Shown here one piece after another: positions 1 through 41,714 of a DNA stretch of 41,714 nucleotides. The stretch is from Acidimicrobiaceae bacterium (GTDB taxonomy: Bacteria > Actinomycetota > Acidimicrobiia > Acidimicrobiales > Aldehydirespiratoraceae). Made by a program: the position numbers and the translations under genes. The number at the start of each line of letters is the position of its first letter. Position 1 is the first letter of the stretch. The stretch is from contig JABIQM010000297.1 in NCBI GenBank assembly GCA_018699415.1, forward strand, positions 1 through 41,714. The letters are read 5' to 3'. The notes beneath the pieces are model-generated. The model made no database searches and was not told the DNA's origin. It worked only from the letters and a program-made list of their open reading frames with translations.

Positions 1-120
1 GGATTGGTTGTCGCCCGCTTCGCGGGATTGGTTGTCGCCCGCTTCGCGGGATTGGTTGTCGTCCGCTTCGCGGGATTGGTTGTCGCCCGCTTCGCGGGAT
101 TGGTTGTCGCCCGCTTCGCG
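1..120. repeat. Five tandem 24-bp repeats, each with a small hairpin
   Basis: The first 120 bases are five head-to-tail copies of a 24-bp unit (copies begin at 1, 25, 49, 73 and 97). The only visible variation is one C-to-T change in copy 3, in the 5' arm of its hairpin. Each unit holds the inverted repeat CCCGC-TTC-GCGGG. The array touches the window edge, so the true copy number is unknown. There are no unique spacers, so it is not a CRISPR. The unit is a multiple of three and is open in more than one frame, which is probably incidental. It most likely lies 3' of an unseen upstream gene. Confidence 0.9.
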
Positions 121-204
121 GGATCACAGTCTCGGGTATTGCGCGCCAGTCTGGCGGTTCGAGAGCCATCGTTCCAATACGGAATTTCAGAGCTGTTGCC
201 CGAT

Positions 205-244
205 TGTGAACGGTGTGTGAACGGGTCCCATCTGACCCTTCACA
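205..244. promoter_or_regulatory. Candidate operator upstream of glnA
   Basis: TGTGAACGG occurs at 205-213 and again at 216-224, exactly 11 bp apart. The second copy is also the left arm of an inverted repeat: TGTGAA-C-GGGTC (216-227) against GACCC-TTCACA (234-244), with a 6-nt centre. Known GlnR sites consist of half-sites repeated every 11 bp, and a GlnR-like gene lies just downstream, so nitrogen control of glnA is a reasonable inference. The half-site does not match the published GlnR consensus exactly. Confidence 0.45.
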
Positions 245-277
245 CGTGGCGAGACGCGCGGCACCCTGGGAATTGGC

Positions 278-306
278 TGCCCGTCCGGGCAAGCTTGTTG
301 GACGGC
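278..306 (+). other. Possible alternative leader hairpins before glnA
   Basis: TGCCCG (278-283) can pair with CGGGCA (286-291). Alternatively 278-286 can pair with GGACGGCA near 298-306, which ends about 20 bases before the glnA start. The two folds exclude each other. There is no U-tract, so attenuation is only a possibility. The rest of 121-325 shows no gene. Confidence 0.2.
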
Positions 307-325
307 AATTGCTGATGGAGCCAAG

Positions 326-1663
326 ATGCCACGTGAACAGGAATACGTGCTGCGAACCGTCGAGGAGCGCGGCGTTCGACTGATCCGCCTTTGGTTCACC
401 GATGTTCTCGGCAAGCTCAAGTCGGTCGCCATCTCACCCGCCGAACTCGAAGCTGCCTTCACCGACGGCGTGCAGTTCGACGGCACCGCTATTGATGGCT
501 TCTCCCGCATCCACGAATCTGACGTGCTCGCTCGCCCCGACGCCACCACGTTTGAACTCTTACCATGGGCACAATCTGACGAACCGAGCGGTCGGATGTT
601 CTGCAACATCGCCAACCTCGACGGATCGCCGTTTGAGGGCGATCCACGACAAATCCTTCGCCGCAACCTCGACAAAGCCCACGCCGCCGGCTATTCGTTC
701 TTCGCTGCTCCCGAAGCCGAGTTCTTTTACTTCGCCTCCGGTGACTCTGCAGAAGGCCCGCCGCAACCCCTCGACCATGCCGGGTACTTCGACCTCACCA
801 CCGGCGACGTGTCGAGCGATCTACGCAAGCGCACGATCCACATGATCGAGGCGATGGGCATTCCGGTCGAATACTCGTTCCACGAGGACAGCCCTAGCCA
901 GCACGAGATCGACCTTCGCTACACCGAAGCGCTCGACATGGCCGACAACGTCATGACGCTTCGGCTCGTGGTGAAGAAAACAGCGATGGAAAATGGTGTC
1001 TACGCCACGTTCATGCCCAAGCCACTCAACGGCGTGCAGGGCTCAGGAATGCATACACACTTGTCGCTGTTCGAGGGCGAGACCAATGTCTTCCACGACC
1101 CCGACGACGAATACCAGATGTCGACTACGGCCAAGCAATTCACCGCCGGCATCCTTCGCCACGCCCGCGAGATCACCGCAGTCACGAACCAGCTCGTCAA
1201 CAGCTACAAGCGGTTCGCCGAAAAGTCCGAAGCACCCCCCTACGTGTCCTGGGCGCGCAACAATCGCTCGGCTCTCATACGCGTACCGGTGCGAAAGCAG
1301 GGGAAGGCCGAGTCGGCCCGAATCGAATACCGGGCACTCGACGGTGCCTGCAATCCCTACCTCGCCTACTCACTGCTACTTGCCGCCGGGTTACGCGGCA
1401 TTGAGGAGGGCTACGAACTTCCGCCCGAGACAAACGTGAACCTCTTCGAGCTAACGGACCATGAGCGTCGAGAGATCGGTGTCGAGCCGCTACCACGCTC
1501 ACTCGACGAGGCGCTCGACCTGATGGAAGAGTCCAAGCTCGCCCGCGACACCCTCGGTGACCACGTCTTCGAGTGGTTCCTTCGCAACAAACGAGCCGAG
1601 TGGGCCGAGTTTTGCTCCCACGTCACCCCGTTCGAACTCGACCGGTACCTCTCCACCTGGTGA
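326..1663 (+). CDS. glnA: Type I glutamine synthetase (alpha-type, GlnA2-like)
   Basis: Makes glutamine from glutamate, ammonia and ATP in the cytoplasm. At 445 aa it is the usual length for GSI-alpha. Visible signatures are the metal-binding E130/E132 in PEAEFF, GSGMHTH at 239-245, NSYKRF at 292-297 and the R-E-x-R/NPYL segment around 332-346. Arg61 in DGFSR sits where Bacillus GS has the Arg that mediates feedback inhibition in the alpha class. The Tyr of the beta-class adenylylation loop is missing (region 370-380 reads NLFEL), so adenylylation control is unlikely. The ATG has GGAG five bases upstream. A GlnR-like regulator follows after 4 bp. The overall sequence resembles mycobacterial GlnA2 more than GlnA1. 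Confidence 0.95.
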   Translation: MPREQEYVLRTVEERGVRLIRLWFTDVLGKLKSVAISPAELEAAFTDGVQFDGTAIDGFSRIHESDVLARPDATTFELLPWAQSDEPSGRMFCNIANLDGSPFEGDPRQILRRNLDKAHAAGYSFFAAPEAEFFYFASGDSAEGPPQPLDHAGYFDLTTGDVSSDLRKRTIHMIEAMGIPVEYSFHEDSPSQHEIDLRYTEALDMADNVMTLRLVVKKTAMENGVYATFMPKPLNGVQGSGMHTHLSLFEGETNVFHDPDDEYQMSTTAKQFTAGILRHAREITAVTNQLVNSYKRFAEKSEAPPYVSWARNNRSALIRVPVRKQGKAESARIEYRALDGACNPYLAYSLLLAAGLRGIEEGYELPPETNVNLFELTDHERREIGVEPLPRSLDEALDLMEESKLARDTLGDHVFEWFLRNKRAEWAEFCSHVTPFELDRYLSTW

Positions 1664-1667
1664 GCTG

Positions 1668-2345
1668 ATGGATCCTCTGCTCGTCCACCCTGACCCGGCC
1701 CCACCGGAATTGGTCCAGGCCCTCGATATGGGTGGCTGGGCGTGGAAGGGCGCGAGCGATATCGATGCCGCTCGGCGAGACGAACCAGCTAACGGTTGGG
1801 TTGGCGCGATTGTTGTGGCCGGCTCCCAACCTGAGGAAGCATTCCGATTCTGCCGAGCTATCCGCTCCGGTGATGTCAACGTCGATTCCGTCTTGCTGCT
1901 AATCGGTGGCGGGCAGCTTGGCAGCCTCGACTTTCGCGAAGACGTTTTCGACGACTTCTGCCTCTACCCATTCCATCCCGTGGAGCTAGAAGCGCGTTTG
2001 AAGCACCAGTTCCGTCGGTCAGGTCGGGTCGCCCGAGCCGAGGTCATCGAATACGGGGCACTAGCGATGAACCTCGAGACGTATCAAGCGCTCATTGCCG
2101 GCAAGCCGCTTGACCTCACCTATATGGAGTATGAGCTGCTCAAGTTCTTGGCGTCACACCCGGGCAAGGTATTCACCCGCGAGACCCTGCTCAGCCGAGT
2201 GTGGGGCTACGACTACTACGGAGGCGCCCGCACAGTCGACGTTCACGTACGTCGCCTGCGCGCCAAGCTTGGCGAAGAACACGCCAACCTCATCCAAACG
2301 GTGAGGTCCGTCGGCTACAGCTTCGGCGCCAGCCGCTGGGCCTGA
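1668..2345 (+). CDS. GlnR-like orphan response regulator
   Basis: A 225-aa OmpR/PhoB-type regulator. The C-terminal winged helix (about residues 130-222) has the LLKFLASHPGKVFTRE, VWGYDYYGG and DVHVRRLRAKLG stretches characteristic of actinobacterial GlnR, the global nitrogen regulator. The N-terminal receiver-like domain is degenerate: the strand that should end in the phospho-acceptor Asp reads GAIVVAGSQ. Phosphorylation-independent control, as described for GlnR, therefore fits. The ATG at 1668 lies 4 bp after the glnA stop; a longer frame reading back into glnA is ignored because it would overlap the glnA 3' end. It is probably co-transcribed with glnA and may bind the site upstream of it. 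A non-GlnR OmpR paralogue is the alternative. Confidence 0.8.
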   Translation: MDPLLVHPDPAPPELVQALDMGGWAWKGASDIDAARRDEPANGWVGAIVVAGSQPEEAFRFCRAIRSGDVNVDSVLLLIGGGQLGSLDFREDVFDDFCLYPFHPVELEARLKHQFRRSGRVARAEVIEYGALAMNLETYQALIAGKPLDLTYMEYELLKFLASHPGKVFTRETLLSRVWGYDYYGGARTVDVHVRRLRAKLGEEHANLIQTVRSVGYSFGASRWA

Positions 2346-2390
2346 GTTCAGACCCTGAGGTCAGACACCTGCCGGAGCGGACACTGACCG

Positions 2391-2582
2391 CTATTCGTAG
2401 GGGTTGGTATTGGCGAGGGCGAGATACTCGTTGGGTTCGCCGGCATCGGTGACATTGTCGCGATCGCTGTTGCCCCCAACCAGGCTGCCGAGCACGCCAG
2501 CCAGTACCCCCATGCTCATCAGCACGCCAACAGGCATGGCGATGACGAGCGCAACGATCATGATGATGCCACCAATATCCAT
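2391..2582 (-). CDS. Small membrane protein, unknown function
   Basis: A 63-aa ORF. Residues 3-37 are almost wholly hydrophobic (one long or two short membrane spans), and the tail is polar and acidic and ends in NPYE. I do not recognise a family. No clear ribosome site precedes the ATG, so the start is tentative. It converges with the GlnR-like gene (45 bp between stops) and lies downstream of the RidA gene on the same strand. Clean hydrophobic composition over a full ORF in this gap favours a real gene. Confidence 0.55.
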   Translation of the reverse strand: MDIGGIIMIVALVIAMPVGVLMSMGVLAGVLGSLVGGNSDRDNVTDAGEPNEYLALANTNPYE

Positions 2583-2611
2583 GACGCTAGTTAAACCCAG
2601 ATTGTTGTCGA

Positions 2612-2630
2612 TTACCTATGCCTGAGGTAA
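2612..2630. promoter_or_regulatory. Inverted repeat upstream of the small membrane gene
   Basis: TTACCT (2612-2617) and AGGTAA (2625-2630) form a 6-bp inverted repeat with a 7-nt centre, about 30 bp upstream of the small membrane protein start. This is a plausible operator position, but no cognate regulator is evident. Confidence 0.25.
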
Positions 2631-2651
2631 GTAACCGGCAATAATTTCAGG

Positions 2652-2996
2652 CTAAACGGTGGCGACCGCTTCAATTTCGATCTGGGCACCGAGCGGAAGC
2701 TTGGCGACTGCGACAGCGGAGCGTGCAGGACGATGGTCCCCGAACTCCTCCACATAAATGTCGTTCATCACGGCATAGTCGGCCATGTCGACAAGGAAGA
2801 CGGTGGTCTTGACCACGTCGGCAAGCGACGCGTTGGCGGACGAAAGCACATCACGCAGGTTCACGAACACTTGACGAAGTTGGGCCTCGAGCCCTCCTTC
2901 GACGATCGCACCGTCGGCGAGACCGATCTGACCGGAGGTGAAAAGGAGATCGCCACCGCGGACGATGGGCGTGTAAGGACCGACTGGCTTGCTCAT
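2652..2996 (-). CDS. RidA/YjgF family enamine/imine deaminase
   Basis: A 114-aa protein covering the whole RidA fold. It has GPYTPIVRGGDLLFTSGQIG near the N-terminus and the PARSAVAV segment, whose Arg matches the substrate-carboxylate-binding Arg105 of E. coli RidA, then IEIEAVA at the C-terminus. RidA proteins hydrolyse reactive 2-aminoacrylate-type enamines released by PLP enzymes; the substrate range of this member is unknown. An ATG at 3002 is also available, but TAGGCT at 3004-3009 lies exactly 7 bases before the ATG at 2996, which fits a leaderless start there. It follows the molybdenum-hydroxylase fusion gene with 28 bp between. Confidence 0.88.
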   Translation of the reverse strand: MSKPVGPYTPIVRGGDLLFTSGQIGLADGAIVEGGLEAQLRQVFVNLRDVLSSANASLADVVKTTVFLVDMADYAVMNDIYVEEFGDHRPARSAVAVAKLPLGAQIEIEAVATV

Positions 2997-3003
2997 AGCC
3001 ATC

Positions 3004-3009
3004 AGCCTA
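3004..3009 (-). promoter_or_regulatory. -10 box for leaderless RidA transcript
   Basis: TAGGCT on the minus strand, seven bases before ATG 2996. It decides between the two possible ATGs. Confidence 0.4.
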
Positions 3010-3024
3010 ACGCCCGAGCGCCGG

Positions 3025-4569
3025 TCAACCAGTAGGCCAATCCTGGGCGCAGCCACTCGCGAGCCATGCGGCTGCGGCAACCGCAGCCATCACGGCATCG
3101 CTTCCATTGACCGGAGGCCCATCGTCAGACTCGATCGTGACGGTGATCAACGGCGTATCAACCGCTCGCAGTATCCCAAACGATCGGACAGTGAGATCAT
3201 GGATGACCCCGTCTGTATCGACGCCGAGCGACTCGCTCGTGACGAGTCCGAGCCCCATGTGGGCGGCTCCGATGCAATAGCTGCGCAAGATCGTCTCGTC
3301 GAGTGGAGCGCCGCAGCGGACGCGGACGTCGACCGAACCATCCTCGAGCACCGACGCAGTAGCAGACCCACCGCCGGGCGCAGTGATCCACCCGACATGT
3401 CCTCGAAGGCCAGCCAACAGCACCACCATCTCGAGCCATCCGGCGCCACGAATGGCAGCCGATGTCGGAGGTCCAGCGACTGTGACCTCTTCGACCTCCA
3501 AGCCGGGACTAACTGTTGTGATCACATCAGCGATGCCAGTGGTACGGGCAACTCGAACGATGCCGCTTCCGTCGGCGCGCACCCCTGCAGCGACCGGCGG
3601 GCGCTTCGGCCCACGATAAACGACGTCCTCGCGCGAGAAGAGCACGCGAACTGGTCGTCCGTGTTCATCGGCCAACCGGCGCGCCACTTCACCGACTTCG
3701 GAATTGACCTTGCCACCGAACGCCCCGGCGTTCTCCAGCGGCGAAACCGGCTCATCCCCAGGGGCACACCAGGCCGCGTCAGTCTCAAGATAACCGGGCT
3801 CGGTCCAACTCGTTCGCAACGTACGCGCCCAGTCACCCGCCGGCATCTCGATCGGCGGAGAGAATTCCGCAGTGGTACGGCGGCCCTGGACCTTGCCCGC
3901 AAGACGCAAGGCTTCAGCCCGGGTGGGAGCGACCACCCACTCGCCTGTCGACGCGTCGAGAACGGCAGCCAAGGCGTCAGCGGGAGCGGTGTCATCGGCG
4001 AACCCGCCTCGGCCAATCGCTACATCCGGATCAGTCGACTGGGCCGACCCGCCTTCGAGTTCAGCTCGCTGGGAAGCTGCCTCGGATCGGACCGCTCCGG
4101 TGGCTGTCGGGAAGGCTACCCAGGCATCAACAATCGGTTGCCATCCGGTGCAGCGGCACATGTGGGCGAGCAGCGAATCAGCAGCGACGCCGCGGTCATC
4201 GTGGCGTGCGCCCTTGGACCGCAGCCCTTCGAAGCGGCAGATGATACCTGGCGTGCAAAACCCACACTGGCTGCCACCAGTCTCGGCAAACGCATCGACC
4301 CAGCGATCAGCATCCGTCGTATCGATCCCATCAACCGTCGTGATCTCACGACCGCGCATTCGACGCACCGGCGTCACGCACGACACCCGAGGTTGACCAT
4401 CAACAAGCACCGTGCAGCAGCCGCACTGACCTTGCGGGGAACACCCGTCCTTGACCGACGTCTTGCCTGCCGCCCGCAGAACATCGAGCAAGGTTGCCGT
4501 CTCATCGTCGACGGCTACGGGCTCGCCATCGACGATGACCTCAAGAGAACGATGCGCATCGGTTGCCAT
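3025..4569 (-). CDS. [2Fe-2S] ferredoxin fused to a short molybdenum-hydroxylase domain
   Basis: A 514-aa fusion. Residues 1-150 are a xanthine dehydrogenase/CO dehydrogenase small-subunit module: plant-type [2Fe-2S] cysteines at C43, C49, C52 and C64, and the second cluster at C102/C105 (QCGFCTPG) and C138/C140 (CRCTG). Residues from about 185 resemble the molybdopterin large subunit, with GAFGGK, GRPVRVLFSRED and a C-terminal PPVNGSDAV segment. At about 330 aa that part is less than half the normal length. The usual AYRxxxR active-site loop and the late GEAG/GEPP glutamate region are not visible. It may be an electron-transfer or regulatory derivative, or a reduced enzyme. Tandem ATGs occur at 4572 and 4569; TAGCCT at 4577-4582 is 7 bases from 4569. 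Confidence 0.8.
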   Translation of the reverse strand: MATDAHRSLEVIVDGEPVAVDDETATLLDVLRAAGKTSVKDGCSPQGQCGCCTVLVDGQPRVSCVTPVRRMRGREITTVDGIDTTDADRWVDAFAETGGSQCGFCTPGIICRFEGLRSKGARHDDRGVAADSLLAHMCRCTGWQPIVDAWVAFPTATGAVRSEAASQRAELEGGSAQSTDPDVAIGRGGFADDTAPADALAAVLDASTGEWVVAPTRAEALRLAGKVQGRRTTAEFSPPIEMPAGDWARTLRTSWTEPGYLETDAAWCAPGDEPVSPLENAGAFGGKVNSEVGEVARRLADEHGRPVRVLFSREDVVYRGPKRPPVAAGVRADGSGIVRVARTTGIADVITTVSPGLEVEEVTVAGPPTSAAIRGAGWLEMVVLLAGLRGHVGWITAPGGGSATASVLEDGSVDVRVRCGAPLDETILRSYCIGAAHMGLGLVTSESLGVDTDGVIHDLTVRSFGILRAVDTPLITVTIESDDGPPVNGSDAVMAAVAAAAWLASGCAQDWPTG

Positions 4570-4576
4570 CATCGTG

Positions 4577-4586
4577 AGGCTACGGT
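4577..4586. promoter_or_regulatory. Overlapping back-to-back -10 boxes
   Basis: TAGCCT on the minus strand (4577-4582) serves the molybdenum-hydroxylase fusion and TACGGT on the plus strand (4581-4586) serves the redoxin lipoprotein. The two hexamers share two bases. Each lies 7-8 bases from its start codon, so both transcripts are predicted to be leaderless and to compete for polymerase. Confidence 0.45.
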
Positions 4587-4594
4587 CACTGCTA

Positions 4595-5458
4595 ATGAGT
4601 CATGTATGTCGACGCACGTTCCTGATCGGATCCGCCGCCATCTCTCTCGCCACCGCCTGCGGAAGCAGCAGCACTCCTGCAGCTGCACCCGAGTTTCTCG
4701 TCGTTCGATTTCCCGACGGATATCGGGCCGCCTCGACCATGATCGCCGGGATCGAGCAGCGCATGCCGTTCGCGATCTCTGACTCTGTCGACATCATGCG
4801 CGAGAGTGCGCCAGACCACCTCACATTCATTGTCACCCGCGGCGACACGGTGATCACTGAGACCTCGGTCACCGCACACCGCTCGGGCATCATCACGCCG
4901 TACTACCCACTGAAGGTGACGTTCCCCGATGCAGGCGCCTATGTCGTGTCATTGGCCGACTACCCCGACATTTCGCCCATAGACATTCTGATCGCCGACG
5001 CCGGCGAAGTCTCGCTACTTCAGCCCGGCGACCGCCTCCCCGCCATCGGCACGCCAACGCTCGATGACAGCCGCGGTGTCGTTGACCTCTGCACTCGAGC
5101 CATCGACTGCCCGTTCCACGACCACAATCTCAACGACGTTTTGGCCAACGGCCGGCCTACCGTGTTGCTCATCGCCACGCCAGGTTTCTGCCAGACCGAC
5201 ATCTGCGGCCCGGTGGTCGACCTCCTCATCGAGGAGGCGCCAGCCTACGACAGCATCGACTTCATCCACGCCGAGGTCTACGTCGACCCAGCCGACTTCA
5301 CCTCCGGTAAGTTCCCCGACACATCCCCCATCGTTGCATCGCTAGGGCTCCCTTACGAGCCCATCTTGTTCGCAGCAAACGGTGACGGCAAAATCATCGC
5401 CCGTCTCGACCTGGCATGGGACCGCGTCGAACTGAACGAGGCCATCGCAACGCTTTAG
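4595..5458 (+). CDS. Exported lipoprotein with thioredoxin-like (redoxin) domain
   Basis: A 287-aa protein. The N-terminus has a twin-arginine pattern (CRRTFLIG, residues 5-12), a hydrophobic run and a lipobox-like LATAC ending at C22, so Tat export and lipid anchoring are likely. Residues 30-130 form a beta-rich region I cannot name. From about 150 a thioredoxin-like domain carries the cysteine pair FCQTDICGP, spaced C-x4-C rather than the C-x2-C of thioredoxin or C-x3-C of SCO1. It also contains DLCTRAIDCPFHDH, which may bind metal. The role is probably extracytoplasmic thiol or metal redox chemistry. It starts 25 bp from the divergent molybdenum-hydroxylase fusion. TACGGT at 4581-4586 lies 8 bases before the ATG. 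Confidence 0.75.
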   Translation: MSHVCRRTFLIGSAAISLATACGSSSTPAAAPEFLVVRFPDGYRAASTMIAGIEQRMPFAISDSVDIMRESAPDHLTFIVTRGDTVITETSVTAHRSGIITPYYPLKVTFPDAGAYVVSLADYPDISPIDILIADAGEVSLLQPGDRLPAIGTPTLDDSRGVVDLCTRAIDCPFHDHNLNDVLANGRPTVLLIATPGFCQTDICGPVVDLLIEEAPAYDSIDFIHAEVYVDPADFTSGKFPDTSPIVASLGLPYEPILFAANGDGKIIARLDLAWDRVELNEAIATL

Positions 5459-5497
5459 CAGAGATGCAGCCTTGCTTCGAGCAAACGCCGCAACTCG

Positions 5498-5818
5498 TTA
5501 GCTAAAGGACGAACCGCAGCCACAGGTGCGCTGGGCGTTGGGGTTGTCGATCGAGAAGCCGGCGTCTTGGAGACCATCTTTGTAGTCGAGGGTTGCACCC
5601 TCGAGAAGCTGGGCGGACGACGGGTCAACGACCACGCCGACGCCGTTGTAATCAGCGATGAGATCTTCGGTGTCACGGTCGGTGTCGAAGTACATCTCGT
5701 AGGAAAAACCGCTACATCCACCAGGGCGCACGGCGACACGAAGGGCAAGGCCATCTTCGCCTTCAGCGCTGATGAGTTCGCCAACTTTGCCTACGGCACG
5801 ATCGGTAAGGGTGATCAT
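5498..5818 (-). CDS. HesB/IscA/ErpA-type iron-sulfur cluster insertion protein
   Basis: A 106-aa A-type carrier. It has the three conserved cysteines C35 (GGCSGF) and C99/C101 (TCGCG), which bind or hand over [2Fe-2S]/[4Fe-4S] clusters in this family. The length is standard. AGGAG lies 7 bases before the ATG at 5818. It is divergently arranged with mrp, another Fe-S carrier gene, 86 bp away, suggesting joint demand for cluster delivery. It converges with the redoxin lipoprotein. Whether it is the ErpA or IscA orthologue cannot be decided from sequence alone. Confidence 0.93.
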   Translation of the reverse strand: MITLTDRAVGKVGELISAEGEDGLALRVAVRPGGCSGFSYEMYFDTDRDTEDLIADYNGVGVVVDPSSAQLLEGATLDYKDGLQDAGFSIDNPNAQRTCGCGSSFS

Positions 5819-5892
5819 GGTGAGCTCCTATGAGTGTCGGGCGGGAATGAACCCGCGTACCGGTGAGCAAGAGTGTACCGCCAGATATTCCC

Positions 5893-5898
5893 TAAGCT
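5893..5898 (+). promoter_or_regulatory. -10 box for leaderless mrp transcript
   Basis: TAAGCT is followed after six bases by the second of two adjacent GTG codons. This favours 5905 over 5902 as the mrp start. Confidence 0.4.
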
Positions 5899-5904
5899 GA
5901 AGTG

Positions 5905-7083
5905 GTGCCCCACATCGCACCCCCGACCACCGAGCATGTCATGGGTCTTTTGCGTGGCGTGATTGACCCAGAGCTTGGGTCTGACATCGTCGAGTTGGGC
6001 ATGGCCAAGGGCGCTCAGGTCAGCGAGGACGGCGTCGTTGTCCTCGAGATCGCACTCACTACGTCGGGCTGTCCGCTGCGAGCGCAGATCCAAAAAGACA
6101 TCCGCAGCCGCCTCACCAACCTTCCCGGTGTCACCAGGGTGAAAATCAACTGGGGCGAGCTCACCCAAGACGAACGGGCTGAGGCGATGTCCAAGGCGCG
6201 CTTCAACGTCAGCCAGGATGCCCCTGACACCGCCATCCCCCCCACCACCAAAGTTGTGATGATTGCGTCGGGCAAGGGTGGTGTCGGCAAGTCGTCGATC
6301 ACCACCAACCTCGCCGCTGCTCTCGCCGAAAAAGGCTACGCCGTCGGTGTGATGGACGCAGATATCTGGGGCTTCTCCGTGCCGCGCATGCTTGGCGTCG
6401 AAGGCGATCTGCTCTCTGTTGAGGGCAAGATTCAGCCGCTGGTTCGCGAGATCGGCGAGGGCCGAGTCGAGATCGTGTCGATGGGCTTTCTTGTCGCCAA
6501 GGAAGACTCCGCCCTCATGTGGCGAGGACTCATGCTGAACCGTGCCGTTCAGCATTTCTGCCAAGACGTCGGCTGGCCTGATGACCTTGACTATCTTCTG
6601 ATCGACATGCCGCCAGGCACCGGCGACGTCCAGATGGGTCTCGCCAAGATGCTTCCGCGAGCCGAGATGGTGATCATTACCACTCCGGCTCTGAATGCTC
6701 AGAAGGTGGCAGCGCGCGTCGCCGATATGGGCCGCAAAAATTACCTCCGCATCGTGGGTGTCATCGAGAACATGACCGAGTTCGTTGCCCCGGACGGGTC
6801 CCGCCACGCGCTATTCGGTGCTGGTGGTGGGCAGCAACTCGCCGACGACATCGGTGTTCCGCTCCTCGGCAGTGTTCCCATCGAGCCAATCGTCAGCGCC
6901 GGCGGTGATACCGGCGAACCCGCCTCTCTCGGTGAGGGTGATGCCGCCGACGTGCTGCGGGGGATCGCTACCGCGATCGCCGAGGAGTACGTACCCCCGA
7001 TCGAAATGGCCGGCTGTAGCGCCCGCATGCTCGACGCGGCCGTGGCCGCCCTCGACCAACTCGACCTCGACGAATCAGCCTGA
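5905..7083 (+). CDS. mrp: Mrp/NBP35-family Fe-S carrier ATPase (ApbC)
   Basis: A 392-aa protein with an N-terminal MIP18/DUF59 domain (about 1-85, with TTSGCPL near residue 55) and a P-loop ATPase domain with deviant Walker A GKGGVGKSS at 123-131 and DMPPGTGD further on. Mrp/ApbC proteins load Fe-S clusters onto apo-proteins using ATP. The CPxC pair that binds the bridging cluster in classical members is absent: the matching place reads VIENMTEFVAPDGS. GTG codons at 5902 and 5905 are both possible; the -10 spacing favours 5905. It is divergent from the IscA-type gene. Confidence 0.92.
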   Translation: MPHIAPPTTEHVMGLLRGVIDPELGSDIVELGMAKGAQVSEDGVVVLEIALTTSGCPLRAQIQKDIRSRLTNLPGVTRVKINWGELTQDERAEAMSKARFNVSQDAPDTAIPPTTKVVMIASGKGGVGKSSITTNLAAALAEKGYAVGVMDADIWGFSVPRMLGVEGDLLSVEGKIQPLVREIGEGRVEIVSMGFLVAKEDSALMWRGLMLNRAVQHFCQDVGWPDDLDYLLIDMPPGTGDVQMGLAKMLPRAEMVIITTPALNAQKVAARVADMGRKNYLRIVGVIENMTEFVAPDGSRHALFGAGGGQQLADDIGVPLLGSVPIEPIVSAGGDTGEPASLGEGDAADVLRGIATAIAEEYVPPIEMAGCSARMLDAAVAALDQLDLDESA

Positions 7084-7219
7084 TACCCGGACGAACTCGC
7101 GCACGGAGACCTCGAAAAGAGAGACAACGTCGCACGAGTTCAAGATCCGGGACTCCTCAATTCGCTACCAGCGGCTGCCGATTGAGCCCGGCAGGTCGTT
7201 AGAAGAGAGGCGACAGAGG

Positions 7220-8779
7220 ATGACATCGTGGAATCGCCGGGTAGCAGCAGCTACCCGGATACGAGAGTTCGATGGAGAGTGCACCAGCGAGCGGCTAGCC
7301 GGATTTGGGCTACCGACGAATCTCCACCCTGACGACGCAACTGCTGTGTTTAGCCTTCTCCGCATCGCTGAAGGACGCCCTGGCGGCTTCGGCACCACGA
7401 TCTTGGCCCGTGTCGAGGGTGACTATGGAAATTCAGGTAGGACCGTTCGCATCGTCGTTCTCGGCAACGAACGCGGCGCAACCACCCTCGTTGGCAATGC
7501 TGATGACGAGTTGATTCTTGACAATCTCACGGGCCTACCCGGTCGCGAATACTTGCTCGAGATGCTTGAGGGCGCGATCCAGGACACGGTCACCAGCGAC
7601 CACTCGGTCGCCGTGTATTCGATCGACATTGACCGGTTCAAGTCCGTGAACAACACCCGTGGCTTCAGCGCCGGCGACGACGCGCTCCGCTTCCTGGCCG
7701 CCAAACTCGAAGACGCACTCCGCCCCGACGACATCCTGACCCGATTCAGTGGCGACGAATTCACAATCGTTTGTCCAGATGTGCTTGGCGTGGCTGAAGC
7801 GACTGCCCTCGGCGAACGCTTTCGTGCCACCTGCATTGACACCAGCCTCGACAGCCCACTCAACGGACTAACCATGTCGATCGGCATTGCCATCGGTCGT
7901 ACCGATCGCAATGCAGAAGACCTCGTCAGCGAAGCCGAAACTGCCCTCTATCAGGCGAAGGCTCTTGGCCGCGACCGCTGCGAACTCTTCGACGACGAGC
8001 TTCGCACCCGAGCCGCTCGCCGTAACACCGTCGATCAGCGCCTTCGCACAGCGCTCGACAACGACACCATCGAGGTCCACTACCAACCGATTGTCGAGCT
8101 TGAAACCGAACGGGTTGTCGGTTGCGAAGCCCTGCTTCGCATCGCCGGCGAAGACGGCAGTCACCTCAATCCGCGAGAGCTCGTTGACGCCGCCGAAGAC
8201 AGCGGCCTCATCCGCCGCATCGAAGAAACAGTCCTTCAACGCGCCGCCGCAGCGGTTCGCACACTTCCCCAGATGGGGGACAATCCAATATTTGTCTCTC
8301 TCAACGTGTCGGACCAGCGGGTACTCGACAGCCGCTTCCCGTTGACCCTTGCTCGGACGATGCACAACGCTGATCTCCCCGCAGAGCAGGTGCAACTGGA
8401 ACTCCACCCCGAAATTCTTTCGCAGAAGGGGGCGGGCCTTCGTCTCATCACCCAGCTTCGCGCGCTCGGCGCAGGCATCGTCATTGACGAGTATCTCGGC
8501 GCGAGCGACAGCACGCTGATCAATAAGAACTCAATCGACCTTGTCAAGCTCGACAAGCGGCTCGTGCACGGGATTCACACCGACCGCGGCCGCACCCGTG
8601 CAGAGCTCGTCATTGGCTCAATCACCGATCGCGGCATCGACGTATGTGCTGTCGGTGTGGAGACGCCAGAAGATCTCGATGCCATCCGAGAACTCGGATG
8701 CCGCTATGCACAGGGATATTTGTTGAGCTCGCCGATCGAGGTGATCCGTCTCGCTGAGCTCGTGGCCGCTCAGGGGTAA
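7220..8779 (+). CDS. GGDEF-EAL protein: probably active cyclase with degenerate EAL
   Basis: A 519-aa cyclic-di-GMP protein with no membrane span. Residues 1-95 are an unrecognised, possibly PAS-like sensor. The GGDEF domain (about 100-260) has active-site SGDEF at 177-181 and an intact inhibitory I-site RPDD at 168-171, exactly five residues upstream. The EAL domain (about 275-510) keeps E303 of EALL, N362, K443 and QGY at 498-500. It has lost others: ELTE reads ELHPE (394-398), the DDFGTG loop reads DEYLGA (423-428) and AEGVE reads AVGVE (477-481). Diguanylate cyclase activity with product inhibition is likely; phosphodiesterase activity is doubtful. GAGAGG lies 9 bases before the ATG. The upstream frame overlapping mrp is ignored. 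Confidence 0.9.
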   Translation: MTSWNRRVAAATRIREFDGECTSERLAGFGLPTNLHPDDATAVFSLLRIAEGRPGGFGTTILARVEGDYGNSGRTVRIVVLGNERGATTLVGNADDELILDNLTGLPGREYLLEMLEGAIQDTVTSDHSVAVYSIDIDRFKSVNNTRGFSAGDDALRFLAAKLEDALRPDDILTRFSGDEFTIVCPDVLGVAEATALGERFRATCIDTSLDSPLNGLTMSIGIAIGRTDRNAEDLVSEAETALYQAKALGRDRCELFDDELRTRAARRNTVDQRLRTALDNDTIEVHYQPIVELETERVVGCEALLRIAGEDGSHLNPRELVDAAEDSGLIRRIEETVLQRAAAAVRTLPQMGDNPIFVSLNVSDQRVLDSRFPLTLARTMHNADLPAEQVQLELHPEILSQKGAGLRLITQLRALGAGIVIDEYLGASDSTLINKNSIDLVKLDKRLVHGIHTDRGRTRAELVIGSITDRGIDVCAVGVETPEDLDAIRELGCRYAQGYLLSSPIEVIRLAELVAAQG

Positions 8780-8798
8780 ACCTCACTGACCAGAGGGA

Positions 8799-9320
8799 TC
8801 AGTCAGGCGGACCGAGTTCGATCGAATCATCTTCGTCATCGGGTCGGATCGTTGCTTCCCCTACGTCGACCACGCCACCGAAGCCGCCATGAAAGCCCGC
8901 ATTCGTGACGCCACCGGGACCGCCTGTCCCGAACGCCCCGAAGCCATTGCCAGCGACCCGGACCTTGTTGGCGAACCGTGCGATCAACACGGTGCGGATA
9001 AGTATTCGCGTCGGCGGGAACAGGCAGAACAATCCGAAGGCATCGGTGAGGAAGCCCGGCGTCAGCATCAGGGCGCCAGCCATAACGACGAGCAACCCGT
9101 CCACGAGCTCCTTGGTCGGCAGTGAGCCAGCCTCGATCTGGCTCTGGATGCGCCCGATCAGGCTGAGGCCCTCGCGTCGCACCATCCATGCACCGATGAT
9201 GCTGACCAGAACCATCAACGCAATCGCGTTCCAACCGCCCACTGCAGCGCCTACTTGGATGATGATGTAGATCTCAACGATCGGAACGACGAGAAAGAGC
9301 AGAGCCAGAATGCGGAACAC
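8799..9320 (-). CDS. fxsA: FxsA family membrane protein
   Basis: A 173-aa inner-membrane protein of the FxsA (suppressor of F exclusion of phage T7) family. It opens with FRILALLFLVVPIVEIYII and has a second membrane segment with GAWMVRREG, then LMLTPGFLTDAFGLF, the family signature. The tail is Gly-rich then acidic. The GTG at 9320 is chosen because the conserved N-terminus begins there and TACGAT (9327-9332) lies six bases upstream; the longer frame runs through the divergent phosphotransferase gene. Function in actinobacteria is unknown. It converges with the GGDEF-EAL gene. Confidence 0.88.
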   Translation of the reverse strand: MFRILALLFLVVPIVEIYIIIQVGAAVGGWNAIALMVLVSIIGAWMVRREGLSLIGRIQSQIEAGSLPTKELVDGLLVVMAGALMLTPGFLTDAFGLFCLFPPTRILIRTVLIARFANKVRVAGNGFGAFGTGGPGGVTNAGFHGGFGGVVDVGEATIRPDDEDDSIELGPPD

Positions 9321-9326
9321 GAGGTC

Positions 9327-9332
9327 ATCGTA
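9327..9332 (-). promoter_or_regulatory. -10 box for leaderless fxsA transcript
   Basis: TACGAT on the minus strand, six bases before the GTG at 9320. It supports the short start. Confidence 0.45.
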
Positions 9333-9333
9333 G

Positions 9334-10395
9334 GTGCGAACACTCGAAGATCTCACCGCGGCCTCGATCGGCACAGCTCTGCGAGCCGCCGGCGTGGTCG
9401 ACGTAGACCCGACGAGGGTCACGGTCACAGAGATCGGCGCAGGCTTCGGGCTATTGGGCACGCTCGGACGCATCGGGCTCATGTGGCCATCAGGCGTTGA
9501 TGGGCCTGCGAGTATCGTGGCCAAGCTCCCGACGACAAATCCTGAAAACGAATGGATCGTCAACCACTTCAGCTACGACCGCCGCGAGGCTGGCGTCTAT
9601 CGCGACCTTCGCCCATGGGAGAGAGCCTCCACCCCGATTTGCCTCGCCCAAGGATGGGACGACGATGCTGGGCGCGGCTGGCTCTTGCTCAACGACCTCG
9701 GCGCTCTCTCCGGGGGCGACCAACTGGCGGGGGCTTCCGACGAGGAAACCTTCGCAATGGTCGACGCCCTCGCCACCTGGCACGCCGCCTGGTGGGATGA
9801 CGAAACACTCGCAGATCTGGACTGGCTTCCCGATGTCAACCATCCGACCGTTGTGGGCTACGGCAAGATCTTCGATCAGACGTGGGAGACCTGTGTGACC
9901 AAGCTCAGCGGAGCGCTCGACGCTGCCATCCTCGACGCTGCCCCGGCGGCCCGAGCCGAGTTCGAGAGCGCCATCGACACCTTTGCCAAGGGCCCTCGAA
10001 CCGTCGTTCATGGCGATGCCCGCCTGGATAATGCTCTCTTCGACCGGTCTCTGTCTGGTGTCACAGGAGCCGTGCTCCTCGACTTTCAGCTCGCCACGCG
10101 CAGTCGAGGCGCATATGACCTCGCCTTCTTCTGTGCTGGGTCTCTCGCCACCGACGACCGGCGCCGCCTCGAACCAGCCGTACTCGACCGCTATCTCGAT
10201 CGCCTCCACACCCTCGGCATCACCGGTTACAGCGCCTCAGACCTGGCGAACGACTATCGCCTCGGCCATATCATCAACCTTCCAAACCCGGTGAGCGCCC
10301 TCGCTGTCGTGAATCCGGGCACGGAGCGAGGGGCAAGATTTCTCCATCGGAACGCGGTACGAGGGATAACGGCCACGGTCGACCATCTAGGCTGA
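9334..10395 (+). CDS. Aminoglycoside/choline-kinase-like phosphotransferase
   Basis: A 353-aa protein of the APH/EcKinase-like kinase fold. The catalytic loop reads VVHGDARLDNALFD (Brenner motif H-G-D-x4-N) and the metal-binding segment reads LLDFQLATRSRGAYDLAFF. A possible ATP-binding lysine is in SIVAKLP near residue 67. Such proteins phosphorylate small hydroxylated molecules; the substrate is not predictable. The GTG start lies 13 bp from the divergent fxsA start. selA follows 7 bp after the stop, so it may share a transcript with selAB, though no functional link is known. Confidence 0.82.
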   Translation: MRTLEDLTAASIGTALRAAGVVDVDPTRVTVTEIGAGFGLLGTLGRIGLMWPSGVDGPASIVAKLPTTNPENEWIVNHFSYDRREAGVYRDLRPWERASTPICLAQGWDDDAGRGWLLLNDLGALSGGDQLAGASDEETFAMVDALATWHAAWWDDETLADLDWLPDVNHPTVVGYGKIFDQTWETCVTKLSGALDAAILDAAPAARAEFESAIDTFAKGPRTVVHGDARLDNALFDRSLSGVTGAVLLDFQLATRSRGAYDLAFFCAGSLATDDRRRLEPAVLDRYLDRLHTLGITGYSASDLANDYRLGHIINLPNPVSALAVVNPGTERGARFLHRNAVRGITATVDHLG

Positions 10396-10402
10396 CCGAG
10401 CT

Positions 10403-11668
10403 GTGACTGATCCCGCTCCCTCGCAACGTCCACCGTCGGTCGACAAGCTGGCCCGATCGCTCTCTGACGTTGGCCTGCCCCACCCGATGCTGGTGGATGC
10501 AGCCCGAGCCGCGATCGCCAGCGGCAAACCAGACGTCGCCCGCCAGATCGCTGAAGACATGGCCCGTCGCCTGCTGCGACCAGTCATCAACGGCACAGGC
10601 ACGTTGCTCCACACCAACCTCGGCCGAGCTCCACTGGCCTGGGAGCAACCGGAGAGCTACTCCAACCTCGAGCTCGATCTCTCCACCGGCGAGCGCGGCT
10701 CGCGTATGGCCACCGCGCCGGCACTCCTGGCGCGAGCCTGCGGTGCCGAGGCGGCACTCGTCGTAAACAACTGTGCCGCCGCTGTGCTCCTTGTTCTGGC
10801 CGGGCTTGCTGAGGGACGCGATGTCGTCGTCTCTCGTAGCGAACTAGTTGAGATCGGCGGGGGCTTCCGTGTGCCTGAGGTGATGGACCGTTCTGGTGCT
10901 CGCCTTGTTGAGGTCGGCACAACCAACCGCACTCGCAGGGCCGACTTTGCCAAAGCCGTCGACAACCCGGCCAATGATGTTGGTGTCATCCTTCAGGTTC
11001 ATCAGTCCAACTACAAAATTGTTGGCTTCACCGAAGCTCCTCGTACTGCGGAGCTCGCCGACCTGGGTCCAACGCTCGTTGCCGATATCGGCTCTGGACT
11101 GCTCGATTCTCGTTGCCCCTGGCTTGATGGCGGCCCGCCCGGTTGGCTCGCTGATGAGCCCGCCGCTCGTCAGACCCTTGAGGCGGGTGCCAACCTTGTG
11201 ACGTTTAGCGGCGACAAGCTTCTCGGCGGGCCCCAGGCGGGGATCATCGCCGGCGATGCCGATCTCGTGGCGTCCTGCGCCCGCCACCCGCTGGCGCGTG
11301 CCCTTCGCCCCGGCTCACTTGTCTTGGGAGCGCTCCAAGCCACAGCTCTCGCGTACCTTCGCAATGATGGCCAGGCCATCCCGTTCTGGCGGATGGCCTC
11401 GACTCCTGTTGAACAACTCCGCTCCCGCGCCGTCGCTCTCGGCATCGGTGATGTGGTCGATGTCACGTCCACTCCTGGCGGCGGCACATTGCCTGGTGTC
11501 GAAATGCCATCTGTCGGCGTCGCTATCAACGGCGATCACCGCGCCGTGTTACGTGAACGCGAACGACCGCTCATCGGACGAATAATCGATAGCCGCACAG
11601 TGCTCGACATGCGTACCATTCACCCCGGCGACGACAGCGAAGTCGCTGAGGCGCTGGCTGGCCTCTGA
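10403..11668 (+). CDS. selA: L-seryl-tRNA(Sec) selenium transferase
   Basis: A 421-aa PLP enzyme that converts Ser-tRNA(Sec) to Sec-tRNA(Sec) with selenophosphate. Family signatures are [16 protein letters not shown] at 63-78, [16 protein letters not shown] at 146-161, EVGTTNRT at 170-177 and [13 protein letters not shown], where K272 is the PLP lysine. Length is slightly below the roughly 460 aa of E. coli SelA. GTG start 7 bp after the phosphotransferase stop; selB follows after 16 bp. Neither selD nor a tRNA-Sec is in the window. Confidence 0.95.
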
Positions 11669-11684
11669 TGCAGACGTCACGCTG

Positions 11685-13403
11685 ATGCACGTTGTCGCCA
11701 CCGCAGGCCATGTCGACCACGGCAAATCAACGCTCATCAAGGCACTTACCGGCACTGATCCCGATCGCCTCGACGAGGAGAAGGCCCGCGGCCTCACCAT
11801 CGATCTCGGCTTTGCCGGCACCAAGCTTCCGTCCGGTAGGGGGATCTCCTTCATCGATGTGCCCGGTCATGTGCGCTTCCTCAAGAACATGCTCGCCGGG
11901 GTCGGCGGTGTCGACGCGTGCCTCTTCGTCGTCGCCGCCACGGAAGGCTGGAAGCCCCAGAGCGAGGAGCACTTGCGAATCCTGTCACTGCTCGGTATCC
12001 GCCACGGCATGATTGCACTCACCAAGGTCGGCCAGGCCGACGAAGAGTTGGTCGAACTCGCCATGCTCGAAATCGGCGACCGGGTTGCCGGCACGTTCCT
12101 CGCCGACGCACCCATCGTTCCCGTGGACGCCATCGATGGCATCGGCCTCAGCGACCTCGGTGCGGCGCTCGACGAACTGCTCGACAACACGCCAACTGCA
12201 ACCGACCTCAAGAAACCCCGCCTCTGGATCGACCGTGTCTTCGCAGCCAAAGGTGCCGGAACCGTTGTCACCGGCACCCTCACCGGCGGACTCATCCGCG
12301 TGGATGATGAATACACGACGCTTCCCCATGGCATCGACGTGCGGGTGCGTGCCCTGCAGAGCCAGCACGCCGGCCGTACCAAGATCCCACCGGGCAATCG
12401 TGTGGCTGCGAATCTCGGTGGCGTGAGCCACGACCAACTCACCCGCGGCGACGTGCTTGTACGGGCAGATCAGTGGCACGTAACCCGTCGAGTCGACGCA
12501 TCCCTTGATGTCCTCCAGTCGCTCGACCGTCCTGTCAGTAGGCGCGGTGCTCACGTTGCCTACTTCGGCAGCGGCGAACACTCGGTTCGCCTTCGTGTGC
12601 TCGGCCCTGACACGATCGATCCCGGCGAGAGCGGCTTCATCCGCCTTCACCTCCCTCAGGGGCTTCCCTTAGTTCCCGGCGATCGCTTCATCATCCGTGA
12701 ATCGGGCCAAGGCGTCACCTTGGGTGGTGGCGAGATCCTCGATGTCGATCCACTGGTCGCCGCGGCGAAAGCGCGACCGGACCGCAACATCGATCGGGTG
12801 ATCGCCGAGCGTGGCCGCGTCGACATCGATCATTTGTTGCGCCTCACCGGCGAACGTCGACTACCCGATGTTGGCAACTGGGCTGTGGCCCCAAGCGAAA
12901 TCGATGCCACCAAACAGCGGATTCGCGGTGCCGTGGACCAGGCCGGTTCACTTGGCCTCGACCTGGCATCGCTTGATGACTTCGAACGAGCCGTGCTCGA
13001 CACCCTCGGCGAGTTGTCCATCGACGGCGGTCACGTGCGAGTTGCTACGGCGGCCGATCCTCTGGCCGAGCATTCGTTCGTCGATCAGCTGGCCGCTGCA
13101 CCGTTCGATCCCCCCGATCCTGAGGGGATCGATCGAGCAGAGTTGCGGGAGCTTGTCAGGCGAGGGGACGTCGTGGAGGAGGACGGCGTATTCTTTGCCG
13201 CCTCAGCAATCGACGATGCCGCTCTCGTGGTAGCAAAGCTTCTGAAGGAAAACCCTGAAGGAATCACCGTGGCTCAGGCCCGTGATGCGTGGGGGACAAC
13301 ACGTAAGTTCGCGATCCCGCTCATCACCCGTCTCGACAACACCGGCGTCACGCGTCGTCGCGATGACCTCCGGATCGCCGGACCGCGGCTTCCCGCCCTT
13401 TAG
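11685..13403 (+). CDS. selB: Selenocysteine-specific elongation factor
   Basis: A 572-aa translation GTPase that delivers Sec-tRNA(Sec) to SECIS-marked UGA codons. G1 is GHVDHGKST (8-16), G2 RGLT (35-38), G3 DVPGH (58-62). The G4 motif, normally [N/T]KxD, reads TKVG at 113-116, so the guanine-reading Asp is replaced by Gly. EF-Tu-like beta-barrels follow, and the C-terminus has the winged-helix repeats that bind SECIS RNA, ending in a typical segment [18 protein letters not shown] start. It is co-directional with selA and probably in one operon. Confidence 0.95.
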
Positions 13404-13432
13404 CTGCTTTGGTGTGTTGTCTTGTCGTGGCA

Positions 13433-13447
13433 ACCGTCTCAGACGGT
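13433..13447. terminator. Inverted repeat between selB and whiB ends
   Basis: ACCGTCT-C-AGACGGT is a 7-bp inverted repeat that overlaps the whiB stop codon in the convergent selB/whiB junction. There is no U-tract. It may act as a weak bidirectional terminator or be incidental. Confidence 0.25.
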
Positions 13448-13693
13448 GGCCATCAACCGCCGTTCGGCCTCACTCAGACCACCCCAGATGCCGTGTCGCT
13501 CACGGATTGAAAGGGCATATTCGAGACAATCGTCGCGAACTGTGCAGTCGCCACAGATCGACTTTGCCCGTTCTTCGCGGAAGTGCTTCTCGTCACGTCG
13601 CTCTGGCTGCGTCGGTGGAAAGAACACCACAGCGTGAGGTCCACGACACGCTGCCCGAAGTTGCCAGTCCGCCTGTTCGCTAGGAATTGTCAT
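13439..13693 (-). CDS. WhiB-family iron-sulfur transcription factor
   Basis: An 84-aa actinobacteria-specific regulator. Four cysteines, C16, C47, C50 and C56, in the pattern C-xn-CxxC-x5-C bind a [4Fe-4S] cluster, and GIWGG (68-72) is the family turn followed by basic residues. WhiB proteins bind sigma factor region 4 and sense redox or nitric oxide. The ATG at 13693 has AAGGGG upstream, preferred over an extension of 11 residues. Length and the DDCLEYAL segment are closer to WhiB1/WhiB2 than to WhiB4, although Get3-like genes such as those nearby adjoin whiB4 in mycobacteria. Confidence 0.93.
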   Translation of the reverse strand: MTIPSEQADWQLRAACRGPHAVVFFPPTQPERRDEKHFREERAKSICGDCTVRDDCLEYALSIRERHGIWGGLSEAERRLMATV

Positions 13694-13792
13694 GTGTTCC
13701 CCTTGCTCTATGCCACGGATTATCACGATGAGACGAATGTCACAAACGCAAAGCGTAGTATTGACGTCTTTTTGGTCACTCTGTGTGGATTT

Positions 13793-13808
13793 ATACTGAT
13801 TTCAGTAT
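13793..13808. promoter_or_regulatory. Perfect 16-bp palindrome overlapping a -10 box and a start codon
   Basis: ATACTGA-TT-TCAGTAT is a perfect 7-2-7 inverted repeat. It includes most of the -10 hexamer TATACT (13792-13797; TTTTGG lies about 16 bases upstream) and ends on the ATG at 13807. A repressor bound here would block the promoter. It is set in locally AT-rich DNA between whiB and the NfeD gene. Confidence 0.5.
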
Positions 13809-14114
13809 GAAACTCAGCCAAGAAAGGCCTCATCGGTCGATTCACGACCTGATGACATGCCTTCGCGACAATGAGACCGTGGCCGGTGCCGAGCAGTCAC
13901 ATAGGGTTTTCGATGACGTGTCGCGGTGTTTCATGCACGAGTCGGATTCAGCAATGCCACCGCCTCGGACCAGACTGTGGCGCAAAAAGATGCCGCCGGT
14001 CATCTTCACCCGGACGACCCGCTTGACGAACAGACCGAAATGTTGGAGCGCCGCTTAGCCCCAGTGGAGACTCAGGCCTCGACGTCGCCGCTGGACGATC
14101 GCATCTCGCGATAG
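13807..14114 (+). pseudogene. Possible small or frameshifted gene, unknown
   Basis: Two overlapping reading frames fill this gap. Frame A opens at ATG 13807, nine bases after TATACT, and runs to 14058; its first 43 residues look protein-like, while the later part is Arg/Pro-rich. Frame B opens at GTG 13926 and ends at 14114 with a well-behaved hydrophilic sequence (DPLDEQTEMLERRLAPVE) of typical local codon use. A gene starting in A and continuing in B after one frameshift near 13926 would give about 100 aa. I recognise neither half. Frame B overlaps the NfeD 3' end by about 40 bp. It could be a decayed gene or two short ORFs. The rest of 13694-13806 holds only promoter-like sequence. Confidence 0.35.
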
Positions 14115-15397
14115 TCGCGAGCGCCGCCCTCCTCGGGTTCGATCTCAAGATACAGACCTTCGATCGCCACAACGCGAACGGGATCACCCTTGGCGATCGG
14201 CGTGGAGCGGTTGATTCTCGCCTTCCAGGGAGCGCCGTCGATCATGACGACGCCCTCCTTTTTGATGTCGTCCGCGGCTTCACCCATAAAGCCAATCATC
14301 CACTCGCGGCCAATCGTCGGGGTGCCGAAGCGGGTGCGGATCATGGCAGGCATACCCGAGATCATTGAAATAGCGACGCCGAGCACGCCGACGATAAGCG
14401 TTACCCAACTGATGCCGAACCCGTCGAACAGGAAGAGTGAGCCGACCACAAGACATATCGTGGCAATCACCGACCACACTCGGGGGACACCGGTTTGGAC
14501 ATCGATTGCGTAACCGAACATCGCAATCACGAGAAGCGCCAGTGCCCACGGTTCGACCGGGAGTACGGCCAGACCAAAGCAACCCAGAATGAACGAACCG
14601 GCACCGAGAACGCCGGCAACACCGACACCTGCGGTGTACAGCTCGAAGATAAGAAGGCCGACTCCGATGAGGAAGAGCAGGTACGCCATCGCTGGGCTGG
14701 CGAACGTATGCATCCAACCATCGAACACCGCCAACTTGGAGAAGCGGATCGGCGACACTGGCACCCGCAGCGCTTCGTCGCCGCTCGAGTCAATCTGAGT
14801 CTCAAAACCCGGCAACTCAAGCGCAAAGAACGCGAGGGTCGGTGAGTTACGGTCTGCCAGGCCGACAGAGAGCATGCCTTGCTCGTTGATCGTGTCGTGC
14901 TCGATGGCATCGGCCGCGGCGAGGAACCCGGGGGACAGCAACTCTGCGGGGATGACCAACTCACCGGTGTTGCCGAAATGAGAGCCAACAGCCACGGCCA
15001 GTTCGTCGACGGTACCCAGAAGTTGGGCGACCTCTCGCTCAGCGCGCGCCCCGCTCGGACCAACCCAGGCATAGACCGGAATGTCGGCATTGGCGATTTG
15101 CTCAGCCAACTCGGTAAGTCGCTCGTCGTCTATTACGGCACGGGTGCTGTTGACCTGGAGGATGACTCCACCAGAACCAGAGTTCTCGGCTCGTTCGATG
15201 GAGCGTTCGAGATAGTCAGCGACGATGCCGTCCAGAAAGCCGGACATCTGAACGACGTCGAAGACCAATGGCTCAATGGATTCTTGGGCGTTGCCCGTCG
15301 CCTCTGCACGAGCGGGCGACATGGCCGACAGCACTGCAACCAAGAGGGCAACAAAAGCCGCCGATAAGGTGACTCGGCGTCGAACCGTCGATTGCAT
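14072..15397 (-). CDS. NfeD/ClpP-class membrane protein, protease site degenerate
   Basis: A 441-aa protein: signal peptide (RRRVTLSAAFVALLVAVLSA), a ClpP/SppA-like domain (about 35-205), about four to five membrane spans (about 225-360) and a C-terminal OB-fold NfeD domain (about 370-430, VMIDGAPWKARI, GDPVRVVAIEGLYLEIEP). Long NfeD proteins cleave membrane or stomatin-like proteins with a Ser-Lys dyad. Here the GPSGARA segment is kept but the next residues read EREVAQLL instead of ASAGTYIL, so the catalytic Ser is not visible and the Lys partner is not evident. It probably acts as a membrane scaffold. The ATG 15397 is chosen by signal-peptide fit. It is divergent from the Get3-like pair, 14 bp apart. 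Confidence 0.82.
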   Translation of the reverse strand: MQSTVRRRVTLSAAFVALLVAVLSAMSPARAEATGNAQESIEPLVFDVVQMSGFLDGIVADYLERSIERAENSGSGGVILQVNSTRAVIDDERLTELAEQIANADIPVYAWVGPSGARAEREVAQLLGTVDELAVAVGSHFGNTGELVIPAELLSPGFLAAADAIEHDTINEQGMLSVGLADRNSPTLAFFALELPGFETQIDSSGDEALRVPVSPIRFSKLAVFDGWMHTFASPAMAYLLFLIGVGLLIFELYTAGVGVAGVLGAGSFILGCFGLAVLPVEPWALALLVIAMFGYAIDVQTGVPRVWSVIATICLVVGSLFLFDGFGISWVTLIVGVLGVAISMISGMPAMIRTRFGTPTIGREWMIGFMGEAADDIKKEGVVMIDGAPWKARINRSTPIAKGDPVRVVAIEGLYLEIEPEEGGARDYREMRSSSGDVEA

Positions 15398-15411
15398 GGG
15401 CGAGGAGGGAA

Positions 15412-16356
15412 ATGGATCCCGGTCATTTCTTCGCATCTTCGCGGGTCCTGGTCGTAGCGGGAAAGGGTGGAGTCGGTAAGACCGTCACTGCCGCAACAAT
15501 CGCTGCAGCAGCTTCACGGTGTGGCCTGTCCGTACTTCTCGTAGAAGTAGCCGGACGGTCGGCCGCAGCTCCAATGTTCGGAGCCAGACCACAAGGCTAC
15601 GAGGAATCGGTGCTGGTTCACGAGGCGGAACGGAATGGTATTCGGCATGGTGAAATTCGTGGCAGATCGATCACACCAGACGATGCGCTGGTGGAGTGGC
15701 TATCGAGCCATGGCTTCAATCGTTTGATGAAACGCATGGCGAAGTCCGGGATTCTTGAGGTGGTCGCCACGGCAACCCCCGGAATCAAGGATTTGCTGGT
15801 GCTCGGCCGAATCAGGGCCCTCGAGTCCGAAGGGGTAACCGACCTGATCATCGTCGATGCGCCCGCAGCCGGCCATGCGCTCGGCTTCCTGCGGAGTCCA
15901 GCCGGCGTTCGTGACGCGGCCCGCAACGGGACGATTCATCGCCAGGCCGTGGACGTACTCGAGTTCATCGGCGACCCAAAGCGTCTACAACTGATGCTGG
16001 TCACCATCGCGGAAGAGACACCGATCAACGAACTGATCGAGACGTCGTACGCCGTCGAGGACGAAGTCGGCGTGAAACTTGCCCCCGTTGTCATCAACGG
16101 TGTGCTTCCCAAGTGTGACGGGCTCGACCGTTCGGTTGCCCGAGCCAAGGCCAGCAGGGACGAACGATCCGATCTCGCCCAGGCCGCCGCCTTTCGTGCA
16201 TCGCGAGCCGCATTGCAGGATGAACAACTCGATCGGCTCGGCGCTGAGCTTCCGCTTCCTCAGATCCGCATGTCGCAGATCTTCGGCACCGAGATCGGCC
16301 CGGACGAGATCAATGTGCTCGCCGACGAGTTCCTCGCTGGAATCGAGGCATTGTGA
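15412..16356 (+). CDS. Get3/ArsA-like ATPase, first of pair (BagA-like)
   Basis: A 314-aa P-loop ATPase with deviant Walker A GKGGVGKT near residue 18, followed by VLLVEVAGR, TPGIKDLLVLGRI and IIVDAPAAGHALGFL. The same blocks occur in mycobacterial Rv3679 (BagA). Get3-like ATPases bind client membrane proteins or anions; the mycobacterial pair has been linked to stress tolerance. GGAGGG lies just before the ATG. The stop overlaps the next gene by 4 bp, implying translational coupling and a heterodimer. Confidence 0.87.
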   Translation: MDPGHFFASSRVLVVAGKGGVGKTVTAATIAAAASRCGLSVLLVEVAGRSAAAPMFGARPQGYEESVLVHEAERNGIRHGEIRGRSITPDDALVEWLSSHGFNRLMKRMAKSGILEVVATATPGIKDLLVLGRIRALESEGVTDLIIVDAPAAGHALGFLRSPAGVRDAARNGTIHRQAVDVLEFIGDPKRLQLMLVTIAEETPINELIETSYAVEDEVGVKLAPVVINGVLPKCDGLDRSVARAKASRDERSDLAQAAAFRASRAALQDEQLDRLGAELPLPQIRMSQIFGTEIGPDEINVLADEFLAGIEAL

Positions 16357-17426
16357 CCGACTATCGGAAACTGATCGAAAGCCACCGAGTCATCATCTGC
16401 TGCGGCACTGGCGGCGTTGGCAAGACCACCACCTCAGCCGCGACGGCTGTCGCCGCGGCACAGGCCGGCAAGCGGGCTGTGGTCGTCACCATCGACCCGG
16501 CGAAACGACTGGCCGATGCCCTCGGTATCGCCGCACTCGACAACACCCCTCGCCTAATCGATGGGCCCTGGTCGGGTTCACTCAGTGCAGTGATGCTCGA
16601 CACCAAATCGACCTTTGACGAGGTGGTGCGCCGTCACGCCCACGACGAAGCCCAAGCCGAGCGCATCATCGGTAACCGCTTCTACCGCAACGTCAGCGGC
16701 ACTCTCAGCGGTACTCAGGACTACATGGCTGTTGAAAAACTCAACGAGCTTCACGACAGCGGCCACTACGACCTCGTTGTGGTCGATACACCACCTACAC
16801 GTGACGCGTTGGCGTTCCTCGAAGCACCCAAGATGCTGTCACGCTTGCTCGACAACCCGATCTACCGCATCGTCACCGCTCCAGGTCGGGGCCCGTTCAA
16901 AGTCATCAATACCGCAGCGCAGCAGGTCCTGCGCCAACTCGCCCGTGTTGTCGGCGCCACAGTCGTCGACGAAGCAGTCGCGTTCTTTCAAGCCTTCGAG
17001 GGGATGGAGGAAGGCTTTCGTGATCGGGCCAACGCCACCATCGAACTTCTCGGCGACGAACGCACCGCCTTCGTGCTTGTCGCCTCACCCCGAGCCGACA
17101 CGATCGACGAGGCTCGTTACTTCCTTCGCCGTCTACATTGCGCCGATCTCAACGCATCCGCCGTCGTGGTCAATCGAATGCTGCCCCAACTCTCAACGAC
17201 ACCAAAGAGAGCCACTGAGCTGGCGGTATCACTTGCCGGTTCCGCAGCGGGCGGTGCTGCCCAAGCCCTTGCCGATCTCACCGCGACATCGGCTGGCGAC
17301 GATCTCCGCATCGCCGAACTTCAGAACGCCGCCCCCGACGCGTTGACGGCCAGAGTCCCAATGCTCCACGACGACGTTCACGACATCGACAGTCTCGCCA
17401 AGATTGCCCGCCTACTAACCGACTGA
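16353..17426 (+). CDS. Get3/ArsA-like ATPase, second of pair (BagB-like)
   Basis: A 357-aa partner of the preceding ATPase. Walker A is GTGGVGKTTT near residue 18, followed by VVTIDPAKRLADALG and LVVVDTPPTRDALAFLEAP. A long insertion (about 180-230) with FQAFEGMEEGFRDRA corresponds to the client-binding region of this subfamily. GTG start inside the end of the first gene. It resembles mycobacterial Rv3680. It converges with the STAS gene. Confidence 0.87.
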   Translation: MTDYRKLIESHRVIICCGTGGVGKTTTSAATAVAAAQAGKRAVVVTIDPAKRLADALGIAALDNTPRLIDGPWSGSLSAVMLDTKSTFDEVVRRHAHDEAQAERIIGNRFYRNVSGTLSGTQDYMAVEKLNELHDSGHYDLVVVDTPPTRDALAFLEAPKMLSRLLDNPIYRIVTAPGRGPFKVINTAAQQVLRQLARVVGATVVDEAVAFFQAFEGMEEGFRDRANATIELLGDERTAFVLVASPRADTIDEARYFLRRLHCADLNASAVVVNRMLPQLSTTPKRATELAVSLAGSAAGGAAQALADLTATSAGDDLRIAELQNAAPDALTARVPMLHDDVHDIDSLAKIARLLTD

Positions 17427-17446
17427 GCCCCAATGGGTCTCGCTCG

Positions 17447-17460
17447 CAGCGCCTTCGCTG
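17447..17460. terminator. Short hairpin between convergent ATPase and STAS genes
   Basis: CAGCG-CCTT-CGCTG is a 5-bp stem with a tetraloop in the 46-bp convergent gap. There is no U-tract, so terminator function is tentative. Confidence 0.3.
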
Positions 17461-17472
17461 TCGCCAGGGTTC

Positions 17473-17823
17473 TCAGCTCGGGTCGTCGTCGAGGGCCGAT
17501 ACCGCCTCGCCGAGATCTTCCTTGACCGGGACGATGCGATCGAACCCAGTGGTGTGAAGAAGCCGGGTGATGTTGGCCCGATCACAAAACACGGCAATAC
17601 GCCCGTCATTGTCGCGAACCTTACGAATTCCGCCGATCAGGGCACCCAAACCCGCTGAGTCCATGAACTGCACACCGGCAAGGTTCACGATCAGTCGAGG
17701 CTCAGCACCAAGCTCGGCAAAGGCCTCACGGAACTGCGCCACTGAATATGCATCTAGCTCGCCCTCAGGGCAAAGCTGAACGTAGTCAGCTGATTCTGGG
17801 CGATCAACACGGATTTCAAGCAC
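17473..17823 (-). CDS. STAS-domain anti-sigma factor antagonist
   Basis: A 116-aa single STAS domain. The phosphorylatable serine lies in FMDSAGLGAL, as in SpoIIAA/RsbV, and the rest (LIVNLAGVQ, RIAVFCDRANITRLLHTTGFD) matches the family. It probably titrates an anti-sigma kinase not encoded in the window. GTG 17823 is preferred because TACGAT at 17830-17835 lies exactly six bases upstream and the fold begins here; a GTG at 17874 is also possible. It is divergent from the receiver-domain gene. Confidence 0.9.
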   Translation of the reverse strand: MLEIRVDRPESADYVQLCPEGELDAYSVAQFREAFAELGAEPRLIVNLAGVQFMDSAGLGALIGGIRKVRDNDGRIAVFCDRANITRLLHTTGFDRIVPVKEDLGEAVSALDDDPS

Positions 17824-17829
17824 AGCGGC

Positions 17830-17835
17830 ATCGTA
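17830..17835 (-). promoter_or_regulatory. -10 box for leaderless STAS transcript
   Basis: TACGAT on the minus strand, six bases before GTG 17823. Confidence 0.45.
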
Positions 17836-17957
17836 CCCAAAGAATCCGATCCGCTCCACGCGTGCCGACAACACACGCCTGGTAACGGCTCATTCACCGC
17901 AGCAACACAGACCCAAAACGTGTGTTGTGCCAACGTGGGGCCGCCCTGGACGAGGTG

Positions 17958-17963
17958 TACGAT
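17958..17963 (+). promoter_or_regulatory. -10 box for leaderless receiver-gene transcript
   Basis: TACGAT, seven bases before GTG 17971. It is the same hexamer as the divergent STAS promoter, suggesting matched expression of the pair. Confidence 0.45.
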
Positions 17964-17970
17964 CCTCTCT

Positions 17971-18339
17971 GTGACGGACATTCTTCTCGCCACCGATTCT
18001 GACTGGCTCACCGACGAGGTCGAGGCCACCATTGCCGGGCTTCATCTTCTGCACCGTGTGCGCGCCGGCATCGACGTCGTACCCGCCATCATGCAGGTAG
18101 AGCCGGCTCTGGTGCTGCTTGATCTTCAGATCGGCAACATGGGTGGGGTCGCCGCGTGTTTAGCAGTCCGTCACCGTGAAGAAATGGGTGATCTCGACGA
18201 GCGGCCGATCATCTTGCTGCTCGATCGTGAAGTCGACATCTTCCTCGCCAACGAGTCCAAGGCCGACGGCTACCTGGTCAAGCCGCTCGACCCATTCTCG
18301 CTGCTGCAGGCAGTTGAGAGCACCCTCGCGACGACCTGA
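17971..18339 (+). CDS. Stand-alone receiver domain (CheY-like), atypical
   Basis: A 122-aa protein that is a receiver domain only. The phospho-acceptor Asp is in LVLLDLQIGNMGG near residue 51 and the conserved Lys in GYLVKPLDP near 105. The Thr/Ser at the end of strand 4 is replaced (RPIILLLDRE), and only one acidic residue of the usual pair is plain (ATDSDW). Switching may differ from CheY. Its neighbour on the other strand is the STAS gene, so it may feed a partner-switching pathway. tRNA-Pro lies 72 bp downstream. Confidence 0.82.
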   Translation: MTDILLATDSDWLTDEVEATIAGLHLLHRVRAGIDVVPAIMQVEPALVLLDLQIGNMGGVAACLAVRHREEMGDLDERPIILLLDREVDIFLANESKADGYLVKPLDPFSLLQAVESTLATT

Positions 18340-18410
18340 GGATTCACGCCCGGCTCTAAAAGCAGAGGAGCCGTCACCCCATACAGCCGATACCCTTCGG
18401 TTCTGCAATA

Positions 18411-18487
18411 CGGGCAGTGGCGCAGGTTGGTAGCGCGCCTCGTTCGGGACGAGGAGGTCGTGGGTTCAAATCCCGCCTGCCCGACCA
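18411..18487 (+). tRNA. tRNA-Pro (anticodon CGG)
   Basis: A complete 77-nt cloverleaf. Acceptor stem CGGGCAG (18411-18417) pairs with CTGCCCG (18477-18483). D stem is GCGC/GCGC, anticodon stem CCTCG/CGAGG with loop TTCGGGA (anticodon at 18445-18447), and T loop TTCAAAT. Discriminator is A and CCA is encoded (18485-18487). The anticodon reads proline codon CCG. Confidence 0.97.
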
Positions 18488-18499
18488 ACGTCTCGATTG

Positions 18500-18537
18500 A
18501 ACCCTTCGCCGGCGCCGGCGAAGGGTTCGTTATTTTT
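18500..18537 (+). terminator. Strong intrinsic terminator of tRNA-Pro
   Basis: A perfect 14-bp inverted repeat (18500-18513 against 18514-18527, core CGCCGGC-GCCGGCG) is followed by CGTTATTTTT. It lies 12 bases after the tRNA CCA end and is the clearest rho-independent terminator in the window. Confidence 0.88.
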
Positions 18538-18626
18538 CGCCGCGCAGATACAGCCAGCCGAGAAGATAGAGCGATGAGAGCCGTTGCCGCAATCAGCCAA
18601 CCCATCTCACCAAGATGGGCCCGCCA

Positions 18627-18746
18627 CTAACCATGATGAGCCAAACCTGCGCCGAGCAGAGCTAGCAAAGCCGCACCAGGGGACACGCCAAGGGTAGCGA
18701 GTCCTCTCGCGGTGGTGTTCGCCCACATTCGACGCTGGCTCGTCAT
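18627..18746 (-). CDS. Possible 39-aa membrane peptide, or remnant of a longer gene
   Basis: The ATG at 18746 is preceded by GAAGGAGAAGG, a strong ribosome site. The 39-aa product is basic at the start, then hydrophobic (VSPGAALLALLGAGLA) and ends at TAG (18627-18629). The same frame continues after the amber codon with a second hydrophobic stretch (GWLIAATALIALSS) until it runs into the tRNA terminator. It is either a genuine one-span peptide or a two-span protein broken by a nonsense codon. No family is recognised. Confidence 0.4.
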   Translation of the reverse strand: MTSQRRMWANTTARGLATLGVSPGAALLALLGAGLAHHG

Positions 18747-18842
18747 AGGTATGCCTTCTCCTTCTCGTGGCGTGTACGACCAGGTCATTTAGCACTACCA
18801 CCCAACCGACTGACCGTGCTCACGCCTGGCTGATCTTCACGA

Positions 18843-18908
18843 GGACCCAGGTTGCTCGACTCGGGTCCGGATCTCAACAAGTTCTTGTTGGTCAGGTCCC
18901 GTGAGTCG
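18843..18908. other. Nested inverted repeats, possible structured RNA
   Basis: CGACTC (18857-18862) pairs with GAGTCG (18903-18908), GGG (18863-18865) with CCC (18898-18900), and inside lies CAACAA-GTTC-TTGTTG (18875-18890). GGACCC (18843-18848) can instead pair with GGGTCC (18863-18868), competing with the outer stem. The region lies in a 550-bp stretch between tRNA-Pro and a crotonase gene. The remainder of 18538-19038 shows only the small ORF above and no convincing gene. No known RNA family is recognised. Confidence 0.35.
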
Positions 18909-19026
18909 GCAGAGGCCGTCGCGGCAACGAAAATACCACGTTCGATCGGGGGGAGAACTCCAGGCCTTCCACCTAGAAGCACTTTTTCGCAAGATGCGTT
19001 CTCTTTGTCAAGCACTGGCGCCCTAC

Positions 19027-19032
19027 TAGCGT
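19027..19032 (+). promoter_or_regulatory. -10 box for leaderless crotonase transcript
   Basis: TAGCGT, six bases before ATG 19039. It favours that codon over GTG 19036. Confidence 0.35.
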
Positions 19033-19038
19033 CCGGTG

Positions 19039-19839
19039 ATGGATTACGAGTATTTCTCTTACGAGGTTCCTCGGCCCCATGTGGCATGGGTGACGATCGA
19101 ACGGCCTGAAGTGTCCAACGCAATCAACACACCGGCGCACGTCGAGTGGAGCAACATCCTCGACCGCGTCGCCGCAGACCATGACATCTGGCTGGCCGTT
19201 TTCACCGGCCGCGGCGATCGCTCGTTCTGCGCGGGCCGCGACCTCAAGCACATGTCAATGATTCAACAACGCGGGCCTGAGGCGGTCGCTGAAAACAACG
19301 CCACAATGGCCTCGATCACTCGATTCATCGATCGCTATGACTTCCCAAAGCCTGTGATCGGTCGTATCAACGGCGCAGCCAGAGGCGGGGGCTTCGAAGT
19401 TGCCCTCGCCTGCGATCTCGTGGTCGCCGCCGAACACGCCTCGTTCGCTCTCCCAGAACCCAAACGCGGGATCTACGCTGGCGGAGGTGGAGTACACCGT
19501 CTACCGAGACAACTTCCGCTAAAGCTGGCCATGGAATACCTCCTCACCGGCAAGGAGATGACCGCCGCAGAGGCGCTTGAACACGGCCTGGTGAATCGTG
19601 TCGCTCCGACAGCAGGCCTCGACGATGCAGTCAACGAACTCATCGACCAGATCATGGCCTGCGCCCCCCTGTCGATTCAAGCCACCAAACAGGCCGCCAT
19701 GCGAGGGCTCGATATGGGGCTCGGCGACGCGCTAGTGGCCGAATACCCAGCAGTGGTGGAAATGATGGCATCGGCTGACGCCAAAGAAGGCCCACTCGCG
19801 TTCTCTGAGAAGCGGGCGCCCCACTGGACCGGCAGCTAG
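19039..19839 (+). CDS. Enoyl-CoA hydratase/isomerase family protein (crotonase)
   Basis: A 266-aa crotonase-fold protein acting on acyl-CoA thioesters. The oxyanion-hole segments are SFCAGRDLK and NGAARGGGFEVALACDL. The catalytic-loop region reads ALPEPKRGIYAGGGGVHRLPR, with Glu in LPEP, and GLVNRV follows. The C-terminus is normal. Substrate is unknown. A GTG directly precedes the ATG. It converges on the MFS gene with a 4-bp overlap of stop codons. A second crotonase lies on the other side of that gene. Confidence 0.9.
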   Translation: MDYEYFSYEVPRPHVAWVTIERPEVSNAINTPAHVEWSNILDRVAADHDIWLAVFTGRGDRSFCAGRDLKHMSMIQQRGPEAVAENNATMASITRFIDRYDFPKPVIGRINGAARGGGFEVALACDLVVAAEHASFALPEPKRGIYAGGGGVHRLPRQLPLKLAMEYLLTGKEMTAAEALEHGLVNRVAPTAGLDDAVNELIDQIMACAPLSIQATKQAAMRGLDMGLGDALVAEYPAVVEMMASADAKEGPLAFSEKRAPHWTGS

Positions 19840-21086
19840 CCGGACGAGCCCTCTGGCACCACTGCCCGTGCCCACGCCAGCCCGGTAGCGGCGAGGATTG
19901 CGCCGCACATCATGCCGAACGCGAGGGGCGTCGTGGTCCCGTTGAACGCCCGGTCGAATATCGATCCGATCGCAGCGCCGAAGACCATCGGGATCATGCC
20001 AAAGATGGCCGCCGCTGTGCCGGCCACCTCGCCGAGCGGTCGCATAGCGGCAGCGTTGATGTTGGGAACCAATAGTTGCTGGCAGCTGATCACGGAGGCC
20101 ACACACACGAAGAAGAGCCAGAACGGTGGCTCGCCGCCTGTCAGCACTGAAACCGAGACGAAGACCACAACGGCCGCTAAGAGAGCAGGGCACGCCAGTT
20201 GCATCATCCGATCGAGACCAGCGCTCACGACCAACTGTCGGTTCGTCATCATCACACCCGCCATCAGAATGGACATGGCCGCGAAGATCGCAGGGAACCA
20301 GTCGGCCAAGCCGAACACCTCATCGACAATGATCTCTGAGCTCGCCAGATACGACAGGAATGACGCAAAAAGACCGACCATCGCCAGCAGGTAGCCAAGC
20401 GTTCCGGGCGTCTTAAAGATCACTTTCAAGCCTCTACGCAGCTCCGCCCAGGAGTCTTCGACCTTCGTTGGGGCATGCTGCATCGTGGCGGGGAGGCGAG
20501 TCGTGAGAGCGAAGACAACGCCGGCGTAGACGGCACACGCAACGAACACGAACTCCCAAGAGCCAACCGCGACAATTCCTGCGCCAAGCGCTGGAGCGAG
20601 CGTCGGCACAATCGTGAACACCGCCATGATCGTCGACATCTGCTTCGCCATCTCGGCGCCCTCAAAGGCGTCGCGCACCATTGCCATCGCTGCGACGCGT
20701 GGCCCTGCCGTTGCCATTCCCCACACGAACCGGGCCAAGAGCATGACTCCCAGACTGGGGGCCAGTGCTGCAGCGAGTGCGGCAAGTATGTAAAGCACCA
20801 GGCCGCCCCAAAGCACGGGTCGGCGGCCGCACCGATCCGCGAGAAAGCCCGCTGGAAGCAGCCCTAGCCCCTGGCCCATCAGGAACACGGTGATCATCCC
20901 GGCGACAGCCGTGGAACCAGGCTCAAGGCCGAGTCCAGCACGAATCTCGGGGAACGCTGGAAGCATCATGTCGATCGCAAGCGCAGTGCCCGCCATCACC
21001 ATAGAAAGGGTGAACGTGAACCCCGCTCGTCCAGGTGCAAATCGGGAATCTGGATTCGTGATCGTCTCGGTAGAAATGTCAGTCAT
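19836..21086 (-). CDS. MFS drug/metabolite efflux transporter (Bcr/CflA-like)
   Basis: A 416-aa integral membrane protein with about twelve predicted spans. The loop 2-3 motif reads GFLADRCGRRPVLWGG (the DHA1 GxLaDrxGrrxxl motif near residue 80), and the N-terminal span has AIDMMLPAFPEI, typical of Bcr/CflA exporters. A proton-driven efflux role is inferred; the cargo is unknown. It shares a strand with the upstream crotonase, 11 bp away, so they are probably co-transcribed. Confidence 0.88.
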   Translation of the reverse strand: MTDISTETITNPDSRFAPGRAGFTFTLSMVMAGTALAIDMMLPAFPEIRAGLGLEPGSTAVAGMITVFLMGQGLGLLPAGFLADRCGRRPVLWGGLVLYILAALAAALAPSLGVMLLARFVWGMATAGPRVAAMAMVRDAFEGAEMAKQMSTIMAVFTIVPTLAPALGAGIVAVGSWEFVFVACAVYAGVVFALTTRLPATMQHAPTKVEDSWAELRRGLKVIFKTPGTLGYLLAMVGLFASFLSYLASSEIIVDEVFGLADWFPAIFAAMSILMAGVMMTNRQLVVSAGLDRMMQLACPALLAAVVVFVSVSVLTGGEPPFWLFFVCVASVISCQQLLVPNINAAAMRPLGEVAGTAAAIFGMIPMVFGAAIGSIFDRAFNGTTTPLAFGMMCGAILAATGLAWARAVVPEGSSG

Positions 21087-21097
21087 AGGGGGAGAAC

Positions 21098-21748
21098 TCA
21101 GTCCTTGAAGCGGTCAGGTTGACGAATGAGGATCTGGGCCTTCGTGGTCGCTGCGCCTGCGTTCGATGCCACCTCATCGGCGAGTGCCCAGCTCACGTCC
21201 ATGAGGGTCTCTGGCCCCGTCAGTCGGTGAACCAGCCTCGCCGCGACTGCCTCTTGAGCCAAGACGAGTCGGCCCGTCAAACAGATGTCGCGTGCCAAGG
21301 GGTCGCCAACCGCGTCGACGACAAGGTCGTATGAGGCCGGAATGCCGTGCCGTACCTGTGGTTGTCCGAAGACGGCATCGGTAGCTGCCACCCGAAGATC
21401 GGCCATGAGCGCGAGGTCGAATCCACCTGCGACCGCTGATCCACGGACGGCGGCAACGATCGGTGTCGGGCTCTCGTGAATGACTTGGTGGTAGCGGCCC
21501 GCATCGGCAAACAACGCGGCGGGATCTTCGGCTGCTGCCAGTTCGGAAAGATCGAACCCAGCACAGAAGTGGTCGCCGGCACCAGACAACAAGATCGCCG
21601 AGACGGACTCATCACTCGCTGCATCCTCGAACGCATCGAGCAGTCGTCCTCGAAGTTCAGCCGAGAGCGCATTTCGCTTCTCAGGCCGGTTCAGTTGGAG
21701 GTGCAGCACTGCACCCCGCTGTTCGATCGCTAGCACCGTGTCATGCAT
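21098..21748 (-). CDS. Enoyl-CoA hydratase/isomerase family protein
   Basis: A 216-aa crotonase, shorter than the usual 255-260 aa because the C-terminal helical region is reduced. NRPEKRNALS, HFCAGFDLSEL and RGSAVAGGFDLALMADL are clear. The loop FGQPQVRHGIPASYDL lacks the Glu/PGGGG hydratase pattern, so chemistry other than simple hydration is possible. ATG 21748 has AAGGAGG 8 bases upstream, which overrules longer starts. First gene of a pair with the MFS exporter. Confidence 0.88.
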   Translation of the reverse strand: MHDTVLAIEQRGAVLHLQLNRPEKRNALSAELRGRLLDAFEDAASDESVSAILLSGAGDHFCAGFDLSELAAAEDPAALFADAGRYHQVIHESPTPIVAAVRGSAVAGGFDLALMADLRVAATDAVFGQPQVRHGIPASYDLVVDAVGDPLARDICLTGRLVLAQEAVAARLVHRLTGPETLMDVSWALADEVASNAGAATTKAQILIRQPDRFKD

Positions 21749-21812
21749 CACTGCCGCCTCCTTTACGCGAGCGTAGGGCGGTGTGGGGTAGAGGCCTCTA
21801 TCCACGTCGCGC

Positions 21813-21818
21813 TACTCT
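21813..21818 (+). promoter_or_regulatory. -10 box for leaderless hot-dog gene transcript
   Basis: TACTCT, seven bases before GTG 21826. Confidence 0.4.
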
Positions 21819-21825
21819 CGCCGCC

Positions 21826-22533
21826 GTGACCGCCATTCGAATCCCACACCGCTTTGAAGGCCCCCCGGGAACAGGGCAGGGCGGCTACACGGCCGCGCGA
21901 GTCTTGGACGCGATTGGCGGGGTCGGCTCGGTCGCCTTTCGATCCCCGATCCCTCTTGAGGAGGACCTTTCCCTCGACCAGCAGGCCCATGACCACTGGA
22001 CCCTGTCAGCGTCGACTGGCGTGACCGTGCTTGATATCACCCGTTGGGAACCCACATGGGCGACGATCTCCCCCGTTTCGATCGCCGACGCAACAGCGGC
22101 TCGGCATCGATTCGAATACTCCGCCGACAACCACCCCGCTCACCACTGTTTCTCTTGCGGTGCTCAGTCGGGGTCGATGCAGGTTCACGCAGGCCCACTC
22201 AGCGACGGCCGGTATGGCACCGATTGGACGGTCCCGGAGTGGGCGTCCGGCGACGACGGAGTCGTGGACCACGCGGTCGCCTGGGCTGCCGTCGACTGCA
22301 CTGCTGCCTGGTTCGTCTGTGGTAGCGGCGACCAGCGACCAGCGTTCACGGTGCAGCTTGCAGTCGAGGTGCTCGAGCCGCTGGTGGCGGGCGAAACCTA
22401 CGCCCTCGTCGCCTCCCAAGGTGACTACCCGTTCGAGTGGAATGGTCGGAAGCGAGGCGCGTGCTCTGCGGCTTTTGCTGCGGACGGGAGACTCATGGTA
22501 CGCAGCCGCTCGTTCTGGGTGGCGCTGCCGTAG
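21826..22533 (+). CDS. Hot-dog-fold (thioesterase-like) protein
   Basis: A 235-aa protein. The C-terminal half resembles a PaaI-type hot-dog thioesterase: VPEWASGDDGVVDHAVAWAAVDCTAAW, FTVQLAVEVLEPLVAGETY and a final RSRSFWVAL strand. The N-terminal half may be a second, diverged hot-dog repeat. A CFSCG motif (near residue 106) joins the halves. An acyl-CoA or acyl-carrier substrate is likely, in keeping with the nearby crotonases. GTG start; the earlier ATG-less extension is ignored. Confidence 0.7.
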   Translation: MTAIRIPHRFEGPPGTGQGGYTAARVLDAIGGVGSVAFRSPIPLEEDLSLDQQAHDHWTLSASTGVTVLDITRWEPTWATISPVSIADATAARHRFEYSADNHPAHHCFSCGAQSGSMQVHAGPLSDGRYGTDWTVPEWASGDDGVVDHAVAWAAVDCTAAWFVCGSGDQRPAFTVQLAVEVLEPLVAGETYALVASQGDYPFEWNGRKRGACSAAFAADGRLMVRSRSFWVALP

Positions 22534-22557
22534 TGCGATTTCTCGGGCCTGACATGC

Positions 22558-22563
22558 GATAAT
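22558..22563 (+). promoter_or_regulatory. -10 box for leaderless amidase transcript
   Basis: GATAAT, seven bases before GTG 22571. The first base departs from TANNNT but the remainder is close to consensus. Confidence 0.35.
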
Positions 22564-22570
22564 CACCTTC

Positions 22571-23989
22571 GTGTTGAACAGGATCGTTTCACAAACAGCC
22601 GTCGAACTGACCGCCCAGACACGATCAGGCTCACTGTCTGCCCATGAAGTCGTCGAGGCTCACCTCGACCGAATCGACGAGGTAAACGGCACGATCAATG
22701 CGATCGTTGCCGCTCGATCACGCAGGGATGTGTTGAGCGACGCCGACGCGGCCGACGCGCTGCCAGCGGGCCAGCGTGGCGCTCTACACGGACTCCCTGT
22801 TGCGGTGAAGGACCTACAAAACGTCGCCGGTATACCCACGCGCGCTGGCTCGGCAACCACCTCCGACAAGCCTGCGGCCAACGATGGCCTCGTTGCGGGT
22901 CGACTGAGGGCTGCTGGAGCGATCATCATCGGCAAGACCAACACGCCAGAATTCGGTACTGGATGCCACACGTTCAATGAAATCTACGGCACTACATCCA
23001 ATCCCTGGGATCCCTCTCGGGTTGCCGGCGGATCATCCGGCGGTGCCGCCGCAGGACTTGCCTCACGGATGCTGCCGATCGCCGACGGTTCTGACCTCGG
23101 CGGTTCACTTCGCAACCCTGCGGCGTTCTGCGGTGTTGTGGGGCTGCGGCCCTCGATCGGACGGGTACCCATCGACCCCGCCCTCATCGACAGTTCGGCC
23201 TGGTTCCGGCGGTTCGGCGTTGAAGGCCCCATGGGCCGCAACGTCGCTGACACCGCCTTACTCCTGTCCGTTCTCGCCGGCCCGTTCGCCGATGACCTCC
23301 TCAGCTTGCGCGACGATCCATCCGTCTATGCCGAGCCCCTACCAACGACAACAATTGCGACCATTGGATGGGTGGGAGATCTCGGCATCCTGACCTACGA
23401 CAACGACCCACTCGAGTTGGCCAAGGCCGCCGCGGGACGAGTCGTCGACGTCGGTGGTTCAATGGTCGAGATTGCCCCAGATCTCTCAATGGCCGAAGAA
23501 ATCTTCCGCGTTTTCCGGGGCCTTGGCTATCGAAAGATCGGGGATGCACTTTCCGACGACGCGGTGGCGATGACCAAGATGACCGTGCAGGAGAACATCG
23601 CGTTCGGCCGCTCGCTCGACCTCAATCGAGTCATGCGTGCCGCCGAACTCCGGGCACAGCTTCACCGATCGATGACTCGAGCCTTCGAGCAGGTCGATGT
23701 AATCGCGTTGCCAACAACGCAGGTTGTCCCGTTCCCGGTCGAGGTCGAATACCCCATGGAGATCGCAGGCCAGCCGATGGACGACTATCTCGGCTGGATG
23801 ATGTCGAACTGCGTCATCACCGCAACCGGGTGCCCGGCGATCTCAATCCCATCCGGATTCACCAAGGACGGCCTGCCAACCGGTCTGCAACTCGTCGCTC
23901 CCATCGGCGAGGAGCGGCGCCTGCTCGAGATTGCGGCCGCAGTGGAGGCCGCCAACCCTCACTGGCACCGGGTTCCCGACCTCAGCTAA
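22571..23989 (+). CDS. Amidase signature family hydrolase
   Basis: A 472-aa amidase with the Ser-cisSer-Lys triad: Lys in LPVAVKDLQNV (near 79), the Ser-rich loop VAGGSSGGAAAGLASRM with the cis-Ser, and the nucleophile segment GSDLGGSLRNPAAFCGVVGLRPS. Such enzymes hydrolyse amides including aryl amides and acyl-amino compounds. It is too different in context (no gatB or gatC) to be GatA. GTG start. The upstream hot-dog gene ends 37 bp before. Confidence 0.92.
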   Translation: MLNRIVSQTAVELTAQTRSGSLSAHEVVEAHLDRIDEVNGTINAIVAARSRRDVLSDADAADALPAGQRGALHGLPVAVKDLQNVAGIPTRAGSATTSDKPAANDGLVAGRLRAAGAIIIGKTNTPEFGTGCHTFNEIYGTTSNPWDPSRVAGGSSGGAAAGLASRMLPIADGSDLGGSLRNPAAFCGVVGLRPSIGRVPIDPALIDSSAWFRRFGVEGPMGRNVADTALLLSVLAGPFADDLLSLRDDPSVYAEPLPTTTIATIGWVGDLGILTYDNDPLELAKAAAGRVVDVGGSMVEIAPDLSMAEEIFRVFRGLGYRKIGDALSDDAVAMTKMTVQENIAFGRSLDLNRVMRAAELRAQLHRSMTRAFEQVDVIALPTTQVVPFPVEVEYPMEIAGQPMDDYLGWMMSNCVITATGCPAISIPSGFTKDGLPTGLQLVAPIGEERRLLEIAAAVEAANPHWHRVPDLS

Positions 23990-24017
23990 GCAACGCCGGA
24001 GTAAAGCGCCGCCTTGT

Positions 24018-24365
24018 TCAGCCGAGTAGGGCGGGATCGCGGTCGATCGGCTGCGTGATCTCTGCGGGGTCGCGCAGAAATCCGAACACAGCCCGATAGC
24101 CCTCGGTATCTTCTTTGTGGACGAGCTGGGGCGTTGTGGCCCGGATGGTCGAACCTGACGTGACGGTGCAAGCGTCGCCGGTGTCGCGTTCGGTGATGGT
24201 GATCTCACCGCTGACCACATAGAGCATCGCCTCAAAGTTGTGCCAGTGGAAATCATTGTGCACAGTGTCGAAGTCGAAGGCCATCGGAAATTGGCCAGCA
24301 GCCGTCGCCAGTGCGACCGCCTCTTCTTCCGTGGAGAACTGATCGAGTCTGAGGTCATAGGGCAT
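24018..24365 (-). CDS. Small cupin-domain protein
   Basis: A 115-aa single cupin. The first cupin motif is represented by FHWHNFEAMLYVVSGEITI with His/His/Glu metal ligands, and motif 2 by TTPQLVHKEDT with the last His. It probably binds a divalent metal; function is unknown. ATG 24365 is supported by TACGCT (24372-24377) six bases upstream. It is divergent from the DUF2461 gene and converges with the amidase. Confidence 0.8.
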   Translation of the reverse strand: MPYDLRLDQFSTEEEAVALATAAGQFPMAFDFDTVHNDFHWHNFEAMLYVVSGEITITERDTGDACTVTSGSTIRATTPQLVHKEDTEGYRAVFGFLRDPAEITQPIDRDPALLG

Positions 24366-24371
24366 GCAAGG

Positions 24372-24389
24372 AGCGTAGCGAACTACGGT
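24372..24389. promoter_or_regulatory. Divergent -10 boxes, cupin and DUF2461 genes
   Basis: TACGCT on the minus strand (24372-24377) is six bases from ATG 24365. TACGGT on the plus strand (24384-24389) is eight bases from GTG 24398. The two genes are separated by only 32 bp. Confidence 0.4.
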
Positions 24390-24397
24390 CACTCACT

Positions 24398-25084
24398 GTG
24401 AGCCGCCGGTACTTCTCCCCCGACCTATTCGCCTTTCTCCGTGACCTGGCCGTCAACAACAACCGGGCCTGGTTCAACGAGCACAAGGCCCGCTACGAGG
24501 CGTCGGTGCGCCAACCCGCACTCGACTTCATCACCGACTTTGTCGAACCACTCGAGGGACTCTCACCGTACTTCGTCGCCGACTCTCGGACTGTCGGAGG
24601 ATCGCTCTTTCGGATCCACCGCGACACGCGATTCGCCAAGGATAAGACGCCGTACAAGCTCAATACCGGCATGCATTTTCGCCACGAACGGGCAAAGGAT
24701 GCCCACGCTCCTGGGTTTTACGTGCACCTCCAGCCTCGTAGCTGCTTCATCGGAGTTGGACTCTGGATGCCTGAGCCGAGGGTGGCGCACCAGATTCGTG
24801 CGCACATCGATGAGAACCAAGACGAATGGATCGCGGCAACGCAGAATACGGCATTCATCTCAATGTACGAACTCGGTGGGGACTCATTGAAGCGTCCACC
24901 TCGCGGTTTCGAAGCCGAGCACCCATTACTCACAGACATGAAGCGAAAGAGCTTCATCGCCACAGCCCCGATCACGCACGCGGACGTGACTACGAGCTCA
25001 TTTCGCGCGGACCTGGCTGAACGATTCGCAGTCGCGGCGCCATTAATGAAGTTCCTCTGCGCCGCAGTCGGCGTGAAGTACTAG
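24398..25084 (+). CDS. DUF2461 family protein
   Basis: A 228-aa protein of the DUF2461/TIGR02453 family, of unknown function. It shows the family blocks FLRDLAVNNNRAWFNEHKARYE near the start, LFRIHRDTRFAKDKTPYKLN (near 70-90) and GFYVHLQP with a later GVGLW. Cytoplasmic, with no signal or span. GTG start. Its stop overlaps that of the CoxL-like gene by 4 bp in a convergent arrangement. Confidence 0.88.
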   Translation: MSRRYFSPDLFAFLRDLAVNNNRAWFNEHKARYEASVRQPALDFITDFVEPLEGLSPYFVADSRTVGGSLFRIHRDTRFAKDKTPYKLNTGMHFRHERAKDAHAPGFYVHLQPRSCFIGVGLWMPEPRVAHQIRAHIDENQDEWIAATQNTAFISMYELGGDSLKRPPRGFEAEHPLLTDMKRKSFIATAPITHADVTTSSFRADLAERFAVAAPLMKFLCAAVGVKY

Positions 25085-27363
25085 TTCACCTCCGCGGCGG
25101 ACATGGCATTCCACACTCGTTGAGGAGTGGTGGGCATCTCGATATGACGAATGCCAAGGTGAGACAGAGCGTCGACTACCGCGTTGTGGACTGCGGGGCC
25201 GGCGCCAATCGTGCCCGCCTCGCCTATGCCCTTGGCCCCGAGGGGATTTCGATCTGTTGGTGTCTCCAAGGCGGTGCGCTCAAAGCTCGGAAACTCGGCT
25301 GCAGACATGAACGCGTAATCCATGAAGTTGCTGGTGAGCGGGTTGCCATCGTCGTCGTAGACAAACTCTTCCATCAGCGTGTGGGCAATGCCGGAGGCGA
25401 CGCCACCGTGCACCTGCCCGTCGAAGATGAGTGGATTGATGATCGTGCCCGCGTCATCACAGGAGATGTGCCGCAACACCGAGACCTCACCGGTGTCGCG
25501 GTCGATCTCCACAACCGACAGGTGAGCTCCGAACGGAAAAGTCGCACCAGTCGGCTGGAAGTCCGTCTCGGCCTTCAGAACGTCACCGGTCGTCGCCTCG
25601 AGATGGCCCGCCACCTCAGACCAAGTTTTACTGATCGAGGGAGAGCCCGTCACCGCGAACCCACCCGTCTCGATGTTGAGCACGATGTCGGCCGGGTTGG
25701 CTTCGAGTAAATCGGCAGCTGCTTTGCGAGCCTGATCGACCACCATCTCGCTCGCCTCATACACCGCCGTTCCGCCCACCTGGAGCGAGCGGGAACCACC
25801 GGTACCGCCACCTCGGGGCACTTCGTCTGTATCACCGTGACGGACAACGATCTTGTCGAACGGGATACCGGTGATATCGGCAGCCAACTGCGCGAACGCC
25901 GTGTGATGCCCCTGGCCGTGCGATGAAGAACCGGTCAGCACCACTGCACTCCCGTCCGTCTTGATCTCGATGCTGCCGAACTCCGGCGCACTCATCGGAT
26001 TGGTGATTTCGACATACGTCGACCATCCAAGACCGAGAAGTTTGGCACTGGGGTCCGTCCGGCGGCGGGCCTGTTCAGCGCGTAGGCCGACATAGTCGGC
26101 GGCCTCGATCACGGCATCCATCGCCTTGGCATACTCGCCGCTGTCCATGTCAGCCCCGGTTTGGGTTGTCATCGGAAAGGCATCCGGCGGAATGAAATTG
26201 ATGCGACGTACAGCGGCGGGATCCATCTCGATCTCCATCGCGAAGGCATCCATCATCCGTTCAAGTGGCGTGGTCGCCTCGGGGCGACCAGCCCCGCGGT
26301 ACGCGCCGGTTGGTGACGTGTTCGTGACAACCGAGGTTGATTCAAAGTCAAACTTCTCGATGTCGTACACGCCGAGAGCCATGATGCGTGTGAACATTGG
26401 AAGCAAGCAGCCGATATTTGGATAGGCGCCACCGTCTTGGATCATCTTGATCCGGTAGGCCTTCACTCGACCGTCACGGTCGCCTCCAATCGTCAGTTCG
26501 TAATACAGCGACCGGGCATGAGCCAGGCCGAGCATGCTTTCCGAACGCGTCTCCGTCCAACGAACCGGACGGTCAACGGCCCGGGCCACCGCGGCCGTGA
26601 CCATATCCTCGGGATAGAGGCCGTTCTTCCCTCCGAAACCACCGCCAACATCAGGGGTGATGACGTGTACATCAGTCGCGTCGACGCCCATGCCCGCGGC
26701 CATGTCGTCCCGGGTGCGATGAGGGAACTGGGTGCAGGACCATTGAGTGAGTCGCACCTGCCCGTTCTCGTCAGCGGCCCAATGCGAGACAGCGGAGCGG
26801 GGTTCCATTGGCGCCACCGACATACGTGGGTTTCGCATAGCCAGGTCGACGGTAACTTCACACTCAGCGAACATGTCCTGCTCGTCGGGGCTAGGAACAT
26901 GCCATGCAATATTGGTGCTGGCATCGGGGAACAGCAGCAGATCGTCCTTGATGGACTCACGGATGTCGACGACGGCGTCCAGTGGCTCGTAATCAACGAA
27001 CACCACCTCAGCGGCATCGACACCCTGCTCACGCGTCTTGGTGACAACTGCCGCTACCAGTTCGCCCACGAAGCGAGCACGGTCACTGGCGAGCCAGGTC
27101 CGCAGCATCTCCTGGTTGAGCATCGGCAGGCCGGGAGGCTTGGCTTCGAGGGCAAGGTCTGAAGCGGTGAAAATTCCAACCACTCCAGGCATGTCCATCG
27201 CCTCTGCGGTGTCGATGGCAAGGATCTTTGCATGGGCCATCAACGACCGCACGAAGGTGATGTGGAGGGCATCGCTCGGTCCGACATCGGCCACATACAT
27301 ACCGCCGACAGTAAGAAAGTCGGGGTCTTCCGTGCGGATAACCCGGTTTCCAATCATGCTCAT
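25081..27363 (-). CDS. Molybdenum hydroxylase large subunit, form II CoxL-like
   Basis: A 760-aa full-length xanthine dehydrogenase/CO dehydrogenase large subunit. It has GGGFGGK at 240-246, the active-site loop AYRGAGR at 354-360, SHGQGHHT, and GAKGIGEAG near the C-terminus with the catalytic Glu. True CO dehydrogenases (form I) read AYRCSFR, so this is the form II/aldehyde-oxidase-like class whose substrate is uncertain. The usual medium (FAD) and small ([2Fe-2S]) subunits are not adjacent; the only [2Fe-2S] module in the window is the fusion at 3025-4569. ATG 27363 chosen; ATG 27357 is also possible. Confidence 0.92.
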   Translation of the reverse strand: MSMIGNRVIRTEDPDFLTVGGMYVADVGPSDALHITFVRSLMAHAKILAIDTAEAMDMPGVVGIFTASDLALEAKPPGLPMLNQEMLRTWLASDRARFVGELVAAVVTKTREQGVDAAEVVFVDYEPLDAVVDIRESIKDDLLLFPDASTNIAWHVPSPDEQDMFAECEVTVDLAMRNPRMSVAPMEPRSAVSHWAADENGQVRLTQWSCTQFPHRTRDDMAAGMGVDATDVHVITPDVGGGFGGKNGLYPEDMVTAAVARAVDRPVRWTETRSESMLGLAHARSLYYELTIGGDRDGRVKAYRIKMIQDGGAYPNIGCLLPMFTRIMALGVYDIEKFDFESTSVVTNTSPTGAYRGAGRPEATTPLERMMDAFAMEIEMDPAAVRRINFIPPDAFPMTTQTGADMDSGEYAKAMDAVIEAADYVGLRAEQARRRTDPSAKLLGLGWSTYVEITNPMSAPEFGSIEIKTDGSAVVLTGSSSHGQGHHTAFAQLAADITGIPFDKIVVRHGDTDEVPRGGGTGGSRSLQVGGTAVYEASEMVVDQARKAAADLLEANPADIVLNIETGGFAVTGSPSISKTWSEVAGHLEATTGDVLKAETDFQPTGATFPFGAHLSVVEIDRDTGEVSVLRHISCDDAGTIINPLIFDGQVHGGVASGIAHTLMEEFVYDDDGNPLTSNFMDYAFMSAAEFPSFERTALETPTDRNPLGAKGIGEAGTIGAGPAVHNAVVDALSHLGIRHIEMPTTPQRVWNAMSAAEVN

Positions 27364-27490
27364 AGTCTTGGTGTCTAGCAAAAATTTCCGTCGATCCTTG
27401 AACTCGAGTCCTAGGGCCCGGTTGTGGCCCGTTCATGGGTTCGTGCGCCCTCGTCGCAAGATGGTGGACGGACTCGCACGGGTTCGGCGG

Positions 27491-28000
27491 TTAGTCGACG
27501 GGGTGGAGAAGTCCGTCGGTGACGTCGTACACAAAACCGGTGATGTGGTCTTTGTGCTTGATGAACGGCGTGGCCAACAGACGCTGGATGGACTGGCGGG
27601 TATCGGCGTACGGATCGGAGAATGACTCCAACGCCCACCACGGCTTGAGGCCAAGTTCGGCTTCCATCTCAGCTTTGAACATGTCCTCAGACACTCGCTC
27701 AAGGCCACAGTCGGTGTGGTGCACGAGGATGATCTCACATGTCCCCAAGAACCGCTGCGACATCACAAGTGAGCGAATGACATCATCGGTGATCACACCG
27801 CCAGCGTTACGAATGATGTGTGCCTCGCCAGGTTGAAGACCGAGGATCTTGAACGTATCCATGCGCGAATCCATACAGCCCACCACTGCCAGTTGGCGGG
27901 TTGGCGCGACTTGGAGTTCACCGGCATCGAATCCTTCGGCGCCTTGCCGGTTGAGGGCAACCAACTCGTCGACATTTGGACTGAAATGTTTATGAGCCAC
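27491..28000 (-). CDS. Beta-carbonic anhydrase
   Basis: A 169-aa enzyme interconverting CO2 and bicarbonate. Zinc ligands are C42 (in CMDSR), H95 and C98 (HHTDCG), and the Asp44-Arg46 dyad is present. It belongs to the short actinobacterial beta-CA type. GTG start at 28000, preceded after six bases by TACCGT. A 127-bp gap with no visible gene separates it from the CoxL-like gene. Confidence 0.93.
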   Translation of the reverse strand: MAHKHFSPNVDELVALNRQGAEGFDAGELQVAPTRQLAVVGCMDSRMDTFKILGLQPGEAHIIRNAGGVITDDVIRSLVMSQRFLGTCEIILVHHTDCGLERVSEDMFKAEMEAELGLKPWWALESFSDPYADTRQSIQRLLATPFIKHKDHITGFVYDVTDGLLHPVD

Positions 28001-28006
28001 ATCATG

Positions 28007-28012
28007 ACGGTA
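28007..28012 (-). promoter_or_regulatory. -10 box for leaderless carbonic anhydrase transcript
   Basis: TACCGT on the minus strand, six bases before GTG 28000. Confidence 0.4.
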
Positions 28013-28081
28013 TCTGTCTGGGGCCTGTGGTCGGCGCCGCGCTTCATGTGGATATCAGCCATCGAGGCCAGGCGCTTCTCG

Positions 28082-30103
28082 TCAGTCGAGATTTGGGCGA
28101 CCGCTGGCGACAGCTACAGCTGTGCCTTCGACAAACATGGGCCGACCATCGACGTCGATGACCTTCTCGGTCCATATCGTCTCGATCTCAAAATCGACAG
28201 TGCCTGCATCGACTGCACGCTGTGCTGCTGCCTCGGTGGCCAATATCTCGGCGCGCTCTTGGGCATGGGGACGTTCCCACTCAGTCTCGGGGTCGGTGCC
28301 AGAGTGGATGCGGTAGACGCCTCGACGAGGAGACGTGACCATAATCTCAGCCCGGACACGGACCCTACCGACGACCGCACCGATCGCGTTCGCCACCCCA
28401 GCATGCTCGGGGACTTCGACACTGCATCCAAGTAACTCACCGATAGCCGGGTAGTAGGTGCTAGCGGGAGCGCCGAGCCCGATGAGGGGAACGTCGAGTC
28501 CGGCCACCAGGCGGGCGCTTCGCGTCGTGCCGTCGATGGCAGCGGTGACGATCGCCGAGGTCGATGCTTCCGCCGGGAGGCCGTCGCGCACGAGGGCAGC
28601 GTTGAGCAACGCCTCCGCCGAACGGCGAACGAGTGTGTCGATGACCACCACGCTGATGGTTTCACCCGCTGTCGCTGCTTCAGAGCTTTCTGCGATGGCC
28701 CGGCCGTAACGATCTCGGCGACGGGCAAACAGTTCTGCCCCAAGCTGGGCTGCTTCGGCATCGTTGGTGGCTTGACGTCCGAGGACATGACTCGCGTCAG
28801 TAGGCGTGAATGCAGACATCCGCAGCACTCCTCGGCCGACGAGTCGACGAACAGCACGCTCCTGCAAGCTCGTCCGGACGACCCCGCTCACAGGCTGAAC
28901 TTCGCCACCCAACGTATCGACAACCTCTTGTTCGAAGCGATCAAGCTTGGCGTTGTGAATGCGTGCCGTTGGTTCAACAAAAACGCCATCCCATGCCCCC
29001 GGAATGCCACTGTCCAACTGCCGTCGCAGAATGGAGTGCACGACATCTCCAACCCGGTCAGCGAGGAGGCTCAGCGGCACGACACGTCGCGGGCCGACCC
29101 GCAGTTCGGGCCCCACCGCACGATCGATGAGCACTACCTCGCTGTCGCCGCCCAATCCGTGCGTATGCATCATCACCGCCTCGACCATGGTGCGATGACC
29201 ACCAACGCTCGCGCCATCCGCGCTGAACTCTGGAAGGCCGTCGCGCACAACTGCGATGTCGGTGGTGGTTCCACCGACATCGGAGATCACGGCGTCATTT
29301 GCATCGGCGAGGTGGGCAGCGCCGACAAGGCTTGCCGCCGGGCCCGAAAGGATCGTCTCCACCGGTCGATCGCGCACAAAGTCCGTCGACACAAGCGAGC
29401 CGTTGCCACGAACGATCATCATCGGCGCATCGATGCCCCGCTCTTGAAGAATCGAACCAGTCGTAGCGACGAGTTCGTCGATCAGGGCGATCAGCCGCGA
29501 GTTGAGTAGCGCCGTGACGCCCCGTTTCGGGCCATTAAGCCGCGCAGACAGATGATGGCTACACGTGACTGGCTTGCCGGTGCGCTCACGAATCAGGTCG
29601 CGGGCGGCGAGCTCATGCTCAGCATTGCGGGTGGCGAACTGTGCTGTCACCGCGAATGCGTCGACCTGATCCACGACGGTATCGATCTCGTTGGCCAGGG
29701 CGTCAAGGTCCAGGGGCGCTACCCGCTCCCCGTGCGACGTGTGGCCGCCATCTACGACGATGACAGCATCGGAACCAATCGCCTCGCGCAGGCCTGCGCG
29801 ATCGAGAGCGTCTGCTTCGAATCCGATGGTCACAAGACATGCCGGCCGACCAGTTCCCTCGACGAGTGCGTTGGTGGCGAGGGTGGTCGAGAGTGCAACC
29901 ATTCGGATCGCCGCAGGCTCCACGGCCGCCAAGCCAATCGCCGCATCAATCGCGCCGCGTATACCGATCGACAGGTTGTCGTGCGTCGTCGGCGACTTGG
30001 CCGTGGCCAGGATGGCGCGTGCGTCTTCGTCGTAGACCACCGCGTCGGTGTAGGTGCCGCCGGTGTCAACCCCAAGTGCGATCCGGCGATGGTGTGCAGC
30101 CAT
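28082..30103 (-). CDS. Hydantoinase/oxoprolinase subunit A (HyuA-like)
   Basis: A 673-aa actin-fold ATPase subunit. The N-terminal domain begins ALGVDTGGTYTDAVV and the HyuA domain contains VISDVGGTTTDIAVV, the two phosphate-binding loops. HyuA and HyuB together hydrolyse N-methylhydantoin, 5-oxoproline or carboxylate ketones with ATP. No HyuB gene is in the window, and this protein is far too short to be a fused A+B enzyme (about 1200 aa). ATG 30103 fits the family N-terminus; upstream extension is ignored. It is divergent from the FMN-binding gene. Confidence 0.9.
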   Translation of the reverse strand: MAAHHRRIALGVDTGGTYTDAVVYDEDARAILATAKSPTTHDNLSIGIRGAIDAAIGLAAVEPAAIRMVALSTTLATNALVEGTGRPACLVTIGFEADALDRAGLREAIGSDAVIVVDGGHTSHGERVAPLDLDALANEIDTVVDQVDAFAVTAQFATRNAEHELAARDLIRERTGKPVTCSHHLSARLNGPKRGVTALLNSRLIALIDELVATTGSILQERGIDAPMMIVRGNGSLVSTDFVRDRPVETILSGPAASLVGAAHLADANDAVISDVGGTTTDIAVVRDGLPEFSADGASVGGHRTMVEAVMMHTHGLGGDSEVVLIDRAVGPELRVGPRRVVPLSLLADRVGDVVHSILRRQLDSGIPGAWDGVFVEPTARIHNAKLDRFEQEVVDTLGGEVQPVSGVVRTSLQERAVRRLVGRGVLRMSAFTPTDASHVLGRQATNDAEAAQLGAELFARRRDRYGRAIAESSEAATAGETISVVVIDTLVRRSAEALLNAALVRDGLPAEASTSAIVTAAIDGTTRSARLVAGLDVPLIGLGAPASTYYPAIGELLGCSVEVPEHAGVANAIGAVVGRVRVRAEIMVTSPRRGVYRIHSGTDPETEWERPHAQERAEILATEAAAQRAVDAGTVDFEIETIWTEKVIDVDGRPMFVEGTAVAVASGRPNLD

Positions 30104-30143
30104 GGACGGACAGTCTGCCGCCGCAAACGATGCAGATGCGACA

Positions 30144-30149
30144 TACATT
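30144..30149 (+). promoter_or_regulatory. -10 box for leaderless FMN-protein transcript
   Basis: TACATT, six bases before ATG 30156. Confidence 0.45.
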
Positions 30150-30155
30150 TGCCCG

Positions 30156-30668
30156 ATGACAACGCCACGCGCCGAACGGCCTGACATGGCCGACTACGGC
30201 GTCACCGACAACCCCGAAGGATTGCTTCCGTGGTCATGGGCCGAGGAGCGACTCGTGGGCACACGAAACTTCTGGTTTGTGACTGCCAACTCTGTCGGTC
30301 GGCCCCACGCGATGCCCGTCTGGGGCGTGTGGATGCCCGATCGTCAGCGCTGGGGGGCGGGCTTCGCCGCGTCGGCGCGCAAGGTCCGCAACATGCAGGC
30401 CAACGACCAAGTCGTAGTCACCACCGAAACCTCCGTCGAATGTGTATCGGTCGAAGGGCGTGCACTTGCGGTCACCGGCGACGAGGCCGAGTCGCTGGTG
30501 AAGTCATGGGCCGACAAGTACTTTAAGGAAACCGGGCAGGACCGTGAAGAAACCATGGCGTTCATGCGCGAGAGCAGCTTGTGGGAAGTCATCCCCCATC
30601 GGGCCTTCGGCATGATCGAAACGCCAGAGCAGTTCTCGTCCGCGGCAACGCGCTGGGTCTGGAAGTAG
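30156..30668 (+). CDS. Pyridoxamine-phosphate-oxidase-like FMN/F420 split-barrel protein
   Basis: A 170-aa split-barrel flavoprotein. It has FWFVTANSVGRPHAMPVWGVWM, then SARKVRNMQANDQVVVTTE and VEGRALAVTG, the typical strand order. In actinobacteria such proteins use FMN or F420; which one applies here is not shown. The C-terminal PHRAFGMIETPEQFSSAATRW is usual. The ATG matches a leaderless promoter. It converges with the nitroreductase gene. Confidence 0.88.
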   Translation: MTTPRAERPDMADYGVTDNPEGLLPWSWAEERLVGTRNFWFVTANSVGRPHAMPVWGVWMPDRQRWGAGFAASARKVRNMQANDQVVVTTETSVECVSVEGRALAVTGDEAESLVKSWADKYFKETGQDREETMAFMRESSLWEVIPHRAFGMIETPEQFSSAATRWVWK

Positions 30669-30702
30669 CGCGTGAGCTGTATGCCGCGTTACTTACCCAC
30701 CG

Positions 30703-31353
30703 CTAGGGCCAGAGCGGCTCCTTGATTTCGAAGCCAATCGGCTCGCCCCACGTATTGCGGTAGGACACCTCGTGAACGGGGTTTCGCTTGGCTACGCCCC
30801 ACTTGCCCGTGGGGTAGCCCATCGGCACACAACACGCCATGCGGAAGCCGGCATCGTCGGGCACGCCCAGCACCTCAAGCGTTTCTTCGCCCTTGAACCC
30901 GAGCACCGTCGTCAGCGACGAGCCAACACCATCCGCACGAGCGGCAAGCATCCCGCTCCACACGGCAGGAAAGATCGAGCCACCACTGGCATCGAACTGA
31001 TCGAAGGCAAAGAACATCAAGGGGTACGTTCCGAAGTTGTCCTGAGCCCAGCTCACCGATTCAAATATTCGCAGGAACTGCTTCGATTCAGGATCATCGT
31101 TGCCCTGTGCCGCTGCGAGCCGGTCCTTGTAGATCGTTTCCCAGAGAATCTCGATGCAGTCTCGGTAGATTTCGCCAATGCGCTGCCGCTTGACCTCATC
31201 GTCGACGAGCATGAACCGCCAGCCCTGACCATTGCCGCCGCTCGGCGCTCGAATCGCCGCATCGAGAATGCGCTGCTGCACATCCTCCGCGATCGGCTCA
31301 TCAGTGACCCGACGCATGGCACGGGTGGTGTACAGGGCTTCGCGAATCTCCAT
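30703..31353 (-). CDS. Nitroreductase family FMN oxidoreductase
   Basis: A 216-aa protein. The FMN-binding N-terminus reads LYTTRAMRRVTDEPI, followed by APSGGNGQGWRF; the C-terminal CCVPMGYPTGKWGVAKR is the second cofactor segment. It reduces nitro groups, quinones or enones with NAD(P)H; substrate unknown. ATG 31353 has AAGGA upstream. It is divergent from the DUF2236 gene, 56 bp apart. Confidence 0.9.
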   Translation of the reverse strand: MEIREALYTTRAMRRVTDEPIAEDVQQRILDAAIRAPSGGNGQGWRFMLVDDEVKRQRIGEIYRDCIEILWETIYKDRLAAAQGNDDPESKQFLRIFESVSWAQDNFGTYPLMFFAFDQFDASGGSIFPAVWSGMLAARADGVGSSLTTVLGFKGEETLEVLGVPDDAGFRMACCVPMGYPTGKWGVAKRNPVHEVSYRNTWGEPIGFEIKEPLWP

Positions 31354-31409
31354 AGTCCTTGAAGCACAGCAGATCTTCAACCCGACACGCCAGTTGGAGA
31401 AAGGATGAC

Positions 31410-32339
31410 GTGACAGGTTTTTTCGGTTCTTTCCATAAACCTGAGCGGCACTACCCGTCGAACCTGAGCGACACTATCGATATGGACATCGTTGAGCAGA
31501 CCCGACAACGCATCGCTGTCGGGCTACGCGAGATCGTGGCTGGGACCAGCGAACGAGCTGAGTTCATCTTCGATTCAGATGCCCCTCGTCTCTTTGGACC
31601 GGGCAGCGCGCCGTGGCTCGTGCAGTCCGACGTGGCCATGCTGGTGGGCGGGCTTCGTGCCCTACTGATCCAAACCCTGCACCCCCTCGTGATGGCGGGC
31701 GTCGCCGACCACAGTGACTTTCGCAACGATCCTCTCGGCCGTCTCCAGCGAACCGGCCAGTTCATCGAGAAGACGACATTCGGCACACTCGACGAGGCAG
31801 AGGCTGCGATCGCCACGGTCCGACGGGTACATGACCACATCACCGGTCATGCCCCTGATGGACGCCCATACGATGCCAACGATCCTCACCTGCTTGCCTG
31901 GGTTCACGCCACCGAGGTCGACAGCTTCCTCCAAGCCCGGATCCACTACGGGTCATCTCCGCTGCCCCCCGGGACCTCCGATCAGTACGTTGCGGACATG
32001 GGCGAGATCGCCACACGGCTCGGGGTCATCGAACCGCCTCAAACCACGGTCGACCTTGCCTGGACGCTCGAACGCTTCCGCCCCGAACTCGAGGCCGGCG
32101 AGCAGGCCCACTCAACGATTCGCTGGCTGGCCGCTCCCCCAACGCCTTTGCCCACTCGTGTCCCCTACGCCGTGCTCTTTGGTGCAGCCGTTGGCCTGCT
32201 CCCTCGCTACGCCCGGCGGATGTTGCACCTCCCACTGCCTCCGCTCGCCGGACCCGCCGTCATCCAACCCGCAACAACCGGGCTACTCCGCATCCTTGGC
32301 TGGGCCCTTGGCCCTCACCCCTCCCAGAACGATCGCTGA
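31410..32339 (+). CDS. DUF2236/MpaB-like oxygenase family protein
   Basis: A 309-aa protein of the latex-clearing/MpaB-related DUF2236 family, probably haem-binding. It has GGLRALLIQTLHPLVMAGVADHSDF with the family His residues, then DPLGRLQRTGQF, and LLAWVHATEVDSFLQA. The GTG start at 31410 follows a GAAAGGA ribosome site, preferred over the later ATG at 31482. MazG-like gene 22 bp downstream. Confidence 0.85.
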   Translation: MTGFFGSFHKPERHYPSNLSDTIDMDIVEQTRQRIAVGLREIVAGTSERAEFIFDSDAPRLFGPGSAPWLVQSDVAMLVGGLRALLIQTLHPLVMAGVADHSDFRNDPLGRLQRTGQFIEKTTFGTLDEAEAAIATVRRVHDHITGHAPDGRPYDANDPHLLAWVHATEVDSFLQARIHYGSSPLPPGTSDQYVADMGEIATRLGVIEPPQTTVDLAWTLERFRPELEAGEQAHSTIRWLAAPPTPLPTRVPYAVLFGAAVGLLPRYARRMLHLPLPPLAGPAVIQPATTGLLRILGWALGPHPSQNDR

Positions 32340-32348
32340 CCGCACGCC

Positions 32349-32354
32349 TAGAGT
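32349..32354 (+). promoter_or_regulatory. -10 box for leaderless MazG-like transcript
   Basis: TAGAGT, seven bases before ATG 32362. Confidence 0.4.
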
Positions 32355-32361
32355 CCCTCCC

Positions 32362-32613
32362 ATGGATCTTGCTGAGTTACAGACCCTGATGGATGTCCTC
32401 TATGGCGAGGCCGACAGAGCGCGCGGTGTGCCCGCAACGGTGGCATGGCTGTGTGAGGAACTCGGCGAGTTGGCCCAGGCGGTTCGCAAAGGGACCCGCG
32501 AGCAGCAGGTCCACGAGTTCGGCGATGTCCTCGCCTGGCTAGCCTCACTCGCCAACCAGATGGATATCTCCCTCGACGATGCGATGCAGCGCTACGTCGA
32601 CAACCCGCCCTAG
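32362..32613 (+). CDS. MazG-like nucleotide pyrophosphohydrolase
   Basis: An 83-aa all-alpha NTP pyrophosphohydrolase. The metal-binding helices show WLCEELGELAQAVR (E-x-x-E) and HEFGDVLAWLASLA (E-x-x-D). Small MazG-like proteins remove non-canonical or excess NTPs; specificity is unknown. It lies between DUF2236 and a convergent small gene whose stop overlaps by 4 bp. Confidence 0.88.
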   Translation: MDLAELQTLMDVLYGEADRARGVPATVAWLCEELGELAQAVRKGTREQQVHEFGDVLAWLASLANQMDISLDDAMQRYVDNPP

Positions 32614-32828
32614 GGAACACGAAGAATACGGTCTGGCGAGATGAAGATCGGGAGGCGGCCATCCTCAGCCATCACACGGTCGTACTCATCCCAGTCGCCA
32701 TGAGTGCCACCGGCCTCCACAAACACATCACGTAGCAGCTGACGGAGACCCCGCTCACCAGAGCCAGCATCGTCGGCCACGATCTCAGCGGCACCCGTCA
32801 CGGGATGGGCCGTAGGCCCGGCATTCAT
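32610..32828 (-). CDS. Short protein of unknown family
   Basis: A 72-aa ORF with normal local codon use, 27 bp downstream of asd on the same strand. It ends DWDEYDRVMAEDGRLPIFISPDRILRV, which reads like the C-terminal part of a longer enzyme; no membrane span or signal. I do not recognise the family. It may be a truncated gene whose N-terminus was lost at the asd junction, or a complete small protein. Confidence 0.55.
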   Translation of the reverse strand: MNAGPTAHPVTGAAEIVADDAGSGERGLRQLLRDVFVEAGGTHGDWDEYDRVMAEDGRLPIFISPDRILRVP

Positions 32829-32855
32829 AACCGAGCTGTGAACAGGCAGTGCGAA

Positions 32856-33911
<1,056 letters not shown>

Positions 33912-34040
33912 CCGCTCACCACAGTCACCGGGCTTTCGACCTCGATGGTGAAGTGGTGTGCTTGATCAGCGCGAACCGGCCGCCCTCCAACGGGACGGAC
34001 CGGTGTATACCAAGCGTGTCGCTCTCGCACCAAGTCGATG

Positions 34041-34541
34041 TCAGGCGCACAAGCCTCCCGGTTCGTTTCGGCGTCCACAGGAGTTACCGAACGCTTCATA
34101 GTCGCTACCGAGTGGACTCTCGAAGAACAAATCATCACAGGCTTGCATTAGGCCGCCCTCACAGGCATCCCACATTTTATCGAGTTCCGGGTCATCACCG
34201 TAGGTACCAAGGCTGGCGTCACCTTCGGTACCGGTGCTCATGTCGTCGATCATGTCACTGACCTCGGCCTGCATCTCGTCGGTGAGGTCTCCCATCAAAC
34301 ACTCAGTGGTGATAGCGATTGCCTCGATCGGCGGATCGTCACCACCGAGGGCCTGATCGGTCAGATCGCCTGGATTGATTCCGGCTTCGTTGAGCTTGTC
34401 AACAACGCAGTCGGCTTGTTCATCGCTAAACATGCCGTCCTTCGTTAACTCAGCTTTGAAGTCTTCGTCTGACGCGCCGCCCGCACAGGCAGTGGCAAGC
34501 AGCGCGAGCGCCGCCCCTAGGGCCATCACATATCGCCTCAT
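34041..34541 (-). CDS. Cys-containing acidic lipoprotein, unknown function
   Basis: A 166-aa secreted lipoprotein. The signal peptide is MRRYVMALGAALALLATAC with lipidated C19. The mature part is acidic and has five further cysteines (ADCVVDKL, TTECLMGD, DACEGGLMQACDDLF, GNSCG). The C-terminal ESPLGSDYEAFGNSCG block recurs in actinobacterial surface proteins. ATG 34541 has AAAGGA nine bases upstream; longer starts lack a signal peptide at the N-terminus. Its upstream region carries duplicated sequence elements. Confidence 0.82.
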   Translation of the reverse strand: MRRYVMALGAALALLATACAGGASDEDFKAELTKDGMFSDEQADCVVDKLNEAGINPGDLTDQALGGDDPPIEAIAITTECLMGDLTDEMQAEVSDMIDDMSTGTEGDASLGTYGDDPELDKMWDACEGGLMQACDDLFFESPLGSDYEAFGNSCGRRNEPGGLCA

Positions 34542-34568
34542 GAAATTCCTTTCGCACATACGAACCAT

Positions 34569-34677
34569 CACAGTTCGCAACCACGACCAACCGACCGCTT
34601 CGCCCACCCTATTGAAATTGACTGTCCTTCGCCACAGTTCGAGAATCGTGTCTGGTTATGGCCCCCAACCTATTGAA
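34569..34677. repeat. Duplicated promoter-region elements upstream of the lipoprotein gene
   Basis: CACAGTTCG occurs at 34569-34577 and 34633-34641. CCTATTGAA occurs at 34608-34616 and 34669-34677, with similar flanks (CCCACCC/CCCCAAC). The two elements alternate with a period of 61-64 bp, so one promoter-sized segment seems to have been duplicated and then diverged. The copies may be paired regulator sites. Confidence 0.55.
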
Positions 34678-34700
34678 CCGCGGGAAACAGCCAGCGGGAA

Positions 34701-35492
34701 CTACCCGATGTCGGCGTAGAACGCGTCGAGCCGAGCAAGCAGGTCAGCTTCGTCGAGGACGCCCTCGGATCGCTTCAGTTCCAGCAACCAGTTCATGATC
34801 CGGCCAACTTCGCGACCGGGTTCAATATCGAGATGAGCCATGACGGCGGCACCGTCGAGCTGCGGGCGCTCCGCCGCCTTTCGGTCCTCTTCGGCCAGCT
34901 CGGCAATGCGCTTCTCGAGATCGTCGATCCATTCTTGGATTCTCTGTGCCTTGGCCTTATTGCGGGTGGTGCAGTCGCTGCGAACCAGCGAGTTGAGCCG
35001 TCCGAGTAGCGGTCCGGCATCGCGGGCATAGCGGCGCACCGCCGTGTCGCTCCAGCCATCGGCATAGCCCTTGAATCGACCTGACATCCTTACCAACTCG
35101 GCAACGTCGGTGACCGTCTCCTCGGAGTAGCCGAGTGCCGTCATGCGCTTCTTGGTGACGCGACCGCCGACAACCTCGTGATGGCGAAAGGTAACGCCCC
35201 CGTGCTCAAAGCTACGGGTCTGAGGCTTGGCGATGTCGTGAAACAGGGCCGCCAGACGGACGATTTCGTCCCCGGGAGTCTTCGCCACCACTGCCACGGT
35301 GTGCGACAGCACATCCTTGTGGCGATGAATCGGATCCTGCTCCATGCGTAGCGCCAAGAGTTCGGGCACGAGTTGCTCGATGAGGCCACTGTCGATGGCC
35401 GACCACAAGGCCGCGGCCACGTCGTCCGCCATCAGGATGGCGGAGAGCGCATCTGCCCCGTCGACGGGAGTCTGGGTGATCGCGGTATCCAT
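34701..35492 (-). CDS. HD-domain protein matching the C-terminal half of CCA-adding enzyme
   Basis: A 263-aa protein that aligns, by eye, with residues after about 210 of actinobacterial PcnA/CCA tRNA nucleotidyltransferase: VPELLALRMEQDPIHRHKDVLSHT, AALFHDIAKPQTRSFEHGGVTFRHHEVVG (HD motif near 90), RYARDAGPLLGRLNSLVRSDCTTRN and the C-terminal helices. The catalytic nucleotidyltransferase head with its GxxRD and DxD motifs is entirely missing, and the space upstream (69 bp to a divergent gene) cannot hold it. It may be a stand-alone HD phosphohydrolase, or half of a split enzyme. Confidence 0.82.
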   Translation of the reverse strand: MDTAITQTPVDGADALSAILMADDVAAALWSAIDSGLIEQLVPELLALRMEQDPIHRHKDVLSHTVAVVAKTPGDEIVRLAALFHDIAKPQTRSFEHGGVTFRHHEVVGGRVTKKRMTALGYSEETVTDVAELVRMSGRFKGYADGWSDTAVRRYARDAGPLLGRLNSLVRSDCTTRNKAKAQRIQEWIDDLEKRIAELAEEDRKAAERPQLDGAAVMAHLDIEPGREVGRIMNWLLELKRSEGVLDEADLLARLDAFYADIG

Positions 35493-35549
35493 AGCGCCGA
35501 AAGCCTACGAGACAAGCGCCGCCGCTCACGCCCAAGATGGTGAACGACG

Positions 35550-35555
35550 TAGAAT
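35550..35555 (+). promoter_or_regulatory. -10 box for leaderless PIG-L transcript
   Basis: TAGAAT, six bases before GTG 35562. It decides between the adjacent GTG codons 35559 and 35562. Confidence 0.45.
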
Positions 35556-35561
35556 ATCGTG

Positions 35562-36305
35562 GTGCCCGCACTTCTTGAACTTCTCCACGGCGACGACGAT
35601 TTCGTACCCTCCAAAGCCTTGGTGATCGTCGCTCACCCCGATGATGTGGACTTTGGTACTGCCGGAACCGTCGCCACTCTTACCGATCACGGCGTCGAGG
35701 TGGTCTACGGACTGGTCACGAACGGTCAGGCAGGTGAACCCGCCGAGCTATGCGCCGACGACCTCGCTGCTGTCCGTCAGGCTGAGCAGGCCGCCGCGGG
35801 AAAGGTTGTTGGCGTGAGCGAGTTGCACTGGCTCGGTTTCCCTGACGGTGCCGTCGAGTCGACGCTCTTGCTCCGTAAGGCACTCTCGCGTCTCATCCGG
35901 ATTGTAAAGCCCGATCTCGTGATCACCCAGACACCGGAGCGAAACTGGGACCGTATTTACGCAGCGCACCCCGACCATCTGGCAACAGGTGAGGCCGTGG
36001 TAAGCGCCGTCTATCCGGATGCCCGCAACGCTAAATCGTATCCCGAACTACTGAACGAGGGTCACGAACCCCACGCCGTGAAGCGCATCTGGCTCATGGC
36101 CGGCACCGAACACAACTTGCGGGTGGACATCTCGGGGGCCATTGACCGCAAGATTGATGCTTTGCTTGAGCACCACAGCCAGAACGACGACCGGGCGGAA
36201 GTCCTCCCAGGCATGATCCGGGAATGGGCGCGAGACAACGCCAAAGCATCCGGGATTGAGGGAGCGACAGCCGTCGAGTCCTTCCGGTCCGTCAATACCG
36301 AGTAG
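35562..36305 (+). CDS. PIG-L/LmbE family deacetylase
   Basis: A 247-aa zinc deacetylase. The metal-binding AHPDDVDFG motif lies near residue 24, ATLTDHGVEVVYGLVTNGQAG follows, and the third ligand is in AAHPDHLATGEAVVSAVYPDARN. In actinobacteria this fold includes MshB and Mca of mycothiol metabolism, but other N-acetylated sugars are possible and I cannot assign the substrate. It converges with a TetR gene. Confidence 0.9.
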   Translation: MPALLELLHGDDDFVPSKALVIVAHPDDVDFGTAGTVATLTDHGVEVVYGLVTNGQAGEPAELCADDLAAVRQAEQAAAGKVVGVSELHWLGFPDGAVESTLLLRKALSRLIRIVKPDLVITQTPERNWDRIYAAHPDHLATGEAVVSAVYPDARNAKSYPELLNEGHEPHAVKRIWLMAGTEHNLRVDISGAIDRKIDALLEHHSQNDDRAEVLPGMIREWARDNAKASGIEGATAVESFRSVNTE

Positions 36306-36337
36306 CGGCGGAGCTTTCGGGTCTGCGTGAGGCGGAA

Positions 36338-36970
36338 CTAGCTAAAATAGCGGGCTTCGATTCCATCGAGCATTGCCTCGAGGCCTTCGTCAAAACGTTC
36401 GGCGACCGACATCGTACGAAGTGCGGCCCGAAAGCGGGCTACGGCCTCGAAGCCATCCGGCAACTCGGCGGCTGTGGAGGGGTCTTCGTTCTGTGCCTGC
36501 GCATCCGAACGTTCCTGAATCAACGTGCCGACGACATATGCCGAAACCGCTGAAAACGCCAGAGCAGGTGCTCTCAGGTCATCGGTGACGCCATCGAAAA
36601 TCGACGCAACTCGGTCCATGAGCTGGAGGCCACCGGGGGTATCACCCGGTCGGTCGATCAAGAGCGGAAGCGATTCTGGGTGGGCTTCTGCTGCGTGAAC
36701 ATACGACGCCGCAAGGTGCCGGGCCTTTTCCCGCCAATCGCCGGCCGGTTTCCCGTAGGACGTGAAGATCTCGGCGTAGACAAGGTCGGTCACCGCATTG
36801 AGAAGATCGTCCTTGTTGGCCACATGGTTGTAGAGCGACATCGCCTCGACACCCAGAGACGCCCCGAGCTTTCGCATGCTCAGCGCATCCAACCCGTTCT
36901 CATCAATCAGCGAAAGCGCGGCGGAGGCAACGCGACTACGCGTCAACGGCTCACGTTCGACGACTTTCAT
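36338..36970 (-). CDS. TetR-family regulator with TetR-type C-terminal domain
   Basis: A 210-aa repressor. The helix-turn-helix is at about residues 8-55 (SRVASAALSLIDENGLDALSMRKLGASLGV, then AMSLYNHVANKDDLL). The C-terminal ligand domain resembles TetR_C. No obvious target palindrome is seen next to it. ATG 36970 is supported by TACACT (36977-36982) six bases upstream; an in-frame start at 37024 is possible. The next 205 bp to the methyltransferase gene show nothing convincing. Confidence 0.88.
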   Translation of the reverse strand: MKVVEREPLTRSRVASAALSLIDENGLDALSMRKLGASLGVEAMSLYNHVANKDDLLNAVTDLVYAEIFTSYGKPAGDWREKARHLAASYVHAAEAHPESLPLLIDRPGDTPGGLQLMDRVASIFDGVTDDLRAPALAFSAVSAYVVGTLIQERSDAQAQNEDPSTAAELPDGFEAVARFRAALRTMSVAERFDEGLEAMLDGIEARYFS

Positions 36971-36976
36971 GGCCCG

Positions 36977-36982
36977 AGTGTA
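36977..36982 (-). promoter_or_regulatory. -10 box for leaderless TetR-gene transcript
   Basis: TACACT on the minus strand, six bases before ATG 36970. Confidence 0.4.
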
Positions 36983-37175
36983 GGCCTCTACAACCCGTGG
37001 CGAGGACGTCGGTTCAAACTGCACCGACCTCTCCAGATTGCTCTAACACCCGAAATTGATGCCGATACCGCCGTGACCTGGATGCGAGCCTGGACCTCCC
37101 GGGGATCGTTCCGAATAGCCCCGGCCGAAGGCTAGGGAACCCGTAAATGGCCGACGTCAACTGAGGTCTCCAGCC

Positions 37176-38234
37176 CTATCCAGGGGAGAGGAATGGCGGC
37201 CACTCGAAGACGGTGAAGCCCCCCATGCCGGTCGGGTCTAGGAGGATCTCTGCTTCTCGGATTCGGCTGCGCCCGCTGAGCGCGCCGAGGCCGCCCACCG
37301 CTGCGCCGGCCTTCCATCGCACTCTCCCCTCCTCAACGAGGCCATCGACCCCATAGGCACGTAGGAAGGCCGCCTGTGTCGTCGACCGTGGGGGGTCTGC
37401 TGCTGCAACGATCTGCTCGGCCGCAAGATCCGTTGTGATGTCCTGCGAACCGGGCTCATCGAGCCAGTTCGAGCCTGCACCATGACCACGAAACGTTCGC
37501 AGCCAGCCTGTGCCCCGCTTCGAAAGAACCGTCGTTGGGGCCGCGTAGTCGAACGCAATGAGGCGCGCCCCGACTGCACGCTGGGCGCGAATCCACTCTC
37601 CCGCTATGCGCAGCACCGGGAGCCGATCCGCCGTTTCGGCTTCGATGTCGAACACGTCCGGAAGCAGTTCCCCCAAGCACTCGACGAAACAGTCATTCTC
37701 AAAATTGACCAGAACCTCTCGCCATCCGTCGGCGGCGCGTTCGCCGATATCGAAGGGGAGATTGTCGAGAAGCTCGTTGGCGATGATGACATCGCACGGG
37801 CCATCGGGTTCGGGGCCGGGCGAGATACTCGCAACGACAGGCGCAGTCGGATGCATCGAGCGCTGAGCGTCTGAGATCTCCACGAGTTCAAGGCGAAGCG
37901 CGCCACTTCGGTGACACAGCGGATCAGCGGCCAGGACCGCTCGCGCCAGCGTGCCCGGCCCAGCACCGATCTCGCGGACAACCCACTCGTCAGGCTCACC
38001 CGCCTCGGTCCACCACGCGTCGAGGGCATTGGCGATGACCGCTCCGAACAGCGGGCCAACCTCTGGCGCCGTCAGGAAATCGCCGCGGCGCCCCGCTCGG
38101 CCGGTGGACTCGTCGCGCGTGTAGAAGCCTTCATCTGGGTCGTACAGGGCGGCGGCGATGAACGTCGACGCGCTGATCGGCCCCCGCGATCGAATCTCAG
38201 CGGCGAGACGCTCGGCGAGCGACTCGCGGGACAC
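37176..38234 (-). CDS. MidA/NDUFAF7-family SAM methyltransferase
   Basis: A 352-aa COG1565 methyltransferase. Signatures are YDPDEGFYTR, GDFLTAPEVGPLFGAVIA, the SAM-binding VREIGAGPGTLARAVL (near 85-100) and VIIANELLDNLPFDI. The mitochondrial relative NDUFAF7 dimethylates an arginine of the 49-kDa complex I subunit and is needed for assembly. Here the GTG start is only 6 bp after the nuoN stop, at the end of the nuo operon, so a role in complex I assembly is a strong contextual inference. Confidence 0.9.
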   Translation of the reverse strand: MSRESLAERLAAEIRSRGPISASTFIAAALYDPDEGFYTRDESTGRAGRRGDFLTAPEVGPLFGAVIANALDAWWTEAGEPDEWVVREIGAGPGTLARAVLAADPLCHRSGALRLELVEISDAQRSMHPTAPVVASISPGPEPDGPCDVIIANELLDNLPFDIGERAADGWREVLVNFENDCFVECLGELLPDVFDIEAETADRLPVLRIAGEWIRAQRAVGARLIAFDYAAPTTVLSKRGTGWLRTFRGHGAGSNWLDEPGSQDITTDLAAEQIVAAADPPRSTTQAAFLRAYGVDGLVEEGRVRWKAGAAVGGLGALSGRSRIREAEILLDPTGMGGFTVFEWPPFLSPG

Positions 38235-38240
38235 GGCGGT

Positions 38241-39749
38241 TCAGCCGCCGACGCCGGCGAGCAAGCTCACCTTGGTGATGTCGCCCACGAGTCCGGGCAG
38301 AATGCCAAACACGATAGTGGCGGCCACGGTGATCACCAGCGCAGAGGTAAGCGAAGCCGGAATCCGAATGGGGTTGAGGTCGCCGTCAGGCGCTTCGTCA
38401 GCCCACATCTTCGCTCCGATGCGGGCGTAGTAGTAGAGGGCAATCACCGAGTTGACGGCCACGAACACACCGAGCACGACGCCCGAAACGGTGTTGGCTT
38501 CGATGACCGCACCCATGATGCGGAACTTGGCCCACCAACCACCGAGCGGCGGGATACCGGCCAAAGCGAAAAGGAAGATGGTCATCGCAACGGTGAGCCC
38601 AGGGGCGTAGTGGAACAGCCCGCGATAGTCCTCGATCTCTGCAGATCGGGTTTTGCGAGCGACAGCGATCACCACGGCGAATGCCCCAAGGTTCATCGCC
38701 GCGTAGATTACGAGATAGCTCACGGTGGCGGCGAGCGCCGAGTCGGGGACGTCGCTCGCAACCGCCAACGGGGCCAACATGTAGCCAGCCTGGGCCACCC
38801 CGGAATAGGCGAGCATGCGGACGATATTCGTTTGGCGCAAGGCAATCAGATTGCCAACGGTCATCGACACGGCGGCAAGCGCGAAGATCATCGGCTCGTA
38901 CACATCTTCACGACCGATGAAGCCAACGAACAAGATGTTCATCAACGCCACAAAGCCCGCGGCCTTCGACGCAACCGACAAGAACGCGGTGACAGGGGTA
39001 GGCGCACCCTCATAGGTATCAGGCGCCCATGTGTGGAACGGCACCGCAGACACCTTAAAAGCGAAACCGACAATCACGAAGATGATCCCCATGACCACGA
39101 TCGCCGACGGCGAATCGGATGCACTGACGGCCTCATTGATGTCGACGAGCAAGGTGGTACCCGAGGCGCCATAAAGCAGCGACATTCCGTAGAGCATCAC
39201 CGCAGAGGCAAAGACACCCATCAGGTAATACTTGATACCTGCTTCGTTGCTTTTGAGATCACGCTTTCGCCAAGTGGCCAGCATGTACGCCGGAATCGAG
39301 AGCAGTTCGAGAGCGACGAAGATCGTGATCAGATCACGAGCCGACGCCATGAGCACCATGCCAAGGATCGAGCTGAGAAGAAGCCCGTAGTACTCGTTTT
39401 CCCAATAGTCGCCCTCAGCGATGTAGTTGCTTGAGATGAGCACGACGATGTAGCCGGCGAGAACGAACACGGCCTTCATGATGAGGGCATAGTTGTCGAT
39501 GACGAAGGCACCGCTAAACATGGATCGATCGGCGCCGTCAACTGCAAGAGTAATGATCGGGATCATCGTGGCGAGCAGGCCGATAGAGGCGAGGGCTGGG
39601 GCCCACTTGCGGCCGCGTTCGAGCCAGACAATGTCCATCAGCGTGAGCAGGACACCGAACGCAAGCAAGGTGAGCTCGGGCGACGCGGCATGCCAGTCAA
39701 TGGGGGGCCGGACAAAGTCTCCGACCTCAGCAGCGAGCACAGCGAACAT
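38241..39749 (-). CDS. nuoN: NADH-quinone oxidoreductase subunit N
   Basis: A 502-aa antiporter-like membrane subunit of complex I with about fourteen spans. Conserved features are FVALELLSIPAYML, FKVSAVPFHTWAPDTYEGAP with the proton-path Lys, and a C-terminal segment FALAGIPPLGGWWAKF. GGAGG lies 8 bases before the ATG, inside the last codons of nuoM, 5 bp away, so translation is probably coupled. Confidence 0.96.
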   Translation of the reverse strand: MFAVLAAEVGDFVRPPIDWHAASPELTLLAFGVLLTLMDIVWLERGRKWAPALASIGLLATMIPIITLAVDGADRSMFSGAFVIDNYALIMKAVFVLAGYIVVLISSNYIAEGDYWENEYYGLLLSSILGMVLMASARDLITIFVALELLSIPAYMLATWRKRDLKSNEAGIKYYLMGVFASAVMLYGMSLLYGASGTTLLVDINEAVSASDSPSAIVVMGIIFVIVGFAFKVSAVPFHTWAPDTYEGAPTPVTAFLSVASKAAGFVALMNILFVGFIGREDVYEPMIFALAAVSMTVGNLIALRQTNIVRMLAYSGVAQAGYMLAPLAVASDVPDSALAATVSYLVIYAAMNLGAFAVVIAVARKTRSAEIEDYRGLFHYAPGLTVAMTIFLFALAGIPPLGGWWAKFRIMGAVIEANTVSGVVLGVFVAVNSVIALYYYARIGAKMWADEAPDGDLNPIRIPASLTSALVITVAATIVFGILPGLVGDITKVSLLAGVGG

Positions 39750-39754
39750 GGTGA

Positions 39755-41359
39755 TCAGCCTCCGAAGGCGGCCTGGGTGGCAGCAGCCACACCTTCACAG
39801 CCACCTTCGAGTTGCAGACAGTTGTCAAGCGACTCGACGACGGCTGGATCGGTGACTTCGAAGATGAGGCCGGGAGCCACACCGAAGAGAACGATCAGAA
39901 AAAGGAACGGCGCCCAGGCAATCCATTCAGTGCGTTTGACGTCGACGATCTCTGGATCGTTGGCGAACTCTTCTGAGGGTTCGCCCATGGCGGTGCGCTG
40001 AAGAAGCCAAAGCAGATAGCCGGCAGCCAAAACGGTGCCGACCGCCGCGATCACCATGTAACCACGGAAGGTTTCCTCTGGGATGCCGTTGGCGGGCTGA
40101 TAGGCCGAAAGGATGGCGGGGAACTCCCCCCAGAAGCCGGCGAGGCCAGGAAGGCCAAGCGACGCCATGACCGTGAAGCCGAGGATCCAACCAAGCTTCG
40201 GCGCCTGGAGAAGCATGCCACCCAGACGCTTGATATCAAGCGTGTGGTAGCGGTCCTTCACCGAACCGGCGATGAAGAAGAGCATGCCGGTGATGAGGCC
40301 GTGAGCGACCATGCCGAAGATGGCGGCGTTGATACCGAAGTCAGTGAGCGTGGCAATGCCGAGCATCACAAAGCCCATATGGGCCACCGAGGAGAAGGCA
40401 ATCAGACGCTTCATATCGGTTTGAGCCAGACAGCCAAGGGCGCCGTAGATGATGCCGATGACGGCAAAGAGGCCAATCCATGGAGCCCATGCCTCAGCGG
40501 CTTCGGGCAGCATCGGAATAGCGATACGGATGAAGCCATACGTGCCGAGCTTCAAAAGCACGGCGGCCAGGATCACCGAACCCTGGGTTGGCGCTTGGGT
40601 GTGGGCATCAGGCAGCCATGTGTGGAACGGGAACAGCGGGACCTTGACACCGAAGCCGAGGAACATTGCGCCGAAGATCAATAGCTGCGACGAGCGGACA
40701 ATGCCAGCACCGGCTACATCAGACAAAGCACGCATATCGAAGGTGCGCATCAACTCGCCTGAGACAGGGTCCTTGGAGAGGAAGAACAACGCCAAGAAAC
40801 CGAGCAGCATGATCGCCGACCCGAACAGGGTGTACAGGAAGAATTTCAGTGAGGCGTAGCGACGATCCTCCCCACCCCAGACAGCGATCATGAAGAACAT
40901 CGGGAGAAGGACCACTTCGAAGAAGACGAAGAAGAGGATGAGATCCTGCGCCAGGAACGTGCCGATCATGCCCGTCTCGAGAATGAGCATCAAGATCAGG
41001 AACGACTTGGCGTTGCCCGGATGTGGAATGTGATCCCACGAGTAGATGAATACCAGTGGCATCACAAACACACTGAGCATCATCAGCGGCAATGACATGC
41101 CATCGAGACCCATGATCAGCCGCGAGTTGATGACGTCAATCCAGTTCTCGTCGACGACGTACTGGAGCGACCCCGCCGCGCCATAGTTGAAGTCGAAGAG
41201 ATACCAAACACCCAACGCAAGCGCGAGAAGTGATGCAAGCAGAGAAACCTGCTTGTGGGTCTCTTCATTCTCTTGCGGAATGAGCATCATCAGCAGGGCG
41301 CCGGCGAGCGGCACAAAAGTGATGACGAGGAGGCCCCAGTCGGTGAGGAATTCAGGCAT
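39755..41359 (-). CDS. nuoM: NADH-quinone oxidoreductase subunit M
   Basis: A 534-aa antiporter-like subunit of the complex I membrane arm, with about fourteen spans. The essential Glu is in FFVFFEVVLLPMFF (near 147) and the Lys in FGVKVPLFPFHTWLPDAHTQAP (near 240). AGGA precedes the ATG. The C-terminal tail after the last span is Cys/Gly containing and slightly long. Gene order L-M-N is standard. Confidence 0.96.
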   Translation of the reverse strand: MPEFLTDWGLLVITFVPLAGALLMMLIPQENEETHKQVSLLASLLALALGVWYLFDFNYGAAGSLQYVVDENWIDVINSRLIMGLDGMSLPLMMLSVFVMPLVFIYSWDHIPHPGNAKSFLILMLILETGMIGTFLAQDLILFFVFFEVVLLPMFFMIAVWGGEDRRYASLKFFLYTLFGSAIMLLGFLALFFLSKDPVSGELMRTFDMRALSDVAGAGIVRSSQLLIFGAMFLGFGVKVPLFPFHTWLPDAHTQAPTQGSVILAAVLLKLGTYGFIRIAIPMLPEAAEAWAPWIGLFAVIGIIYGALGCLAQTDMKRLIAFSSVAHMGFVMLGIATLTDFGINAAIFGMVAHGLITGMLFFIAGSVKDRYHTLDIKRLGGMLLQAPKLGWILGFTVMASLGLPGLAGFWGEFPAILSAYQPANGIPEETFRGYMVIAAVGTVLAAGYLLWLLQRTAMGEPSEEFANDPEIVDVKRTEWIAWAPFLFLIVLFGVAPGLIFEVTDPAVVESLDNCLQLEGGCEGVAAATQAAFGG

Positions 41360-41425
41360 GAGTGTTTTTCCTGGTTACCAGTCGAAGAATATTTGGAAGA
41401 TGACGAGAGTTAGAGAGCATGGGTT

Positions 41426-41714
41426 CTAGAGAGCGAGGATGAGGACGAAGACACCGGCCGCGAGAGCGGCGCCGGCGAAGAGTATGGCGGCGTAGTTCTG
41501 AACCCGGCCGGAGTTCATGCGGCGGAGCTCCTGGCCGGTGGCGTCGGAGACAACGCCGGCGCCGTTGATGAAACCATCGACCAGACCCTGGTCGATCTTT
41601 TCGTAGACGAGCTTTCCGGTACGCACCGACGACTCGCCGACGGCGTTGACGGTGCCATCGATGACGTTTTGATTGACCCAGTTGACGGCCCGGGCCAGTG
41701 GGCCCTTGGTGAAC
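41426..41714 (-). CDS. nuoL: NADH-quinone oxidoreductase subunit L, C-terminal part
   Basis: The last 95 codons of nuoL, cut by the window edge. The segment GPLARAVNWVNQNVIDGTVNAVG is the helix connecting to the final span, and NYAAILFAGAALAAGVFVLI is the last membrane helix typical of NuoL. nuoM begins 66 bp downstream. The rest of the operon lies beyond the window. Confidence 0.9.
   Translation of the reverse strand, partial: FTKGPLARAVNWVNQNVIDGTVNAVGESSVRTGKLVYEKIDQGLVDGFINGAGVVSDATGQELRRMNSGRVQNYAAILFAGAALAAGVFVLILAL

Follow-up and report, generated by a model that had tools for sequence, protein, structure and literature searches.

The 41,714-nucleotide contig of an Acidimicrobiaceae bacterium, which was analyzed here as a whole (the window), encodes on its minus strand, at 3025..4572, a protein which begins like a molybdenum hydroxylase and continues with only part of a large subunit. 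The question raised by this gene is what such a protein, referred to below as mini-XDH, could do. The open reading frame, its orthologues, their dN/dS ratios and an AlphaFold (AF2) model define it as a protein with two [2Fe-2S] domains whose C-terminal half is a shrunken part of a molybdenum hydroxylase, and the data suggest that it has probably become an iron-sulfur protein of a new kind, which is maintained across a bacterial class. The frame contains no internal stops, and it specifies 515 amino acids from the upstream ATG or 514 from the second ATG at 4569. The Pfam models Fer2 (residues 14–61) and Fer2_2 (residues 79–150, E-value 3.9e-16) both scored above their curated cut-offs. The plant-type [2Fe-2S] domain extends over residues 10–78 (4339..4545, minus strand) with cysteines C44, C50, C53 and C65, while the four-helix [2Fe-2S] domain occupies residues 79–150 (4123..4338, minus strand) with C103, C106, C139 and C141. 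All eight cysteines, which are also conserved in the two [2Fe-2S] domains of the active xanthine oxidase family, are present in the host protein and in every examined orthologue that is not truncated at the edge of its contig, and based on these conserved motifs both clusters are predicted to be bound and redox-active. Hence, the complete two-cluster module and the absence of a frameshift, which had been proposed in an initial annotation of this DNA, were both borne out; the short length is shared by orthologues throughout the class.

The relationship of mini-XDH to known enzymes was apparent from its N-terminal part. A sequence search of the PDB returned matches confined to the FeS part, and the best NCBIfam model was TIGR03311 (Se_dep_XDH), which was matched by all 43 aligned members of the mini-XDH family (best E-value 6.2e-47). 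For mini-XDH itself the match covered only residues 11–195 and reached 128 bits, far below the curated equivalog cut-off of 830 bits, while two full-length fused enzymes tested with the same model gave 791 bits, slightly below the cut-off. The FeS-domain tree placed the mini proteins in one group and the full-length proteins in another; these two groups were sisters, separate from the CoxS-type domains, and the support of the mini branch was 93/89. As judged from these sequence comparisons, the closest full-length relative of mini-XDH is the fused XdhD/Se_dep_XDH type, in line with the initial remark that a fused ferredoxin–Moco architecture is known from selenium-dependent hydroxylases. The XdhD type, with about 860 amino acids in a fused [2Fe-2S]2–Moco arrangement, has the same domain order as mini-XDH; the two-cluster N-terminal modules are about 40%–50% identical and have the GQCGCCTV motif in common, and the Moco remnants are collinear. 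Unlike the XdhD type, mini-XDH has lost about half of the Moco part together with the catalytic glutamate and three cofactor-site motifs, is encoded at a different locus, and is retained in Moco-less genomes. Fused full-length FeS–Moco enzymes of about 860–890 amino acids often occur in the genomes that carry mini-XDH, including the host genome. The host's full-length Se_dep_XDH-type gene is located at the end of another stretch (L051, 1–2154), beside an amidohydrolase-type gene set which resembles a purine/pyrimidine-breakdown cluster, as far as the gene functions can be read by eye.

The structure prediction suggested by the initial annotation gave a confident model (pLDDT 89.2, pTM 0.90), which Foldseek overlaid on nearly the whole of the Desulfovibrio gigas aldehyde oxidoreductase (1sij) with TMq 0.70 and an E-value of 1.9e-18. 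This extent of the overlay suggests that the ancestral architecture was kept and that pieces were cut out of it. The Desulfovibrio aldehyde oxidoreductases (MOP; 1sij, 1dgj) are the best whole-chain structural match and share with mini-XDH the fused architecture lacking FAD, but they have 907 residues versus 515, and in mini-XDH the Moco site is dismantled and Glu869 replaced. The same pair of two-cluster domains is found in the stand-alone CoxS/XdhC-type [2Fe-2S] subunits (1rm6_C, 1n5w_A), which have about 160 amino acids and belong to L–M–S complexes, whereas mini-XDH does not need a large subunit and contains an additional conserved half of 350 amino acids.

This additional half (residues 165–515; 3028..4080, minus strand) is what remains, in remodeled form, of the Moco large subunit, as identified by hhalign alignment to full-length paralogues and by the Foldseek overlay on 1sij. 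It has about 350 amino acids, close to the approximately 330 noted initially, and instead of the complete MoCoBD_1 and MoCoBD_2 domains of the active xanthine oxidase family it gave only sub-threshold Pfam traces, which covered MoCoBD_1 at residues 283–333 and, for MoCoBD_2, just its C-terminal end at residues 420–474. In hhalign comparisons with the full-length paralogues the part 160–330 aligned with 95.8% probability and the part 395–515 with 97.8%, while no profile alignment to full-length relatives was obtained for residues ~325–420. The profile alignments showed that residues 7–155 correspond to the FeS module, ~184–206 to the start of the hammerhead domain, ~213–270 to the end of this domain together with the entry of the Moco lobe, 279–328 to the stretch from GGAFGGK to KRPP, and 424–475 and onward to the C-terminal part of MoCoBD_2. 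Missing by comparison with a full-length paralogue are the hammerhead core, the segment with GGQGVWD, and about 220 residues which hold the first half of MoCoBD_2 with GQGVHT and GSRGT. Hence, about half of the Moco part has been excised, and the catalytic glutamate was lost along with three motifs of the cofactor site; in the molybdenum-hydroxylase family the lost motifs other than GVGE contact the cofactor. The GVGE motif of the full-length relatives aligns with GVGELP of 1sij and corresponds to Glu869 of the D. gigas enzyme. The conserved catalytic glutamate is Glu869 in D. gigas aldehyde oxidoreductase and Glu1261 in bovine xanthine oxidoreductase (PMC4726530). In mini-XDH the sequence NGSDAV (residues 489–494; 3091..3108, minus strand) takes the place of this G-x-G-E motif, and nearly all orthologues have S, T or G followed by D at the glutamate position, so that the earlier report of a missing GEAG glutamate proved right. 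The AYR loop, by contrast with that report, is not wholly absent, because a degenerate form, AIRGAGWLE, can be read directly at residues 373–381 (RGAGW, 375–379; 3436..3450, minus strand); it is conserved in orthologues, with R375, A377 and G378 nearly invariant, although its equivalence to the FRG loop was read by eye inside the non-alignable stretch. The NAGAFGGK loop (residues 281–288; 3709..3732, minus strand), which is the equivalent of GGTFG in 1sij and of the GGxFG loop with which full-length enzymes bind Moco, is retained. The QGRRTT motif (residues 229–234; 3871..3888, minus strand) is kept in the mini family, including its divergent members, and was not found in the full-length relatives.

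The internal deletions relative to the ancestor and the patchy loss of the gene could suggest a decaying deletion pseudogene, as would orthologues of full length (about 900 amino acids) in close relatives. Orthologues were searched for in 60 relatives, in 296 genomes of Acidimicrobiia and in a named genome collection, and they had the same short length, about 500–600 amino acids, with 52%–91% identity within the order. About 120 of the 296 sampled Acidimicrobiia genomes contained a match at E<=1e-60, in single copy and almost always free of stops, and these orthologues span some thirty families and more than one order of the class. At the same threshold mini-XDH was confined to Acidimicrobiia in a sample of 296 Actinomycetota, and there was no match in about 270 other Actinomycetota outside the class. 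Two records labeled Acidobacteria have the Acidimicrobiia gene block around mini-XDH, and are probably mislabeled bins. The dN/dS values between near orthologues were 0.05–0.13 for the FeS part and 0.03–0.19 for the pieces of the remnant, which indicates at the sequence level that the C-terminal remnant is under strong purifying selection. The class-wide short form, these low ratios, the near absence of stops and the conservation of all cluster cysteines leave the pseudogene explanation with a negligible chance of being correct. The gene is nevertheless dispensable, as it was lost in many lineages.

Whether the retained protein still depends on molybdenum was addressed by comparing gene contents. 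Among the genomes carrying mini-XDH, fourteen (G039, G045, G046, G047, G055, G059, G268, G411, G414, G422, G523, G543, G578 and G594) contained no MoCoBD_2 protein at E<=1e-5 and hence no large subunit of this fold; the completeness of G046 is 70%, and that of the others 91%–97%. A further genome, G076, gave one weak MoCoBD_2 match (1.2e-6), which is probably mini-XDH itself. None of the 13 mini-XDH genomes lacking a large subunit that were tested had XdhC over the cut-off. The MocA model TIGR03310 is weak for this class, in which no genome reached its cut-off, so that the comparison used only the extent of the matches, which were full-length in genomes that carry XDH and partial in mini-only genomes. 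The clearest case is a family designated f23, in which MoeA was found in none of the 12 mini-XDH-bearing genomes, nor in any of the 19 f23 genomes searched, while the same search detected it in five other Acidimicrobiia genomes. Eight mini-XDH-bearing f23 genomes were also tested for other Moco enzymes; they contained no SUOX-fold protein and one PF00384 protein each, which in the four f23 genomes checked (G268, G594, G578 and G414) was NuoG, a Moco-free relative. Two f23 genomes that were checked for MoaC (G058 and G268) have it with weaker scores, that is, a MoaC-like gene with no visible Moco pathway. The orthology of mini-XDH in f23 is secured by synteny at three loci (L163, L242 and L243), where the protein retains the cysteines, the QGR motif, KRPP, DLTIRSFG and the GAFG loop. 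As MoeA and other Moco enzymes were not detected in f23, mini-XDH must work there independently of molybdenum, and the persistence of the GAFG loop in this family suggests that the retained loop need not mean cofactor binding.

These observations bear on the idea that mini-XDH is a small hydroxylase or reductase which has kept a reduced form of molybdopterin or Moco binding. The GGAFGGK loop and the arginine of the FRG loop are indeed retained, as is the cofactor site on its cluster-II side, and the search for MoaC gave matches in nearly every genome, although for the latter reason MoaC is uninformative on Moco dependence. With the catalytic glutamate gone, three motifs of the cofactor site lost, and the protein occurring in genomes devoid of MoeA, XdhC, MocA and other detected Moco enzymes, a Moco-dependent mini-enzyme appears quite improbable, and is disfavored in particular by the gene absences in f23 and by the identification of the PF00384 proteins as NuoG. 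Some residual cofactor or pterin binding may occur in Moco-making genomes, as the retained loop and cluster-II side would allow. Overall, it is very likely that mini-XDH is a molybdenum-free, repurposed scaffold.

The initial annotation had offered three roles, a non-catalytic electron shuttle, a Moco chaperone, or a partner for an orphan large subunit placed at 25081–27363. The CoxL-type gene at 25081–27381 encodes a full-length, intact large subunit, whose best NCBIfam match, below cut-off, was glyceraldehyde dehydrogenase alpha. It adjoins a hydantoinase/oxoprolinase-like gene (28082–30187). That this subunit lies in the same window, with no CoxS or CoxM recognized beside it, could make mini-XDH its electron-transfer partner or Moco chaperone, but the two genes are about 21 kb apart in no visible shared operon, and the fourteen genomes described above keep mini-XDH while having no large subunit of this fold. 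The co-occurrence with client large subunits that marks an XdhC-like chaperone was not found either. Because mini-XDH persists in many genomes lacking XDH/CoxL-type large subunits, lacking XdhC over the cut-off and, in f23, lacking MoeA, both the chaperone and the CoxL-partner roles lost their support, and this explanation was left with only a very slim likelihood. The protein is apparently non-catalytic, as had been proposed, and an electron shuttle would be the likeliest of the three roles. A link to selenium had also been suggested; SelA (10403–11668) and SelB (11685–13403), both over curated cut-offs, are indeed encoded in the window, and selAB lie downstream from the mini-XDH block in many relatives. 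No selC tRNA was found within the window. Selenocysteine in mini-XDH was rejected, since there is no in-frame stop, and as many mini-XDH loci have no selAB nearby, nothing ties the protein to selenium beyond its ancestry.

The genes surrounding mini-XDH offer a different context. A conserved arrangement, mrp< erpA> MINI> ridA> glnR< glnA<, is found throughout the order and also outside it. In the window, a RidA-family imine/enamine deaminase (2652..3002, minus strand; TIGR00004 over cut-off and PF01042) is encoded 22 nt downstream from mini-XDH, and the A-type Fe-S carrier ErpA (5498..5818, minus strand; NF010147 over cut-off) upstream. Divergent from erpA is an Mrp/ApbC-type Fe-S carrier ATPase (5902..7083, plus strand), supported by synteny and by its best NCBIfam matches, MrpORP/ApbC, which are below the equivalog cut-offs. 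The conserved block also includes glutamine synthetase (326..1663, plus strand; TIGR00653 over cut-off, synteny) and an orphan response regulator (1662..2345, plus strand; PF00486 Trans_reg_C, synteny), which we take to be GlnR-like from its position beside glnA. Between mini-XDH and erpA, a divergent gene for a predicted Tat-type lipoprotein (4595..5458, plus strand), which has no Pfam or NCBIfam match, starts about 22 bp from the mini-XDH start; a gene of this kind is found at this spot in many, though not all, relatives. The gene for mini-XDH adjoins ridA across the class, mostly with a gap of -10 to +100 nt, and where no gene intervenes it follows erpA with a gap of mostly -12 to ~110 nt, the two being direct neighbors in many relatives. 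Based on gene order and spacing, erpA, mini-XDH and ridA are likely one transcription unit. In genomes that lack mini-XDH the block is often intact, with erpA and ridA adjacent (L222, L226, L227, L229, L230 and L231), so that mini-XDH behaves as a clean presence/absence element in a standing operon, into which it was possibly inserted. This pattern supports its co-expression with ErpA and weakens the case for a function shared with RidA. No fusion of mini-XDH with erpA or ridA was found, as the long upstream open frames had no similarity to either, and a Rosetta-stone argument was thus rejected. The titles and abstracts retrieved in literature searches contained nothing relevant on an erpA–ridA operon, on truncated or pseudoenzyme members of the family, or on XDH of Acidimicrobiia.

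The erpA gene upstream on the same strand, often within ~100 nt, the Mrp/ApbC carrier encoded divergently next door, and the independence from Moco could together point to a dedicated Fe-S biogenesis factor, whose clusters or electrons would serve ErpA directly. Such a factor could reductively couple two [2Fe-2S] clusters to [4Fe-4S], or act as a [2Fe-2S] holder or sensor, and the XDH remnant would provide a platform for docking. We consider this rather unlikely, since the gene order may stem from a chance insertion, erpA and mrp are kept in many Acidimicrobiia that have no mini-XDH, and no erpA fusion was found. A related proposal, which we put forward only tentatively and regard as doubtful, is that mini-XDH is a Moco-independent, two-cluster, lineage-specific partner both of RidA and of ErpA, serving the latter by donating electrons or holding clusters; it would then be, with a similarly low likelihood, an unrecognized component of Fe-S/imine homeostasis in Acidimicrobiia.

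We find it, on balance, somewhat more likely than not that mini-XDH is a molybdenum-free, repurposed XdhD/Se_dep_XDH derivative which provides a redox service. A fused hydroxylase of this type has lost about half of its Moco part and kept both [2Fe-2S] domains, which ErpA, encoded just upstream in the likely erpA–mini–ridA unit, probably supplies with clusters. The two predicted clusters would carry single electrons, and the former molybdopterin pocket may dock a different electron partner or a small ligand, at a site putatively formed by the new conserved residues QGRRTT, KRPP, RGAGW, LRSY..GA.H and DLTIRSFG. The most likely job would be redox service in the surrounding Fe-S/nitrogen module (ErpA, Mrp, RidA, GlnR and GlnA), with mini-XDH as a dedicated ferredoxin-like donor or acceptor. 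As erpA and ridA are neighbors even where mini-XDH is missing, the gene may have been inserted into an existing operon, in which case its neighborhood would not stem from a shared function.

Mini-XDH provides a natural case in which a complex metalloenzyme was cut to half of its catalytic subunit and lost its metal cofactor, while the fold and the Fe-S clusters were conserved across a class. Annotation pipelines would label it as a xanthine dehydrogenase fragment or an Fe-S subunit, and such labels would lead to an over-prediction of Moco-dependent metabolism in Acidimicrobiia. If the link to ErpA and RidA is true, the handling of Fe-S clusters or of reactive imines would be expected to include a redox step new to these pathways. 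The protein also offers a stand-alone scaffold for studying the role of the Moco lobes after loss of the cofactor.
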